Shown one piece after another: positions 1 through 64,000 of a stretch of 64,000 nucleotides of DNA. The notes under the pieces were generated by a model. That model was not told the origin of the DNA, did not search any database, and worked only from the letters and a program-made list of their open reading frames with translations. Source of the DNA: Devosia sp. (GTDB lineage: Bacteria; Pseudomonadota; Alphaproteobacteria; Rhizobiales; Devosiaceae); contig NZ_JAQGJV010000009.1 in NCBI RefSeq assembly GCF_028290435.1, positions 62,001 through 126,000 on the forward strand. The letters are read 5' to 3'. The position numbers were made by a program, and so were the translations under genes. How positions within the stretch are numbered: the stretch's first letter is position 1; each line of letters begins with the position of its first letter.

Positions 1-618
1 GTAGCGCACGGGATAGAACACTTCCCGCGCCTGTACTTGCCCGGTCAGCCCCAACGCCCGCGTATAATGCGTCAGCGCAAACGGCCCGGTCGCGCCATAT
101 TGCATATATTCGGGCGGCACCGCCTGCCCCAGTAGCCGCCGCGCTGCCACCTCCAGCCGCCGTCCGATCGGCAGATGTGGCTCCAGCAGCGGCCGCTTGA
201 TCTCGGTGAACACGGCCAGCAGCCTGTCGAGCAATTCGGACTGCGCCGGCAGCAGCAACACGGCACCATTGACCGAGCCCTCGCGCTCCCAGCCCATCAC
301 ATAGTCCGGCGGCTCGGCGATAGGCCGCACGCAAAACACATCCAGGTCCGCCCAGATGCCGCGTTCGGCCTTGAGCAGGCTCATGCGGAAATAGTCGGAA
401 AACACACCCGGCGTGCCGCGTCCCTTGTAGAAAACCAGCTTGTCGCGCGGCAAAATCTCCGCCGCATCGCGCCAGACGACGCCCTCGGGCAGATCGTCCA
501 TCGGCTCATAGGCATAGACCTCGACCCGATGCCCCTGCCGCACGAACGAGACGGCACACAGCCGCTCGAGCCAGCTCATTGGCCCGTGCCAGAACGTCAC
601 GATGGTTGGAAGTGTCAT
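1..618 (-). CDS. GT32-like glycosyltransferase, C-terminus outside window
   Basis: The reading frame begins with ATG at 618 and stays open for 206 codons to the window edge, so the C-terminus is missing. Residues 74-78 (SDYFR) and the DLD motif at 91-93 in the context WADLDVF match the DXD nucleotide-sugar-binding region of GT32-type (Gly_transf_sug) transferases. These enzymes move a sugar from a nucleotide donor onto a glycan or lipid at the cytoplasmic side. No signal peptide is visible. It lies about 100 bp downstream of the DUF2336 gene on the same strand. The acceptor is unknown, and it is far from the exopolysaccharide genes at the other end of the window. Confidence 0.75.
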   Translation of the reverse strand, partial: MTLPTIVTFWHGPMSWLERLCAVSFVRQGHRVEVYAYEPMDDLPEGVVWRDAAEILPRDKLVFYKGRGTPGVFSDYFRMSLLKAERGIWADLDVFCVRPIAEPPDYVMGWEREGSVNGAVLLLPAQSELLDRLLAVFTEIKRPLLEPHLPIGRRLEVAARRLLGQAVPPEYMQYGATGPFALTHYTRALGLTGQVQAREVFYPVRY

Positions 619-716
619 GTCTGTTCCCCGCAGCCGGCCCGGCAGCTCGCATCCAGATGGACGCGAATTGCCTAATAGCGGGTTGGCTGGCGAGGTCCAG
701 CGCGATTTGCGATGTG

Positions 717-1853
717 CTAGAGTGCGGCCGCGGTCGCCGCGCGGTCTTCGGCGCCACGCTTGCGGAACGAATGCGCCCGCCACAATTCGAAGATGCCACT
801 GGCTTCGTCGCGGCTGATCGCCTCGAAGCGGGCCAGCACATTGCGCTTGTCCATCTCTGTGGGCAGGTCGCGCCAGGGCAACATGCCGACGATAGACTCG
901 AACAGCTCGGGGGTCAGCCCGGCGGCGCGCAAAGCCACGGTGATGGCCACATAATCCTGTCCCGCCAGCCATTTGACGAACACTTCGGGCTCCACCCGCA
1001 GCATCACCGTCAGCGCCGCCGCCGCATGGTGGCCATAGCCAAACCGCGCGAACCGAGCCAGCGCCCGATCGTCGAGCTGCCGGCGGTCGCTGAGCGCCTT
1101 GACCTGATTATAGGCCAGCTTCCATTCGGTGGCCGAAAAGCCCGCCCGGTTGCGCATGCGGTTATAAACCACCGCATTGATTTTGCCGGCCGCGATCGGA
1201 TCGACATGGCTATCCACGTCGCCCAGCGCTTCGAGCACTTTGCCGGCCGCTTCATCGATCTGCCCGCGCAGCGAGGACCAGTCGATCTCGGTGCGTGCCC
1301 GCAGATCGTGGGCGATTTCGGCATCCACCCGGGCGCGCGCCACCAGCCTGCGCAGCGTCTCGGCATCGAATTCGGCGGTGGGATTGCGCACCAGCCGGAC
1401 CACCGAGGAGGTCCCGCCATGCTCGACGATCGCTTCGCCGACCCGCTCGGGCACATTGACCCGGCTGGCAATGGCCATCCGGTGGGCCTCGCCATGCGTG
1501 CTGATGATGTCGATCAGGTCGTCATCGCTGAGCACGTTGGAAAATTCCAGCAGTGGCCGCGCCACTTCGATGACGTCATTGGCCAGCTTGACCACCACGG
1601 TGCCCGGCGCCCGCTCGAGCGGCGCCAACAGCTTGGCGACATGCACCCGCGCTTCCACCTCGACCAGCTCGGCCAACTGGCAGAGCACTTCGTCATATTG
1701 GGCCACCTGCTCGTCATCGCACTGGGCGGAGACGAAGCTGAAGAGCTGCGCCATGTTGCGGAACAACTGGTCGCGTTCGGAGTGGTTCTCTTCGCCGTTC
1801 AGAACCCTGAAGCTCGAAAACGCCCGCTGCCCCTGGTCAAGCTCGCTCATCAT
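717..1853 (-). CDS. DUF2336 domain protein
   Basis: The 378-residue predicted protein is mostly helical and resembles the DUF2336 family, which is common in alphaproteobacteria and has no settled function. Helical repeats of HEAT/armadillo appearance run through most of the length, for example around LVRNPTAEFDAETLRRLV. There is no signal peptide or membrane segment. Two adjacent ATG codons (1853 and 1850) follow a GGGAGA ribosome site; either could be used. It stands alone between the glycosyltransferase and a palindromic repeat. The family assignment is by overall pattern rather than a single diagnostic motif. Confidence 0.75.
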   Translation of the reverse strand: MMSELDQGQRAFSSFRVLNGEENHSERDQLFRNMAQLFSFVSAQCDDEQVAQYDEVLCQLAELVEVEARVHVAKLLAPLERAPGTVVVKLANDVIEVARPLLEFSNVLSDDDLIDIISTHGEAHRMAIASRVNVPERVGEAIVEHGGTSSVVRLVRNPTAEFDAETLRRLVARARVDAEIAHDLRARTEIDWSSLRGQIDEAAGKVLEALGDVDSHVDPIAAGKINAVVYNRMRNRAGFSATEWKLAYNQVKALSDRRQLDDRALARFARFGYGHHAAAALTVMLRVEPEVFVKWLAGQDYVAITVALRAAGLTPELFESIVGMLPWRDLPTEMDKRNVLARFEAISRDEASGIFELWRAHSFRKRGAEDRAATAAAL

Positions 1854-2021
1854 CTGTCTCCCGGCTCCTGCCGCAAATTTAGAGCATCAGGATGGACCGG
1901 GAGGTTCTCGTGCCCGCTGAAATTGCCAGTTCGGATTTGATTCAAATTGTCGGGATTTTTGCCGATGGCGTCAGGAAATCGGAAACCGTTACCGATCCCG
2001 CGGTCGCAGCAGCACTATCCC

Positions 2022-2116
2022 ACCCACGGTCTTCCCGCGGACTTGATCCGCGGGCCACTCTCCACCCGGCATGCGCGAGGAGGGCCCGCGGATCAAGTCC
2101 GCGGGTAGACGGTGGG
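2022..2116. repeat. Interspersed palindrome, family B copy 1
   Basis: A long imperfect inverted repeat built on the core CCGCGGACTTGATCCGCGG, with the reverse complement in the right half and flanking CCCAC/GTGGG ends. The same core recurs at 28904-28992 and 51454-51533. It occupies most of the 303-base gap between the DUF2336 gene and the rarD-type gene. Nothing else is recognised in that gap. Confidence 0.85.
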
Positions 2117-2156
2117 TGTGGATAGCAACTGATGTGAGTAACCTGGTGGGTAACGG

Positions 2157-3101
2157 CTACGCCGCAACAGCCCTCGGGCGGCGCCGGAAACTGTCCCAAC
2201 TGAACACCACCAGCGACAGCCAGATCAGCGCAAAGCTCACCAGCCGCGTGGCATTCATTTCCTCGTGGAACACGAACACCGCGATCAGGAACTGGATCGA
2301 CGGCGCCAGATACTGGAACATGCCGATCGTGGTCAGCCGCAGCCGCTGCACCGCGAAGGCGAACAGCAGCAGCGGCACCGCTGTTGCCGGGCCGGTTAGG
2401 ATCAGCAGCAACAGCATGGTCGGATCGCTATGCACGCCGATGCCCACAGTCACCAGATTATAGCCGATATAGGCAATCGCCACCGGCGCGATCATCAGCG
2501 TTTCGGCGAACAGGCCCGTAGCCGGCCCCAGCATCGCCGTCTTGCGGAAATAGCCGTAGAGGCCGAACGATATCGCCAGCCCCAGCGAGATATAGGGCAC
2601 GCTGCCCAAGGCGGCCGCCTGGATGCCGATGGCAATCACCGCGATGCCGATTGAGACCGTCTGCCACCTGTTCTGCCGTTCACCCAAAAACACCATGCCG
2701 ATGGCGATATTGACCAGCGGATTGATGAAATAGCCAAAACTGGCCTGCAGCAATTCGTTGGCATCGACCGCGTAGACATAGAGCAGCCAATTGAATGCCA
2801 GCAGCACCGACGAAAGGGCCAGCACGCGCACTTTTCGACCGTCGCGCAGGAAGGCGCGCACCTCGCCGAACTTGCCGGTGATGGCGAGGACGATGGCCAA
2901 AAGGATCAGCGAATAGATCGTGCGTTCAGCCACGACGAGCACAGCGCCCGCCTCGCTCAGCGGATGCAGCAGCAGCGGCAGGAAGCCCCACAGCAGATAG
3001 GCGACGAGCGCCGCCACCACCCCATTGGCGGCGTCCTTGGCATCGATGACGGGGGCTGGCACCGGGGCGAGCGTGGCAGGCGCCGATTCTGGCAGGGACA
3101 T
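2157..3101 (-). CDS. rarD: RarD-type EamA family permease
   Basis: A 314-residue membrane protein with about ten hydrophobic segments, fitting the RarD branch of the EamA drug/metabolite transporter superfamily; the substrate is not known. The N-terminal segment AYLLWGFLPL and the later pair of EamA repeats support the call. The frame extends further upstream, but I chose ATG at 3101 because a GGAG site lies six bases before it and the first membrane helix follows after about 30 residues. It is divergent from the host attachment protein gene. Confidence 0.85.
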   Translation of the reverse strand: MSLPESAPATLAPVPAPVIDAKDAANGVVAALVAYLLWGFLPLLLHPLSEAGAVLVVAERTIYSLILLAIVLAITGKFGEVRAFLRDGRKVRVLALSSVLLAFNWLLYVYAVDANELLQASFGYFINPLVNIAIGMVFLGERQNRWQTVSIGIAVIAIGIQAAALGSVPYISLGLAISFGLYGYFRKTAMLGPATGLFAETLMIAPVAIAYIGYNLVTVGIGVHSDPTMLLLLILTGPATAVPLLLFAFAVQRLRLTTIGMFQYLAPSIQFLIAVFVFHEEMNATRLVSFALIWLSLVVFSWDSFRRRPRAVAA

Positions 3102-3265
3102 AAAAACTCCGCGCCCGGACGGCGCCGTAAAAGCCTCTGATAGCAGCGGCGGCAGCGCCTCGCCAATGAAGCTTTGTGATCGCAACCCGCCCCATTTTGA
3201 TGGCTAGGGCCAACCTTTTGGGTCGCGGCACGTTGGTACCATTCAGACCAACAGGAGCAATTGCC

Positions 3266-3715
3266 ATGAAGAAGACCGTCACTTGGGTATTGATCGCCGA
3301 TGGCGCCCAGGCCCGCGTGCTGCAGCATAACGGCCCCGGCAAAGGCCTCACGCAGGTCGATGGCCTGGATTTCGCGATGGATACCAAACAGGCACAGGAC
3401 ATCATGGCGGACCGTCCCGGCCGCAGCTACCAGTCGAATGGTGCAGCCCGCAGCAGCATGGAGCCCAAGACCGATCCCGTCGCCTACCGCGAGACCCAGT
3501 TCGTCAGATCCCTCGCCGACATGCTCGACCGCCAGCAGCAGAAGGGCGCGTTTGACCGCCTGGTGATCGCTGCCGCGCCCATTGCGCTGGGCGATATCCG
3601 CAAGGCGATGAGCGCCGGGGTCAAGAAGACCGTGGTGGCCGAACTGGACAAGGATTTGACCAACCTGCCGACGCTACAGTTGGACAAGCATCTGGATGGT
3701 ATTTTGAGCATTTAG
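3266..3715 (+). CDS. Host attachment family protein
   Basis: A 149-residue cytosolic protein that starts with the pattern TWVLIADGAQARVL, typical of the Host_attach family (baeRF-like, eRF1-related fold). The name comes from Agrobacterium work on plant attachment; the biochemical role is unsettled. The conserved C-terminal part, DRLVIAAAPIALGDIRK, is present and the length is normal for the family. The start at 3266 is fixed by an AGGAG site at 3253-3257; an upstream in-frame codon lacks one. It is a single-gene unit followed by a palindromic repeat. Confidence 0.8.
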   Translation: MKKTVTWVLIADGAQARVLQHNGPGKGLTQVDGLDFAMDTKQAQDIMADRPGRSYQSNGAARSSMEPKTDPVAYRETQFVRSLADMLDRQQQKGAFDRLVIAAAPIALGDIRKAMSAGVKKTVVAELDKDLTNLPTLQLDKHLDGILSI

Positions 3716-3810
3716 TTTCAGAAGGTTGACGGCACGAAGTGAATCACACCGCCAAGCGGTTGATTCGAATTCGGAAAGCATTGATTCAAAACCTGAAGGG
3801 CATCAGCCTT

Positions 3811-3942
3811 CTTCACCTCTCCCTTTGGGGGAGAGGTCGACCCTCTTGGGTCGGGTGAGGGGGCCTTTGCTGGACGCGGTGCTTGGGGAAGGCCCCCTCA
3901 CCCGTCGCTACGCGCCGACCTCTCCCCAAGGGAGAGGTGAAG
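3811..3942. repeat. Interspersed palindrome, family A copy 1
   Basis: A roughly 130-base inverted repeat that begins CTTCACCTCTCCCTT and ends with the exact reverse complement. Internal arms GGGTGAGGGGGCCTT and AAGGCCCCCTCACCC also pair. Copies occur at 20989-21119 and 56936-57069. It lies between convergent genes and could act as a bidirectional terminator, which is inference. Confidence 0.9.
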
Positions 3943-3968
3943 GGAAGCCAAGCCCTTAGCTTACCAAA

Positions 3969-4811
3969 TTAGTCCTCGTCGTCCCCATCATCCGCGTCAC
4001 CGCTGATCGCGTCCAGAAACTGCAGCAATAACGGATTGACCAGGTCGGGCCGTTCGATGCTCGGAATATGCGCGACACCCTCCAGCACCACCGCGAAGGC
4101 GTTGGGCATTTCTTCGGAGAGGTGATCGTGCCGTTCGATCAGGTAGTTGAAATCCTGGTCGCCCACCATCAGCAGCGTCGGCGCATTGATGCTATCCATC
4201 CGCCGGTAGGCATCCGCGCGCGGTTCCTCCAGCGTCAGTGGCGGCTTGCCCAATGCCACGCCGTTCATATCGAGGAACAGCGCCCGCGTCGCGCCGCCGA
4301 CCCGGCCATTGGCCGCGCGTGGCCCGTCGAGCCATTCATGCGCCTGCACCTTGTTCAGCATGTCGAGATCGCCGCGCTCGAAAGCGTCTTCCTCGGCCAT
4401 TTCAAGCTGCTGCTCGCCCTCGGTGACCTCCGCCGGCGCCCCAGTGATCGAGGTGCCGATCAGCACCAGCCCCAGCACGCGGCCGGGATAGCGCAGCGCG
4501 AAATCTACCGCGAGGCCACCGCCCATCGAGCAGCCCACCAGCACCGCCGCATGGATATCGCGCGCTGCCAGAACCGCAACGAGATCATCGACATGGTTGA
4601 ACGCCACGTCCTCAGAAACCGTCTCGCCATAGCCGCGCCGGTCATAGGCGATCGCCTCCCAGCCCTCCTCGGCGACCTCATCCATCTGGCTCTGCCACAT
4701 CCGCTTGTCGCAGACCCCGGCATGCAAAAACACCACCGGCAGGCCCTCGCCCGCCGCGATGCCGGCCAATGTTGCGCCCCGAACGGCAATCGAAAAAGAC
4801 GTCGCTACCAC
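3969..4811 (-). CDS. Alpha/beta hydrolase
   Basis: A 280-residue alpha/beta-hydrolase-fold protein. The nucleophile elbow GCSMGG places Ser95; an HAG oxyanion turn is at 30-32; the acid lies in the later MVGDQD segment and the base in GVAHIPSIERP. No signal peptide is seen. The substrate cannot be told from sequence. The open frame extends into the ettA gene, but that part is compositionally a shadow, so I chose GTG at 4811. Only a weak GGA precedes it, and it sits just after the ettA terminator. A highly acidic tail (DADDGDDED) ends the protein. Confidence 0.8.
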   Translation of the reverse strand: MVATSFSIAVRGATLAGIAAGEGLPVVFLHAGVCDKRMWQSQMDEVAEEGWEAIAYDRRGYGETVSEDVAFNHVDDLVAVLAARDIHAAVLVGCSMGGGLAVDFALRYPGRVLGLVLIGTSITGAPAEVTEGEQQLEMAEEDAFERGDLDMLNKVQAHEWLDGPRAANGRVGGATRALFLDMNGVALGKPPLTLEEPRADAYRRMDSINAPTLLMVGDQDFNYLIERHDHLSEEMPNAFAVVLEGVAHIPSIERPDLVNPLLLQFLDAISGDADDGDDED

Positions 4812-4835
4812 GCGCAGAATTCCAAGTTCATTTCG

Positions 4836-4864
4836 CAAAAAAGGGCCGGACTTTCGCCCGGCCC
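4836..4864 (-). terminator. Rho-independent terminator of ettA
   Basis: On the minus strand a GC stem (GGGCCGG paired with CCGGCCC) is followed by six T residues, immediately after the ettA stop codon at 4871. Confidence 0.88.
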
Positions 4865-4870
4865 GTATCT

Positions 4871-6526
4871 TTAGCGCGTCAGCGGTTTGTAGGTCGCGCG
4901 CTTCGGGTTGACCGCGTCGGCGCCGAGGCGGCGGACCTTGTCGGCTTCGTAGTCGGCAAAATTGCCTTCGAACCATTCGACATGGCTATTGCCTTCGAAG
5001 GCCAGCATGTGGGTCGCGAGCCGATCGAGGAACATGCGATCATGGCTGATGATCACTGCGCAGCCGGCGAATTCCTCCAGCGCCTCTTCGAGCGCGGCGA
5101 GGGTTTCGGTGTCCAGATCGTTGGTGGGCTCATCGAGGAGCAACACGTTGGAGCCGCTCTTGAGCATCTTGGCGAGATGCACGCGATTGCGCTGCCCGCC
5201 GGACAGGTTGCCCACCTTCTGCTGCTGGTCGCCGCCCTTGAAGTTGAACGAGGACGTATAGGCGCGCGAGTTCACCTCGCGCTTGCCCAGCATCAGGACT
5301 TCGTCGCCCTCGGAGATTTCCTCCCAGACGGTCTTGTTGGGATTGAGGCTGTCGCGGCTCTGGTCGACATAGCCCATATGGACACTGTCGGCGATGGTCA
5401 CGGTGCCGGAATCCGGCGTTTCCTGGCCCGTCAGCATGCGGAACAGCGTGGTCTTGCCCGCGCCATTGGCCCCGATAATGCCCACAATGCCGCCCGGCGG
5501 CAGCTTGAAGGTCAGGTTGTCGATCAGCAGGCGATCGCCATAGGACTTGGACAGGCCTTCGATATCGATGACGTTATTGCCCAGCCGCTCGCCGGCCGGA
5601 ATGATGATCTGGGCGGTCGATGACTGCGTGCGCGCCTCGTTGATCTTGACCAGTTCCTCATAGGATTTGAGGCGGGCCTTGGACTTGGTCTGGCGTGCCT
5701 GGGGGGACTGACCCATCCATTCGCGTTCGCGCTCCAGCACCTTGGCGCGGGCCTGGTCTTCGGACTTTTCCTGGGCAAAGCGCTTGGCCTTGGCAGTCAG
5801 GTAAGCCGAGTAATTGCCCTCATAGGGCACGCCCTTGCCGCGATCGAGCTCGAGAATCCAGCCGGTTACGTTGTCGAGGAAGTAGCGATCATGGGTGATG
5901 ATCAGCACGGCGCCTTCGAACTCGCGCAGGTGGCGTTCCAGCCAGGCGGTAGTTTCGGCATCGAGATGGTTGGTGGGTTCGTCGAGCAGCAGCAGGTCGG
6001 GCTTGCTCAGCAGCAGCGCACAGAGCGCGACGCGGCGACGTTCACCACCCGACAGCTTGGTGACGTCGGCATCGCCCGGAGGACAACCCAAAGCTTCCAT
6101 CGCCACTTCGACCTGCGATTCCAGATCCCACAGGTTCTCGGCGTCGATCTGGTCCTGCAGCTTGCTGGCCTCGTCGGCGGTCGCATCTGAATAGTCCATC
6201 ATCAGCTCGTTGTAACGATCGATGACGGCCTTCTTTTCCTTGACCCCGGTCATGACATTGCCGAGCACGTTCAGCGCCGGATCGAGCTCGGGCTCCTGGC
6301 TCAGGTAGCCCAGCTTGGCGCCTTGGGCCAGCCAGGCTTCGCCGGTGAATTCGGTATCGATCCCGGCCATGATCTTGAGCAGCGTCGACTTACCCGAGCC
6401 GTTCGGGCCCAGCACGCCGATCTTGGCATCGGGGTAGAAGGACAGGTGGATATTGTCCAACACCTTCTTGCCACCGGCATAGGCTTTGGACATTCCGCTC
6501 ATGTGGTAGATGAATTGGCGAGCCAT
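4871..6526 (-). CDS. ettA: Energy-dependent translational throttle protein EttA
   Basis: A 551-residue ABC-F protein with two ATPase domains and no membrane segments. Walker A motifs are GPNGSGKST (40-48) and GANGAGKTT in the second half; signatures LSGGERRR and LSGGQRNR and Walker B LLLLDEPTNHLD and LLLLDEPTNDLD are intact. EttA binds the ribosomal E site and gates the first elongation step according to ATP/ADP. The N-terminal MARQFIYHMSGMSKAY and the overall length match EttA rather than Uup, which is represented separately at 51.6-53.4 kb. ATG at 6526 is preferred over upstream codons because this is the conserved family start. Confidence 0.93.
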   Translation of the reverse strand: MARQFIYHMSGMSKAYAGGKKVLDNIHLSFYPDAKIGVLGPNGSGKSTLLKIMAGIDTEFTGEAWLAQGAKLGYLSQEPELDPALNVLGNVMTGVKEKKAVIDRYNELMMDYSDATADEASKLQDQIDAENLWDLESQVEVAMEALGCPPGDADVTKLSGGERRRVALCALLLSKPDLLLLDEPTNHLDAETTAWLERHLREFEGAVLIITHDRYFLDNVTGWILELDRGKGVPYEGNYSAYLTAKAKRFAQEKSEDQARAKVLEREREWMGQSPQARQTKSKARLKSYEELVKINEARTQSSTAQIIIPAGERLGNNVIDIEGLSKSYGDRLLIDNLTFKLPPGGIVGIIGANGAGKTTLFRMLTGQETPDSGTVTIADSVHMGYVDQSRDSLNPNKTVWEEISEGDEVLMLGKREVNSRAYTSSFNFKGGDQQQKVGNLSGGQRNRVHLAKMLKSGSNVLLLDEPTNDLDTETLAALEEALEEFAGCAVIISHDRMFLDRLATHMLAFEGNSHVEWFEGNFADYEADKVRRLGADAVNPKRATYKPLTR

Positions 6527-6703
6527 CGGCTTGCAAACCTCGATAACGGGAACAGGATTTGCCCCGTATGTAGGCCAAGCCGCCCTTCGGGGCAATGCGT
6601 CTGGGCAATTGCCGCTGGGCACAACCTGCACGCGGCCACTAGCGTCATAAAGAACCTTCGGTTAGGCTGGATTAACGTTCATACAACTGCAAGGCGTTCC
6701 ATT

Positions 6704-7600
6704 TTGACCTACACCTTTCCCCGCCGTGGCCGCACCCTGCTGGCCGGCCAGCGCTCCGAACTGACCGTCATCGACCTCCACGGCAATGCGTCCGTCATCT
6801 TCACGGCCGATGAAATCATCGAGGCCCCGAACTGGACTGCAGACGGCACCGCGCTGGTGTTCAATGCCGGCGGCAAGCTGTTCCGCATCGCCCCCACCGG
6901 CGGCGAAGTGACCCCGATCGATACCGGCCACCTGGCCGATCTGAACAATGACCATGTGCTGTCGCCTGATGGCGCCACCATCTATGTCAGCTCCGACGAT
7001 GGCCACCTGTATGCTGTGCCGTTTGCCGGTGGCACCCCGCGCCGCGTGTCCAACACGCACGACACCCCGTTCCACTATTACCTGCACGGCATCTCGCCCG
7101 ATGGCAAAACCCTTTCCTATGTCGCCATCGAGGGCAAAGGCCCCGATCGCCGCGTCAACATCTTCACCATTCCGGCCGCCGGCGGCGCGGACGTCCGCCT
7201 CACCGACGTGTCGGTACCCAATGATGGCCCGGAATATTCGCCCGATGGCCGCTGGGTCTATTTCAACTCCGAACTGGCCGCGAGCCAGCCCGGCCATGCC
7301 CAGATTTTCCGCATGAACGCCACCGATGGCAGCGGATTGGAACAACTGACCTTCGACAACCTGGTCAACTGGTTCCCGCACCTGTCGCCCGATGGCAAGC
7401 AGATCGCTTTCATCAGCTTCCCCACCGGCACGCTCGGCCACCCCGCCGACAAGGATGTGCTGCTGCGCATGATGAACCCCGATGGCTCTGATCAGCGCAC
7501 GCTGGTCAGCTTCGTCGGCGGCCAGGGCACCATCAACGTCAATTCCTGGGCGCCCGATAGCCAGCGCTTCGCCTACGTCGCCTATCCCGTAGCAAAATAA
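6704..7600 (+). CDS. TolB-like beta-propeller (PD40 repeat) protein
   Basis: A 298-residue protein with repeated blades of the PD40/WD40-like type, seen as LSPDGATIYV, ISPDGKTLSY, YSPDGRWVYF and LSPDGKQIAF. This predicts a six- or seven-bladed propeller like the C-terminal domain of TolB. There is no signal peptide, so it is probably cytoplasmic, unlike TolB itself. The start is a TTG at 6704 preceded by AAGG; no ATG fits before the first blade. It is divergent from ettA. Function unknown; propellers of this kind bind protein or sugar ligands. Confidence 0.75.
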   Translation: MTYTFPRRGRTLLAGQRSELTVIDLHGNASVIFTADEIIEAPNWTADGTALVFNAGGKLFRIAPTGGEVTPIDTGHLADLNNDHVLSPDGATIYVSSDDGHLYAVPFAGGTPRRVSNTHDTPFHYYLHGISPDGKTLSYVAIEGKGPDRRVNIFTIPAAGGADVRLTDVSVPNDGPEYSPDGRWVYFNSELAASQPGHAQIFRMNATDGSGLEQLTFDNLVNWFPHLSPDGKQIAFISFPTGTLGHPADKDVLLRMMNPDGSDQRTLVSFVGGQGTINVNSWAPDSQRFAYVAYPVAK

Positions 7601-7608
7601 CGCCCCCG

Positions 7609-7641
7609 GGCAGGTCGGACACCATTCAGTCCCGACCTGCC
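7609..7641 (+). terminator. Stem-loop after the propeller gene
   Basis: Arms GGCAGGTCGG (7609-7618) and CCGACCTGCC (7632-7641) are perfect inverted repeats about 10 bases past the stop codon. There is no T-run, so a terminator role is plausible but not certain. Confidence 0.5.
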
Positions 7642-7799
7642 GCCTTGGCGGCCCGGAGCCGTCAAGGCGTCCCGCCAGCGGGCTCGCTAATGCCATAGAA
7701 TTGCTCGCATACCGCCACGCCAGCGGCTCGACTTGACCCCACTTTGCCCTCTACAAGGCAGGCCATCGCCATCGTCGGCGGGTAAGCCTGGAGCGTCTG

Positions 7800-9176
7800 A
7801 TGGTGTCGATGACTGGATTGGCGCGTGCCTGTGGCTTGGCGCTATCGATCGCAACGCTGAGCCTGCCTGCCCTGGCGGAGGCCCCGGCGGCCGTCGTCAA
7901 CGAGGCGGCCGTGACGCATTACGTGCTCGATAACGGCCTCGAAATCGTCGTCATCCCCGATCACCGCTCGCCCATCGTCACCCATATGGTGTGGTACAAG
8001 ATCGGCAGCGCCGACGAGCCGCCCGGCAAGTCCGGCATCGCCCACTTCTTCGAGCACCTGATGTTCAAGGGCACCAAGGCGCATCCGGCCGGCGAATTCG
8101 ACCGCGTGGTCAGCGAAATCGGCGGCAACCAGAACGCCTTCACGGCCAATGACTACACCGCCTTTTTCCAGACCGTCCCGCCCGATGCCCTGCCCACCAT
8201 GATGAGCCTCGAGGCCGATCGCATGCGCGGCCTGATCCTGTCTGAGGATGTCATCGGCGCCGAGCGCGACGTGGTGATCGAGGAACGCCGCTCACGCATC
8301 GACGGCAGCCCGCGCGCCCTGCTACAGGAAGAGACCCAGGCCACGCTGTTTCAGAACAGTCCTTACCGCATTCCGGTCATCGGCTGGCTGCACGAGATGG
8401 AACAGCTCAACCGCGTCGATGCGACAGCCTTTTATGACCGCTATTATGCGCCCAACAATGCGGTGCTGGTCGTGGCCGGCGATGTCGAGCCCGAGGTCGT
8501 TCTGGCGCTGGCCAAGACCACCTACGGGCTGGTGCCGCGCGGGCCCGACCTGCCGCCGCGCGTGCGTCCGTCCGAGCCCGAACACAATACGCGCCGCACC
8601 GTCACCATGAACGACGCGCGCGTCGGCGTGCCCAGCTATTCCACCTCCTGGGTGGTCCCCACCTATCACAATGCCAAGCCCGGCGAGGCCGAGGCGCTCG
8701 ACCTGCTGTCCGAAATTCTCGGCGGCGGTACGCGTAGCCGGCTCTACCAGCAGGTCGTGGTCAAAACCGGCATCGCTTCGGCGACCGGCGCGGGCTACGA
8801 TTCAGGCGCCTACGATCCCAGCACCTTCACCGTCTATGGCGTGCCGCAGGGCGATAACACGCTGGCGACGGTCGAGGCCGCCGTCAGCGCCCAGATCGCG
8901 CTGCTGATCAAGGACGGCGTGACCGAACAGGAACTCGACAGCGCCAAGACGCGCTATGTCCGCAGCCTGGTTTTCGCCCGCGACGAGCAGGCCGACATGG
9001 CCAATCTCTATGGCCGCGAACTCGCCACCGGCGGCACCGTCGAGGACATTGCCCAATGGCCGGACCGCATTCGCGCCGTCACCGCCGAACAGGTTCGGGC
9101 CGTCGCCCAACGCTATCTCGATCCATCCGTCGCGGTCACCAGTTACCTGTTGCCGCCCGCCACCGAGGGCAAATAG
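7800..9176 (+). CDS. M16 family zinc metallopeptidase, active subunit
   Basis: A 458-residue pitrilysin-type peptidase. The inverted zinc motif HFFEH is at 82-86 with the glutamate base at 85, and the third zinc ligand is supplied by the E161/E162 pair, at the family spacing of about 75 residues. Residues 1-27 form a signal peptide ending in LPALA, so the enzyme is expected in the periplasm. The C-terminal M16 domain is complete. The stop is two bases before the next gene, an M16 protein without the zinc motif, so the two very likely form a heterodimer. A GGAG lies near position 7789 before the ATG. Confidence 0.92.
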
Positions 9177-9178
9177 CC

Positions 9179-10546
9179 ATGGCCGTTCGCTTCGTCTCCG
9201 CCCTCGCGGTCGCCCTGCTGACCCTGTTCGCCGTTGTCCCGGCGCAGGCCGAAGTGGTGTTCCAGGACGTCACATCCCCCAAGGGCATCCACGCCTGGCT
9301 TGTGGAGGACTATTCGGTTCCCCTCGTCACCATCCGCTTTTCCTTCGCCGGCGGCACCTCGCAAGACCCTGTCGGCAAGGAGGGCTTGGCCAATCTGATG
9401 ACCAGCCTGTTCGATGAGGGCGCGGGCGATCTCGACAGTGACGCCTTCCAGATCAAGCTGGATGACGCGGGAGCGGAAATGAGCTTTTCCGCCGACCTGG
9501 ACGGTGTCTACGGCTCCATGCGCATGCTGGCCGACCAGCAGCCGGAAGCCTTTGGCCTGCTCAAGATGTCGGTCCAAAACCCGCGCTTCGACCAGAACCC
9601 GATCAATCGCATGCGCAGCCAGATCGTCTCCGGCATCCTCGCCAGTGCGCAGCGGCCCGAGACCGCGGCCAATCAGCAATGGGCCAAGACGCTTTATGGC
9701 GACCACCCCTATGCGCGCACGAGTGAAGGCACCATTCCCGGCCTGACGGCCGTTACGGCCGACGATTTGCGCACCTTCCATAAGGCCATGTTCGCCCGCG
9801 CCAACCTGCATATCGGCGTGGTGGGCGCCATCGATGCGGAGACCCTGAAGGCGCGGCTGGACCAGGTGTTCGGCGACCTGCCCGCCGAGCCGGCCCTGAC
9901 GCCGGTCGCCGATATGGTGCCCAAGCTCGGCCAGGATCTTGCCATCACCTACAACCTGCCGCAGACCACGATCTACATGGCCTATCCGGGCGTGCGTCGC
10001 GACGACCCCGATTTCTTCGCGGCCTACGTGATGAACTACATTCTGGGCGGCGGCGATTTCTCCTCGCGCCTGTTCGCCGAAGTGCGTGAAAAACGCGGCC
10101 TGACCTATGGCATCAGCTCGTCGTTGCAGAACGCCGACCATGCCGATTCCCTGGTGATCGGCACCTCCACCCGCGCCGACCGGGCCGGCGAAACCCTCAA
10201 GGTCATCGAGGACGTGATTGCCCGCCTCGCCAAGGACGGCCCGACCGAAGCGGAGCTGGCCTCGGCCAAGAAATATATCATCGGCTCTTATGCCATCAAC
10301 AGCATGAGCTCCTCGGTCGCCATCGCCAATACACTGGTCGGCTTGCAGGATGTCGATCTGCCCATCGACTACGTGGCGCGGCGTCCCGCGCTGATCAACG
10401 CCGTCACCCTGGAGCAGGTCAAGGCCGCCGCCGTCAAGCTGCTGACCGTCAAGCCGACGATCCTGTTGCTGGGTCCGGCTGCGACACCGGCCGATGTGCC
10501 GGCGCCAACCCCTGCTCCTCCGTTGGGGACGCCTGCACAGCCATGA
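9179..10546 (+). CDS. M16 family protein, non-catalytic partner subunit
   Basis: A 455-residue M16 protein with signal peptide (residues about 1-23, ending in VPAQA). The position equivalent to HxxEH reads GLANLMTSLFDEGAG, so the zinc ligands are absent. The C-terminal half keeps the family segment FSSRLFAEVREKRGLTYGI, the part that completes the active chamber. Such paired genes, one with and one without the zinc motif, encode heterodimeric peptidases; that partnership is inferred from adjacency. A proline-rich tail (PAPTPAPPLG) follows the last domain. Confidence 0.9.
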   Translation: MAVRFVSALAVALLTLFAVVPAQAEVVFQDVTSPKGIHAWLVEDYSVPLVTIRFSFAGGTSQDPVGKEGLANLMTSLFDEGAGDLDSDAFQIKLDDAGAEMSFSADLDGVYGSMRMLADQQPEAFGLLKMSVQNPRFDQNPINRMRSQIVSGILASAQRPETAANQQWAKTLYGDHPYARTSEGTIPGLTAVTADDLRTFHKAMFARANLHIGVVGAIDAETLKARLDQVFGDLPAEPALTPVADMVPKLGQDLAITYNLPQTTIYMAYPGVRRDDPDFFAAYVMNYILGGGDFSSRLFAEVREKRGLTYGISSSLQNADHADSLVIGTSTRADRAGETLKVIEDVIARLAKDGPTEAELASAKKYIIGSYAINSMSSSVAIANTLVGLQDVDLPIDYVARRPALINAVTLEQVKAAAVKLLTVKPTILLLGPAATPADVPAPTPAPPLGTPAQP

Positions 10547-10552
10547 ACCCGT

Positions 10553-10582
10553 GAGGATAGACGCTAGGCGGCGCCTATCCTC
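10553..10582. terminator. Bidirectional stem-loop between convergent genes
   Basis: Arms GAGGATAG (10553-10560) and CTATCCTC (10575-10582) pair perfectly. The element overlaps the stop codon of the kinase gene on the minus strand and lies just after the M16 stop. It has no T-run, so it is only a candidate. Confidence 0.45.
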
Positions 10583-11540
10583 GCGCCATCGCGACAGTCG
10601 CCGTAAATGCCGCGAGCATTCTCGCCCTGTCCTCGGGCTTTGACTGTTGTTCATTGCCGTTGAACAGGCCGCCATGTTCAGCCATCAGGTCGAGCAGGAA
10701 TATCGCCACATAGAGCCGGAAAATCGCATCGTCGGCCTGCTCGGCATGGTGCAGCCAGGCCATGACGTAGCCGGGCGGCCCGCCATAGGCCAGCACCGCC
10801 GCCAAGGTCAGCGCCGCGGGATAGCGCGGATCGCCGAAACACAGATCATCGACATCGACGATGCCTGACAACACGCCGGCGGGATCGATGATGACATTCT
10901 TGGTCGTCGTATCGTGCAGAAACGGCGTGGCCGGAATCCGGGCCAGCCGCTCGCGCTGGCTGGTCAATATGGTCTCGACCATTCCGATCAGGCTGGTATC
11001 GAACAGCCCATGGGCCGCCATGCGCTGCCGCGACCGATCAAGGCTGGAGCGCAACACAGCCTCCCAGGTGGCAAAGGGTGCGTCTTCCGGCCGGATCGCA
11101 TAGCCATAGCGACCCGCCGATCCGGTTTGAGCCACCGCAGCCTGCGCCGCGGCCACGCCGGCGGCGATACTGTCGAGCTGGCGTTCCGACAGCGATCCGA
11201 TGACGCCGCCGAGATCGCCTCCGGCAAGCCGCTCCAGCACAATCAAGGGCAAAGGCGCCTCGATATCCTGTGCCAGCAGCGCCGGCAGTGGCACCCCGCG
11301 CGGCCGCAGTAATCGCGACAGATGCACCGCGCCCGCCATCGCGGCATGTGCCGACTGGTTGCCGATGCGCACCACGACCGGCGCCGATTCGGCAAACTGC
11401 GCCTCATAAACGTAGTGCTGCGCGCCGGTGGTGAAGCGCGTGACCGCAACGGGCGAGGCACCCGTGACCTGCTTGGCCACCGACGCGGCCAAATCGGCGC
11501 TCGGCACCATAACGGCAGGAGCGATCACGCCTCGATCCAT
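10575..11540 (-). CDS. APH-fold phosphotransferase
   Basis: Up to 321 residues of the aminoglycoside phosphotransferase / choline kinase fold. The catalytic loop reads LHDTTTKNVIID, keeping the Asp and the Asn five residues later, and the metal-binding segment is GIVDVDDLCFGDP. The substrate may be a small alcohol or sugar rather than an antibiotic. The first ATG (11540) overlaps the end of the upstream oxidoreductase gene by 16 bases; a second ATG at 11510 is equally possible because neither has a good ribosome site. It is probably cotranscribed with the oxidoreductase. Confidence 0.78.
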   Translation of the reverse strand: MDRGVIAPAVMVPSADLAASVAKQVTGASPVAVTRFTTGAQHYVYEAQFAESAPVVVRIGNQSAHAAMAGAVHLSRLLRPRGVPLPALLAQDIEAPLPLIVLERLAGGDLGGVIGSLSERQLDSIAAGVAAAQAAVAQTGSAGRYGYAIRPEDAPFATWEAVLRSSLDRSRQRMAAHGLFDTSLIGMVETILTSQRERLARIPATPFLHDTTTKNVIIDPAGVLSGIVDVDDLCFGDPRYPAALTLAAVLAYGGPPGYVMAWLHHAEQADDAIFRLYVAIFLLDLMAEHGGLFNGNEQQSKPEDRARMLAAFTATVAMARG

Positions 11541-13693
11541 ACCGGCACGGACTTGAACGCTGGGGTCTTGCTGCGCGGATCGACCGCCGTGCCCACCAGC
11601 ACATTGGCCTCGGGGTAATAGGCCATGGCGCTGCCCCGCGGCAGGTCGAATTCCTTGACCACCGCGCTCATCCGCCCGACATCGGAGGCCAGCGTCACCA
11701 CCTGCCCCGCGCTCACCCCAAATGCCGCCATGTCGGCGCCATTGAGGAACACCGCATCGCGCCCCGCGCCGCCGCGATAGCTGTCATTGTCCTCGTAGAT
11801 GATGGTGTTGAACTGGCCCTCGCTGCGCACCGTCGCCAGCAGCAGTTTGCCCGCTTCCAGCACCGGCAGCGGCGTCACCACGAAATGCGCGCGCCCGTCC
11901 GGCGTGCCGAATTCGGGCACGTGCATGACCCGGTGCTTGATGTGGAATTCCTTTTTCGCCACATCGATATCGGCCAGTTGTTCAAGTCCCGGCACGATCG
12001 CCGCGATCGCCTCGCGCACTTTCGAATGCTGCCCGAACGCCTTGAAATCCACCGGCGACTCCGGCAGCAGCCGCACCGCGATATCGCAGAGGATATGGCT
12101 TTCCGGCCGCACATTCTCCAACCGCCTGATGCCGCCATCGCTCAGCCGCACATAGTTGAACATCGATTCCTGCGTCGTCGGCTGCCACTCCTCGTCGCGC
12201 GCCGTGACCGGCAGGATCAACACTTCGCCATCGCCGAGGCCATGGACGTGGCCCATATTCAGCGTCGTGGTCAGGAACAGTTTGAAGCCGATACTGCCCA
12301 TCGCGCGGCTGGCAAACTCGGTGTCCGGCGTCGCACCCCACAGATTGCCGCCCATGATCACCGCCGCGTCGATCTCGCCACGCTCGGCCGCCTTGAGGCA
12401 GGCCATGGTGTCCATGCCCTGCTGGGAGGGGAAGCTCATGCCGAAGGCGGTTTCCATCTTGCCCAGCACATCCTTGGCCAGCACCGGCTTGACGCCGATG
12501 GTGCCGATGCCCTGCACGTTGGAATGCCCGCGCAAAGGCAACAGCCCGGCAAAACGCTTGCCCACCATGCCGCGCAGGGTCGCCAGATTGGCGATGGCCT
12601 CGACATTTTCCACACCGTGGACGTGGTGCGTCATCCCCATGCCCCAGGCGAAGACGGCGTTCTGCGCCTGTCCGTAGCGCTGCGCGATCTCTTCGATGCG
12701 CGCCTGCCCGATGCCGCAGGCCGCGACAATCTCATCCCAGCTTAATGCGTCGAGATCGGCCCGGAAGGCCTCATAGCCGCTGGCATGGGCGGCGATAAAA
12801 TCCTGGGCCTCCAGCCCCGCCGCGATCACCGCCTTGGCAATCCCCTTCATCAACGCGATATCCGAGCCGATCCGCGGCTGCAGATAGTCCGAGGCAATCT
12901 CGCTGCCGCCCTTGAGCATCGAGCTTGGCGATTTCGGCACCGCAAACTTGACCAGTCCCGGCTCCTTGGCCGGATTGATGACGATCACCTGCCCGCCCCG
13001 CTCGCGGCAATTCTTGAGCATGTGGATGAAGCGCGGATGATTGGACGACGGATTGGCGCCGATCACGAAGATCAGGTCGCACCCGGTCAGGTCCTCGAGC
13101 TCGACACTGGCGGTGCCCGAACCGATCGTCGTCTTCAGCCCCTCGCTGGTCGCCTGGTGGCAATAGTAGGAGCAGTTGTTGACGTTGTTGGTGCCGTAGG
13201 CCCGCGCCAAAAGCTGGAAAATGAACCCTGCCTCGTTAGACGAGCGCCCCGAGGAATAAAAGAAACTCCGCTGTGGCTGCGTCACCTTGAGCTGTGCTGC
13301 CGCATGCGCAATGGCGAAATCCCAGCCCACCGGCTCGAACCGGTCCGCGCCCGCCGCCTTGAAAATCGGCGTGCCCAGCCGCCCGAGCTTTTCCATCTCG
13401 CGCCCGGTCAATTCGCCCAACTCGGCAATGGAATGCTCGAAAATCGGCTCGGGGATCGCGGCGCGCACATCGCTCGATTGCGCCTGCACACTCTTGTTGC
13501 AGACCGAGGGAAATTCCCCCAGCTCGTTGGTCATTCCACCGCGCTGGCCGCCCATGCCATAGGCACAGGCCTTGCAGGCATTCTTGGACGTCAGCGCCTT
13601 GGCTGCCTTGCCCACGCCCATCCGGCCAACGGTCTGCAGCGTATAGAGAACCTTCTTGGGTCCGCCACCGACGATCGGCTTGCCATGGGCCAT
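11525..13693 (-). CDS. FdhF/YdeP-type molybdopterin oxidoreductase
   Basis: A 722-residue protein of the molybdopterin oxidoreductase superfamily, closest in layout to YdeP-like FdhF-family proteins. Near the N-terminus is CKACAYGMGGQRGG with two cysteines and, further on, a single CNKS; the four-cysteine iron-sulfur motif of true formate dehydrogenases is therefore not obvious. Cofactor-binding segments include FVIGANPSSNHPRF and AWGMGMTHHVHG. The C-terminal molydop-binding domain contains IIYEDNDSYRGGAGRD. E. coli YdeP is linked to acid resistance, but the substrate is unknown. ATG at 13693 follows GGAGGAG by six bases and is preferred over the adjacent GTG. Confidence 0.85.
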   Translation of the reverse strand: MAHGKPIVGGGPKKVLYTLQTVGRMGVGKAAKALTSKNACKACAYGMGGQRGGMTNELGEFPSVCNKSVQAQSSDVRAAIPEPIFEHSIAELGELTGREMEKLGRLGTPIFKAAGADRFEPVGWDFAIAHAAAQLKVTQPQRSFFYSSGRSSNEAGFIFQLLARAYGTNNVNNCSYYCHQATSEGLKTTIGSGTASVELEDLTGCDLIFVIGANPSSNHPRFIHMLKNCRERGGQVIVINPAKEPGLVKFAVPKSPSSMLKGGSEIASDYLQPRIGSDIALMKGIAKAVIAAGLEAQDFIAAHASGYEAFRADLDALSWDEIVAACGIGQARIEEIAQRYGQAQNAVFAWGMGMTHHVHGVENVEAIANLATLRGMVGKRFAGLLPLRGHSNVQGIGTIGVKPVLAKDVLGKMETAFGMSFPSQQGMDTMACLKAAERGEIDAAVIMGGNLWGATPDTEFASRAMGSIGFKLFLTTTLNMGHVHGLGDGEVLILPVTARDEEWQPTTQESMFNYVRLSDGGIRRLENVRPESHILCDIAVRLLPESPVDFKAFGQHSKVREAIAAIVPGLEQLADIDVAKKEFHIKHRVMHVPEFGTPDGRAHFVVTPLPVLEAGKLLLATVRSEGQFNTIIYEDNDSYRGGAGRDAVFLNGADMAAFGVSAGQVVTLASDVGRMSAVVKEFDLPRGSAMAYYPEANVLVGTAVDPRSKTPAFKSVPVWIEA

Positions 13694-13765
13694 CACATAC
13701 TCCTCCGCCGTCTACAGCGGCGCATGCCGGCATTGTCCCCTCCCCGGCGCGTTGACGCAAGCGCA

Positions 13766-13793
13766 ACAAAAAGCCCCGGCAACCTGCCGGGGC
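13766..13793 (-). terminator. Rho-independent terminator of the collagen-like gene
   Basis: On the minus strand a stem GCCCCGGCA / TGCCGGGGC with a three-base loop is followed by TTTTTGTTG. It lies about 20 bases after the stop of the gene at 13815-14654. Confidence 0.9.
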
Positions 13794-13814
13794 CCGTTCG
13801 TCTGATTGTGGCGC

Positions 13815-14654
13815 CTACAGCACGTAGAGCACCACCGTGCCGTCGCGACGCAGGTCAACCGCCACGGCGCGATTGATATCGGCCTGGCTGAGCGTACGGC
13901 TACCGCATTTTTTCAGCAGGTTGCGCAGGTTGCCGATATCGCCCGCATAGTTGCCGAGCAACTGGTTGGCCTTGTTGGCATCGCGACGCGAGAGCAGGCT
14001 GGCCACGTTGGCGACCCCGGATGGCGGCAGGCAAACCGCATTGCCGGTAGCGAAGCGCAGGTAAGCGCGGTTTTCCAGCAGGCGAGCGAGGAAGCTGATC
14101 TTCGAGGAACCGCCAAAACCGTTAAAGCCATTGCCGCCCGACGAACCGTTCACGCCCATGGCGCCGGGCTGTCCAGGCGCACCGGGTTGACCCGGGGCAC
14201 CGGGTTGGCCGGGCGTACCGGGAATTCCCGGACCCCCACGGGAGCCCGTCAGCACATTGACGTCAACCAGGTTACCGCTGGTTCCGGCGCCACCCACATT
14301 GACGCCAGCGATACCCCCGCCGACGCCCACGCGGGCCAGGCCATTGCTGCCCCCACCGCCCAGATTGACATCTGCTAGGGAGCCGGAGCCGCCACCACTG
14401 CTACCGCCGATATTGACATTGGCCGCGGGGCTGCTGCCGCTACCGACGCTCACATCCAGTCCGCCATCGGAGCCATTGCCCCCCAGGCCCACATTGACCA
14501 AACCACCAGAGCCCGCATCACCAGACCCGACGGTCACCAGTCCATTCCCGTCGCTCCCGCTGATTATGCCTCCGAGAAGGCCTTGAGCGAAAGTAGGCAT
14601 AGTAGAACCGGCAAGTAGAATGCCGGCAAGAATCGCTATCGTATTGCGTTTCAT
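13815..14654 (-). CDS. Secreted beta-repeat protein with collagen-like segment
   Basis: A 279-residue secreted protein of unrecognised family. Residues 1-23 are a signal peptide (TMPTFA end). Residues about 30-135 hold about eight degenerate repeats of 11-14 residues with the pattern GLVxVGxGGxG, in which hydrophobic residues alternate, suggesting short beta strands. Residues 137-169 are eleven uninterrupted Gly-X-Y triplets rich in proline (GIPGTPGQPGAPGQPG), a collagen-type triple-helix signature. A compact C-terminal domain (180-279) has Cys208 and Cys250, possibly a disulfide, and ends DGTVVLYVL. ATG at 14654 follows AGGAG by six bases. The gene has its own terminator and an upstream inverted repeat. 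Confidence 0.8.
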   Translation of the reverse strand: MKRNTIAILAGILLAGSTMPTFAQGLLGGIISGSDGNGLVTVGSGDAGSGGLVNVGLGGNGSDGGLDVSVGSGSSPAANVNIGGSSGGGSGSLADVNLGGGGSNGLARVGVGGGIAGVNVGGAGTSGNLVDVNVLTGSRGGPGIPGTPGQPGAPGQPGAPGQPGAMGVNGSSGGNGFNGFGGSSKISFLARLLENRAYLRFATGNAVCLPPSGVANVASLLSRRDANKANQLLGNYAGDIGNLRNLLKKCGSRTLSQADINRAVAVDLRRDGTVVLYVL

Positions 14655-14770
14655 GGCAAATCTCCTGATCAAACAACCTGAATGGCTGTTGATGGAGCAA
14701 CCCTATTTCTGCAATTAAGTTTCGATCCGCACAGTATCGTGGAAAACGCGAATATAAGCGGGATACTAAA

Positions 14771-14800
14771 AGTATAGAACAATTTATGACATTCTATACT
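14771..14800. promoter_or_regulatory. Inverted repeat upstream of the collagen-like gene
   Basis: Arms AGTATAGAA (14771-14779) and TTCTATACT (14792-14800) are exact reverse complements separated by 12 bases, in an unusually AT-rich stretch about 115 bases before the start codon at 14654. The symmetry suggests an operator for a dimeric regulator. Confidence 0.6.
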
Positions 14801-14837
14801 AGGTAAATACGTATGCCATATTATGGAATCTGGCAAT

Positions 14838-14870
14838 AGAAAAAGGGCGCGAAACCGAAGTCTCGCGCCC
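14838..14870 (-). terminator. Rho-independent terminator
   Basis: Minus-strand stem GGGCGCGA / TCGCGCCC followed by CTTTTTC-like T-run. The nearest upstream gene on this strand is the barrel protein, whose stop is about 185 bases away. The intervening 14871-15054 holds no convincing gene but has further hairpin potential. Confidence 0.82.
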
Positions 14871-15054
14871 CCATCGGCGACACCACAAAGGAGCGTCAGC
14901 CTCTGCGGCAGTCTGCCGATCGTCTGGCAGCCGGGAGGGTTACGGCCGCCATTCCTAAGCCGTCATGTCTGGAGTGCAACGACGGTTCGCAGCCTTAACG
15001 GCGCGCACTGGCAACAGTTCCTCCAAACGCGATCTGTGATCGATGGCACCCGAC

Positions 15055-16215
15055 TTAAAGACTTCCGGTAACCGAAAGGGCGACGCCGGTCTTGTCATAG
15101 CTCTCGCCCGGATCGTCGTGATGCGCGAACGAGACCGTCGCCCCATAACCCAACCGGGGTGACACGGCATAATGCAAGCCTACCGCCGCCGTGCGACGGG
15201 ACCGGATCAAGCTGGTGTCGTAGAGCCCCGCCTCCTGCCAGCCGCCAAGCTGAGCCGATAGCTCGACTTGCGGGGCCAGCGCCACCGTGGCGCCCAGATC
15301 GATCGCGGCCGTGCGCCCGGCCACGCCATCGAGCGGATCCGCCAACTCGACCCCGGTGGCAGTGTTGAGGGTCACGGTCAGTCCATCGGTGGGCACAAGG
15401 CTCGCCGCCACCGCAAAGTATGGCGAGGTGCGGCGCAGATCGGCATGCCCCTTTGGCCATACCAGATCGAAGCCGGCCGAGCCGCTCAGGGTGAGCTGGC
15501 CGGCGATGACCCGCAAACCCGTACTCACCCGTCCGCCATCCGCCGGCGCCCGGAAGTACAGCAATTGGTCGAGTTCAGGGACCGTAGTGAACCACGCCTC
15601 CATCCCCGCCAACGCCGCCATGGTGGGCGATATCGCCTTTTCCCAGGCAATGCGTGTCGTCACGGTGCCGACATCGGCCTCCAGTTTCAGCGGCGGCAGC
15701 CCCAATCCAACCAGTTCGCTTTTCCCCTGCACGGCCCACAGCGCGGCCACATCCACCGTCACCTTTTGGTCCGGCCCGGTCACCACGAACGTGCCGACGA
15801 ATTCGTGATCCGTTTCCTCGCTGCGGATGGGGATGATGAACCCCTCGATATTGAGATCGTCGCCCGTCCAGCTTCGCGTCACCGCATAGCCGAGGCGCAG
15901 CTTGGCATCCGTGCCCAGCGCCAACTCGGCCTCAACGCCGCCGGCAACCTCGTCGTCGTCCTCATAGGTGGTGTCGAGAAACCGCGTCTGGGTGATGCGT
16001 AAGGTGCCCCGCAGCAGCGCATCGCCCGCGGTGCCCGTCAGCGATATTTCCTCGTTATGCGTCGCGTAAAAATCGCTACGCCCCGCCGCGCTATCGGTCG
16101 CGTTCGAAGTCCAGCCGGTTTCCACCTGGCTGGTGATCGTCAGCGGCGACTGTGCAGCGACGGGCCAGACCAGCAGCGTCGCGATCAATACCGTCCCAAT
16201 CGCGCGCCTGATCAT
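15055..16215 (-). CDS. Predicted outer-membrane beta-barrel protein
   Basis: A 386-residue protein with a signal peptide (residues 1-21, ending in WPVAA) and many alternating amphipathic strands such as LRLGYAVTRSW, SPYFAVAASL and LGYGATVSFAHH. The length and the short strand-turn pattern predict an outer-membrane barrel; I cannot name the family. The C-terminal strand ends GVALSVTGSL rather than in an aromatic residue, which is slightly atypical. ATG at 16215 follows AGGAG. It is divergent from the XRE regulator gene (173-base gap) and upstream, on the same strand, of the collagen-like secreted protein. Confidence 0.7.
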   Translation of the reverse strand: MIRRAIGTVLIATLLVWPVAAQSPLTITSQVETGWTSNATDSAAGRSDFYATHNEEISLTGTAGDALLRGTLRITQTRFLDTTYEDDDEVAGGVEAELALGTDAKLRLGYAVTRSWTGDDLNIEGFIIPIRSEETDHEFVGTFVVTGPDQKVTVDVAALWAVQGKSELVGLGLPPLKLEADVGTVTTRIAWEKAISPTMAALAGMEAWFTTVPELDQLLYFRAPADGGRVSTGLRVIAGQLTLSGSAGFDLVWPKGHADLRRTSPYFAVAASLVPTDGLTVTLNTATGVELADPLDGVAGRTAAIDLGATVALAPQVELSAQLGGWQEAGLYDTSLIRSRRTAAVGLHYAVSPRLGYGATVSFAHHDDPGESYDKTGVALSVTGSL

Positions 16216-16388
16216 GCTGTTCTCCTGCCTGGTCGCAGGATCGCTGAGTTCAGTAACCAATATTACACGTAGGCTCTACGCGCTTACCCGGATTTTTGCT
16301 GCTTAAAATTCACTATTAAGAGGCGAGAACCGGCCCGTAAGTATTTGATTAACTATCTTGTTTTGCCGGTTGCTGGGATTTTCGCGGC

Positions 16389-17036
16389 ATGATGTTCGAT
16401 CACGATCATGCCATGGAAGCCGAACTATGCTCCGCCCTGCGGGCCTGGCGCATCCGTTCGCGTTTGCGCCAAGATGCCATCGCCAAATGCCTTGGTGTGG
16501 CGCAAAGCCAGATTAGCCGCTGGGAGAGTGGGCGGGACCTGCCGCGCCCACACAATATCGAGGCGATCCGCCGTCTGGTCTGGGGGCCCGAAGCCGATCC
16601 ACTGCTGGCGCTGCGCCACTTCGTGACCAATTCTATCCAGCATCTGCTGTTGCTCGACGATCACCAGGAGATCCTGGCGCGCAGCATTCCCTATCAGGCG
16701 TCGCCCAATCCGCTCGACCGCTTCGGCTGGGTGCTGGACCCCGTCCACAACCCCGCCTTTGCGCCGGTTTATCGGCGCTACCTGGAACTGCTGCAAAGCC
16801 CCGGCGGAGTGATCGGCATGTCGATCACCCTGCCCTTCGAGCATGACGGGCAAGCGTGGTCAGCGGTTTTGGGGAATACTATTCATTCGATTGCCGGGGT
16901 GCGGGTGTGCCTGGCCGAGCTCACCTTCGGCCCCACGGCTGGCCAGGACCGCGACGTGCGCGTCGAGGAAGTTCGGCTCGATAGTCTGGGCGAGACGCGC
17001 CACAGCACCAAACTCTGGCACCAGCCGTCGCGTTAA
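16389..17036 (+). CDS. XRE family transcriptional regulator
   Basis: A 215-residue DNA-binding protein. Residues about 12-65 form a Cro/C1-type helix-turn-helix (RQDAIAKCLGVAQSQISRWE). The remaining 150 residues form a PAS-like or ligand-sensing domain I do not recognise. Start choices are the paired ATG codons at 16389 and 16392 or ATG at 16413; none has a strong ribosome site. It is divergent from the barrel protein and surrounded by genes for secreted proteins, so it may regulate them. Its stop codon overlaps the T-run of the terminator serving the opposite strand. Confidence 0.82.
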   Translation: MMFDHDHAMEAELCSALRAWRIRSRLRQDAIAKCLGVAQSQISRWESGRDLPRPHNIEAIRRLVWGPEADPLLALRHFVTNSIQHLLLLDDHQEILARSIPYQASPNPLDRFGWVLDPVHNPAFAPVYRRYLELLQSPGGVIGMSITLPFEHDGQAWSAVLGNTIHSIAGVRVCLAELTFGPTAGQDRDVRVEEVRLDSLGETRHSTKLWHQPSR

Positions 17037-17075
17037 AAAACAGCGAGCCCGCGCCGGGAGGTGTGGCGCGGGCTC
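17035..17075 (-). terminator. Rho-independent terminator
   Basis: Minus-strand stem GAGCCCGCGCC / GGCGCGGGCTC followed by a run of six T residues after a four-base gap. It serves the small secreted-protein gene at 17095-17421. Confidence 0.85.
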
Positions 17076-17094
17076 TAGATCGCGGGAGGCGGGG

Positions 17095-17421
17095 CTACCA
17101 GCCGCGATGATGGCTATTGTTCTGGGTCTGGTTCTGGCCGCCGAGGCCCAGAATGCCGTTGCCATTGAGTACGCCGTTCAGCAGGCCGCCGCCCAACACG
17201 CCATTGGCGCTGCCATTGCCGATACCGGACAGGATATTGCTGTTATTGCCGACAGCGACGGTATTGCCATTGAGCACATTGATGTCACGCGTGGTCAGGC
17301 CGACAACAATTCCAGTGATGTTGGACAGGATCGGCGCACGCTTGGTAAAGAACCCGCCGGCCTGGGCGCCCGATGTCAGCGCCATGACAGCAACGACCGA
17401 TACTGCGATCAAAATCTTCAT
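17095..17421 (-). CDS. Small secreted Gly/Asn-rich protein
   Basis: A 108-residue protein with a clean signal peptide (residues 1-21, ending in SGAQA). The mature part contains short repeats rich in Gly, Asn and branched residues (NSNILSGIGNG, NGVLGGGLLNGVLNGNG) and ends with Gln/Asn/His. This composition resembles self-associating surface proteins, but no family is recognised. ATG at 17421 follows GGGAG by about eight bases, and an efficient terminator follows the gene. It lies close to the collagen-like and barrel genes, which also encode exported proteins. Confidence 0.75.
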   Translation of the reverse strand: MKILIAVSVVAVMALTSGAQAGGFFTKRAPILSNITGIVVGLTTRDINVLNGNTVAVGNNSNILSGIGNGSANGVLGGGLLNGVLNGNGILGLGGQNQTQNNSHHRGW

Positions 17422-17916
17422 TTTCTCAACTCCCGATTGCTTATGTCTTCTCGACCAGGGGAGACAAACATCCAGCATCGGCCGCAGCAAGATTAACGCC
17501 CTATTTTATGCGTTCCATGCAAACTATGCGCGGATTGGGCCATAATCTGCTGGAAATTGGCGATATTGGAGTGATCTCCTCGGCTGAGGCGGCGTCATTG
17601 GCAGACCGGGCTCAGGCGAATGAAGCCCCACGCCGTTGCCGGCGCGGGGCCGAGGTGGTCGGTGCAAACAACCTCTGCCGAAGAAATTCTTCGGTGAGCC
17701 AATGCTAGCTGATTTGTTGGCACGGGTCATCTGCAACCGATTTCATCACCAGAATTGCTGCTCCGCCATTTTGCTCAAACGTTAAGCAGCCGTAAATACG
17801 CCTGCCTAAACAACCAGCAATCGCTAAAGAACTCTATGCAGCGCCGGAAGCTCTTACGTCGCGAAACTTCGCCTCACCTCAATTGAATCAATCGATTAGC
17901 CCCCACACTCAAGTGC
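17422..17916. other. Intergenic region upstream of urtA
   Basis: About 500 bases without a convincing gene. It holds the promoter region of the small secreted protein, a GC-rich imperfect hairpin near 17625-17650, a perfect dyad at 17678-17694 and the approach to the sigma-54 promoter. Short frames here lack ribosome sites and coding character. Confidence 0.6.
17678..17694. promoter_or_regulatory. Perfect 17-base dyad upstream of urtA
   Basis: CCGAAGAA and TTCTTCGG flank one central A. The site is 222 bases before the predicted sigma-54 promoter, a position where enhancer-binding proteins act, but it does not match the usual NtrC site. Confidence 0.4.
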
Positions 17917-17932
17917 TGGCACGGGCTTTGCA
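17917..17932 (+). promoter_or_regulatory. Sigma-54 promoter of the urt operon
   Basis: TGGCACGGGCTTTGCA matches the RpoN consensus (TGGCACG, four bases, TTGCW) at every defined position. The -24 GG and -12 GC have exact spacing, and the expected start is about 30 bases before the urtA ATG. This predicts nitrogen-limitation control through NtrC or a similar activator. Confidence 0.88.
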
Positions 17933-17973
17933 ATTTGCTTTGCGGTGCAAACACCTAATCTGTCGGAGGGAAT

Positions 17974-19278
17974 ATGACAGTCGTAAACCGCATGATTGCG
18001 GGCCTGGGGCTCGGCGTGACGATGACTATGGGGGCGATGGCTGTTCCAGCGATCGCCGCGGACACCATCAAGGTGGGCGTGCTGCATTCGCTGTCGGGCA
18101 CGATGGCGATTTCCGAAACGACGTTGAAGGACACCATGCTGTTCCTCATCGACGAACAGAACAAGAAGGGCGGCCTCCTGGGCAAGCAGCTTGAAGCCGT
18201 CGTCGTCGATCCTGCCTCCGATTGGCCGCTGTTCGCCGAAAAGGCCCGCGAGCTGATCGCCGTCGACGGCGTCGCGGCCGTGTTCGGCTGCTGGACCTCA
18301 TCGTCCCGCAAGTCGGTGCTGCCGGTGTTCAAGGAACTCAATTCGATCCTGTTCTACCCCGTGCAATACGAAGGCGAAGAGTCCGAAAAGAACGTCATCT
18401 ATACCGGCGCCGCGCCAAACCAGCAGGCCATCCCAGCCGTCGACTACCTGATGAGCGAAGAAGGCGGTTCGGTGAAGCGCTGGGTTCTCGAAGCCACCGA
18501 CTATGTCTACCCGCGCACCACCAACAAGATCCTGGAGCAGTACCTCCTCGATAAGGGCGTTGCCGCTGAAGACATCAAGATCAACTACACCCCGTTCGGT
18601 TTCGCCGATTGGCAGACCGAAGTCGCTGCCATCAAGGAATTCGGCTCCGCTGGCAAGAAGACCGCCGTGGTCTCCACCATCAACGGCGACGCCAACACCC
18701 CGTTCTACAAGGAATTGGCCAACCAGGGCGTCTCGGCTGAAGACATTCCGGTCGTCGCTTTCTCGGTCGGCGAAGAAGAACTGGCTGGTCTCGATACCAC
18801 CAACCTCGTCGGTCACCTCGCCGCCTGGAACTACTTCCAGTCCGTCGATACGCCGGAAAACGCCGCCTTCATCTCCGAATGGCACAAGTACATCAAGAGC
18901 GACACCCGCACCACCAATGACCCGATGGAAGCCGCTTACCTTGGCTTCAACCTCTGGGTCGCGGCCGTGGAAAAGGCCGGCACCACCGATACCGATGCCG
19001 TGCTGAAGGCGATTGTCGGCCTCTCCGTGCCGAACCTGACCGGCGGCACTGCCACCGTCCTGCCGAACCATCACCTGACCAAGCCGGTGCTGATCGGCGA
19101 AATCCAGGCCGACGGCCAGTTCGAAATCGTCAAGCAGACCGCAGAAGTACCCGGCGATGCCTGGTCCGACGTGCTCCCTGAAGACAAGGGCATCGAGGCT
19201 GATTGGACTGATCCGCTCACCGGTTGCGGTCATTTCGATACCGCAACCCAGACGTGCGGTGCCGCGCCTGCTTCCTGA
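17974..19278 (+). CDS. urtA: Urea ABC transporter substrate-binding protein
   Basis: A 434-residue periplasmic binding protein of the UrtA family, which captures urea for the UrtBCDE transporter. A signal peptide covers residues 1-29 (VPAIAA end). The conserved segments VGVLHSLSGTMAISE, VFGCWTSSSRKSVLPV and FYPVQYEGEE are typical of UrtA rather than of branched-chain amino acid binding proteins. GGAGGG precedes ATG 17974. It is the first gene of the operon, downstream of a sigma-54 promoter, and a strong stem-loop follows the stop codon. Confidence 0.96.
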   Translation: MTVVNRMIAGLGLGVTMTMGAMAVPAIAADTIKVGVLHSLSGTMAISETTLKDTMLFLIDEQNKKGGLLGKQLEAVVVDPASDWPLFAEKARELIAVDGVAAVFGCWTSSSRKSVLPVFKELNSILFYPVQYEGEESEKNVIYTGAAPNQQAIPAVDYLMSEEGGSVKRWVLEATDYVYPRTTNKILEQYLLDKGVAAEDIKINYTPFGFADWQTEVAAIKEFGSAGKKTAVVSTINGDANTPFYKELANQGVSAEDIPVVAFSVGEEELAGLDTTNLVGHLAAWNYFQSVDTPENAAFISEWHKYIKSDTRTTNDPMEAAYLGFNLWVAAVEKAGTTDTDAVLKAIVGLSVPNLTGGTATVLPNHHLTKPVLIGEIQADGQFEIVKQTAEVPGDAWSDVLPEDKGIEADWTDPLTGCGHFDTATQTCGAAPAS

Positions 19279-19295
19279 GCAAGCCGCTAGCCGCG

Positions 19296-19321
19296 GTGAA
19301 GGCGGGTTCGCCCGCCTTCAC
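19296..19321 (+). promoter_or_regulatory. Intercistronic stem-loop urtA-urtB
   Basis: An 11-base perfect stem (GTGAAGGCGGG with its reverse complement) closed by a TTCG tetraloop, 18 bases after the urtA stop, with no T-run. Such structures after binding-protein cistrons usually protect the 3' end and raise its expression over the permease genes. Confidence 0.8.
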
Positions 19322-19351
19322 TACGTTCCTCCCACCAGCTTCGAGCGAGCG

Positions 19352-20968
19352 ATGACCAACCGAATTTTGCGACTGATCGCGGTACTGTTCGCCCTCGCAC
19401 TCTCCCCCTTGCCTGCCCTGGCGCAGGCCAATGATTTCGCCGTCATGGTTCAGGCCCTCGGCCAGGGCGGTTTCCCCGATCGCGAAGCGGCGATGAATGC
19501 CCTCGTTGCCACCGGCGACGAGCGCGTGCCGCCCATCCTGCAGGCCATGAGCGATGGCACTCTCTACCTCCGCAAATCCGACCAACGCGTGCTGTTCGCC
19601 GCCAAGTCCGGCTCCGAATTCAAGCTAACCGACCCTGTCGACGGTTCCGATGCAGGTACCGCCGTCAGCGCCGACATCGAAAAGATCAAGGTCAACAACG
19701 GCCTGCGCGGCAAGATCCGCACCGCCATCGGCACCATGACCCTGCTCAGCCCCGACAGCGCCAGCCGGCTATCGGCCGCACAAAGCATCCTCAAGAACGC
19801 CGATCCGGCCATGCTGCCGCTGCTCGATAGCGCGCTGGCGGCCGAAACAGATCCCAAGATCAAATCCACCATGGACCTGGCCCGCGCGGTGATCGTGCTG
19901 AAGTCCGACGCCGTGCTGGACGACAAGCGCGCCGCCGTCGACACCATCGCCGCCCACGGCGATCAGGCCGCCCAGACCGTGCTGGTTAATGCCCTCGCCG
20001 CCGCGCCCGATGAACTCAAGCCCGTCATCCAGACCGGCATCGACGCCATCGGCCGCAATCTCCAGCTCTGGCAGGTCGCGCAGAACCTGCTCTACGGCGT
20101 CTCGCTCTCATCGGTCCTGCTGCTCGCCGCCATCGGCCTCTCCATCACCTTCGGCGTGATGGGCATCATCAACATGGCCCACGGCGAAATGGTCATGCTG
20201 GGCGCCTACACCACTTTCGTAGTGCAGGAACTGATCCGCAATTTCGCCCCCGGCCTGATGGACTATTCCCTGGCCTTCGCGGTCCCCGCCGCCTTCCTGT
20301 TCACCGCCCTCGTCGGCATCGCCATCGAGCGCGGCATCATCCGCTGGCTCTACGGCCGGCCCCTGGAAACCCTGCTCGCCACCTGGGGGCTGTCGCTCGC
20401 CCTGCAGCAGGTCGTCCGCACCCTGTTCGGGCCCACCAATCAGATGGTCTCCCCGCCAAGCTGGATGACCGGCGCCTTCGACGTCGGCGGCCTTTCCATC
20501 ACCTGGAACCGGCTCTGGATCGTGGTCTTCGCCATCGCCGTCTTCGCCATCCTGCAGCTCGTGCTCAACCGCACCGCGCTTGGCCTGCAGATGCGCGCCG
20601 TCACCCAGAACCGCCGCATGGCCTCCTCCATGGGCATCCGCACGCCCTTTGTGGACGCTATGACCTTCGGCCTCGGCTCCGGCGTTGCTGGCATGGCCGG
20701 CGTCGCGCTCAGCCAGATCGACAATGTCTCGCCCAACCTTGGCCAGGGCTACATCATCGATAGCTTCATGGTCGTGGTCTTCGGCGGCGTCGGCAATCTC
20801 TGGGGCACGCTGATCGGCGCGTTGATGCTCGGGGTCGGCAACAAGCTGCTCGAGCCGCAATTCGGCGCTGTGCTGGGCAAGATCATCATTTTGGTCCTCA
20901 TCATCCTCTTCATCCAATGGCGTCCGCGCGGCCTCTTCGCGCTCAAGGGCCGGTCCATCGAACAATGA
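19352..20968 (+). CDS. urtB: Urea ABC transporter permease UrtB
   Basis: A 538-residue inner-membrane permease. It has a signal-like N-terminus (LSPLPALAQA), a periplasmic N-terminal domain of about 220 residues, and then a LivH-type membrane domain beginning near LLYGVSLSSVLLLAA. This extra N-terminal region is a UrtB feature that distinguishes it from LivH. The signature GVMGIINMAHGEMVMLGAY is intact. The start at 19352 is chosen because it begins the signal segment; an upstream in-frame extension would overlap urtA. Confidence 0.95.
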   Translation: MTNRILRLIAVLFALALSPLPALAQANDFAVMVQALGQGGFPDREAAMNALVATGDERVPPILQAMSDGTLYLRKSDQRVLFAAKSGSEFKLTDPVDGSDAGTAVSADIEKIKVNNGLRGKIRTAIGTMTLLSPDSASRLSAAQSILKNADPAMLPLLDSALAAETDPKIKSTMDLARAVIVLKSDAVLDDKRAAVDTIAAHGDQAAQTVLVNALAAAPDELKPVIQTGIDAIGRNLQLWQVAQNLLYGVSLSSVLLLAAIGLSITFGVMGIINMAHGEMVMLGAYTTFVVQELIRNFAPGLMDYSLAFAVPAAFLFTALVGIAIERGIIRWLYGRPLETLLATWGLSLALQQVVRTLFGPTNQMVSPPSWMTGAFDVGGLSITWNRLWIVVFAIAVFAILQLVLNRTALGLQMRAVTQNRRMASSMGIRTPFVDAMTFGLGSGVAGMAGVALSQIDNVSPNLGQGYIIDSFMVVVFGGVGNLWGTLIGALMLGVGNKLLEPQFGAVLGKIIILVLIILFIQWRPRGLFALKGRSIEQ

Positions 20969-20988
20969 CGATTCCCTTGCGGACGCTG

Positions 20989-21119
20989 AAGGCCCCCTCA
21001 CCCGACGCTACGCGTCGACCTCTCCCCCCAGGGAGAGGTGGTGCATGGGCCAAATCTCGCCTCTTCCTCACCTCTCCCTTTGGGGGAGAGGTCGGCCGCA
21101 GGCCGGGTGAGGGGGCCTT
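20989..21119. repeat. Interspersed palindrome, family A copy 2
   Basis: Begins AAGGCCCCCTCACCC and ends with its reverse complement, with CCTCTCCC/GGGAGAGG arms inside. Compared with the copy at 3811 the inner and outer arms are exchanged. It lies within the urt operon between urtB and urtC, so it is evidently tolerated inside a transcript. Confidence 0.9.
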
Positions 21120-21140
21120 CCTTTTGTCCGGTGTGCCAGC

Positions 21141-22481
21141 ATGATTACCCAACTCATTCTTCGCGCCCTCGACAAGAAGGCCATCTGGCTCGTCGCAGTG
21201 CTGGCGGTCATCGCCATTGGTGTGCCGGTGCTGAACCTCGTCGTTCCCGAGGGCAACCCGCTCCACATCCCCAATTACGCGGTGCCGCTGTTCGGCAAGT
21301 ACCTGAACTACGCCATGCTCGCCCTGGCGCTCGACCTGGTCTGGGGTTATTGCGGCATTCTTTCGCTCGGCCACGCCGCTTTCTTCGCGCTCGGCGCCTA
21401 TGCCATGGGCATGTACCTGATGCGCCAGATCGGCGCCCGCGGCGTCTATGCCAATCCCACCCTGCCCGATTTCATGGTGTTCCTGAACTACAAGGAATTG
21501 CCCTGGTTCTGGAATGGCTTTGACATGTGGTGGTTCGCTTTCGCCATGGTGCTGATCGTGCCGGGGCTGCTGGCCTTCGTCTTCGGCTTCCTCGCCTTCC
21601 GCAGCCGCGTCACCGGCGTCTACCTGTCGATCATCACCCAGGCCATGACCTACGCGCTGTTGCTGGCCTTCTTCCGCAACGATCTCGGTTTTGGCGGCAA
21701 TAACGGTCTGACCGACTTCAAGGATATCCTCGGCGTCAACGTGCAGGCGGCCACCACCCGCGCTGCCCTGTTCGCCGCCTCCGCCTTCGCTCTGGCCCTT
21801 GCCGTGGTGATCTGCTCGGCCATCGTCAATTCCAAGCTCGGCAAGGTCATGGTCGCCGTGCGCGATGCCGAAAGCCGCACCCGCTTCCTCGGCTACCGCG
21901 TCGACAACGTCAAACTCTTCGCCTTCGTGGTTTCGGCCGTCCTCGCCGGCATCGCCGGGGCGCTCTATGCCCCGCAGGTCGGCATCATCAATCCGAGCGA
22001 ATTCGAGCCCGGCAATTCCATCGAGGTGGTCATCTGGACCGCCGTCGGCGGCCGCGGCACCATTGTCGGCCCCATCATCGGCGCCATCGTGGTCAACCTG
22101 ACCAAGTCGATCTTCACCTCCGGCTCGTCCTATATCGCCGCCGGCCTCGTCATCCTGATCTTCTCGGGCATCGTCGCCGTCGCCAGCGGTTGGACCAAAG
22201 GCCTGATCGTCATCGCCGCCTCGATCGCGATCCCGGTGCTCTATGGCCTCTACCAGCTCGCCCTCTATGGCAGCTTCAAGCTGCCGGCTCTATCCGATGT
22301 TTGGCTCTACGCCCTGGGTGGCCTCTTCATCTTCACCACCCTGTTCCTGCCTAAGGGCATCGTGGGATTGATCGCGCAATGGCGAACCATGACCACCAAG
22401 CGCGAACAGCACGATCGCAACGCCCCCTCGCCGGCCGATGTCGAAGCCGGCGTCGATCCGCAACCCAACCCGGCGGAGTAG
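21141..22481 (+). CDS. urtC: Urea ABC transporter permease UrtC
   Basis: A 446-residue LivM-type permease with about ten membrane helices. The family segment LVWGYCGILSLGHAAFFALGA is present, as is the late GRGTIVGPIIGA loop. The protein is longer than LivM because of an additional C-terminal membrane region (IAIPVLYGLYQLALYG) seen in UrtC. The cytoplasmic tail ends with a Pro-rich stretch. It follows the palindromic repeat after urtB and precedes urtD by four bases, so it is cotranscribed. Confidence 0.95.
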   Translation: MITQLILRALDKKAIWLVAVLAVIAIGVPVLNLVVPEGNPLHIPNYAVPLFGKYLNYAMLALALDLVWGYCGILSLGHAAFFALGAYAMGMYLMRQIGARGVYANPTLPDFMVFLNYKELPWFWNGFDMWWFAFAMVLIVPGLLAFVFGFLAFRSRVTGVYLSIITQAMTYALLLAFFRNDLGFGGNNGLTDFKDILGVNVQAATTRAALFAASAFALALAVVICSAIVNSKLGKVMVAVRDAESRTRFLGYRVDNVKLFAFVVSAVLAGIAGALYAPQVGIINPSEFEPGNSIEVVIWTAVGGRGTIVGPIIGAIVVNLTKSIFTSGSSYIAAGLVILIFSGIVAVASGWTKGLIVIAASIAIPVLYGLYQLALYGSFKLPALSDVWLYALGGLFIFTTLFLPKGIVGLIAQWRTMTTKREQHDRNAPSPADVEAGVDPQPNPAE

Positions 22482-22485
22482 CACC

Positions 22486-23235
22486 ATGGCTGACAAAACT
22501 GGCACCATGCTCTACCTCGACGGTGTCTCCGTGTCGTTCGACGGCTTCAAGGCGATCAACAAGCTCTCGATCATCGTCCACCCCGCCGAAATGCTGGCCA
22601 TTATCGGCCCCAACGGCGCCGGCAAGACCACCATGATGGACATCATCACCGGCAAGACCCGGCCCGACGATGGCGAAGTGTTGTTCGACGGCCGCACCGA
22701 CCTGACCAAGCTCGACGAAGCCGCCATCGCCAATCTGGGCATCGGCCGCAAATTCCAGAAACCAACGGTGTTCGAAAGCCAGACCGTCTGGGACAATCTG
22801 GTCATGGCCCTGCGCAAACCGCGCGGCGTGTTCTCGGCGCTGTTCTATTCGATGAGTGCCGACGACGAGGCCCGCATTACGGAAATCCTCGACACCGTAC
22901 GCCTACTCAACCGCAAGGACGATTTCGCCGCCAATCTCAGCCACGGCCAGAAGCAGTGGCTCGAAATCGGCATGCTTCTGGCCCAGGACCCAAAGCTCCT
23001 GCTGGTCGATGAACCCGTCGCGGGAATGACCGACAGCGAAACCGTCGAAACCGCCAAACTGCTCAAGGAGATCGCCAAGACCCGCTCCGTCGTCGTCGTC
23101 GAACACGACATGAGCTTCGTCCGCGACCTCGGCTCGCGCGTCACCTGCCTCGCCGAGGGCTCCGTCCTCGCCGAAGGCACCCTCGACCAGGTCAGCGCCA
23201 ATCCTGTCGTCATCGAACGTTATTTGGGACGCTGA
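22486..23235 (+). CDS. urtD: Urea ABC transporter ATP-binding protein UrtD
   Basis: A 249-residue ATPase of the LivG type. Walker A is GPNGAGKTT, the signature is LSHGQKQWLEIG (the His variant usual in UrtD), and Walker B is LLLVDEPVAGM followed by the switch histidine in VVVEHDM. It energises urea import with UrtE. The start at 22486 follows GGCGGAG; an upstream in-frame ATG at 22438 lies inside urtC and is less likely. The stop is one base before urtE. Confidence 0.95.
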   Translation: MADKTGTMLYLDGVSVSFDGFKAINKLSIIVHPAEMLAIIGPNGAGKTTMMDIITGKTRPDDGEVLFDGRTDLTKLDEAAIANLGIGRKFQKPTVFESQTVWDNLVMALRKPRGVFSALFYSMSADDEARITEILDTVRLLNRKDDFAANLSHGQKQWLEIGMLLAQDPKLLLVDEPVAGMTDSETVETAKLLKEIAKTRSVVVVEHDMSFVRDLGSRVTCLAEGSVLAEGTLDQVSANPVVIERYLGR

Positions 23236-23236
23236 T

Positions 23237-23938
23237 ATGACCGCCCTTTCCGTCCACGCCATCGACCTCCACTACGGCGCCGCGCAGGCACTCAAATCCG
23301 TATCGCTGGAATGCAAACCCAACCGCATCACCGCAGTGCTCGGCCGAAACGGCGTCGGTAAATCCTCGACGCTACGCGCCATCACCGGCGTCCACAACAT
23401 CACCGCGGGCGATATCACGTTCGGCGAGGAAATCCTGCGCAAGGCTCCGCCCTATAAGCGCGCCCGCATGGGCCTCGCCTATGTGCCGCAGGGGCGCGAA
23501 ATCTTCCCGCTTCTCACCGTACGCGAAAACCTGCAGACCGGCTTTGCCAGTGTGCCTCGCGCGGAAAAGAACATCCCGCCTTACATCTTCGAGCTTTTCC
23601 CCGTACTAAAATCCATGCTGAACCGGCGCGGCGGCGACCTCTCGGGGGGCCAGCAGCAGCAGCTCGCGATCGGGCGCGCGCTGGTCACCCGACCCAAAGT
23701 GCTGGTGCTCGATGAGCCTACCGAGGGCATTCAGCCTTCCATCATCAAGGATATCGGCCGCGCCCTGCAGTTCCTGCGCGACGAAAAGGGCATGACTATC
23801 CTGCTGGTCGAGCAATTCCTAGATTTCTGCCGCGAAATCGCCGACGATATCTATGTGATGGACCGCGGTGAGATTCAGCATGCCGGGCCGGCCAGCGACC
23901 TCGACCTGCCCGAAGTGCGCCGCCATCTGATGGTATGA
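23237..23938 (+). CDS. urtE: Urea ABC transporter ATP-binding protein UrtE
   Basis: A 233-residue LivF-type ATPase. Walker A GRNGVGKSS, signature LSGGQQQQLAIGRAL, and Walker B VLVLDEPTEGIQPSI (the TEGIQPSI form is typical of UrtE) are all intact. It is the last gene of the urt operon. Downstream there is a terminator serving the opposite strand, then ureD 480 bases further on the same strand. Confidence 0.95.
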   Translation: MTALSVHAIDLHYGAAQALKSVSLECKPNRITAVLGRNGVGKSSTLRAITGVHNITAGDITFGEEILRKAPPYKRARMGLAYVPQGREIFPLLTVRENLQTGFASVPRAEKNIPPYIFELFPVLKSMLNRRGGDLSGGQQQQLAIGRALVTRPKVLVLDEPTEGIQPSIIKDIGRALQFLRDEKGMTILLVEQFLDFCREIADDIYVMDRGEIQHAGPASDLDLPEVRRHLMV

Positions 23939-23943
23939 GCGAA

Positions 23944-23973
23944 CAACAAAAAACGCCCGGCCGAAGCCGGGCG
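23944..23973 (-). terminator. Rho-independent terminator of the small secreted-protein gene
   Basis: Minus-strand stem CGCCCGGC / GCCGGGCG with a four-base loop followed by a run of T residues. In the plus direction no T-run follows, so urtE transcripts may read on toward ureD. Confidence 0.88.
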
Positions 23974-23997
23974 CTCATGGATATCTTAATGGACGAC

Positions 23998-24336
23998 TTA
24001 CTTGCTCAGGCCGGAAGCCTTGCACTGCTCAAGGGTCACCGTGTCGAGATCGATCGACGTGGTGGTCGCAGCCTGGAGTTCGTCAACTGCAGTGGTCGCG
24101 CTGGCGGTCGCATCGGCAGCGCCGTCATTCGAGCCAGCAGCAGTATTGTCGTCGGTGTTTTCGGTAAGCGACGTGCTCGAGTCCGTGGTAGAAAGCATGT
24201 CGCAACGCGCCTGAACAGCAGGCAGATCGGCGTCGGTCACTGTGGAAGAGCCAACCATCGTGTCAGCATAAGCGGCACCGCCAAACAGAAGAGCCGAACC
24301 CATAACAATAGCGCAAGTAACGGTTTTGAAGGTCAT
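23998..24336 (-). CDS. Small secreted Thr/Ala/Asp-rich protein
   Basis: A 112-residue protein with signal peptide (residues 1-24, ending in GGAAYA). The mature part has a low-complexity Thr/Ser/Asp/Ala centre (TTDSSTSLTENTDDNTAAG) flanked by a cysteine on each side (ARCDML and EQCKASG), which may form one disulfide. No family is recognised. ATG 24336 follows AGGAT. It lies on the opposite strand between urtE and ureD, sharing an 83-base divergent promoter region with ureD, and has its own terminator. Confidence 0.7.
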   Translation of the reverse strand: MTFKTVTCAIVMGSALLFGGAAYADTMVGSSTVTDADLPAVQARCDMLSTTDSSTSLTENTDDNTAAGSNDGAADATASATTAVDELQAATTTSIDLDTVTLEQCKASGLSK

Positions 24337-24419
24337 TTTATAACATCCTATCTTTGTTGTATGGTGACGCTGAAAAATCTTTGTCGGGTTCAAAACGTAC
24401 GGAATGGGCATAGGTTCCC

Positions 24420-25259
24420 ATGACTATCGCACAATCCGCAGCATTAGTGTTTCCACCTGCGCCCATGCAGCGCGCCCGTGGCGTCGGTCGTATCGCCACC
24501 AAGCTGCGCGATGGCGTCACCGTCATCGACACGCTCTATCAGGATGGCTGCGCCAAAATTCGCCTGCCCCACACCCACAGTTCCGCGCTCGAGGCGGTCC
24601 TGATCAACACAGCCGGCGGCCTCACCGGGGGCGACCATATGCAATGGGGCGCCGACGCCGCGCCTAATGGCAAGATGGTGCTGACCACCCAGGCCTGCGA
24701 GCGTATCTACCGGTCCACCGGCGCCACCGCCCGCGTCGAGACCCGCCTCACCGTCGGCGCCAATGCGCATCTCGATTGGCTGCCGCAGGAGACCATCCTG
24801 TTCGAAGCCAGCAAGCTCGATCGCCGCATCGATATCGACCTGGCCGATGGCGCCAGCCTTACAGCCATCGAGGCCGTCCTCCTCGGCCGCGATGCAATGG
24901 GGGAACTCGCCAATGATGCTTACCTGCGCGACAACTGGCGCATTCGCCGCAATGGACGCCTGCTCCATGCCGAGGCCACGCTGCTGACCGGGGAGGGCAG
25001 TGAACGCATGGCCGCGCCGCTGCTGGCCGGCGCGCGCGCCTTCGCCACCATCCTGCATATCGGCCCCCTCGCCGCGCGCCGGCTGGAGACGGTCCGGGCG
25101 CTGATGCCCGCCAGCAGCCTCATTGCCGCCAGTGCCATTGGCGAGCGCCTGGTGGTCCGCGCTATCGCCGAATCCGGGCTTGCGCTACGCCGCATGATCG
25201 TCCCAATTGTTGCCGAACTGTCGGGCGCGGGCAGCCTGCCCCGCCTCTGGCATCTCTAA
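24420..25259 (+). CDS. ureD: Urease accessory protein UreD
   Basis: A 279-residue UreD (UreH), which binds apo-urease with UreF and UreG during nickel insertion. Diagnostic segments are LINTAGGLTGGDHMQW, TTQACERIYRS and LDWLPQETILFE. Length is normal. It is the first gene of the urease cluster. The start at 24420 is the most upstream sensible ATG and directly abuts the divergent promoter region. Confidence 0.93.
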   Translation: MTIAQSAALVFPPAPMQRARGVGRIATKLRDGVTVIDTLYQDGCAKIRLPHTHSSALEAVLINTAGGLTGGDHMQWGADAAPNGKMVLTTQACERIYRSTGATARVETRLTVGANAHLDWLPQETILFEASKLDRRIDIDLADGASLTAIEAVLLGRDAMGELANDAYLRDNWRIRRNGRLLHAEATLLTGEGSERMAAPLLAGARAFATILHIGPLAARRLETVRALMPASSLIAASAIGERLVVRAIAESGLALRRMIVPIVAELSGAGSLPRLWHL

Positions 25260-25328
25260 AAGGATCGCGCGGAAAAGTGGCCACCGGTTTTCCGCGCCAG
25301 CGATCCGACCAAGACTAGGAAAATCCGA

Positions 25329-25631
25329 ATGAACCTGACGCCGCGTGAAAAAGACAAACTGCTGATCTCGATGGCCGCCGTGGTCGCCCGCAAGCGGCTG
25401 GAGCGCGGCGTCAAGCTCAACCATCCCGAGGCCATCGCGCTGATCACCGATTTCGTGGTCGAAGGCGCCCGCGACGGGCGCCCCGTCGCTGAACTGATGG
25501 AAGCGGGCGCCCATGTCATCTCCCGCCACCAGGTCATGGACGGCATTGCCGAAATGATCTCCGACATCCAGGTCGAAGCCACCTTCCCCGACGGCACCAA
25601 GCTGGTGACCGTCCACGAACCGATACGGTGA
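25329..25631 (+). CDS. ureA: Urease gamma subunit
   Basis: A 100-residue UreA, the smallest subunit of the (alpha-beta-gamma)3 urease. Family segments [36 protein letters not shown] and [18 protein letters not shown] are all present and full length. It follows ureD by 69 bases and precedes ureB by four, so ureA and ureB are translationally close. Confidence 0.96.
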
Positions 25632-25635
25632 CCCC

Positions 25636-25941
25636 ATGATCCCCGGCGAAATCTTCCCCAAATCTGGCGATATCGAGCTCAACGTTGGCGCGCCGCAACT
25701 CACCATCGAGGTCGCCAACACAGGCGATCGCCCGATCCAGGTCGGCTCGCACTATCATTTCTACGAAACCAATGCCGGCCTGCGCTTCGATCGCGAAGCC
25801 GCCCGCGGCATGCGGCTAGATATCGCCGCCGGTACTGCGGTCCGCTTCGAGCCCGGCCAAGCCCGCGACGTCAATCTGGTGCCGCTCTCGGGCACGCGCA
25901 TGGTCTACGGCTTCCGCGGCAAGGTCATGGGAGCCCTATGA
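25636..25941 (+). CDS. ureB: Urease beta subunit
   Basis: A 101-residue UreB with the family start MIPGEIFP and the segment [16 protein letters not shown]. The later [12 protein letters not shown] and the C-terminal [14 protein letters not shown] are intact. It is normal length and not fused to UreA. Unusually it is separated from ureC by about 1 kb that holds a hypothetical gene and an opposing small gene. Confidence 0.96.
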
Positions 25942-26008
25942 TAGTCTTGGCAGTGAACCGCCAAAAATGCTCAAAGACCGGCTTAGCCAATAAGCCGGGA
26001 CCCTTCGC

Positions 26009-26398
26009 ATGACCAAAGAGCAAGATTTCAAAAACCGCTTCGCCACCGTGCTGCAGGATTTGCAGCAGGACGGCAGCAAAGACCCGCAGACCATGTATCT
26101 GCTGGGCAGCCTCGCCTCTGACCTCAGCAATGACCTCAAACGGAAAAACTGGACCGAGGCCAAGCAGGTCATCACCCCGGCGCTCTACGATCAGTTGCTG
26201 AAAAAGTTCGAGCACGAGGGCAGCGAGCATCACGCCGCTGGCCGCTCCACCCACGCCTATGCCATCCAGGCGCTGGCGGTGTCCCTCGTCGCCGGCACGC
26301 AGCGCAAGGACCCCGCCATGCGGGAAGGCGAGCAATTACTCGATGCCCGCATCAACCACGCTATTGCGCTCTATCGCGCCCAGCCCAAGCCCAACTAG
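26009..26398 (+). CDS. Hypothetical protein between ureB and ureC
   Basis: A 129-residue soluble, charged and helical protein without signal peptide or membrane segment (for example YLLGSLASDLSNDLKRK). No family is recognised. It is on the same strand as the urease genes, 67 bases after ureB, so it is probably cotranscribed. Hypothetical genes interrupting urease operons occur in rhizobia and relatives. The start codon ATG 26009 lacks a strong ribosome site. Confidence 0.7.
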   Translation: MTKEQDFKNRFATVLQDLQQDGSKDPQTMYLLGSLASDLSNDLKRKNWTEAKQVITPALYDQLLKKFEHEGSEHHAAGRSTHAYAIQALAVSLVAGTQRKDPAMREGEQLLDARINHAIALYRAQPKPN

Positions 26399-26447
26399 CG
26401 CCATGCCGCAGGATCGCGCCCAGCGTCAGCATCCTGCGGTCCGCCGC

Positions 26448-26828
26448 CTAACCGCGATCGTCGACATAGACGACGATCGAGCCATCCACGTTGTTCTCCA
26501 TGGCAACGACGTCCTCAACCGTGTAGCCACCGGCATCCAGCTTGGCCTTGACCGCGGGATTGTCCGTGATCGAAGCGTGCAGCGTCGCCAGTTCGTCCTT
26601 GTCTTCGGTCACGTCCAGCGGCGTTGCATTTTCCGGCAGCTCGGACAGCAACACGATCTGCACGTCGGTTTTCTCATCGGTCGTCCCCAGTTCGACCGGC
26701 GCTCCGCCCTCCACCGCGACGGATGGTGCATTCGGATCCTCGGGCGCCGCGGGAACGGCCGCGTCCTGCGCGAACGCCGTGTTCACCAGCAGCCCGGCCG
26801 CCAGTGCGGTGATGATTATTCTGTTCAT
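26448..26828 (-). CDS. Small secreted acidic protein, antisense within the urease cluster
   Basis: A 126-residue protein with signal peptide (residues 1-20, ending in NTAFA). A Pro/Glu-rich linker leads to a C-terminal domain (about 55-126) with VQIVLLSELPENA and a terminal DGSIVVYVDDRG, which looks like a small alpha-beta fold. I do not recognise it. ATG at 26828 follows a GGACTTTT context. The much longer frame that extends upstream is a shadow of ureC. It faces away from ureC and towards the hypothetical gene. Confidence 0.75.
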   Translation of the reverse strand: MNRIIITALAAGLLVNTAFAQDAAVPAAPEDPNAPSVAVEGGAPVELGTTDEKTDVQIVLLSELPENATPLDVTEDKDELATLHASITDNPAVKAKLDAGGYTVEDVVAMENNVDGSIVVYVDDRG

Positions 26829-26954
26829 GAAAAGTCCTTTCGAGCCGCCCAGTTTGGCCCCCGCCAGATCGCTGCACCAACGGGCCCGCGCGCCGATGGT
26901 TGCGCCACGCCTCTCAATTCCCCGCCTGCCTTTTCCATCTGACGGAGCCGCCCC

Positions 26955-28661
<1,707 letters not shown>

Positions 28662-28761
28662 GTCCACGATGAGCTACCCCTCATTTTGGGACGAAGGGCG
28701 TCGCTGCCCTTAGATATCGTCCCAGCAGCAACGTGGCCGTCACGATGCGAAATCGTGGCGC

Positions 28762-28870
28762 CCACCCAACCTCCCCCCTCAGGGGGAGGAGCCGGCCAGT
28801 GAGTTGAACTACATCGCGCCCCAAGAGCGGCGCGACCTCCTCCCCCTGCCAGGGGGAGGCCGGGTGGGGG
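28762..28870. repeat. Interspersed palindrome, family A-like divergent copy
   Basis: Left part CCCACCCAACCTCCCCC and right part GGGGGAGGCCGGGTGGG are near reverse complements around an AT-richer centre. It resembles family A in its CCTCCCC/GGGGAGG arms. It directly precedes a family B copy in the 718-base gap after ureC; the rest of that gap holds no convincing gene. Confidence 0.75.
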
Positions 28871-28903
28871 TACGGTTTGACCTCGATCCCACCCCATCCA
28901 CCC

Positions 28904-28992
28904 CTTCCCGCGGGCTTGACCCGCGGGCCTCTCACGACAGCACCGCCGTCAGTGGCCGACCACAATGACCCGCGGGTCAAGCCCGCGGGAAG
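28904..28992. repeat. Interspersed palindrome, family B copy 2
   Basis: The 24-base left arm at 28904-28927 and right arm at 28969-28992 are exact reverse complements, each containing CCGCGGG twice around CTTGAC/GTCAAG. The loop is about 41 bases. Confidence 0.9.
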
Positions 28993-29222
28993 GCCGGAGG
29001 GGGCGTGAGACTCGTCTCAGATTCTTCTGTTATCCAACTAATCCCATCCCCTCCACCTCGCGCTATCCTGCCTCCCGATATCCCCACAATGGCTGCGGGT
29101 TCGCGACGAACGGCCGTGGGGAGTTTGGTGGGAGGGGAATGCGGTCGCGCAATCCTTGGGCCAGCGCGACGTTCGTCTCCTGAAATAATGGAGGCCACGT
29201 TCGGGCGGCCAGAAAACCCATC

Positions 29223-29282
29223 GCATGCGGCGAGACGTGTCTCGCTTATCTATAAACCCATGAGGCAAGTCTCGCCGCATGC
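29223..29282. repeat. 14-base perfect inverted repeat with 32-base spacer
   Basis: GCATGCGGCGAGAC (29223-29236) and GTCTCGCCGCATGC (29269-29282). The spacer begins with a second GTCTCGC, so the left arm could also pair locally. It lies about 100 bases beyond the stop of the SleB-type gene on the minus strand and may be its terminator region or a protein site. Confidence 0.7.
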
Positions 29283-29379
29283 CGCAGTCTTCCTAGAAAC
29301 GCAGGCGCAAGCCATGCGTCGCTTCAACACGTCGATCTTCAGGGAGTTTCTGAAACCGGGGCCAGTCGCCCCAATGCAC

Positions 29380-30357
29380 TCAGTTCGGTGCGTAGAACAG
29401 GTGCGAGCCGATCTGGGCGACCTGGGTGTAGGTGTTGGACCAGGACGGGTTGGACGAGCGGGTGTGGTAATAGAGGACCGAGCGGGGCAGCGTGTCCATT
29501 TGCTGGCCGGTGGCGAATTCGGCGTAGACGGCTTTGGCGATGGCCTTGGAGCGGTTCCAGGCGGCGCGCTCGCCCGGCGCGTCATCCTTGCCGTCGCAGG
29601 CAAAAGTGAACTGGCAGCGGTGGTAGCCCTTGTTGGCATTCTGGTAGATCACGCCGCAGAGGGTCGACGGGAACTTGCCCGAGAGCGCGCGGTTGACGAT
29701 GACATTGGCCACCGCATATTGGCCGGCTTCGCTTTCGCCGCGAGCTTCGTGATAAATCGCTTGGGCCAGGCAATCGCTTTCGGTCTGGCCGGCACCGGTC
29801 GCGGCCAAGGCGAGATTGCGCTTCTTGACGCGCTCGGCGGTGGGCTCGAACCCGGCATCGATATAGCGCGCCAGCAGAGTGGGGTTCAGCGTCGGCTCGG
29901 CCGGCTTGGTGAAGCTATCGATGGCCGACAGCGCGCCGTTATCGCCACCGAAGGAGGCGCGGGCGATATAGCCCATCAGCACGTCCTGGGTCAGTTCGGC
30001 CTGCGGCTCGGCGGCATCGACGTTGAAATCGTGCAGCGCCTTCTGGCGGGCCACGTAATTGGCCAGCAGTTCTGGGGTCAGTGCCTGTTCGCCCGGCGCC
30101 GGCGCCACCATGGCGGGCTGCGAGCGTACCTGCACCAGATCGGGCGGCAGCTGCACGGGCATTATATCGGCGACCTGGGTGGTTTCGGCGTGGGCGACAC
30201 CAAAGGTGATAGCGAGCACGAGCATGGCGGCACAAACTGCAAGCGCGCGCGAAACGGCACGCAATGCGATGGTCGGCCCCGAATGCGTCAATGCCCCGTC
30301 CTTGCCCCTGAGCCACGTCCGGTCGTATCCGGCGGGCCTTCTTGGTGGGTCCCTCAT
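29380..30357 (-). CDS. Cell wall hydrolase, SleB (Hydrolase_2) type
   Basis: A 325-residue exported protein. A hydrophobic signal or anchor segment (VCAAMLVLAITFGVAHA) follows about 30 polar residues. The C-terminal 130 residues match the SleB/CwlJ hydrolase fold, with ECLAQAIYHEARGE-like sequence (here DCLAQAIYHEARGES, catalytic Glu in HEARGE) and the later FTFACDGK segment. Such enzymes cleave peptidoglycan in the periplasm. ATG 30357 was preferred to an upstream TTG at 30417, although neither has a strong ribosome site. Confidence 0.85.
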   Translation of the reverse strand: MRDPPRRPAGYDRTWLRGKDGALTHSGPTIALRAVSRALAVCAAMLVLAITFGVAHAETTQVADIMPVQLPPDLVQVRSQPAMVAPAPGEQALTPELLANYVARQKALHDFNVDAAEPQAELTQDVLMGYIARASFGGDNGALSAIDSFTKPAEPTLNPTLLARYIDAGFEPTAERVKKRNLALAATGAGQTESDCLAQAIYHEARGESEAGQYAVANVIVNRALSGKFPSTLCGVIYQNANKGYHRCQFTFACDGKDDAPGERAAWNRSKAIAKAVYAEFATGQQMDTLPRSVLYYHTRSSNPSWSNTYTQVAQIGSHLFYAPN

Positions 30358-30599
30358 TGGAGACCCCGTCACTTCCCGGCTGCACCCTATCCAAGCTTTT
30401 GCCCGGAGGGAACCCAAAATTTACCGGTAATTAACCATACCGGTTAGTCTCTTAAGTTAGGGTTAACCGAGAGGGCGCGGTCTGAAAACCCTTATCGGAC
30501 AATGGCTTGCTGCGTGGGAAACAGGGTTTTAAGGCAATGTGTAAAGGTTTACGCAGTTCGGCGCCGGCGGAAACGCTTTTCCAACGCTTGTTGCGCGCC
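30358..30599. promoter_or_regulatory. Promoter region of the SleB-type gene
   Basis: No gene is seen. The stretch carries a perfect TTACCGGTAA palindrome at 30421-30430, a second ACCGGTTA at 30439-30446 and GGTTAACC at 30461-30468, in an AT-rich background unlike the surrounding coding DNA. These suggest operator or promoter elements; no factor can be named. Confidence 0.45.
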
Positions 30600-30631
30600 A
30601 GAAACGCAAACGCCCGGCACGAGGCCGGGCG
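30600..30631 (-). terminator. Rho-independent terminator of the HAD gene
   Basis: Minus-strand stem CGCCCGGC / GCCGGGCG, five-base loop, followed by TTTGCGTTT, about 30 bases after the HAD phosphatase stop. Confidence 0.75.
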
Positions 30632-30659
30632 GATCCAAAGTGCGGGCGGGAAAAGGCCG

Positions 30660-31343
30660 CTAGTGGGCGGGGAAAGCCGCCTGCCGCACGTGGTCGAGGC
30701 TCTCCATGATGGCGATGCCGAGGGCGCGGATTTCGGCGCTCGGATGCACCAGGTCGGGCACCATGATGGTCTGCATGCCGGCGGCGTGGGCAGCGCGAAC
30801 GCCCGAAGGGCTGTCCTCCAGCGCGAGGCACACCAGCGGATCGACGCCGAGACGTTCGGCGGCCAGCAGGTATGGCTCTGGATGCGGCTTGGGATTGATG
30901 ACGTCGTCGCGCGTCACGATCGTCTGGAACATGTCGATCAGCCCGACTGCCGCCAGATGCGTCTGCGCATGGGGCGAGCGCGAGGAGGTGGCCACCGCCA
31001 TGGGGATATTGCGCTCGCGCAATTCGAGCAGCAGTTCGCGCGCCCCGGTCTTGACCGGCACGCCCGCATGAGTGCGTTCGCGCATGGTGATGCGGCAGCG
31101 CTCGTCGAACTGGGTATAGGGGAAGCTCACCCCATAGGCCTCCACCAGCAGGCGATTGGTGGTCTCGTGGCTGGAGCCCACCATGGCGGTATGCACCGCA
31201 TCGGTCATTTCGAAGCCGAGATCGGTGCAGACCTCGAAGACGATGGTTTTGAAGACGCTCTCGGTATCGAGAATGGTGCCATCCATGTCGAAGATGACGG
31301 CCTCGAAGGGGCGCAGGCGCAGTGTGTCGAAATCAGTTTTCAT
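30660..31343 (-). CDS. HAD-IA family hydrolase
   Basis: A 227-residue haloacid-dehalogenase-type phosphatase. Motif I FDMDGTILDTE, motif II VATSSR, the lysine in NPKPHPEPY and motif IV LALEDSPSGVRAA are all present, so it should be active. This subgroup (beta-phosphoglucomutase or pseudouridine phosphatase-like) acts on sugar phosphates; the substrate is not predictable. Start at ATG 31343 or an in-frame ATG at 31367. It is divergent from selO. Confidence 0.87.
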   Translation of the reverse strand: MKTDFDTLRLRPFEAVIFDMDGTILDTESVFKTIVFEVCTDLGFEMTDAVHTAMVGSSHETTNRLLVEAYGVSFPYTQFDERCRITMRERTHAGVPVKTGARELLLELRERNIPMAVATSSRSPHAQTHLAAVGLIDMFQTIVTRDDVINPKPHPEPYLLAAERLGVDPLVCLALEDSPSGVRAAHAAGMQTIMVPDLVHPSAEIRALGIAIMESLDHVRQAAFPAH

Positions 31344-31437
31344 CTGGTTCGATATAGTGCCGATCACGCTGCTTCGCTAGACGTGTCCGCGAAAGGCTGG
31401 GTTGCAGCCAGCCGCCGCGATGGCTAGCCTTGGGCCC

Positions 31438-32847
31438 ATGAACACCTTCAAGCCAGCCCGCCAGCACGAGAGCCTGGGCGACGCGTTTTATGACCGCGCC
31501 GCGCCCGCCAATTTCCCCAAAACCATCCTGCGTCACCGCGATCAGCGCTGGGCGAGCCGCGTCGGGCTGGAGGGGTTGAGCGAGACTAAATGGCTCGCCC
31601 ATTTCGGGCGCTTCGAACCCCTGCCCGGCTCGCTGGAAGTGCCGCTGGCGCTGCGCTATCACGGCCATCAGTTCAGAACCTATAACCCCGATCTCGGCGA
31701 TGGGCGCGGCTTCCTGTTCGCCCAGGCCTATGACCTCAAGGATGGGCGGCTGCTGGATTTTGGCACCAAGGGCAGCGGGCGCACCCCCTGGTCACGCGGC
31801 GGCGATGGGAGGTTGACGCTCAAGGGCGGCGTGCGCGAAGTGCTGGCCACCGAGATGCTGGAGGCGCTGGGCGTCAACACTTCCAAGAGCTTTTCGCTGA
31901 TCGAAACCGGGGAAGAATTGCAGCGCGGCGACGAGCCGTCGCCAACGCGTTCGTCAGTGCTGGTGCGGCTGAGCCATTCCCATATTCGCATCGGCAGCTT
32001 CCAGCGGTTGGCATATCTGGAAGACCATGCCGGGCTGCGCCAGTTGCTCGATTATGCCATTGCGCAATATTATCCCCGCCTTGCCGGCGAGAGCGATACT
32101 GCCGCCAGGTTCTTGGGGGCGGTGGCGGCGGCGGTGGCGAAGACGGGAGCGCAGTGGATCGCGGCAGGGTTTGTGCATGGCGTGCTCAACACCGACAATA
32201 TCAACATTACCGGCGAGAGTTTCGATTACGGCCCGTGGCGGTTTCTGCCGGTCTACGACCCCAATTTCACCGCCGCCTATTTCGATGAAACCGGGCTGTA
32301 CAGTTTTGGCCGGCAGCCCGACACGCTGGCCTGGAACCTGACGCGGCTCGCCGAATGCCTTCTGCCGCTCTCCAGCATCGAAGCGCTGGAGCCGGCGCTC
32401 AATACGATCTGGCCGATTTTCCGCGCCGAACTGCCCAAGGCCATGCTGAAACGGCTGGGACTTAGGCCGCGCGGCGAGGAGGAGGACAGCGCTTTCGTCA
32501 CTGCCCTGTTTGGCTTTTTGTCGGCCTCGCAAGCGCCCTATGAACAGTTCTTTTTCGACTGGCGCGGTGGAGCGCTCAGCGTCGAGCGCGCCGCCAGGAG
32601 TCCGAGCGCGGCGTTCTATGCCACCGACTCCTTCGTGCCGATTGCCGATGCCCTGGAGGGGTATGAACCCGCGGACGACGTCAATCTCGGCCATGCCTAT
32701 TTCGCCCGCAGCACGCCGCGCACCATGCTGATCGAGCAGGTCGAGGCGATATGGGCGCCGATTGCCGAGGCCGACGACTGGAGCCTGTTCCACACGACGC
32801 TGGCCGAAATCGCCGAGATGCGCGAGGCCTATGGGGTGACAGTCTAG
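31438..32847 (+). CDS. selO: Protein adenylyltransferase SelO (YdiU family)
   Basis: A 469-residue pseudokinase-fold enzyme that transfers AMP to protein Ser, Thr or Tyr, linked to redox stress. Segments RYHGHQF, LDFGTKGSGRTPWSR and the metal-site region VHGVLNTDNINITGESFDYG agree with SelO. It ends ...YGVTV and lacks the selenocysteine/cysteine tail of some homologues. ATG 31438 begins the conserved region; an in-frame upstream ATG at 31402 is less likely. Confidence 0.93.
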   Translation: MNTFKPARQHESLGDAFYDRAAPANFPKTILRHRDQRWASRVGLEGLSETKWLAHFGRFEPLPGSLEVPLALRYHGHQFRTYNPDLGDGRGFLFAQAYDLKDGRLLDFGTKGSGRTPWSRGGDGRLTLKGGVREVLATEMLEALGVNTSKSFSLIETGEELQRGDEPSPTRSSVLVRLSHSHIRIGSFQRLAYLEDHAGLRQLLDYAIAQYYPRLAGESDTAARFLGAVAAAVAKTGAQWIAAGFVHGVLNTDNINITGESFDYGPWRFLPVYDPNFTAAYFDETGLYSFGRQPDTLAWNLTRLAECLLPLSSIEALEPALNTIWPIFRAELPKAMLKRLGLRPRGEEEDSAFVTALFGFLSASQAPYEQFFFDWRGGALSVERAARSPSAAFYATDSFVPIADALEGYEPADDVNLGHAYFARSTPRTMLIEQVEAIWAPIAEADDWSLFHTTLAEIAEMREAYGVTV

Positions 32848-32904
32848 CCTTCCCTCAGGTTTCGCTTTGCCCTAATTTGCGCGTGAAGCGAAAGGCAGGG
32901 CCAG

Positions 32905-33687
32905 TTGGCGGGATTGAACGAGCGGCACCAGCGCATACTGGAACTGGCGCGGGTGCGCGACCGGGTGACGGTCGATGGGCTGGCTGCCGAATTCGGCGTC
33001 TCGGTGCAGACCATCCGCAAGGACCTCAATACGCTGTGCGACAATCAGGTGCTCAAGCGCGTGCATGGCGGCGCCGAGCTGCCCTCGGGCATCGAGAACC
33101 TGCAATACGAGGCGCGGCGGCTGATCGCGGCGGCGCAAAAGGACGCGATCGGGCAGGCAGCGGCGGCGCTGATTCCCAATGATTCATCGGTGTTCATCAA
33201 TATCGGCACCACCACCGAGGCCGTCAGCCAGGCGCTGCTCAACCATTCGGGCCTCATGGTGGTCACCAACAATATCAACGTCGCCAATCGCATGCGGGTC
33301 TATCCGCAGTTCGAAGTGGTGATCGCAGGCGGCGTGGTGCGCGGCTCGGACGGGGGCATTGTGGGGGAAGCGGCTGCGGCGTTTTTCTCGCAGTTCAAGG
33401 TCGACTATGCGGTGATCGGCGCCTCGGCGCTGGACCAGGATGGGGCCCTGCTCGACTACGACTACCGCGAGGTCAAGGTGGCCCAGGCCATCATCGCCAA
33501 TGCGCGCCATGTGATCCTGGTCGCCGATGCCAGCAAGTTCGCCCGCACCGCCCCGGTGCGGATTGCGCGCATCGACCAGATCGGCACGTTCGTGACCGAC
33601 CATTGCCCGTCCGAGCAGTTCGCGGCCCTGTGCAGCGCTGCCGGCGTGGTGCTGGTGGAGACAGAAGCGCAAAGCCCTGCCGGCTAG
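32905..33687 (+). CDS. DeoR family transcriptional regulator
   Basis: A 260-residue repressor. The N-terminal winged helix-turn-helix contains VDGLAAEFGVSVQTIRKDLN, and the C-terminal DeoRC domain (phosphosugar sensor) includes FINIGTTTEAVSQALL, GGVVRGSDGGIVG and VADASKF. It is similar to GlpR-type regulators. The start is a TTG at 32905 with AAAGGCAGG ahead of it; no ATG is available. No sugar operon is adjacent, so the target is unknown. Confidence 0.88.
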   Translation: MAGLNERHQRILELARVRDRVTVDGLAAEFGVSVQTIRKDLNTLCDNQVLKRVHGGAELPSGIENLQYEARRLIAAAQKDAIGQAAAALIPNDSSVFINIGTTTEAVSQALLNHSGLMVVTNNINVANRMRVYPQFEVVIAGGVVRGSDGGIVGEAAAAFFSQFKVDYAVIGASALDQDGALLDYDYREVKVAQAIIANARHVILVADASKFARTAPVRIARIDQIGTFVTDHCPSEQFAALCSAAGVVLVETEAQSPAG

Positions 33688-33717
33688 CCCTTTGCATCCT
33701 GTTTACCACGCCAGCGA

Positions 33718-36464
33718 ATGGGCTCGGCGATAAGCCAAATGGTAAGGGTCGCCCCCTATCTTGGCGGCAGGGCGGCCCCGGGGGCCAAGGGGCGGATCAG
33801 GCTGGTGGCGTTCAATCTTTTTGCTTCCAAAGACGGACGACGCAGTTGGCTGCGCCCCACGCTGATCCCGGCCGCCATCGCTCTCGTGGTGATTGTGGCG
33901 GCGGGCTTCTTTGCCGACCGCCAGAACAGCATCATCAGCCAGGAGCGCAGCCGCAGCACCGTTCTGGACCAAGTGGCGGTGATCCGCGCCAAGCTCGAAG
34001 GCAATATCAACGGCAATATCCAACTGGTGCGGGGCCTCGTCTCCACCATTTCCACCGAGCCGGATATGGACCAGACGCGCTTTGCCGCTTTGGCCAGTAA
34101 CCTGTTCGAAGAACAGAGCCAATTGCGCAGCCTGGCGGGCGCGCCGAACCTGGTGATCAAGCTGATGTACCCGATGGAGGGCAATGCCCAGGCGATCGGG
34201 CTGAACTATCGCACCAACGATGCCCAGCGCGCCGCGGCGTTCCTCGCACGCGACAGCGGCAAGCTGGTGCTGGCGGGGCCGATCGATCTGCTCCAGGGCG
34301 GTCGCGCCTTCATCGGCCGCTTCCCCGTCTACGTCGACGGAACGGGCAAAAAGCAGTTCTGGGGCATCGTGTCGGCGGTTGTGGACGTCGACCGGCTCTA
34401 CGCCGATAGCGGCCTGCTCGATCCGAACCTGCCGCTCGATATCAGCATCACCGCGACCGACCCGGCGACCCATCTCAAATACCGTTTCTTCGGCCCGGAC
34501 CTCACCGGCACCGATGCGGTGACCGCGACCGTGCTGGTGCCCTCGGGCGGCTGGGAAATCGCCGCGCAACCGAAGGGTGGCTGGGGCGTCACGCCCAATG
34601 CCTGGATGCTGCGGCTCGGCATGGTGGTGTCGGCACTGCTGATCCTGTGGCCCATCGTAGTGACCGGGCGGATGGTTGGCGAGCGCCAGCAGCATTTCCG
34701 CGTGCTCAAGGATCGTGAAGCCGAACTCGAGCGGCTGTCGCGACGGCTGGGCCTGGCGCTGGACAGCTCCCAGGTCGGTGTCTGGGAAACCGATATCGCC
34801 ACCGGCGCCCTGGTCTGGGACGCGCGGATGAACGAACTCTATGGCCTGCCGGAGGACGGCGGGCAGCGCGGTTACAATCATTGGCGCGATACCCTGCATC
34901 CCGACGATCTGGTCCAGGCCGAGGCGGACTTCGCCCTGGCGCTGCGCACCGGCAGCTATCGTTCGGAGTTCCGCGTCGTGCATAAGGATGGCTCCAGCCG
35001 CAACATCCGCGCCATCGGGGCCGTCTATGTGGATACCGACGGCGCTCCCAAAATCCTGGGCGTGAACTGGGACGTCACCGCCGACGTGGCGCTCAATGCC
35101 GATTTGAAGCGCGCCAAGGAGCTGACCGAGGCGCGCAATCACGAGCTGGAACTGGCGCGGGTCCGCATCGAGCACAATGCCCTGCACGACAGCCTGACGG
35201 AATTGCCGAACCGGCGCTACCTCGACGACGTGCTCAGAGGCCACGCGGCCACCGGCTACCGGGGCAGCGGCAGCATCGCGCTGCTACATATCGATCTCGA
35301 CCGCTTCAAGCAGATCAACGACACGCTGGGCCACGCGGCAGGCGACGCCATGCTGATCCATGCGGCGCAGGTGCTGCAACACAATTGCCGCCCCGGCGAT
35401 TTCGTGGCACGCATCGGCGGCGACGAATTCGTCGTGATGTCCTCGGCCAATGACGGCGACAGCGAACTGGCGGCCTTGGCGGACCGCATCGTACAGCAGA
35501 TGCGCCAGCCCGCCACCTATGAGGGTCATCAGTGCCGCTTCGGCGTCAGCATCGGCATTGCGGTGGAGCGTGGCGCCGCACTCGACGTCAAGCGCCTGCT
35601 GATCAATGCCGATATTGCGCTGTACCGGGCCAAGGGCCGGGGCCGCAACCGCTTCGAATTCTTCAGCGCCGCGCTGCAGGCAGAGGTGGTCAAGACCAAG
35701 CGGGTGGCCGACGAGATTCTAAGCGGGCTGGAGCGCAACGAATTCATCGCCTTCTACCAGCCGCAGTTCGACGCGCACACGCTGGACATTGTGGGCGTCG
35801 AGGCGTTGGCGCGCTGGCAGCATCCGACGCTCGGCCTCAAGTCGCCCGACGCTTTCCTCGCCATTGCCGAGGAGCTCAACGTGGTCGCCACCATCGACCG
35901 GCTGATTCTGGAGCAATCGCTGGCCGACCTCGATCGCTGGGCGGCGGCTGGGATCGATGTGCCGCGGGCTTCGGTCAACGTTTCGCTGCGCCGGCTGCAT
36001 GACGAAGACTTGATCCGCGGCCTGCGTCAGCTCGATATCCAGCCGGGACGGATCTCGTTCGAGCTGGTGGAGTCCATTTATCTCGATGAGAACGACGCCA
36101 TCGTCGGCTGGAACATCGACCAGATCAAGGATCTGGGCATCGATATCGAAATCGACGATTTCGGCACCGGCTATGCGTCGATCGTGTCGTTGCAAAAGCT
36201 GCGGCCCAAGCGCCTCAAGATCGACAAGCAACTGGTCGACCCGATCGTGGAGGAACCGGGGCAGCGGCGCCTGCTGGCCTCGATCGTGGATATCGGCAAA
36301 TCGATGGGCATCGAGGTGGTGGCCGAGGGCGTCGAGACCATGGTGCAGGCGCGACTGCTGCGCGAGCTTGGCTGCGACATCCTGCAGGGCTACGCCTTCG
36401 CCAGGCCGATGAGCGCCAGCGACCTGGCCGGGTTCATCACCGAACAGCGCTGGCGCAAGGCGTC

Positions 36465-36468
<4 letters not shown>
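33718..36468 (+). CDS. Membrane CHASE-like/PAS/GGDEF/EAL protein
   Basis: A 916-residue cyclic-di-GMP signalling protein. A first membrane helix (about 48-68) and a second near 300 flank a periplasmic CHASE-type sensor domain. A PAS domain follows (about 335-460), then a GGDEF domain whose motif RIGGDEF lies at 565-571, then an EAL domain with motif EALARW at 695-700, DDFGTGYAS and EGVET. Both catalytic signatures are intact, so both synthesis and breakdown are possible. The start codon at 33718 lacks a clear ribosome site; ATG 33739 is an alternative. Confidence 0.9.
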
Positions 36469-37294
<826 letters not shown>

Positions 37295-37298
<4 letters not shown>

Positions 37299-38143
37299 CG
37301 GGCGGCTCCGGTTTCCGGATCGAAGGCGAAATCGGCGACGGTGGGCAGCCGGTTTCCGACAGCATTTTCCGGCAGCGCCGACAGCAGCGCGCGGGTGTAG
37401 CTGGAGGCCGGGTTCTCGAACAGGGTCAGCACATCGGCCTCCTCCATCTTGTGGCCCTTGTACTGCACGATCACCCGGTCGGCGGTTTCGGCGACGACGC
37501 CCATGTCATGGGTGATCATGATCAGCGCCATGCCGTATTGCACCTGCAGATTCACCAGCAGATCGAGAATCTGCTTCTGGATGGTGACGTCGAGCGCGGT
37601 GGTCGGCTCGTCGGCGATCAAGAGCTTTGGATTGCAGGCGATGGCCATGGCGATCATCACGCGCTGGCACTGGCCACCTGACATTTGATGCGGAAACGCC
37701 CCGAGACGCTGGGCGCCATCGGTGATGCCGACCAGACGCAGAAGTTCGACGGCGCGCTTGCGGGCGGCATTGCCGCTGAGGCCCATATGGCGGTTGAGCA
37801 CTTCCTCGATCTGGAAGCCGACGGTGAAGCAGGGATTGAGGCTCGCCACCGGCTCCTGGAAGATCATGGCGATATCCTTGCCGATGATCTGGCGGCGTTC
37901 GGCGTCGCTCATGGTGAGCAGGTCGCGGCCCTCGAACAGCATCTTGTCGGCGGTCACAGTGGCGCTGGACGGTAGCAGGCCCATCACCGCCAACATGGCG
38001 ACCGACTTGCCCGAGCCGCTCTCGCCGACGATAGCCAGCACTTCGCGCGCGTCGACCGAAACATCAATGCCATCGACGGCCTTGAACAGGCCGATCGAGG
38101 TATCGAAGGCGACGGTAAGATTGGTGATTTCAAGCAGGGGCAT
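37295..38143 (-). CDS. dppD: Peptide ABC transporter ATP-binding protein DppD
   Basis: A 282-residue OppD/DppD-type ATPase with Walker [10 protein letters not shown], signature [15 protein letters not shown] and Walker [13 protein letters not shown]. The Q-loop region [10 protein letters not shown] is typical of this family. It has the TYRAL-like C-terminal segment ([12 protein letters not shown]), though the usual cysteine-rich tail seen in iron-sulfur-bearing homologues is absent. It follows dppC by three bases. Confidence 0.9.
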
Positions 38144-38146
38144 GGC

Positions 38147-39043
38147 TCAGCTCCGCTTCAATTTTGGATCGAGCGCATCGCGAAGACCATCGCCAACGAG
38201 GTTGATGGCGAGCACGGTGATCAGGATGGCGAGACCCGGGAAGGTAACGACCCAGGGCGCGCGCAGGATAAACTCGCGAGCCGTCGCCAGCATGGTGCCC
38301 CATTCGGGCGTCGGTGGCTGGGCGCCAAGCCCCAGGAAGCCGAGTGCGGCGGCCTCGAGGATAGCGTTGGAGAAGCTCAGCGTCGCCTGCACGATCAGCG
38401 GACCCACGCAATTGGGCAAGATGGTGACGAGGATCAGGCGAATATGGCCTGCCCCCGCCATCTTGGCGGAGGTGACATATTCGCGGTTCTTCTCGGCCAT
38501 CACGGCGGCGCGGGTCAGGCGGGCAAAGTGCGGCTGCAGCACCACCGCGATGGCCAGCATGGCGTTGAACAGGCCGGGGCCCAGGATAGAGACCAGCACG
38601 AGAGCCAGCAGCAACGAAGGGAAGGCCAGGATGATATCCATGACGCGCATGATCAGTGCATCGACCCAGCCGCGGAAATAGCCGGCGAGGGCCCCGAGGA
38701 TAATGCCGGAAAACAGCGACAGCACCACGACCACGAGGCCGATGAACAGCGAATAGCGCGAGCCGTGGATAAGACGCGACAGCATATCGCGGCCCACCGG
38801 ATCGGTGCCAAGCAGAAACGCCGCTTTGCCGCCGGCCTCCCAGACGGGGGGCGTGAGCAGGCTGTCGCGGAACTGCTGGTCGGGCGAATAAGGCGCGATC
38901 CAGGGCGCGAACAGCGCCACGATCACAAGCAGGACGAAGACCACGAGGCCGACGACGGCCCCCTTGTTCATGGCAAAATAGTGCCAGAATTCGCCCAGGG
39001 CGCTGGGCGGGCGGCGGGTAACGATGGTGCGGCTATCGGTCAT
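38147..39043 (-). CDS. dppC: Peptide ABC transporter permease DppC
   Basis: A 298-residue inner-membrane permease with an N-terminal OppC extension and six membrane helices. The family segments LLGTDPVGRDMLSRLIHGSR and the EAA-type loop EYVTSAKMAGAGHIR are present. ATG 39043 is preferred to an upstream in-frame ATG at 39061 inside dppB. It pairs with DppB to form the channel. Confidence 0.9.
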   Translation of the reverse strand: MTDSRTIVTRRPPSALGEFWHYFAMNKGAVVGLVVFVLLVIVALFAPWIAPYSPDQQFRDSLLTPPVWEAGGKAAFLLGTDPVGRDMLSRLIHGSRYSLFIGLVVVVLSLFSGIILGALAGYFRGWVDALIMRVMDIILAFPSLLLALVLVSILGPGLFNAMLAIAVVLQPHFARLTRAAVMAEKNREYVTSAKMAGAGHIRLILVTILPNCVGPLIVQATLSFSNAILEAAALGFLGLGAQPPTPEWGTMLATAREFILRAPWVVTFPGLAILITVLAINLVGDGLRDALDPKLKRS

Positions 39044-39050
39044 TGCGGCC

Positions 39051-40058
39051 TCACTGCACACGAATGCGCGGGTTGATCACCGCGTAGAGCACATCGACGA
39101 TCAGATTGACCGCCATGACGATGAGCGCGATCAGCAGCAGGCCCGATTGGACCACCACATAGTCACGCTTGGAAATGGAATCGATCATCCACTTGCCGAT
39201 GCCGGGCCAGGAGAAAATGGTCTCGGTCAGGATGGCGCCTGCCATCAGCGTGCCGACCTGCAGGCCAATGGTGGTGACCACCGGGATCAGCGCATTGCGG
39301 AAGGCGTGCAGCCCCACGACGCGGCGCGGCGACAGGCCCTTGGCGCGCGCCGTGCGGACATATTCCTCGCCGAGGACTTCGAGCATGGCCGAGCGTGTTT
39401 GCCGGGCGATGACCGCCAGCGGAATGGTGGCCAGGGCGATCGAGGGCAGGATCAGATAGCGCAAGGACGACACGAAGGCCGGCCAATTGCCATAGAGCAG
39501 GCTATCGATGGTCATGAAGCCGGTAATGGGCTTGAGGAAGAAGTTGAGCGCGATGCGGCCGCTCACCGGGGTCCAGCCGAGATAGCCGGAAAAGAAGATG
39601 ATCAGCAGCAGGCCCCACCAGAAGATGGGCATGGAATAGCCGGTGAGCGCCACGCCCATGGTGACCTGGTCAAACCAGGAGCCGCGCTTGACGGCGGCGA
39701 AAATGCCGGCCGGAATGCCCAGCGCGATGGCCAGGATCATGGCCACGGTGGCCAGTTCGACGGTGGCCGGGAACAGGGTGAGGAACTCGGTCATCACCGG
39801 CCGCTTGGTGGCGACGGAAATACCGAAATCGCCATGCAGCACGCCGCCCACGTAATTGAAATATTGCTGCCAGATCGGCAGGTTGAAGCCGAACTGCTCC
39901 TTGAGGATTTCGTAGCGCTCGGGGGTGATGCCGTGCTGACCCGCCATGGCCAGGATCGGATCGCCCGGCAGCAGCCGGATGAAGGCGAAAGCCGCAATGG
40001 TGATGCCGATCACTGTCGGTACGATCAGTGCCAGTTTTTGAAGAATGTATCGGAGCAT
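39051..40058 (-). CDS. dppB: Peptide ABC transporter permease DppB
   Basis: A 335-residue inner-membrane permease with the typical DppB start MLRYILQKLALIVPTVIGI and six membrane helices. The EAA loop is VRTARAKGLSPRRVVG. It lies downstream of dppA after a strong stem-loop and directly before dppC with a short spacing. Confidence 0.92.
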   Translation of the reverse strand: MLRYILQKLALIVPTVIGITIAAFAFIRLLPGDPILAMAGQHGITPERYEILKEQFGFNLPIWQQYFNYVGGVLHGDFGISVATKRPVMTEFLTLFPATVELATVAMILAIALGIPAGIFAAVKRGSWFDQVTMGVALTGYSMPIFWWGLLLIIFFSGYLGWTPVSGRIALNFFLKPITGFMTIDSLLYGNWPAFVSSLRYLILPSIALATIPLAVIARQTRSAMLEVLGEEYVRTARAKGLSPRRVVGLHAFRNALIPVVTTIGLQVGTLMAGAILTETIFSWPGIGKWMIDSISKRDYVVVQSGLLLIALIVMAVNLIVDVLYAVINPRIRVQ

Positions 40059-40078
40059 GGGCCTGCCATGAAATGAGA

Positions 40079-40099
40079 GCGGCGCCCAGAAGGCGCCGC
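40079..40099 (-). promoter_or_regulatory. Intercistronic stem-loop dppA-dppB
   Basis: GCGGCGCC (40079-40086) pairs perfectly with GGCGCCGC (40092-40099) around a five-base loop, 23 bases after the dppA stop and without T-run. It is expected to protect the dppA transcript end. Confidence 0.75.
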
Positions 40100-40121
40100 C
40101 CTGCTTGAACTGTGGCTTAGA

Positions 40122-41720
40122 CTATTCGGTTACGTCGACATTGTCGAAGCGATGAATGCCCAGCGGGTCCATGGTGAAGCCGGAAACGCGCTTGTTCATG
40201 GGCATGAAGACCTTGGAATGGGCCAGGGTCAGAGCCGGAGCCTGCTCCTTGAACACCACTTGGGCCTGCTCATAGAGCTTGGCGCGTTCGCCCTGATCGG
40301 AAACCTTCTTGGCGTCCTGGATCAGCTTTTCGAAGGTGGGATCGCACCAGCTCGAATAGTTCGAGACGCCGATGGCCGAGCACGAGAACAAGGTGGCAAA
40401 GAAGTTATCCGGATCACCATTGTCGCCGGTCCAGCCGATCTGGAATGCGCCCGGACGATCCTTGGCCTTGCCGAGTTCGCGATATTCAGTCCATTCGTAG
40501 GTCACGATATTGGCTTTGACGCCAACAGCGGCCCAGTCGGCCTGGATCAGTTCGGCAACGCGAGCCGCGTTGGGATTGTAGGGACGGCTGACGGGCATGG
40601 CCCACAGGTCGATGGTCAGGTCCTTGACGCCAGCGGCTTCGAGGGCCGCCTTGGCGGCTGCGGGATCGTAGGCGTCGTCAACCACGTCCTTGTTGTAGGA
40701 CCACATGGTGGGCGGGATCAGGTTGACGGCAACCTGGCCGGCGCCCTGATAAACGGCGTCGATGATCGCCTTCTTGTTGATGGCCATGTTGAGGGCCTTG
40801 CGGACCGCCACATTGTCCATCGGGGCGATGGTGGTGTTGTAGGACATGTAACCGATATTGAGGCCTTCCTGTTCTGCAACAGTCAGGTTGGTATCGGCCT
40901 GCAGGTCCGCGATATCGGCAGGATTTGGATAATCCATGATGTCGCATTCGCCAGCCTTGAGCTTCTGCACGCGCACCGCGGGATCCGTGGTGATGGCGAA
41001 GATCAGGTCGTCGATGGCAACCTTGCCGGCCCAGTAGTCGGGGAAGGCCTTGTAGCGGATGACCGCATCGGTCTGGTAATCGACGAATTCAAACGGACCG
41101 GTGCCGATCGGCTGGGAGGCCAGCAGTTCCTTGGTGCCGGCAGCAGCGAGCTGATCGGCATATTCCTTGGACATGATGGACGCGAAGTCCATGCCCAGGT
41201 TGGCGATCATCGGCGCGTTGGGCTCGTTGAGCGTCATCTTGACGGTCAGGTCATCGACCTTTTCGATCGACTTGAGGAACTTTGGCATGTCCATGCCCTG
41301 GAAATAGTCCCAGGAAATGCCTTCGAGGTAGTTGTAATAGGCGTTGTCTTCTTTCCACTGACGCTCGAAGGAGAAGATCACGTCGTCGGCGTTGAAATCA
41401 CGCGTCGGGGTGAAATACGAGGTGGTCTGGAACTTGACGCCGGCCCGGAGGTGGAACGTATAGGTCAGGCCGTCATCGGAGATTTCCCAGCTCTCGGCCA
41501 GGCCCGGCTCGACATCGGTGCCGCCATGCTTAAACTCGACGAGGCGGTTATAGATGGTGCGCGAGGAGGCGTCGAAGTCGTTGCCGCCAGTGGTCGGACC
41601 TGGATCGAAATGAGCGGGCGAGGCTTCCGAGCAGAATACCAATTGTTTGGCCTGCGCAGCGCCAGCGCAGACGGCAAGCGTCGCGACAGCGAGCATCATG
41701 CCCTGCATCAGTTTTTTCAT
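40122..41720 (-). CDS. dppA: Peptide ABC transporter substrate-binding protein DppA
   Basis: A 532-residue periplasmic protein of the DppA/OppA family (SBP_bac_5). A signal peptide covers residues 1-24 (GAAQA end). Segments LVFCSEASPAHFDPG, YTFHLRAGVKFQ and IGWTGDNGDPDNFF are typical of dipeptide-binding DppA. The ligand could be dipeptides, delta-aminolevulinate or heme. ATG 41720 follows GGGAGA. It is the first gene of the dppABCDF operon and is divergent from a VOC gene. Confidence 0.93.
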   Translation of the reverse strand: MKKLMQGMMLAVATLAVCAGAAQAKQLVFCSEASPAHFDPGPTTGGNDFDASSRTIYNRLVEFKHGGTDVEPGLAESWEISDDGLTYTFHLRAGVKFQTTSYFTPTRDFNADDVIFSFERQWKEDNAYYNYLEGISWDYFQGMDMPKFLKSIEKVDDLTVKMTLNEPNAPMIANLGMDFASIMSKEYADQLAAAGTKELLASQPIGTGPFEFVDYQTDAVIRYKAFPDYWAGKVAIDDLIFAITTDPAVRVQKLKAGECDIMDYPNPADIADLQADTNLTVAEQEGLNIGYMSYNTTIAPMDNVAVRKALNMAINKKAIIDAVYQGAGQVAVNLIPPTMWSYNKDVVDDAYDPAAAKAALEAAGVKDLTIDLWAMPVSRPYNPNAARVAELIQADWAAVGVKANIVTYEWTEYRELGKAKDRPGAFQIGWTGDNGDPDNFFATLFSCSAIGVSNYSSWCDPTFEKLIQDAKKVSDQGERAKLYEQAQVVFKEQAPALTLAHSKVFMPMNKRVSGFTMDPLGIHRFDNVDVTE

Positions 41721-41942
41721 GATTGTTGTCTCCCGATAAGTTTTTTTGCGCATCCGGTTTGCCGGCCGGAGCTTGGCGGCCAACAAAGCGTAGAATCTGT
41801 TTGGGCGCAATGGGGAGTTTGACCATTTGGTCAATCTCGTGACGGGTGCAAGACCATTGCGCGAAACCAATCCGGATTGGACGATCTTTCCAAAAAGCGT
41901 TCGGCGCTTGACGGGGGTGGCGGCGTGGTGGCCAAATCGGGC

Positions 41943-42332
41943 ATGACCCAGACCATTGCCACCATGACGCTCGTCGTCGCCGACTACGATGAAGCCATCG
42001 CCTTTTACACGGAAAAGCTGGGTTTTCGGCTGCATGCCGATACCGATATGGGCCGGGGCAAGCGCTGGGTCGTGGTCGGACCGGACGGGAATGGCGCACG
42101 GCTGCTGCTGGCGCAGGCGGATGGGGAACAGCAGCGCGCTGCTATCGGCAACCAGACCGGCGGGCGGGTGATGGGCTTTATCGAAACACAAGATTTTGCT
42201 GTGGACTTCGCCGCCATGACGGCCAAGGGTGTCACCTTTCTCGAAGCGCCGCGCCACGAAGCCTATGGCAGCGTGGCGGTATTCGAAGATCTCTATGGCA
42301 ACAAATGGGATCTGATCGAGCCCAAAGGTTAG
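41943..42332 (+). CDS. VOC family (glyoxalase-fold) protein
   Basis: A 129-residue single-domain protein of the vicinal-oxygen-chelate fold, with VVADYDEAIAFYTEKLGF at the start and FEDLYGNKWDLIEP at the end. Candidate metal ligands are visible (His/Glu), but the reaction cannot be predicted; glyoxalase, dioxygenase or resistance roles exist in this family. ATG 41943 starts the conserved region. Confidence 0.82.
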   Translation: MTQTIATMTLVVADYDEAIAFYTEKLGFRLHADTDMGRGKRWVVVGPDGNGARLLLAQADGEQQRAAIGNQTGGRVMGFIETQDFAVDFAAMTAKGVTFLEAPRHEAYGSVAVFEDLYGNKWDLIEPKG

Positions 42333-42335
42333 CAG

Positions 42336-42859
42336 ATGCGGATAGTGGTAACCGTCGCGGCGCTGCTGCTGATGGCGCCAGCGCAGGCGCAGGAAGCGGG
42401 CTGGCATTATTCGCCGCTGCCGGGGGAAGGTGATCGGGCGGCGCTCGGTTGCGCCAGCGGTTCGACGGCGGAAAATTACGCCTGTGTGGCGGTACGCTGC
42501 GAGGATGATTTAGCGTCGGGCTACATTTTTATACTAGCCAAAGCGAAGGCGACGCCGGCAACTGGATTGTGGATATCGACGAGGACGCGCATCCCGTCAC
42601 TGCAGAAACTGACGCCGGGCCGTATGGCGCCAGAATCACCGGCGACACCACGGCGCTGCGCGACGGGCTGGAACAAGGCGCAGTGGCCTATTTGCAACCC
42701 AAAACCGGCTCACCGCTGGAACTGGCGGTGATCCCGCTGAGCGGGTCGCTGGCCGCGATAAATCGCGCCCTCGCGTATTGCGCGCCGCGCGCGCCGAAGG
42801 CCGCGGACGAACCGAATGCCGACGCAGGCGTTGAACACCACAGTATCAAGGAGAACTAA
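42336..42859 (+). pseudogene. Secreted protein gene with apparent -1 frameshift
   Basis: The frame from ATG 42336 encodes a signal peptide (LLLMAPAQA) and a cysteine-containing start, GWHYSPLPGEGD through CEDDLASGYIF, then loses coding character. A second frame, open from 42509, continues plausibly (IVDIDEDAHPV, ALRDGLEQGAVAYLQP, LAAINRALAYCAP) to a stop at 42859, one base before the next gene's ATG. The two join if the run of five T at 42526-42530 had one more T, giving YIFYTSQSEGD. The restored protein would be about 174 residues. Sequencing error, true inactivation or slippage are all possible. Confidence 0.7.
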
Positions 42860-42860
42860 T

Positions 42861-43787
42861 ATGGACCGTCGCCCGCTTGGACGCAGCGAACTCGTCATCG
42901 AACCCTGGGTTTTCGGGGGCAATATTTTTGGCTGGACGGTGGACCAGAATGCCGGCTTCCAGGTGTTGGACGCCTTTGTGGACGAAGGCTTCAACGCCAT
43001 CGACACCGCCAATGTGTATGGCAAGGGCAAGTCCGAAACCATGCTCGGGCAATGGATGAAGGAGCGCGGCAATCGCGAGAGCCTCTTGATCTTCACCAAG
43101 GTCGGCGCTGACATGAGCGACACCGAAAAAGGCCTCAAGGCGGCCTATATCAAGACCTCCATCGAGGACTCGCTTAAGCGCCTGCAGACCGACTATGTCG
43201 ATCTCTACCAAAGCCACAAGCCGGACGACGGCACGCCCCATGAGGAGACGCTGGAGGCCTATGACGTGCTGATCCGCTCGGGCAAGGTGCGGGTGATCGG
43301 CTCGTCCAATTACTCGCCCAAGCAAATCCGCGATGCCCATGAGACGGCGGTGGTCAAGTCGCTGCCGCGCTACGAGACCGAGCAGCCGCTCTACAATCTC
43401 TATGACCGCGAGGTGTTCGAAGGCGAATTGCAGGATCTGGCGGTCAAGGAAGAGATCGGCATCCTGCCCTATTTCAGTCTGGCGGCGGGGTTTTTGACCG
43501 GCAAGTACCGCTCGGCCAAGGATTTCGACAAGAGCCCGCGCGGCGCGCGCATGGAGAAGTATCTTAATCCCAAGGGGTTCAAAATCCTCGACGCGCTGGA
43601 CAAGATCAGCAAGGCCAATGACGCCACCCCGGCGGAAGTGGCGCTGGCCTGGCTCGTCGCACAGCCCGGCGTGAGCGCGCCGATCGCCTCGGCCACGTCG
43701 GTGGAACAGGTCAAGAGCCTGGCCAAGGGCGTGCGGCTGGCGCTGAGCGAGGCGGATTTGGCGGAGCTGACGGCGGCGGGGAAGTAA
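42861..43787 (+). CDS. Aldo/keto reductase
   Basis: A 308-residue NADPH-dependent aldo/keto reductase. The catalytic tetrad is recognisable: Asp in FNAIDTANVYG, Tyr in the same segment, Lys in LIFTKVGAD, and His in YVDLYQSHKPD. The C-terminal cofactor region reads GVSAPIASATSVEQVKSL. The start ATG 42861 follows AAGGAG, which lies inside the end of the frameshifted upstream gene. The substrate is unknown; related enzymes act on sugars and aldehydes. Confidence 0.9.
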   Translation: MDRRPLGRSELVIEPWVFGGNIFGWTVDQNAGFQVLDAFVDEGFNAIDTANVYGKGKSETMLGQWMKERGNRESLLIFTKVGADMSDTEKGLKAAYIKTSIEDSLKRLQTDYVDLYQSHKPDDGTPHEETLEAYDVLIRSGKVRVIGSSNYSPKQIRDAHETAVVKSLPRYETEQPLYNLYDREVFEGELQDLAVKEEIGILPYFSLAAGFLTGKYRSAKDFDKSPRGARMEKYLNPKGFKILDALDKISKANDATPAEVALAWLVAQPGVSAPIASATSVEQVKSLAKGVRLALSEADLAELTAAGK

Positions 43788-43799
43788 ACTCGCAGTCGA

Positions 43800-43907
43800 C
43801 ACCCTCCCCCTTGGGTGAGGGGTCAATGGTGGGGGAATGTTTGGCCCCGATAGAAATATCGTGGCTCCGAACACCCCCTCCCAACCTCCCCATCAAGGGG
43901 GAGGTGC
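43800..43907. repeat. Interspersed palindrome, family A-like divergent copy
   Basis: CACCCTCCCCCTTGGG at the left and CCATCAAGGGGGAGGTG at the right pair imperfectly; a small GATA/TATC hairpin is in the centre. It sits between convergent genes. Confidence 0.65.
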
Positions 43908-43941
43908 TGCTCAGCGAACGTGGCGGGTAAACGCCTTTAGC

Positions 43942-44880
43942 CTACCACTCAAACGGCTCGGAATTCACCCGGGCGCCCAGCAAGAACGCATCGGCGACCA
44001 GCCGCAACGGGGCGGCGTGGACGTCGCTTTCGTGATTGTCCAGCAACTCGGCAAACCGCTCGTAGATGCGCTCGTATTCTTCGGACGGCGCCTGCACGAT
44101 AATCTCGTCATTGACGCGGAGCACCGTGCCGCCCTTTTCCAGCTTCAGGCTGTCGCCCGCCACGGTCTCGAAGGCGATAGTCCAGATTTCGCCGCTCTCT
44201 TCGAGCCAGTTGAAGCCGGCGCTCATGGTGGGCTGGTGAATCTGGCCGGACTTGAAGACGATCTCCACATCGACCGGCGTCTGCTTGTTGGCTGGGAAGG
44301 TCAGCTTGGAGCTCTGCACAAACACCGGGAAGGGCATAACCTTGGTGAAGATCGACAGCGCATTGATGCCCGGATCGCAGACGCCGAACCCGCCTGGCTC
44401 CCAGACCCAGTCCTGGCCCGGATGCCACTTGCGCACGCTTTCGCGCCAGTCGATGCGCACGGACTTGACCCCATCGGCGGCCAAGATATCGCGGGTGCGG
44501 TCAACCGCCAGGTTGTACTGGCTGTGCCAGGTCTGGAACAGCACGCGGTCGAGGCTCTTGGCGTAGGCCACGAGGTCATCGAGTTCGGAAATGGTGGTGG
44601 TCGGGGGTTTCTCCATCATCACGTCCTTGCCTGCGTCGAGCGCCTCGCGGACATATTGATGGCGGATGCCGGGCGGGGTGCAGATGGCGACCAGGTCGAT
44701 CTCGGGCATGGCGGCGTAAAGCTCGGCCGGGGCCTTGAACACCGGCTTTCCGTTATGGCCTATGCCGCGCGTGGAGACGGTGGCGGCGAGCTCAAAATCC
44801 TCGGATTTGTCGATCACCGGCAGGTGCTGGTCCTGCGCGATCTTGCCCACGCCGATGACGGCAATCTTACGTTTGGCCAT
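43942..44880 (-). CDS. L-arabinose/D-galactose 1-dehydrogenase-like (Gfo/Idh/MocA)
   Basis: A 312-residue NAD(P)-dependent sugar dehydrogenase. The Rossmann motif is IAVIGVGKIAQDQHLP; the lysine motif MEKPPTTT, the segment WHSQYN and the block KWHPGQDWVWEPGG followed by CDPGINALSI closely follow the L-arabinose/D-galactose 1-dehydrogenase subgroup. That enzyme oxidises the sugar to its lactone in a non-phosphorylating pathway. ATG 44880 follows GAGGGGAG. No other pathway gene is clearly adjacent, though an aldo/keto reductase and glycerate kinase are near. Confidence 0.82.
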   Translation of the reverse strand: MAKRKIAVIGVGKIAQDQHLPVIDKSEDFELAATVSTRGIGHNGKPVFKAPAELYAAMPEIDLVAICTPPGIRHQYVREALDAGKDVMMEKPPTTTISELDDLVAYAKSLDRVLFQTWHSQYNLAVDRTRDILAADGVKSVRIDWRESVRKWHPGQDWVWEPGGFGVCDPGINALSIFTKVMPFPVFVQSSKLTFPANKQTPVDVEIVFKSGQIHQPTMSAGFNWLEESGEIWTIAFETVAGDSLKLEKGGTVLRVNDEIIVQAPSEEYERIYERFAELLDNHESDVHAAPLRLVADAFLLGARVNSEPFEW

Positions 44881-44953
44881 GACTTGGCTCCCCTCGGGTT
44901 TTGGCGGAGGATAGAGCAGATCGGCCGCCCGATTGGAAGCGGGTTTGCGCCGC

Positions 44954-45307
44954 TCAGTCGGCGGGCGGCTGCCAGAGTTCGATCTGGTTGCCTTCGGGAT
45001 CGGCAATGCGCGCGAAGCGACCGGTTTCGGGCGTATCCCATTCGGCACGGGTTTCGATGGCGATATCGGCTGAGACCAACTGCTCGATCAGCGCATCCAG
45101 ATCATCGACGCGAAAATTGATCATCCACTGCTTTTGCGCGGGGAAATAGTCGGTGTCGGCAAAGAAGGGCGCGAACACCGTCATGCCGGCGTCCTGGCTC
45201 CAGAAGTTACCGATGCCAAGATGGGTCTCATACCAGAAGGCGAGTCCCTTGGGGTCGCGGGCGCGGAAGAAAACGCCCCCGATGCCTGTTGCCTTTGCCT
45301 TCGCCAT
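44954..45307 (-). CDS. VOC family (glyoxalase-fold) protein
   Basis: A 117-residue protein of the glyoxalase/bleomycin-resistance fold, GGVFFRARDPKGLAFWYE at the start and ADPEGNQIELWQP at the end. It is unrelated in detail to the VOC protein at 41.9 kb. ATG 45307 is followed directly by the conserved region. It is 73 bases upstream of the sugar dehydrogenase on the same strand and may be cotranscribed with it. Confidence 0.85.
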   Translation of the reverse strand: MAKAKATGIGGVFFRARDPKGLAFWYETHLGIGNFWSQDAGMTVFAPFFADTDYFPAQKQWMINFRVDDLDALIEQLVSADIAIETRAEWDTPETGRFARIADPEGNQIELWQPPAD

Positions 45308-45420
45308 GAGCGCACCTCCATGTTGGCCCAGCAAAGCAGATCGAACCGGCGATGGGAAGCTGGGGTCGCGGGCGAGTTCCCTCCCCATTGTGGGGGTATG
45401 ACTAGCTCGCGGCAAGCGCG

Positions 45421-46674
45421 CTAGCGAATGAGGATCGCCCTGAAATCATTCACATTGGTCCCCGTCGGGCCGGTGACCAGCAGGTCGCCAATGGCGGCGA
45501 AAGCCGAATAAGCGTCGTTATTGGCCAGCGCCCCCAACGGGTCGATGCCGGCCTTGCGCAGGCGGGTGGCGGTGGTGCCGTCCGCATAGGCGCCGGCATT
45601 GTCCTCCGAACCATCGATGCCGTCGGTATCGGCTGCCAGGGCCGTGATGCCCTCGGTGCCGTCGATGGCGATGGCGAACGCCAGAAGGAATTCGGCATTG
45701 CGCCCGCCACGGCCCTTGCCGCGCAGGGTGACGGTGGTTTCGCCGCCCGACAGCAGCACTATGGGCTTTTTGAACGGGCGGTTGCGCGCGGAAATTTCGC
45801 GCGCAATGGCGGCGTGGACCTGCGCCACGTCCCGTGACTCGCCCTCAATGCTATCGGACAGGATGGCGGCCTCGATGCCCTGGCCGCGCGCCAGATCGGC
45901 GGCGGATTCCAATGACAGGGCGGCCGACGCAATGGTGCGCACCGTGTTGGCGGCAAAGCCCGGAGCGTCGGCCAGCGGCGCCGGATTATCATCGCCTTCC
46001 AGCAAAGCCGCAGCGGCTTGTGGCAAAGCCAGGCGATAGAGCGTGGCATATTTGCGCGCCAGTTCGCGCGTGCCGGTCAGCGCAATGGTGGGGCCGGAGG
46101 CGACCACGGCGGGATCGTCGCCGGGCACGTCGGACACCACCAGCGTGGCGACGCGGGCCGGGCTCGCATGGGCCGCCAGCCGCCCGCCCTTGATGGTGGA
46201 GAACTGGTTGCGGATCAGGTTCATGACGCCGATCGGCGCGCCCGAGGCGAGCAATTGCCGGTTGATGGCCTGCTCGTCTTCCAGCGTCAGGCCGAGCGCT
46301 GGCGCCGGCAGCAGCGCCGAGCCGCCGCCCGAAATCAGGGCCACGACAAGATCGTCATGGCTGAGGCCGGAGACGGTTTCCATGATTCGGCGCGCGGCGA
46401 GGTAACCGGCCTCGTCGGGCACCGGATGGGCGGCCTCGACGATTTCGATTTGTTGGCACGGTGCCCCGTAGCCGTAGCGGGTGACCACCAAGCCCGAGAG
46501 CGGGCCGTCCCACGCCGCTTCGAAGGCCTGGGCCATCTGCGCCGAGGCCTTGCCGGCGCCGATCACGACCGTGCGGCCACGCGGCTTGGGCGGCAGATTG
46601 AGGCGCACGGCAAGGGCGGGCTGGGCTTTGGCGACAGCGCGAGCGAACAATGCGTCGAGCAAGGAGCGATCCAT
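45421..46674 (-). CDS. Glycerate 2-kinase (MOFRL family)
   Basis: A 417-residue class II glycerate kinase that phosphorylates glycerate to 2-phosphoglycerate. It has the N-terminal DUF4147 domain (VVIGAGKASAQMAQAFE, LISGGGSALLPAP, KGGRLA) and the C-terminal MOFRL domain (LSGGETTVTLRGKGRGGRNAE, DTDGIDG). ATG 46674 begins the conserved region; the longer upstream frame has no coding character. It is divergent from the phn genes. Confidence 0.92.
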   Translation of the reverse strand: MDRSLLDALFARAVAKAQPALAVRLNLPPKPRGRTVVIGAGKASAQMAQAFEAAWDGPLSGLVVTRYGYGAPCQQIEIVEAAHPVPDEAGYLAARRIMETVSGLSHDDLVVALISGGGSALLPAPALGLTLEDEQAINRQLLASGAPIGVMNLIRNQFSTIKGGRLAAHASPARVATLVVSDVPGDDPAVVASGPTIALTGTRELARKYATLYRLALPQAAAALLEGDDNPAPLADAPGFAANTVRTIASAALSLESAADLARGQGIEAAILSDSIEGESRDVAQVHAAIAREISARNRPFKKPIVLLSGGETTVTLRGKGRGGRNAEFLLAFAIAIDGTEGITALAADTDGIDGSEDNAGAYADGTTATRLRKAGIDPLGALANNDAYSAFAAIGDLLVTGPTGTNVNDFRAILIR

Positions 46675-46815
46675 TGCGGTCTCCGGCTTGCGATTCGGTC
46701 GGGGCAAGGGTAGCCAGACGATAGGGGGCAAGCCGCAAGGCTGTCCAGCCAAGCTTGGATGAACTGACACGGGACCGACATGTTTGCCGGGTAATCGAGC
46801 CCGCCTGGAGTAGCA

Positions 46816-47511
46816 ATGGCCGAACGTTATGCGATTTATCATGCCCCCGGGGTGACTGGCTCCCTGTGGGAGAAGGCTTCAACCTGGCTGGGCCGGGATG
46901 CGGCGACGGGCGATCCGTTCGACGGGCCGGTGGCGGGAATCAACCGCGACCGCCTGCTTAACCTGACGCAATCGGCCAATCGCTACGGCTTTCACGCCAC
47001 CATCAAGGCGCCGATGGCGCTGGTGGACGGCGCCCAGCCCGAGGACTTGCACGCCGCACTGCAGGCCTTTTCGGCCCAGCACGAGCCGGTCGATATGGGG
47101 CGGATGACCCTGGCGCTGATCGACGGGTTCATCGCGCTGGTGCCGGCCCAGCAGAGCGAGGCGCTGCAGGATTTCGCCGCCCATGTGGTGGAAACCTTCG
47201 AGCCGTTCCGAGCGCCGATGAGCATCAAGGACCGGGCGGCGCGGGTCGCCCGGGGCCTGACGCCCCGGCAGGAGGAACTGCTGGATGGCTATGGCTATCC
47301 CTATGTGTTCGAGGAATTCCAGCTCCACATGACGCTGACCGACCGGCTGGACGCAGGCGACCGCGATGATCTCTTCGCGGCGGCCACCACCTGGTTCGGC
47401 CCGCTGCTGGAGCAGAACATGCTGCTCGACCGGCTGACGCTGTTCGAGGAGCCCGAGCGTGGGCGCCCGTTCATCCGCACCGCCGAATTCCCACTGGGTG
47501 CGGTGCGCTGA
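46816..47511 (+). CDS. DUF1045 putative phosphonate-metabolism 2H phosphoesterase
   Basis: A 231-residue protein of the DUF1045 family usually found with phn genes. It carries two H-x-T motifs (HAT at 60-62 and HMT near 170), the hallmark of 2H phosphoesterases, which act on cyclic phosphate or nucleotide-like esters. Its stop codon overlaps the phnM start by one base, which implies translational coupling. The precise reaction in phosphonate catabolism is not settled to my knowledge. Confidence 0.85.
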   Translation: MAERYAIYHAPGVTGSLWEKASTWLGRDAATGDPFDGPVAGINRDRLLNLTQSANRYGFHATIKAPMALVDGAQPEDLHAALQAFSAQHEPVDMGRMTLALIDGFIALVPAQQSEALQDFAAHVVETFEPFRAPMSIKDRAARVARGLTPRQEELLDGYGYPYVFEEFQLHMTLTDRLDAGDRDDLFAAATTWFGPLLEQNMLLDRLTLFEEPERGRPFIRTAEFPLGAVR

Positions 47512-48641
47512 TGGCCAGCTTTCGCAATGCACGGATCGTGCTGGCCGACCGCATCATCGAGGGCTCGGTCGACACCGACGCCGGTTTGATCACCGGAGTC
47601 GATGAGGGCGCGGCGTCGGTCGGCGAGGACCTGGAGGGCGATTATCTGATCGCGGGCCTGGTCGAACTGCATACCGATCACCTGGAGAATCACTACCGGC
47701 CGCGGCCGGGCGTGTTCTGGGACCCGATGGCCGCGCTGCATGCCCATGACGTGCAGATTGCCGGCTCGGGCATCACCACGGTGTTCGACGCGGTGCGCAT
47801 CGGCTCGGACATCGATGTCCCCGATATGAAGCCGCATGCCGAGCAACTGGTGCAGGCCATCCGAACCGCCCGCGCGGACGACCGGCTGCGGATCGACCAT
47901 CTGGTGCATCTGCGCTGCGAATTGCCCAGCCATGACGTGCTGGAGCATTTCGAGGCCTTTGCGGGGTTCGATGTCGTCAGGCTCGCCTCGGTGATGGATC
48001 ACACGCCGGGCCAGCGCCAGTTCCAGTCGCTCGAAACCTACAAGCTGTTCTATAAAAAGCAGATGGGCCACTCCGAGGCGGATGCCGAAAAGGCCATCGC
48101 CGACCGCCTGGCCGAACAGGCGCGCTATTCGACGCCCCATCGCAAGGCGATCGCGCGGCGGGCCCGGGAGCTGGGCCTGGCGCTGGCCAGCCATGACGAT
48201 GCGACGCTGGCGCATGTCGAAGAGGGCGTGGAGGATGGCGTCGCCATCGCCGAATTCCCCACCACGCTGGAAGCGGCGGCCGCCGCCCATGATGCAGGGC
48301 TTGCAATCCTGATGGGCGCGCCCAACGTGGTGCGCGGCAAGTCGCATTCGGGCAATATCTCCGCCACCGATCTGGTGCGGGCGGGCATGATGGATATTCT
48401 GAGTTCGGACTACGTGCCGTTTGCCTTGCTGCAGGCGGCGTTCCTGCTGCCCGAGCGGATCGAGGGCTTTAGCCTGGCCAAGGCGCTCGCCATGGTGACG
48501 GGCAATCCGGCGCGGGCGGCGGGGCTGGATGATCGCGGCGAGATCGCCGTCGGCAAGCGCGCCGATCTGGTGCGAGTGCAGATCATTCGCGGGGCGCCGG
48601 TGGTGCGGGCGGTGTGGCGGCAGGGCAAGAGGGTAAGCTAG
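47511..48641 (+). CDS. phnM: Ribose 1-methylphosphonate 5-triphosphate diphosphatase PhnM
   Basis: A 376-residue amidohydrolase-superfamily enzyme that removes pyrophosphate from alkylphosphonate ribose triphosphate in the C-P lyase pathway. The metal motif HTDHLENH (54-61), the segment VMDHTPGQRQF and the late DILSSDYVP are characteristic. Full length. It lies between the DUF1045 gene (one-base overlap) and phnN (three-base gap). Confidence 0.93.
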   Translation: MASFRNARIVLADRIIEGSVDTDAGLITGVDEGAASVGEDLEGDYLIAGLVELHTDHLENHYRPRPGVFWDPMAALHAHDVQIAGSGITTVFDAVRIGSDIDVPDMKPHAEQLVQAIRTARADDRLRIDHLVHLRCELPSHDVLEHFEAFAGFDVVRLASVMDHTPGQRQFQSLETYKLFYKKQMGHSEADAEKAIADRLAEQARYSTPHRKAIARRARELGLALASHDDATLAHVEEGVEDGVAIAEFPTTLEAAAAAHDAGLAILMGAPNVVRGKSHSGNISATDLVRAGMMDILSSDYVPFALLQAAFLLPERIEGFSLAKALAMVTGNPARAAGLDDRGEIAVGKRADLVRVQIIRGAPVVRAVWRQGKRVS

Positions 48642-48644
48642 GCG

Positions 48645-49208
48645 ATGGCAAGGCCGCTGGGGGCGCTGGTGCTGGTGGTCGGCCCCTCAGGGGTCGGCAA
48701 GGACACGCTGATTGCCGGGGCCAAGCAGGCGCTGGATGCGGACAAGCAATACGTCTTCGTGCGGCGCATCGTCACCCGAGCGGCCCATGCGGCGGTCGAG
48801 GACCACGATAGCCTTGATCTGCAAACCTTCATCGCCATGGAGGCGGCCGACCGCTTCGCGCTGAGCTGGGAGGCGCACGGATTGCGCTATGCGCTGCCGC
48901 TCAGCGTCGAGACCGATATCGCGCTGGGCAAGATCGTGGTCGCCAATGTATCGCGGCATATGGTGGCCGGGGCCTGCGCCAAATATCCCAATTGCTCGGT
49001 CATCCTGATCACCGCCGAGATTTCGCTGCGGGCCGAGCGGCTGATGCAGCGCGGTCGCGAAAACCGCCAGCAGGTCACCGCAAGGCTGGCGCGCGAGAGC
49101 GCCCCGGTGCCGGCCGGCATTTCGCCCGTGGTCATCGACAATTCCCAATCAGTGAGCCTGGGGGTAACGGCGTTCGTGCTGGCGCTGCGCCGGATTGCGG
49201 GAGAATGA
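48645..49208 (+). CDS. phnN: Ribose 1,5-bisphosphokinase PhnN
   Basis: A 187-residue P-loop kinase (guanylate-kinase fold) with GPSGVGKDT at 13-21. It forms phosphoribosyl pyrophosphate from ribose 1,5-bisphosphate, the last step of the C-P lyase pathway. The segment VRRIVTRAAHAAVEDHDSL matches the family. It is cotranscribed with phnM. None of the core genes phnG to phnL is present in this window. Confidence 0.92.
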   Translation: MARPLGALVLVVGPSGVGKDTLIAGAKQALDADKQYVFVRRIVTRAAHAAVEDHDSLDLQTFIAMEAADRFALSWEAHGLRYALPLSVETDIALGKIVVANVSRHMVAGACAKYPNCSVILITAEISLRAERLMQRGRENRQQVTARLARESAPVPAGISPVVIDNSQSVSLGVTAFVLALRRIAGE

Positions 49209-49261
49209 ACCGGTTGGGCTTTGGTGCGTTGGATCATGATCCAGCAGCGTCAGGAGCTTTT

Positions 49262-49408
49262 ATGAACCGGAATGGACTTTACCTTGTGATCGCGGTGTTG
49301 CTCATCGCCGTCGTCGGCTTTGGCATCTATACCTACCAGCAGCAGAATCGGCCCGGTGTCGAAGTGCGCGTGGACAATAACGGGATCTCGATCGATGGTA
49401 ATGGCTAA
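49262..49408 (+). CDS. Small single-pass membrane protein
   Basis: A 48-residue protein with one N-terminal hydrophobic helix (LYLVIAVLLIAVVGFGIYTY) and a short polar tail ending EVRVDNNGISIDGNG, with no cysteine. ATG 49262 follows AGGAG by about seven bases. It lies 53 bases after phnN on the same strand and overlaps the next small frame, so the pair is probably a two-gene unit. Family unknown. Confidence 0.75.
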   Translation: MNRNGLYLVIAVLLIAVVGFGIYTYQQQNRPGVEVRVDNNGISIDGNG

Positions 49409-49592
49409 CGAGGGCGTGGCGAGCCACCGCGAAAGCATCACGACGGCAATCGGCGCGGAGTTGCAACGGCAGGGCGTGGACGGCGTCGATATCGCGGCGC
49501 TTGCCGAGGCGGTCGAGAGCGCCATCGCGGCCCATGTGCCGGTCAGCGAGGGCCGGCACCCAGACGAGTTGAACGCGACCAACGACGATTGA
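49401..49592 (+). CDS. Small hypothetical protein
   Basis: A 63-residue soluble, acidic, probably helical protein (AIGAELQRQGVDGVDIAALAEAVESAI) starting at ATG 49401, overlapping the preceding membrane-protein stop by eight bases; an in-frame ATG at 49395 is an alternative. No family is recognised. The ribosome site is weak, consistent with translational coupling to the upstream gene. Confidence 0.6.
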   Translation: MANEGVASHRESITTAIGAELQRQGVDGVDIAALAEAVESAIAAHVPVSEGRHPDELNATNDD

Positions 49593-49610
49593 GTTTGCCA
49601 CCCATCACCA

Positions 49611-49637
49611 CGTCATCCCGCGCAAGCGGGAATGACG
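49611..49637 (+). repeat. Short hairpin repeat
   Basis: CGTCATCCCGC and GCGGGAATGACG are reverse complements apart from one base and enclose a small loop. It looks like a common intergenic hairpin and may end the phn transcript, but no T-run follows. Confidence 0.6.
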
Positions 49638-49667
49638 CCGGGGGTGTGCAGCCCCGGACGCCGCTCA

Positions 49668-49883
49668 GCCTGCGTCGGAGCTCTTGTTCACGGCCATCTT
49701 GACCGCAAAATGCGCCTTCTCGACGGTCTCGAACTGATGGCCGTCAATGGCGAAAGCCGGCAGGCGCACGGCCACGAAGCGATAGCCGCCTTCATGGGGC
49801 ACGACGATGCCCTGCGGCTCGCCCGCGACTTCGATGACTATGGGGCGTAGGGCCGAAGCCCGGTCGACACTTGATTCATGCAT
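49668..49883 (-). CDS. Small hypothetical protein
   Basis: A 71-residue protein without signal peptide; it reads MHESSVDRASALRPIVIEV and continues through AGEPQGIVVPHEGGYRFVAV, then AFAIDGHQFETVEKAH. Beta-strand-rich and conserved-looking, but I do not recognise the family. ATG 49883 has a GGAG about ten bases upstream. It is convergent with the small genes after phnN. Confidence 0.6.
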
Positions 49884-50370
49884 GGGTGGATGCTCCACTT
49901 GCGCGTCCGGCGGGAACCTTGCCTGAATCGAAATTCATGGCGCGGTTCTGGCGACGCTGGGGTCTTATCGGGTCTGTGAGACAAATGCGTGACCGTGGTC
50001 ACATTCGTTTCGAGGTACAGATCCGTTGCCAGCGTTTGGGGCTTTGGAGATGGGTAATGCGTACGTTCGAACACCCGGAATGGATGGTGAAGGTCGTCGA
50101 TGGGGTCATCTTGCTTCCTCTCCTGGGTGTTGAACACGCGGCCGAGCATCGCTTCGGCACGACGCTAAGATAGGACGAGGCGCGCCGATTTTCCAGCCCC
50201 CGGATCGCTGTTCGGCGATACAATTATGAAAAAGCCTGCTCGACTTTAGTCGGGGCTTAGAATTGGGCCAAAAGGATGCGCCCTAGGTCTTGCTTGTCCT
50301 CGGCATGACAATCTGATGATGTCGGCTGGCTGTCAGCCGGCCGATCATCGCCGGCACAGGGGGAAGTCCA
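49884..50370. other. Intergenic region upstream of the LacI-type gene
   Basis: About 490 bases without a convincing gene; overlapping frames on both strands have poor coding character. It contains a GTGACC/GGTCAC palindrome at 49989-50002 and a hairpin-forming stretch around 50229-50262. The divergent promoters of the flanking genes should lie here. Confidence 0.5.
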
Positions 50371-51417
50371 GTGTCCGAAGACGACGTTACGCCGATAGTG
50401 CGCAAGCGCGGCGTCAAGCCATCCGGCAAGCCTACGCTCAAAACCATCGCGACGATGACGGGCCTGGCGGTTACCACCATTTCGCGCGCCCTCAACAATG
50501 CCCCCGAGCTGGCGCAGGACACGCGCGACCGGGTGCAGAAGATCGCCGCCGAAATCGGCTACCTGCCCGACCGCGCGGCGCTTCGCCTCAAGACCGGCCG
50601 CACCAATGTGATTTCGCTGGTGCTGGAGCCGGACGAACAGATTTACGGCTTCGGCTCGTCCATCGTCACCGGGCTGGCCGAGGCGATGCGCGATACCGCC
50701 TATCACCTGGTCATCATGCCGCAATTCCGCAATGCGCAGCCGATGGAGCCAATCCGCCATATCGTGCGCAACCGGATGGCCGATGGGGTGATTTTCTCCA
50801 AGGTCGAGCCCTTCGACGAGCGTATCCGCTTCCTGATCGACAGCGATTTTCCCTTTGTCAGCCATGGGCAAAGTTCCTGGCCGGACGGACATGCCTGGGT
50901 CGATTTCGACAACGAAACCTATGCCCATGGCGCGGTGAAGCGGCTGGTGCAAAAGGGCTGCAAGAAGGTCTCGATCGTGCTGCCCGATAGTGCGCTGAGC
51001 TATACCGAGCATCTCAAGAACGGCATTATCCGCGGTGCGGCGGAGATGGGCATCGCCTATGAATTTGCCGCCGACGTCAACATCAACAGCCCCACCGACG
51101 CGATCCGCAACTATATCGTCAAGCGCGCCAAGCGGCCCGACGCCCCCGACGGCTATATCTGCGCCTCCGAGATTTCGGCGCTGGCGGTGATTGGCGGGTT
51201 GACCGATACCGGCAAGATCGTCGGCAAGACCGCCTTCGTCGTCGCCAAACAGGCCTCCCCGCTATTCGATCAGTTCCAGCCGGGCGCCGATACGGTGCAC
51301 GAGGATTTCGTCGATGCCGGCCGCAATCTGGGCACGCTGCTGCTGCGCCAGATCAATGGCGAAGCCGGCGAAGGCTTGAGCTATCTCGCCGAGCCGAAGT
51401 TCGAGTGGAAGGACTGA
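50371..51417 (+). CDS. LacI family transcriptional regulator
   Basis: A 348-residue repressor. The N-terminal helix-turn-helix reads PTLKTIATMTGLAVTTISRA (22-41), followed by the hinge helix and a periplasmic-binding-protein-like sensor domain (PDGYICASEISALAVIGGL). A 20-residue basic extension precedes the helix-turn-helix. The start is GTG 50371 behind GGGGGAAG. No sugar transporter is adjacent, so its target and ligand are unknown. Confidence 0.9.
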   Translation: MSEDDVTPIVRKRGVKPSGKPTLKTIATMTGLAVTTISRALNNAPELAQDTRDRVQKIAAEIGYLPDRAALRLKTGRTNVISLVLEPDEQIYGFGSSIVTGLAEAMRDTAYHLVIMPQFRNAQPMEPIRHIVRNRMADGVIFSKVEPFDERIRFLIDSDFPFVSHGQSSWPDGHAWVDFDNETYAHGAVKRLVQKGCKKVSIVLPDSALSYTEHLKNGIIRGAAEMGIAYEFAADVNINSPTDAIRNYIVKRAKRPDAPDGYICASEISALAVIGGLTDTGKIVGKTAFVVAKQASPLFDQFQPGADTVHEDFVDAGRNLGTLLLRQINGEAGEGLSYLAEPKFEWKD

Positions 51418-51453
51418 GGAGCGTTAGAGCACCGGTTCCCCACAAACACGGTT

Positions 51454-51533
51454 CTTCCCACGGGCTTGACCCGTGGGCCTTCTTCCACATGTGCCGAGCT
51501 GCCAGAGGCCCGCCGATCAAGTCCGCGGGAAGG
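51454..51533. repeat. Interspersed palindrome, family B copy 3
   Basis: Left part CTTCCCACGGGCTTGACCCG and right part with GATCAAGTCCGCGGGAAG are imperfect reverse complements. It separates the convergent LacI-type and Uup-like genes. Confidence 0.85.
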
Positions 51534-51577
51534 ACAGTGGGTGGGGCGGATAGTTAGGCAGGGCGGGCAGCAGGCCC

Positions 51578-53389
51578 TTACCCCTCCAACTCTTCCCGCA
51601 GCACTTCCAACTCCAGCCATTGCTCTTCCGCCTTGGCCCGCTTGGCTTCCGTCGCCGCCAGCAGCTTTGACTTCTCCCCAAAGGCGTCCGGGTTCTTGGC
51701 ATAAAGCTTGGGATCGGCCAGCGCTGCGTTCAGCACCTTGATCTCGCCCTCGAACTTTTCGATCTGCTTGGGCAAGGTCTCCAGCGCATGCTTTTCCTTG
51801 AAGCTCATCTTGCGCTTGGCCGTCGCCAAAGTGGTCTGGGGCAGCGCGGTCTTGCCGGCGCGGTGAGCCTTGGTGATCGCGGCGCGGGCATTCACACCCT
51901 CGCCGCGCTGGATCACCATGTCGGAATAGCCACCGGCGTATTCAGTCCACACGCCCTCGCCTTCGGCGATGATGATCGAGGTCGCCACCCGATCGAGGAA
52001 GTCACGGTCATGACTGACGATGATGGCGGTGCCGGTATAATCGGACACCATCTCTTCGAGCAGGTCGAGGGTTTCCAGATCCAGGTCGTTGGTCGGCTCG
52101 TCCAGCACCAGGAAGTTGGATGGCAATGACAGCGCGCGGGCCAGGGCCACGCGGGCGCGTTCGCCGCCGGACAACTTGCCGATCGGCGTATTGGCCTGTT
52201 CGGGGGTGAACAGGAAGTCCTTCATATAGCCCACGACATGGCGCGGTTCGCCATTGATGTGGATGGTGTCGCTGCCGCCGCCCGTCAGGGCGTCCTTGAG
52301 ACGGGTTTCGGGCAAGAGCTTAGCACGGCCCTGGTCGAGCATGGCCAGCTCCAGCGCCGAGCCGAGCTTGATCTTGCCGCTATCGGGCGCGAGCAGGCCG
52401 GTCAGCATCTTGATCAGCGTAGTCTTGCCAGCGCCGTTGGGGCCCACAATGCCGATCCGGTCGCCGCGCAGCACCCGCGTCGAAAAATCGCCGACGATGA
52501 CGCGGTTGCCATAGGATTTGTGGATGTTCTCCGCTTCCACCACGAGGGCCCCAGAGGTGCGACCCTCGGAAACCTGCATATTGACTGAGCCGGTGACGCG
52601 GCGCTGTTCGCGGCGGTCCTGCCGCAAATCGCCCAGCCGTTCGAGGCGGCCGACGTTGCGCTTGCGGCGTGCGGTCACGCCATAGCGCAACCAATGCTCT
52701 TCACGCACAATCTGGCGGTCGAGCTTGTGGCGGTCGCGCTCTTCTTCTTCCAGCACGGTATCGCGCCAGGCTTCAAAGGCCGAAAAACCCTTGTCGAGGC
52801 GGCGGGTGAGGCCACGATCGAGCCAGACGGTGGCGCGAGTGAGATCGCTCAGGAAGCGCCGATCGTGGCTGATCAGCACCATGGCCGAGCGCATCGAGGA
52901 GAGTTCGGACTGCAGCCATTCGATAGCAGGCAGGTCGAGATGGTTGGTGGGCTCGTCAAGCAGCAGAATATCGGGCTGTGGCGCCAGCACCCGGGCCAAA
53001 GCGGCGCGGCGGTTCTCGCCACCGGACAGGCTCTTGGGGTTTTCCTCGCCGGTCAGGCCCAGCGAATTGAGCAGATATTGCGCACGATAAAGATCGTCGC
53101 CCGGCCCGAGGCCGCCTTCGACATATTCCAGCGTCGACTTGAACGCCGACAGGTCCGGCTCCTGCGGCAGGTAGCGCACGGTGGCGCTGGGCTCGAGGAA
53201 GCGCAGGCCGCCGTCGTGGCCGACCTCGCCCGAGGCGATCTTGAGCAGCGTGGACTTGCCCGAGCCGTTGCGGCCGACCAGCGCGATGCGCTGCCCGGGC
53301 GAGACGATCAGCTCGGCGCTTTCGAGCAGGCGGGTGCCGCCGAAGGTCAGCGAAATATTCTGGAGCGAGAGGAGGGGTGCAGCGGCCAT
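51578..53389 (-). CDS. ABC-F ATPase, Uup-like
   Basis: A 603-residue ABC-F protein with two ATPase domains. Walker A motifs are GRNGSGKST and GPNGAGKTT; signatures LSGGENRRAAL and LSGGERARVAL; Walker B ILLLDEPTNHLD and FLVLDEPTNDLD. The inter-domain linker and a coiled C-terminal extension (KQIEKFEGEIKVLNAAL) fit Uup, which is linked to ribosome function and precise excision of transposons. ATG 53389 is preferred over an in-frame codon at 53422. Confidence 0.92.
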   Translation of the reverse strand: MAAAPLLSLQNISLTFGGTRLLESAELIVSPGQRIALVGRNGSGKSTLLKIASGEVGHDGGLRFLEPSATVRYLPQEPDLSAFKSTLEYVEGGLGPGDDLYRAQYLLNSLGLTGEENPKSLSGGENRRAALARVLAPQPDILLLDEPTNHLDLPAIEWLQSELSSMRSAMVLISHDRRFLSDLTRATVWLDRGLTRRLDKGFSAFEAWRDTVLEEEERDRHKLDRQIVREEHWLRYGVTARRKRNVGRLERLGDLRQDRREQRRVTGSVNMQVSEGRTSGALVVEAENIHKSYGNRVIVGDFSTRVLRGDRIGIVGPNGAGKTTLIKMLTGLLAPDSGKIKLGSALELAMLDQGRAKLLPETRLKDALTGGGSDTIHINGEPRHVVGYMKDFLFTPEQANTPIGKLSGGERARVALARALSLPSNFLVLDEPTNDLDLETLDLLEEMVSDYTGTAIIVSHDRDFLDRVATSIIIAEGEGVWTEYAGGYSDMVIQRGEGVNARAAITKAHRAGKTALPQTTLATAKRKMSFKEKHALETLPKQIEKFEGEIKVLNAALADPKLYAKNPDAFGEKSKLLAATEAKRAKAEEQWLELEVLREELEG

Positions 53390-53922
53390 AAGGTTTCCGG
53401 TGGTTTGGCCGGGATAGAGCATAGTGGGGAGTTCAGATCAATGCGCCCTGGCGATGGCCGGGCATGCAGCGGGTTTCCCACCGGCGCTCGGTGTCGGCTT
53501 AGCCAGCAAATGGGGAGATGGAAAAGGCTGGTCAAGGTGTTGAGGACCTTGACCAGCCCGGGGAGACGGCAGCAGCAAGCCCCGTCATTCCGCAATCGCC
53601 ACCAGCGGAGGTCAGCCCGTCGCGATTTGTACGGCGAAATAATCATGATTTAACATGACTGTCAAACTCATATTTTTACCGAACGCCGGAAATTCGCGTC
53701 CATAGCTTGAGGCCCAAAACCCGACTTTTGACCGGCTCGGCCGCGCATGTCTGCCTTGAGCTGTGCGGGCAGCACAGCTTGCGGGGCGTAAAATCCATAG
53801 GAAATCCGGGGCTTACCGGGTCTCTTGGCGATCACGAAACCGCGAAATGAGATGGGCCGCTGCCCCATTGAGGGCATCATCTGCGTCGACCATTGTGGAG
53901 AGCACAGTAGCGAGGACACGCC
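53390..53922. other. Intergenic region upstream of the exopolysaccharide genes
   Basis: About 530 bases without a convincing gene. It holds a very strong hairpin at 53526-53558 and an AT-rich stretch near 53645-53695 that may carry a promoter for the export gene. Short frames on both strands lack ribosome sites. Confidence 0.55.
53520..53558 (-). terminator. Orphan hairpin with minus-strand T-run
   Basis: GGCTGGTCAAGGT (53526-53538) and ACCTTGACCAGCC (53546-53558) form a 13-base perfect stem with a seven-base loop, followed on the minus strand by TTTTCC. No protein gene lies directly upstream on that strand, so the transcript it would end is unknown. Confidence 0.65.
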
Positions 53923-55203
53923 ATGCGAGACGATCCGATGCGAACGCAGCGATCAGTACGACAGTTTGGATGTCTTGCTGCCATCAGCCTGATCCTGGTG
54001 GGTAGCGCCGCCGCCAGCGAACCCTATCTGCTGTCCGTCTCCGACAAGCTGACGGTCAAGGTGGTGGAATGGAATGCCGGCCAGTCCACGTTCGAGGACC
54101 TGACGGCACTAGGCGGCGAATACGTCATTGGCGCCGATGGCCAGGCGTCGTTCCCCTTCGTGGGCGCGACCCCAAGCGCCGGCAAGAGCACCACCGAACT
54201 GGCCGCGACACTGGGCAGCGAGTTGCAGCAGGTGCTTGGCCTGACGGTTGCCCCCAACGTGACCATCGAAATCGCCACCTATGGGCCGGTCTATGTCAGC
54301 GGCGATGTCAGCACCCCCGGCGCCTATCCGTTTGCTCCCGGCCTGACGGTGATCAAGGCGCTGACCCTAGCGGGCGGCGAACGCCGCGCGGCCAGCGCCA
54401 CCAGCCGCCCCGAACGCGAATTGCTGACCAATTCGGGCGCGCTCGACCTGCTGGTGGACGAACATATGCGCCTGCAAGTGCGGCTGGCGCGGCTCGATGC
54501 CGAACTGGCCGGGGCGCAGACCGTGACCCTGCCGCCGGAGCTGGCCAAGGTCGAGGGCACGCAGCCACTGGTCGCGGCCGAACAATCGATCCTGCTGGCC
54601 CGGCAACGCCAGATGACGGCGCAAACCACCTCGCTCGACGAAGAAGTGGCCTTGCTCAACCGCGAGATCGACACCTTCGAGCAAAAGCGCACTGCCATGG
54701 AGCAACAGCTCGAACAGGCCCGCGAGCAGCTCAACAAGATCAACGAATTGTCCGATAACGGGCTGGCTCTGGCCTCGCGCGTCACCGCGCTCCAGACCAG
54801 CGTGGCGGACCTGCAGAGCCGCCTGCTCGATCTCGATACATCGAGCCTGCAAGCCAAGCAGGATATCGGCACCGCCGAGCGCGAACGCGCCGAACTGGGC
54901 GATGCGCGGATTTCGGATCTGTCGCTGGAGCGCCAGACCGTGGATGGCCAGATCGCCGCCCTGGCGCTCAAAATAGGCAACCAGCAGGCGCTGTTGCAGG
55001 AAGCCGCGGTCTATTCGGGCACTGCCATCGCCGGCAATGCAGCGCTGCCGAGCTACGCCTATTCGATCGTTCGCGACGGTGCGGAAGTCGCCGCCGACAT
55101 GAGTACCGCGGTTCACGCCGGCGACGTCATCGTCGCCCGGCTGACGCTGCCCCAAGGCACAACTACCGCTCCAGACGAGGCCACAGCCGCACCAACCAAC
55201 TGA
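53923..55203 (+). CDS. exoF: Polysaccharide export protein, ExoF/Wza-like
   Basis: A 426-residue outer-envelope protein. A signal peptide (about residues 1-31, VGSAAA end) precedes a Poly_export domain (YLLSVSDKLTVKVVEW) and an SLBB-like repeat (PVYVSGDVSTPGAYPFAPGL), then a long coiled-coil region (about 170-350) and a second SLBB-like end. This layout matches rhizobial ExoF, which works in succinoglycan export. GAGGA precedes ATG 53923. It is the first of three plus-strand genes in the cluster. Confidence 0.87.
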   Translation: MRDDPMRTQRSVRQFGCLAAISLILVGSAAASEPYLLSVSDKLTVKVVEWNAGQSTFEDLTALGGEYVIGADGQASFPFVGATPSAGKSTTELAATLGSELQQVLGLTVAPNVTIEIATYGPVYVSGDVSTPGAYPFAPGLTVIKALTLAGGERRAASATSRPERELLTNSGALDLLVDEHMRLQVRLARLDAELAGAQTVTLPPELAKVEGTQPLVAAEQSILLARQRQMTAQTTSLDEEVALLNREIDTFEQKRTAMEQQLEQAREQLNKINELSDNGLALASRVTALQTSVADLQSRLLDLDTSSLQAKQDIGTAERERAELGDARISDLSLERQTVDGQIAALALKIGNQQALLQEAAVYSGTAIAGNAALPSYAYSIVRDGAEVAADMSTAVHAGDVIVARLTLPQGTTTAPDEATAAPTN

Positions 55204-55224
55204 CCAGCGTAAAGGCGTTTTTTC

Positions 55225-56013
55225 ATGACCAAGACGATGCAGAACCGAATGCGGGCCCTTGTCCCCATGCTGATGATCCTGGCACCGACAGCCGCCATGG
55301 CGCAGGGCACCAGCTTTCACGACGACTTCGACACGCTCGATACCAAGCGCTGGTATGTTTCGGACGGCTGGGCCAATGGCGCGCACCAGAACTGCACCTG
55401 GTCAACCAGCCAGGTCAAAAGCGTTGATGGCATGCTCAATGTCGGGCTGGCGCCGCTGCCCAAGGGCGACCGCCAATACAGCTGCGGCGAGCTCCAGACC
55501 AAGCAAGCCTATGGCTATGGCACCTACGAGGCCCGCCTCAAGACACCCAAGGGCTCTGGCCTGAACGCGGCCTTCTTCACCTATATCGGCGCCGAGCAGA
55601 AACAGCCACATGACGAGATCGACTTCGAAATCCTGCTCAAGGACACGTCGAGCGTCCAGACCACAACCTTCGTCAACGGCAAGAGCGGCGATGGCAAAGT
55701 CGGCTCCGGGCAGACCCATGCCCTGCCCCATCCCTCCGACAGCGACTTCACCACCTTCGCCATGACCTGGGAGCCCGGCAAAATCCTCTACTACATCGAT
55801 GGCAAGCTGGTCCGCACCATGGACGATCCCACCACCATCCCGGCCAATCCGCAGCGCGTGTTCTTCAGCCTGTGGGGCACCGATACGCTGACCGACTGGA
55901 TGGGCAAGATGGACCCGCAGACCGAGCCGATCGCCATGCAGGTCGATTGGGTCGCCTTCACCGCGCAAGGCGAGACCTGCGCATTTCCCGAATCCGTGCT
56001 GTGCGCACAGTGA
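55225..56013 (+). CDS. exoK: GH16 family endo-glycanase, ExoK-like
   Basis: A 262-residue secreted beta-glucanase. A signal peptide covers about residues 1-27 (TAAMAQ). The catalytic motif EIDFE at 131-135 supplies the nucleophile E131 and acid/base E135. ExoK in rhizobia trims succinoglycan to low-molecular-weight forms; the same role is plausible here by context. ATG 55225 follows AAAGG. It is 21 bases after the export gene. Confidence 0.9.
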   Translation: MTKTMQNRMRALVPMLMILAPTAAMAQGTSFHDDFDTLDTKRWYVSDGWANGAHQNCTWSTSQVKSVDGMLNVGLAPLPKGDRQYSCGELQTKQAYGYGTYEARLKTPKGSGLNAAFFTYIGAEQKQPHDEIDFEILLKDTSSVQTTTFVNGKSGDGKVGSGQTHALPHPSDSDFTTFAMTWEPGKILYYIDGKLVRTMDDPTTIPANPQRVFFSLWGTDTLTDWMGKMDPQTEPIAMQVDWVAFTAQGETCAFPESVLCAQ

Positions 56014-56039
56014 ATCCGAACCAATCTGGGGGCTCGTAA

Positions 56040-56933
56040 ATGAAGCTGGTATTTTTCCGGGGCACCGTGCCCAATTTCGGCGATGAGCTGAACCTGCATG
56101 TGTGGCCGGCTTTGCTGCCCAAGGGGTTCCTCGACGAGGACGAGAGCGAGCTGTTCGTCGGCATCGGCTCGATCATCGGCACGCAGATGGACGCCAAAGC
56201 GCGCAAATTCGTCATGGGGTCGGGTTATGCGGGCTATATGGGCCTGCCCGATGTGCATGACGGCACCTGGGACATCCGCTTCGTGCGTGGCCCGCAGACC
56301 GCCAGCAAGCTCAAGATTTCGCCGGAGCTCGCGATCTGCGACAGCGCCGTGCTGCTGCGCGCCATGGACCTGCCGGAGCCGGCCAAAAATGTCGGCGTGG
56401 CCTTCATGCCGCATTACGAGAGTCTGGAGCGCGGCAACTGGGCTGAGGCCTGCCGGCTGGCCGGGATCACGCTGATCGATGCCACCGACCCGGTGGACAA
56501 GGTGCTGAGCCAGTTGCGCGGCGCCAAGCTTTTGATCACCGAGGCCATGCACGGCGCCATCGTCGCCGATGCCCTGCGCACGCCCTGGATCGGCGCCAAG
56601 CCGATCTATGGCGGCCATCACATGAAATGGCTCGATTGGGCCGGCGCGCTCGATATCGACCTGCGCATGAACCTGCTCAAGCCCACCAGCGTGCTCGAAT
56701 ATTACATCGGGCGCACGGGTCGCGGCGGCAGCCATGGCAAGGTCGGCAAGCTCAGCCAATCCCCGCTGGCCGGCATTCCCAACACCATGCTCACCCACTC
56801 CGCCACCCGCCATTTGCAGACGATGGCCAAGCTCGAACCCCAGCTCAGCGCCGACAGCGCTATCGCCCGCGCCACCGAACGCGCGCAGGCGGCTGTAGCA
56901 GACTTCGTTCAGAGCCGTGGTTCGGTAAGCTAG
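56040..56933 (+). CDS. Polysaccharide pyruvyl transferase family protein
   Basis: A 297-residue protein of the pyruvyltransferase family (ExoV/CsaB-like), which adds ketal pyruvate from phosphoenolpyruvate to sugars and gives the polymer a negative charge. Family segments include FRGTVPNFGDELN near the N-terminus, FVRGPQTASKL and LITEAMHGAIVADALRTPW. It starts 26 bases after the GH16 gene, behind GGGGG, and ends just before a family A repeat. Confidence 0.85.
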   Translation: MKLVFFRGTVPNFGDELNLHVWPALLPKGFLDEDESELFVGIGSIIGTQMDAKARKFVMGSGYAGYMGLPDVHDGTWDIRFVRGPQTASKLKISPELAICDSAVLLRAMDLPEPAKNVGVAFMPHYESLERGNWAEACRLAGITLIDATDPVDKVLSQLRGAKLLITEAMHGAIVADALRTPWIGAKPIYGGHHMKWLDWAGALDIDLRMNLLKPTSVLEYYIGRTGRGGSHGKVGKLSQSPLAGIPNTMLTHSATRHLQTMAKLEPQLSADSAIARATERAQAAVADFVQSRGSVS

Positions 56934-56935
56934 TT

Positions 56936-57069
56936 CTTCACCTCTCCCTGCGGGGGAGAGGTCGACCCTCTTGGGTCGGGTGAGGGGGCCTTTACTGGGT
57001 GAAGTGCCTGGGAAAGGCCCCCTCACCCGTCGCTACGCGCCGACCTCTCCACCAAAAGGGAGAGGTGAA
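56936..57069. repeat. Interspersed palindrome, family A copy 3
   Basis: Starts CTTCACCTCTCCC and ends GGGAGAGGTGAA, with GGGTGAGGGGGCCTT and AAGGCCCCCTCACCC inside, nearly identical to the copy at 3811. It lies between the convergent pyruvyltransferase and flippase genes. Confidence 0.9.
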
Positions 57070-57072
57070 AAG

Positions 57073-58554
57073 TTACCGCCGCCGCCGCATCGTCGCCGTG
57101 ATCTCCAGCATCTTGCGGCGGCCGAGCAATATCACCACCGCCCCATAGACCAGCCCGGACGCCCCAATGGTCGCGCCCAGCCGGATCAGCGGCGTGCTCC
57201 CCGCCAGCTCATGCTGCACCAGCATCCCTGCCCCCAGCATGACCAGCGTGGCGAACACCGGCAGGGCAAAGCTGCCCAGATACGCCCAAGGAGAAATCCG
57301 TAACAGCCGCACCACCATGTGCACGGTGGGCAGCCACATGATGAAGTTCTGGATTACCAGCGCATTGGTCAGCGCGCTGACGCCCCAGCCGCTGAACAGG
57401 AACACGTAAAGCACCGTGATCGCCATCTTGCTGGCCATGTAATAGAACCACAGATCGGCCTGGCCCTGGCTTTTCACGAGCGAGGCCTGCAACACACCGA
57501 TGGCCGAGAGCAGGCCCAGCGCGCAGAAGGCCTGCACCACCGGCACGGCTTCCACCCATTGCGGCCCAAAGGCGAAGGGGATGAAATCGGGCGCGATTAG
57601 TGCCAGCCCGACAAAGACCGGAAAGGCGATGATCGAGGAGGCGAAGGTGCCGAACAGATAGGCCTCGCGCAGTTTGTCCTGCTCCTGCTGCATTGAGGAC
57701 AGCAGCGAATAGGACACGAGGTTCAGTGCGCCAGTGATCAGGTCAGTCAAAATCTGGAAGATGCGCCGGGCAAAGCCGTAAATGCCCAGCCCCGCCGGCC
57801 CCAGCAGCACGCCGATCAGCAATTGATCGATGCTGACCGTGGTGATGAAATTATTGCCGGTGGCGAACAGCCCGAAGCTGCGCAATTCCTTGAGCGCCTT
57901 GAGATCGAAACTGAACCCCGGCCGCCAGCGCGACGCCACAAGCGCGCCGACGCAGGTGACGATCGAAGTCGCCAGCTGCGAGAAGGCCAGCGCCCACAGG
58001 CCAAAGCCCAGCCACAGCAGGACCAGGCACCCGATCGCCGCGACCAGCGAAGCCGCCGCCGTGCGCAAAGCCAGCTTCTTGAACGACATGCCCCGCACCA
58101 GCAGCCCATTGGGCACGGTGGCGGCCATGTCGAACACCACACGCAGGCCGATGAACGGGATCAGCAGCGCCAGTTCCGGCTCGCCATAGGCGGTGGCAAT
58201 CGGATGCGCCGCGGCGACGATAACGCCATAGATCACCACGGCCGAAACGACGCTCAGCCAAAACACCGCATCGAGATGCCGCGCGGTGATGGTTGCCCGC
58301 TGGATCAGAGCATCGCGGAAACCCGCAGGCGCCACCGCCATGCCGAAGGTGGCGATGCTGGCGGCGAAGGCCACGATGCCGAATTCGGACGGACCCAGCA
58401 CTCGCGAGGTGGCCATGAACACCACGATGCCAAAGGCCGCGGGCGCAAAGCTCGATAGCATGGACCACAGCGCGCCGCGCATCGCTGCGCCGGCCCGTCC
58501 GGTCTTGACGTGGTTGAGATCGGGGCCCGAGCCCAAAACGTCTATCGCCGCCAT
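57073..58554 (-). CDS. Polysaccharide flippase (Wzx/ExoT type)
   Basis: A 493-residue membrane protein with about 12-14 helices from the MOP flippase superfamily. The N-terminal segment GALWSMLSSFAPAAFGIVVF and the middle RVLGPSEFGIVAFAASIATFG are typical of Wzx/RfbX proteins, which flip lipid-linked repeat units. It is the last gene of the minus-strand unit. ATG 58554 is the start of the conserved region; the longer upstream frame overlaps the next gene. Confidence 0.87.
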   Translation of the reverse strand: MAAIDVLGSGPDLNHVKTGRAGAAMRGALWSMLSSFAPAAFGIVVFMATSRVLGPSEFGIVAFAASIATFGMAVAPAGFRDALIQRATITARHLDAVFWLSVVSAVVIYGVIVAAAHPIATAYGEPELALLIPFIGLRVVFDMAATVPNGLLVRGMSFKKLALRTAAASLVAAIGCLVLLWLGFGLWALAFSQLATSIVTCVGALVASRWRPGFSFDLKALKELRSFGLFATGNNFITTVSIDQLLIGVLLGPAGLGIYGFARRIFQILTDLITGALNLVSYSLLSSMQQEQDKLREAYLFGTFASSIIAFPVFVGLALIAPDFIPFAFGPQWVEAVPVVQAFCALGLLSAIGVLQASLVKSQGQADLWFYYMASKMAITVLYVFLFSGWGVSALTNALVIQNFIMWLPTVHMVVRLLRISPWAYLGSFALPVFATLVMLGAGMLVQHELAGSTPLIRLGATIGASGLVYGAVVILLGRRKMLEITATMRRRR

Positions 58555-58579
58555 GGGCGCACCAAGTGGGGGAACTGGC

Positions 58580-59581
58580 TCAGGAATGGGACAACGGCAC
58601 GGCGCCGCGCTCCCGCACAAACGTGTTGAACTCAGGCGTCACGCGACCCAGCAGCCGAATGGCCAGCCCCCGTCCGCGCAGCCGCCAAGCGTCCTTCGAT
58701 AGCAGATAATCACCAATAGGCTGCGTGAGCAGCGCCTTGGCCATGCCCAGCGCCCGCCCCTTGGGCGAGGCAGCAAACCTTGGATTGGTCATGAAGCCAG
58801 CGCGTTGCGCCGGCGTCGCCTCATGCCACACCTGACGTTGCAGGGCCTGGATCGAGCGTTTGAGGTCCAGTTCGCGACGCATGTAGGATGCCTTCAACTC
58901 CGCATTGCGTGTGGTCTGCTCGGCATTCTCCGCCCACACAGCCAGTGGCGTCATCGCCACGTAGACCGGCTCGGCAATTGCGAAGGTTCGCAGATATTCC
59001 TGCAAGGTCGCGGTGCAGCCATACTGGATTTCCAACTGGCTGCGCGCATGGCGCGACCAGAACAGCCCGCCATTGGACACCCCGATCCCGATCAACAGCG
59101 ACAGCCGGAAGTCCGGCGCATCGTAAAGCCCTTCGACGAACAGCTCATCAAGCACGCCGCCTTCGCTCAACTTGGCCGCGTCCGTGCCGCTGGCATGTTC
59201 GACAACCTGGTTTCGGAGGACAATCTCGACGCCCTGCTCCTGGCAGAGCGCGATGTTCTCGGCGCAGAAGGTGGGCAGGATGAAATTGTCGTCCTCGACC
59301 ACGCAGAAATAATCGGCGCCGCGCGGATTGTCCGCCGTAAAGCACCCATCGATATTGCGCGAGGCAAAAAGCTGCGGGACGTTATGCGTGTAGTGAATTC
59401 GCGGATCGCCAAGGGACTCGCAAACGTCACGCCCGGAAGCCGCCGGATCATCATCATAAACATCGCAGACCCAGTTTTCCCAGGTCTGGGCAATCATCGA
59501 CTCCAGCGCCCGCTTGAGCGCGGCAGGGCGCTTATAGGTGGGGGTCCGTATCTGGACCAGGCCGCCGGTGGCTTCACGCAT
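58580..59581 (-). CDS. GT2-type glycosyltransferase
   Basis: A 333-residue GT-A fold transferase. It begins VQIRTPTYKRPAALKRALES and carries YDDDP and the VEDDNF acidic motif expected to bind the metal-nucleotide sugar. The C-terminal helical part is longer than in minimal GT2 enzymes. It overlaps the polymerase gene by eight bases, showing tight coupling. Which sugar it adds is unknown. Confidence 0.8.
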   Translation of the reverse strand: MREATGGLVQIRTPTYKRPAALKRALESMIAQTWENWVCDVYDDDPAASGRDVCESLGDPRIHYTHNVPQLFASRNIDGCFTADNPRGADYFCVVEDDNFILPTFCAENIALCQEQGVEIVLRNQVVEHASGTDAAKLSEGGVLDELFVEGLYDAPDFRLSLLIGIGVSNGGLFWSRHARSQLEIQYGCTATLQEYLRTFAIAEPVYVAMTPLAVWAENAEQTTRNAELKASYMRRELDLKRSIQALQRQVWHEATPAQRAGFMTNPRFAASPKGRALGMAKALLTQPIGDYLLSKDAWRLRGRGLAIRLLGRVTPEFNTFVRERGAVPLSHS

Positions 59582-60845
59582 CGATCAGTCCTTTTCGCTG
59601 GTAGGGATAGATACGGCCGGCCCGCTCGCGCGCCTTCGCTTCGGCACGCAGCGTCAGCAGGCCCTGGGCGGCATAGATAAAGGTGCAGACAGCCAGCATC
59701 GAGCGGATGGAAAACTCGAAGAACACCTCGACCTCGATGAAGCTGCGCAGGATCATCAACACCTGCATCCCCAGCAGCAGCGCATTGGCAGCGTTGGGCC
59801 GCGCCATCGCATAGGCCCCGATCATGGCGGCCCCGCCATACATGATCATCATTTGCAGCAGCAGCCCGATCAGGCCGATCTCCACCGCGTTGGAAATATA
59901 GGTGTTGTGGAAATTAAAGCCCGCGCCCGAGGGCACGAGGAACATGGCCCATAGCTCTTCGGCGGGGGCAAAGCCGCTCACCCAAAAAGCGCGATAGCCA
60001 AGCCCCTGCAATGGCCGCTCAGCGATGAAGCTGAACCCCGTCGCCCACAGTTCGGTGCGCCCGGTCAGCGTCGGGTCCTTGCCCGAGCCCTCCAGCGCAT
60101 CGGCCAGAAGCGTATCGCCCATGGTGACGACGATCAGGGTCAATGCGGCCAGTACGATAGCCATGAAAATGCCGAGGAACAGTTTTTGCTGCGGGCTCAG
60201 CCGCCCGGTCAGCAGCACCAGAACGATGATGACGATGCAGGGCACCACCATCATGATCGCCCCGGCCGATTGCGCCAAAATGAGCAGCGGCCCCGAAATC
60301 AGCGCACCGCCAATGGCCCCGATCCGCAGCAGTGGGTGGGCGCCCTTGTCGGCGATCATGGCCACGGCAATGAGGGCAAAGACGGCGATGTGCGCCGCGA
60401 AGGCGTTCTTGCTGCCGAAAATGCCGAGCCAAGCCCCCCCGCCATTGCGCCCGATCACGAGGCTGAGAACCACGCCGATGGCATAAACCACGAACAGCCC
60501 GCGCATCAGCGTCGTCGTCGACATGCGCCCGGTAATGACCACCGCCACCACCAGCGTGAAGGTCAGTTGCAGCCCGTAGCGCAGCGTATTGTCGGGATAT
60601 TGCGACCACAGCGCGCTGAGCAGGCAATAGGCCGGCAGCAGCAGCACGATCCACCAGCGCATGACGCTGTCCAGACTCTGCGGGATATTGGTGACGATCA
60701 GCAGCGCGCCGCAGACCATGAAGACCAGCGCCGCCATCGAGCCCAGCATGGCGTTGAGCACCAGAGCCGCGAGGGCCATAAAGGTCAGCACGGCGGCGAA
60801 ATTGACCGTGAGATAGTGGCGTTGGCCGGGCTGGCGCAGCATCAT
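59574..60845 (-). CDS. O-antigen ligase/Wzy-type polymerase, ExoQ-like
   Basis: A 423-residue membrane protein with about 11 helices and the short periplasmic motif FHNTYI that marks Wzy/WaaL family proteins. In an exopolysaccharide cluster with a flippase and priming transferase it is most likely the repeat-unit polymerase (ExoQ). Its start overlaps the previous gene's stop (ATGA type) and it is followed by the GT2 gene with an eight-base overlap. Confidence 0.85.
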   Translation of the reverse strand: MMLRQPGQRHYLTVNFAAVLTFMALAALVLNAMLGSMAALVFMVCGALLIVTNIPQSLDSVMRWWIVLLLPAYCLLSALWSQYPDNTLRYGLQLTFTLVVAVVITGRMSTTTLMRGLFVVYAIGVVLSLVIGRNGGGAWLGIFGSKNAFAAHIAVFALIAVAMIADKGAHPLLRIGAIGGALISGPLLILAQSAGAIMMVVPCIVIIVLVLLTGRLSPQQKLFLGIFMAIVLAALTLIVVTMGDTLLADALEGSGKDPTLTGRTELWATGFSFIAERPLQGLGYRAFWVSGFAPAEELWAMFLVPSGAGFNFHNTYISNAVEIGLIGLLLQMMIMYGGAAMIGAYAMARPNAANALLLGMQVLMILRSFIEVEVFFEFSIRSMLAVCTFIYAAQGLLTLRAEAKARERAGRIYPYQRKGLIDA

Positions 60846-62053
60846 TTGACCAGCTCCCGCTCAGCGTGCACGACCGCTTCGCGAATACGCGCCATGGGGA
60901 TAAAGCCGGCGGCATAATGGGCCGATTGGTCCGGGCAGGTCACATCAATCGGCTGGCCACGGCCGAGATCGGCTAGTTCCAGCCAAGCCTGGCGCTGACG
61001 CGGAGCGGTCCAATCTTCGGCCTCTACCGGGATATAGTCGGGCACATGCCGCGCGGACGCTCCAAGCGTCACCGCCCCGGCCACTTGTTTTGCGCGCGGC
61101 GCCTGTGCCTTGCGGCGACGGCCTTCGCTGAATGACTGCCATAGTCGTCGGCCCAAGCGTGGTTCGCTCAGCAACAGTGACGCCACCTGCCCCAGCCGCC
61201 GGTCTTTGATGGCGGCCACCAGCTCTTCGAAGGCGAGGCCATTGGCCAATTGCTCCTGTCGGCAATCGAAGGCCTGCGCCAGTTCCGACGGCACAGCGCC
61301 CAGCCAGGCCCGCATGACGGTCTGGCTGATGATCATGGCCTCAAGATCCGCAACCGACAGGCGATGTGAGATCGAGCCGCTGTGGCGGCGATAGAGATAA
61401 TAAGGCTCGGGGAGAATGCTCATGGCGGCGCCCGCCAGCAGCAGGCGCAGCACCAGGTCATAGTCTTCCCCGATGCGCAGGCTCTCGTCATAGCGCAAGT
61501 CGCCCAGCACCTCGGCGCGGATCATCGGTTTGAGATAGCCGAGTGGGGCCGAACCATCGAAACCCGCCCCGACCCACTGTGCAGCATCGACTGAAAACAG
61601 CGTGTCCTGCCGCGCGCCCAGCAGCAGGCTGGCGGGCGCGCCGTCCTCGTAAAAGTGCAACAAATCATCAGCGATGAGATCGGCGCCCGCATGGTTCACG
61701 GCGGCCAGCAGTCGCTCAAACCGTTCGGGATGGATGATGTCGTCGGAATCCACGATCGCGATCCATTGTCCGCGCGCCGCATCCAGCCCGCGATTGCGGC
61801 TGCGCGCTGGCCCGCCATTGGCGTCAGCCCGGATCAGGCTGATGCGCGGATCGTCGCGCATGAAGCGTTCGACAATGGCCACACTGTCATCGCCCGAAGC
61901 ATCGTCGCAGACGATCAGTTCGAGATCGGCCACGCTTTGCCGCAATACCGACTGCATGGCCGGGACGAGCTTGTCGCCCGCCTGAAAATTGGCCATGACC
62001 ACTGAAATCAATGGCGTGGCGATACGTGCCGCTTGCGGGCCGATCGATCGCAT
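60842..62053 (-). CDS. GT2 family glycosyltransferase, ExoO-like
   Basis: A 403-residue glycosyltransferase with GT-A domain. It begins with ISVVMANFQAGDKL, then LIVCDDASGDDSV, and has VDSDD as the DXD motif and GEDYDLVLRL in the acceptor region. A C-terminal region of about 150 residues is unrecognised. In rhizobial exo clusters ExoO has this form. It is encoded next to the polymerase with a four-base overlap. Confidence 0.85.
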   Translation of the reverse strand: MRSIGPQAARIATPLISVVMANFQAGDKLVPAMQSVLRQSVADLELIVCDDASGDDSVAIVERFMRDDPRISLIRADANGGPARSRNRGLDAARGQWIAIVDSDDIIHPERFERLLAAVNHAGADLIADDLLHFYEDGAPASLLLGARQDTLFSVDAAQWVGAGFDGSAPLGYLKPMIRAEVLGDLRYDESLRIGEDYDLVLRLLLAGAAMSILPEPYYLYRRHSGSISHRLSVADLEAMIISQTVMRAWLGAVPSELAQAFDCRQEQLANGLAFEELVAAIKDRRLGQVASLLLSEPRLGRRLWQSFSEGRRRKAQAPRAKQVAGAVTLGASARHVPDYIPVEAEDWTAPRQRQAWLELADLGRGQPIDVTCPDQSAHYAAGFIPMARIREAVVHAERELVK

Positions 62054-62087
62054 AGTCTCACCATTTTGTTTGTCGGCCCAGCGTCCG

Positions 62088-62453
62088 CTAAGCCGCGGTA
62101 TCGCTCATGATGCGGTCGAACTCGATCAGCATAGTGCCGAGTTTGACGATCTGGGCGTCGATCTGGCCAATCCGGACAGTGGCGACGGCGGCCTGCGCCT
62201 CGGCGTCGCGGATCGACTGCTCGTCCTCCTGGCTGCGCTGGCCATAGTCGCCCGAATTGTCGAGCAGGTTGGTGGCCTGGGCGTAGTAGACGTCCACGCG
62301 GAGCTGCAGGCCCTGCCGTTCCTGCTCGGCATCCGCAATGGCGGCGGCGAAGGCTCGGCGCACAGTCATCAGCCGATCGAGGTCCGTATTGCTGTCACGG
62401 GCGGGATTGCGGGTGCGGAACAGCTTGGGTCTCAGTGAAAGCATGGATGCCAT
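62088..62453 (-). CDS. Hypothetical coiled-coil protein in the exo cluster
   Basis: A 121-residue soluble protein with two long predicted helices (FAAAIADAEQERQGLQLRVD and the later QSIRDAEAQAAVATVRIGQI), suggesting an antiparallel coiled coil. No family is recognised. ATG 62453 follows GGAG by seven bases and is only 10 bases after the priming transferase stop, so it is cotranscribed with it. Confidence 0.75.
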   Translation of the reverse strand: MASMLSLRPKLFRTRNPARDSNTDLDRLMTVRRAFAAAIADAEQERQGLQLRVDVYYAQATNLLDNSGDYGQRSQEDEQSIRDAEAQAAVATVRIGQIDAQIVKLGTMLIEFDRIMSDTAA

Positions 62454-62463
62454 ATTGGGCTCC

Positions 62464-63135
62464 TCAGCGGCTGCCTGTTCGTGCGATCACGACTTTGACG
62501 GTCTTGACCAGAATGAGCAGATCGCCGGCAAAAGTCCATTCCCGCACATATTGGCTGTCGAGCCGGACGCGATGGTCATAATCGACATCGCTGCGACCGC
62601 CGACTTGCCAGAGGCCGGTAATCCCCGGGCGCGTCGCCGTATAGTGCTCGATCTCGGCGGCGTAGCGAATGACTTCGTCCTGCACGATGGGGCGTGGCCC
62701 AACCAGGCTCATCTCGCCGCGGATGACGTTGATCAGCTGCGGCAGCTCATCAAGGCTGGTAACCCGCAGGAAATTGCCGATACCGGTGATGCGCGGATCG
62801 TCGCGCAGTTTCTGGCTGGCTTCCCACTCAGCGCGCGCCAGGGGAAACAATTCGAGATGCCGCGCCAGCGCTGCCTGGGAGTCCACCACCATGGAGCGGA
62901 ATTTCAGGCAGCGGAAACGCTTGCCGTTGTGGCCGATGCGTTCGTGGCCGAACAGGATCGGACCGCGATCGGTGGAGAACATGATGACGGCGATGAAGAA
63001 CATCGCCGGCAAGGCAAACAGGAGCATGGTCGATGCGACAAGCACATCGAAGACCCGTTTGGACACCCCCCCTTTGGGCACTTTCGTCTTGGATGACTGG
63101 CTCGATAGATCAAGTTCAGCATTTACGATCGACAT
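62464..63135 (-). CDS. exoY: Undecaprenyl-phosphate sugar transferase, ExoY-like
   Basis: A 223-residue priming transferase that moves a hexose 1-phosphate to undecaprenyl phosphate to start each repeat unit. One N-terminal membrane helix (about 29-50) is followed by the bacterial sugar transferase core: FRCLKFRSMV, LDELPQLINVIRGEMSLVGP and RPGITGLWQV. Length is that of ExoY rather than WbaP/PssY. It is the first gene of the minus-strand exo unit, preceded by a long upstream region with a dyad. Confidence 0.93.
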   Translation of the reverse strand: MSIVNAELDLSSQSSKTKVPKGGVSKRVFDVLVASTMLLFALPAMFFIAVIMFSTDRGPILFGHERIGHNGKRFRCLKFRSMVVDSQAALARHLELFPLARAEWEASQKLRDDPRITGIGNFLRVTSLDELPQLINVIRGEMSLVGPRPIVQDEVIRYAAEIEHYTATRPGITGLWQVGGRSDVDYDHRVRLDSQYVREWTFAGDLLILVKTVKVVIARTGSR

Positions 63136-63602
63136 GGCGCTATCTCGCTAAATGGAAGGTAGAGTGGCCGGCGGATTAGGCCTTCGAACCGTTCTTTCTT
63201 GGCGCTTCAGTACAGTTTACCGAGAATTTTACCTCTCGCGCACAACACCAGTAACAGACGCAATTGTTCGACGTATTTTGATCAATACGTCTTGACGAAT
63301 ACCGGGATTGGTCTTGCTCCAGTGCGCCGCAAGGCGAAGCAAAACGAGGTGGTGTTCCGTCATCACCCGAATGGGACCATGATTGCCGATGAGTGGCAAC
63401 CCTTAGGCTGCATAGCTGCAATGCACTGTAGCTGCCGCAAAATTGGCCAAATTGGCACCGGCAGCGAACATGTGGCGCCTCGCTTACGGATCGCGACGGG
63501 CGAGAAACAGTCGATCTTCAATAGACCAAACGGGCTATGAGACTAAGGAGCCACAGTTGCAGTCAACCGGGCAAGACTGTAATTATTCTTTGCGAGAGCC
63601 AA
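63136..63602. other. Upstream region of exoY
   Basis: About 465 bases without a convincing gene. It contains the perfect dyad at 63270-63291 and an AT-rich stretch in front of exoY, and carries the downstream end of a small membrane-protein gene on the right. Short frames here lack ribosome sites. Confidence 0.55.
63270..63291. promoter_or_regulatory. Perfect dyad upstream of exoY
   Basis: GACGTATT (63270-63277) and AATACGTC (63284-63291) are exact reverse complements around six bases (TTGATC). About 135 bases before the exoY start, it is a candidate operator for a dimeric regulator. Confidence 0.55.
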
Positions 63603-63776
63603 CTATAGCTGTGACAGGAACACAAAGCCGTTCCACAGCAGATAGACCCCCACCCAGGCCAGCGCGAGCACACCCAGGGCGATGATCCCCCAGGGCCAGC
63701 GTATGGCTGCGCGTTCGATCGGCAAAGGCTTGCTGGCCTTGTCCACGACCGGCTCGTCTGGCCCGTCCTTCTGCAT
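63603..63776 (-). CDS. Small single-pass membrane protein
   Basis: A 57-residue protein with an acidic start (MQKDGPDEP), a basic stretch and one hydrophobic helix WGIIALGVLALAWVGVYLLW (about 29-48). ATG 63776 is preceded by a very good GGGGAGG site at six bases, which supports it as a real gene despite its size. It lies on the exoY strand, about 470 bases upstream. Family unknown. Confidence 0.75.
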   Translation of the reverse strand: MQKDGPDEPVVDKASKPLPIERAAIRWPWGIIALGVLALAWVGVYLLWNGFVFLSQL

Positions 63777-64000
63777 GTCTGGCCTCCCCGGAGGCTTCTG
63801 CCTCGTTGCTGCAATAGGCGTAGACTGTCGTCCTAAAAGCTTAATTCGAGGTCACGCCAAAGGCGCGATTTTCAATCCGCTGCGGTCCCCAACGGAGATG
63901 CGCCCCATATAGTCACGAAACTGTGAAAACCATTCCGTCGATAAATTTCAAGTGTCCAAAGCGGACAAGCATTGCCTGTTGGAGCGTCAATACAGTGTTG
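63777..64000. other. End of window, no gene seen
   Basis: Nothing convincing is seen here on either strand beyond the likely promoter region of the small membrane-protein gene. Confidence 0.4.

Follow-up and report, generated by a model that had tools for sequence, protein, structure and literature searches.

A stalk-neck-head protein of Devosia and its family, with a glycine-rich neck and two types of terminal head

A gene in a stretch of Devosia sp. DNA (64,000 nucleotides in full, referred to here as the window) raises the question of what kind of protein carries beta-type repeats, then a run of Gly-X-Y triplets, then a compact domain with two cysteines. The window protein is a member of a real, coherent family of Devosia and nearby genera, for which the sources searched hold no description. 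Its members begin with a signal-like segment, continue with a beta-type stalk and a neck, both rich in Gly, and end in one of two types of head, A (that of the window protein) or B. The family belongs to a known broad kind, the bacterial collagen-like proteins, and its combination of parts is unusual.

Architecture of the window protein

The gene occupies positions 13815 to 14654, as had been predicted, and lies on the minus strand, which the prediction had left unstated. Read from an ATG at 14654 to a stop at 13815, it encodes 279 residues and has two full-length relatives in the protein database, P0001 (85% identical) and P0002 (67%). The predicted beta-type repeats, Gly-X-Y segment and two-cysteine C-terminal domain are all present, and are preceded by a signal-peptide-like start at residues 1–24 (14583–14654, minus strand), which was read by eye and resembles the starts of the relatives. 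The stalk (residues 25–136; 14247–14582, minus strand) holds about eight xLVxVGxGG-type units and is type B-like by profile score. The neck consists of 16 consecutive Gly-X-Y triplets, eight of them Gly-X-Pro (residues 137–184; 14103–14246, minus strand), and its DNA contains a repeat of period 18. The type A head, defined from residue 183 so that the last two residues of the neck overlap it, comprises 97 residues (183–279; 13818–14108, minus strand), with cysteines at residues 208 and 250 (codons 14031–14033 and 13905–13907).

Of the two counts originally given, about eight repeats agrees with the eight [VIL]x[VIL]G-like units found in residues 25–136, while eleven triplets was an undercount. 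Eight units are weakly unusual for the composition (198 of 5000 shuffles reach eight), and conservation, as judged from aligned sequences, is the better evidence for the stalk repeats: in GLVNVGLGG, seven of nine positions are kept in at least 90% of 20 aligned members having the window-type stalk, a set chosen by likeness to the window protein.

Three features of the bacterial collagen-like class were compared. The Gly-X-Y tract exceeds chance, with 16 triplets against a longest run of 10 and a mean of 3.7 in 20000 shuffles of the mature protein, and the non-collagenous stalk and head on either side of it are kept in relatives. The third, export, may apply, as the start of the protein, read by eye, and the similar starts of its relatives suggest; together with the cysteine pair kept in the heads, this start supports the prediction that the protein would be secreted.

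Searches of named families were consistent with the claim that none has this order, which stands within the libraries covered (Pfam and NCBIfam, nothing beyond Collagen). The window protein matches Collagen (PF01391) at 25.9 bits, below the gathering score of 27.2, and so falls short of formal membership; the type B relative P0009 passes at 27.6 bits. No NCBIfam model matched the window protein above cut-off. Among 15 type A-headed and 17 type B proteins, Collagen was the sole Pfam match (8 of 15 and 8 of 17, E up to 0.1), and NCBIfam matched just one of the 17 type B proteins, once and marginally. Pfam found DUF1566 neither in the window protein nor in these 15 and 17, and it found no curlin repeats, the mark of curli-type amyloids, in the window protein or the scanned relatives. 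It likewise found no membrane-anchor barrel of trimeric autotransporters in the window protein or the 15 type A-headed proteins scanned, and the C-terminus of the window protein is modelled as a helix/strand head, not as the anchor of such an adhesin. The open-licence literature on collagen-like proteins and adhesins and on Devosia and Hyphomicrobiales, searched by titles and abstract beginnings, held nothing on the stalk-neck-head family.

The AlphaFold2 model of the window protein (15 sequences) has a mean pLDDT of 45.1, with values below 50 in the stalk and of 54–82 in blocks of the head, whose predicted order is helix-helix-strand-helix-helix-helix-strand-strand. For the type B relative P0009 (17 sequences) the mean is 62.4, with head blocks of 74–89 from residue 171 and seven successive stalk strands in blocks of 47–68. 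A PDB search returned no convincingly matching solved structure. The predicted fibre-forming or adhesive character stays conjectural, as structure prediction gave stalk strands at low confidence only. These strands bear on a reading in which the beta-repeat region is the working part of a self-assembling, amyloid- or fibre-like matrix protein and the head a cap or targeting domain. Such a role would fit the succession of strands in the P0009 model and the strong conservation of GLVNVGLGG. However, model confidence is low, Pfam recognises neither curlin nor another fibre family, and no known nucleator or secretion gene was recognised beside the window gene, so that we regard a matrix protein of this kind as improbable.

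Two types of head on related stalks

Besides P0001 and P0002, the protein database holds 18 more distant relatives (P0003–P0020); P0021 was left out, as it looks unrelated. Genomes of the same genus added 17 further proteins. From the 22 matches of that search we removed the window itself, L015 (another family), L021 (the opposite strand of L003), and L022 and L023, which make up a 666-residue frame. This frame, seen in L022 (genome G031), has several collagen-like stretches, is unlike the stalk-neck-head family and is perhaps a phage tail protein. The common plan was found in 68 distinct proteins including the window protein (17 type A-headed, 51 type B), with three later-fetched type A genes uncounted and L034 a fragment. 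With a related stalk, a Gly-rich neck and a two-cysteine head of one of the two types, the window protein belongs among them.

The proposed check of whether the C-terminal domain recurs gave a double answer: the head is indeed found again in relatives, and a different head was also found on the same kind of stalk. The type A consensus runs from SSRLRxILxxLAxRDWIRxVNGRAICL to NRVIGxDIxRNGTPVLYxL, while type B shows CxG, then SWxRASNVQ, CPExRxWLAA and RVFAVxxxGxxLTVYVY. Both cysteines are kept in all 52 type B heads and in 19 of 20 type A heads (all but L092 of genome G461), as expected of an exported domain, in which they may form a disulfide. In the same genome G461, L095 (8209–8976) encodes a type A-like head (E 4.9e-10) with neither cysteine and a different Gly/Val repeat stalk.

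The two heads are without clear sequence similarity. The first profiles aligned by hhalign with a probability of 0.9%; with 20 A and 52 B heads, only the last hairpin aligned (probability 7%, score 20.39), a score reached by one of 200 column-shuffled runs, the matching unshuffled run giving 20.1. The hairpin match is therefore suggestive only. Both AlphaFold2 heads have the same order (H-H-E-H-H-H-E-E), and a common fold, as modelled, is possible.

To compare the stalks, two profiles were built on their first 60 residues, one from 14 of the 16 other type A-headed proteins and one from 51 of the 52 type B proteins, the two and the one left out lacking the anchor motif; the piece of P0020 was cut too late and extends into the neck. 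The window, P0001, P0002 and Devosia limi proteins were in neither profile. Their stalks score 45.6, 51.3, 59.6 and 83.7 bits with the type B profile, respectively, versus -7.5, -5.0, -5.6 and -7.4 with type A. The 14 members of the type A profile score 43.5–86.1 bits with A and at most 0.4 with B, and type B stalks have medians of 69.3 bits with B and -5.9 with A. The heads tell the opposite story: the D. limi head, itself outside the head profile, is found by the type A profile at E 5.7e-35, and the window head is 30–43% identical to the heads of the 14 type A-headed proteins.

By these profile scores, the window protein looks chimeric, its head being of type A and its stalk of the type B kind, and recombination between family members is the probable source of the mismatch. 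The evidence that the family exchanges heads is good though not final, and we consider such exchange likely; fast divergence of the type A stalks in the sister genus could also account for the scores. The idea that the chimera arose from a simple A-B tandem was considered and is weakened: the type B genes that stand beside type A genes in G475 and G477 miss the B-type stalk profile, so these tandems are not its direct source.

Neck variation and comparison with known proteins

All 17 type A-headed proteins have 8–21 consecutive Gly-X-Y triplets; in six of these proteins half or more of the triplets contain Pro, and in eleven the run is poor in Pro. Among type B proteins, 35 of 51 have runs of at least eight triplets (25 with Pro in at least half, 10 Pro-poor) and 16 have shorter ones. 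Runs of Gly-Gly-Pro, Gly-Asn-Pro, Gly-Gln-Pro, Gly-Gly-Asn or Gly-Asn-Asn occupy the same position, and Pro, where present, mostly directly precedes Gly (the Y place, Gly-X-Pro). In bacterial collagens, by contrast, Pro is usual in the X place, and bacteria do not generally hydroxylate proline. Several kinds of neck occur in the family, the collagen-like tract among them, and since many members have short or Pro-poor runs, the family as a whole can do without a triple helix.

The same variation suits an explanation in which the neck of a secreted protein is a flexible or polyglycine-II-like spacer, at times Gly-X-Pro in composition, that forms no collagen helix. The change of composition at one position, the short type B runs and the long Pro-poor runs under both heads all agree with it. 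On the other hand, every type A-headed protein keeps a strict run of triplets beyond what spacing needs, and the run of the window protein is longer than any in its shuffles. A mere spacer is possible, if somewhat doubtful.

Similar layouts are known from surface proteins. Streptococcal Scl and Bacillus BclA have a collagen-like shaft and a separate head or tip, as in the window protein, but their anchoring is Gram-positive and their heads are different. The nearest model for function is Legionella Lcl, described as a trimeric lollipop whose ligand-binding head lies beyond a collagen-like stalk and for which surface targeting is reported (PMC11162425). According to the same source, Lcl is also from a Gram-negative bacterium and has the same order of signal sequence, N-terminal region, collagen-like repeats and C-terminal head; in contrast, its N-terminal region is a 30-residue helix instead of beta repeats, its repeat consensus begins Gly-Pro-Gln instead of Gly-X-Pro, and its head holds the DUF1566 that the window protein and scanned relatives lack (PMC11162425). 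Burkholderia Bucl proteins, in the portion of their description used, likewise carry Gly-X-Y tracts (2–63 repeats, varying in number) between non-collagenous N- and C-terminal parts, but their triplets are mostly GAN, GAS, GTS and the like, with Pro listed in one type only, their named domains (Talin-1, OEP and others) differ, and that portion describes no such exchange of stalks and heads (PMC4565658).

By analogy with Lcl, we give about an even chance to the window protein being a secreted cell-surface or matrix protein of stalk and head, perhaps trimeric, whose head binds a ligand. Mechanistically, the signal peptide would take the chain across the inner membrane, the Gly-rich beta-repeat region would form a rigid or self-associating stalk, and the Gly-X-Y neck would join three chains in a collagen-like triple helix. 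The two-cysteine head would then display a binding face, with a possible adhesive role, and may initiate trimer formation. Swapping of heads within the family would have given the window protein its type A head, joined to a stalk of the type B kind. A search for an outer-membrane anchor or secretion gene accompanying the window gene found none.

A broader proposal, which we put forward only tentatively, is that related stalks at and around a single chromosomal slot trade two unlike heads. Over the same family, the sequence at the neck position would shift between collagen-like runs of Gly-X-Pro and runs of Gly-Gly-Asn or Gly-Asn-Asn that are perhaps polyglycine-II-like. If true, the family would be a natural series in which gain and loss of a collagen triple helix could be traced between close relatives, and its graded necks would allow a test of the smallest number of changes by which a Gly-rich linker becomes a bacterial collagen triple helix.

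Distribution and the chromosomal slot

Type B occurs in 45 of 75 genomes of the genus, though not in the window's own genome, and type A in two (the window genome and G431); 46 of the 75 have either head. In the window's taxonomic family, type A was found in 6 of 136 genomes, which belong to 3 of 16 genera. When genomes of named species were scanned with two strict type A patterns, two of the 28 matches proved to be relatives (in Devosia limi DSM 17137 and Devosia sp. 67-54), in a set from which the window's own record may be missing. At most 12–17 candidates per genome were scored in the order and class searches. At the level of the order, type A was seen in at least 1 of 397 genomes (a sample that was only partly scored), a later search finding more of them in the window's taxonomic family, and type B in at least 7 of 297, all within that family; a class sample containing no known positive gave type B in 0 of 385.

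Some 120 bases separate the end of the window gene from a downstream molybdopterin oxidoreductase gene of the same strand (11525–13693, minus). This neighbour marks the slot and has matches in 68 of the 75 genomes, some of them distant paralogues. We inspected 40 stretches upstream of this gene, up to about 8 kb each and chosen partly for a head gene seen nearby: 13 hold a type B gene, one a type A-headed gene (D. limi) and 26 neither, and all head genes lie on the oxidoreductase strand. At least 4 of the 13 (L080, L081, L083, L084) have an ABC-ATPase-like gene in between, and in L080 the type B gene is split across two frames. In the sister genus, G474 has a type A gene in the slot, G477 has the order A, B, oxidoreductase, and G475 has A and B adjoining without the oxidoreductase. 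In G027, G028, G430, G454 and G455 the type B gene lies about 55–76 kb from the oxidoreductase, which suggests rearrangement.

Consensus matching places a terminator-like hairpin before the gene (14843–14872, minus) and another after it (13771–13795, minus), with a promoter-like site upstream (14791–14819, minus; 9 of 12 consensus matches only). The genome G003, whose oxidoreductase is 98% identical in protein, has no head gene. Its flanks match the window at 83% over 1469 bases on the barrel side (the upstream neighbour, below) and 93.5% over 478 on the other. The two matches overlap by 6 bases, and about 1,072 bases (window about 13774–14845) are missing. The missing piece is bounded by two T-tracts, one belonging to the hairpin before the gene, which is kept, and one to the hairpin after it; hence the transcription unit is either there as a whole or wholly absent. 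Loss in G003 appears likelier than gain, because D. limi holds the chimera in the same slot. The family is modular, probably exported and without a name in the libraries covered; head exchange in it is likely, and the presence or absence of the whole transcription unit is clean.

The slot also bears on whether the gene could be a phage tail-fibre fragment or a relic of a mobile element. Collagen-like tracts are common in phage tail fibres, and PHROG matches were obtained for the window protein through its tract (E 2.5e-5), for P0009 in the tract as well, where one match is named tail fiber (E 0.044), and marginally in its head (E 0.099), and for P0008 over residues 142–270, a stretch that starts in the stalk, crosses the neck and enters the head (E 3.3e-5, a family of unknown function). 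Against this, no close-range relative of the type A head appeared among viral contigs, the type B P0009 had no match in 72,556 plasmids, and the gene has a signal-peptide-like start, its own promoter-like site and terminators, and a common chromosomal slot. A phage or mobile origin is, in our judgement, highly improbable.

Upstream lies an outer-membrane barrel-like gene (15055–16260, minus) with weak BBP2_2 and YaiO matches, both under cut-off. It was considered as a dedicated partner and rejected, as it does not track the family: 10 of the 16 genomes of the genus that have it carry a type A or B head, versus 46 of 75 overall, and six have no head gene (G003, G004, G008, G013, G439, G443). 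It precedes the head gene in the window, L066, L078, L079, L080, L081 and L097, and stands without a head gene after it in L049 (G003) and L076 (G293).

Further upstream, the window encodes a small Gly/Asn-rich exported-looking protein (17095–17490, minus) beside a helix-turn-helix regulator (16389–17036, plus). Both accompany the barrel gene in L049, L066, L076, L078, L079, L080 and L081, and in L097 from another genus. Between the barrel gene and the first terminator-like hairpin, the non-coding stretch 14843–15060 (minus), which G003 also has, could be a small RNA gene; it had no Rfam match at E up to 1. A second stretch, 17040–17121 (minus), matches the alphaproteobacterial small RNA ar14 weakly (26.9 bits, gathering score 58.8, E 0.062) and is perhaps a distant relative of it.
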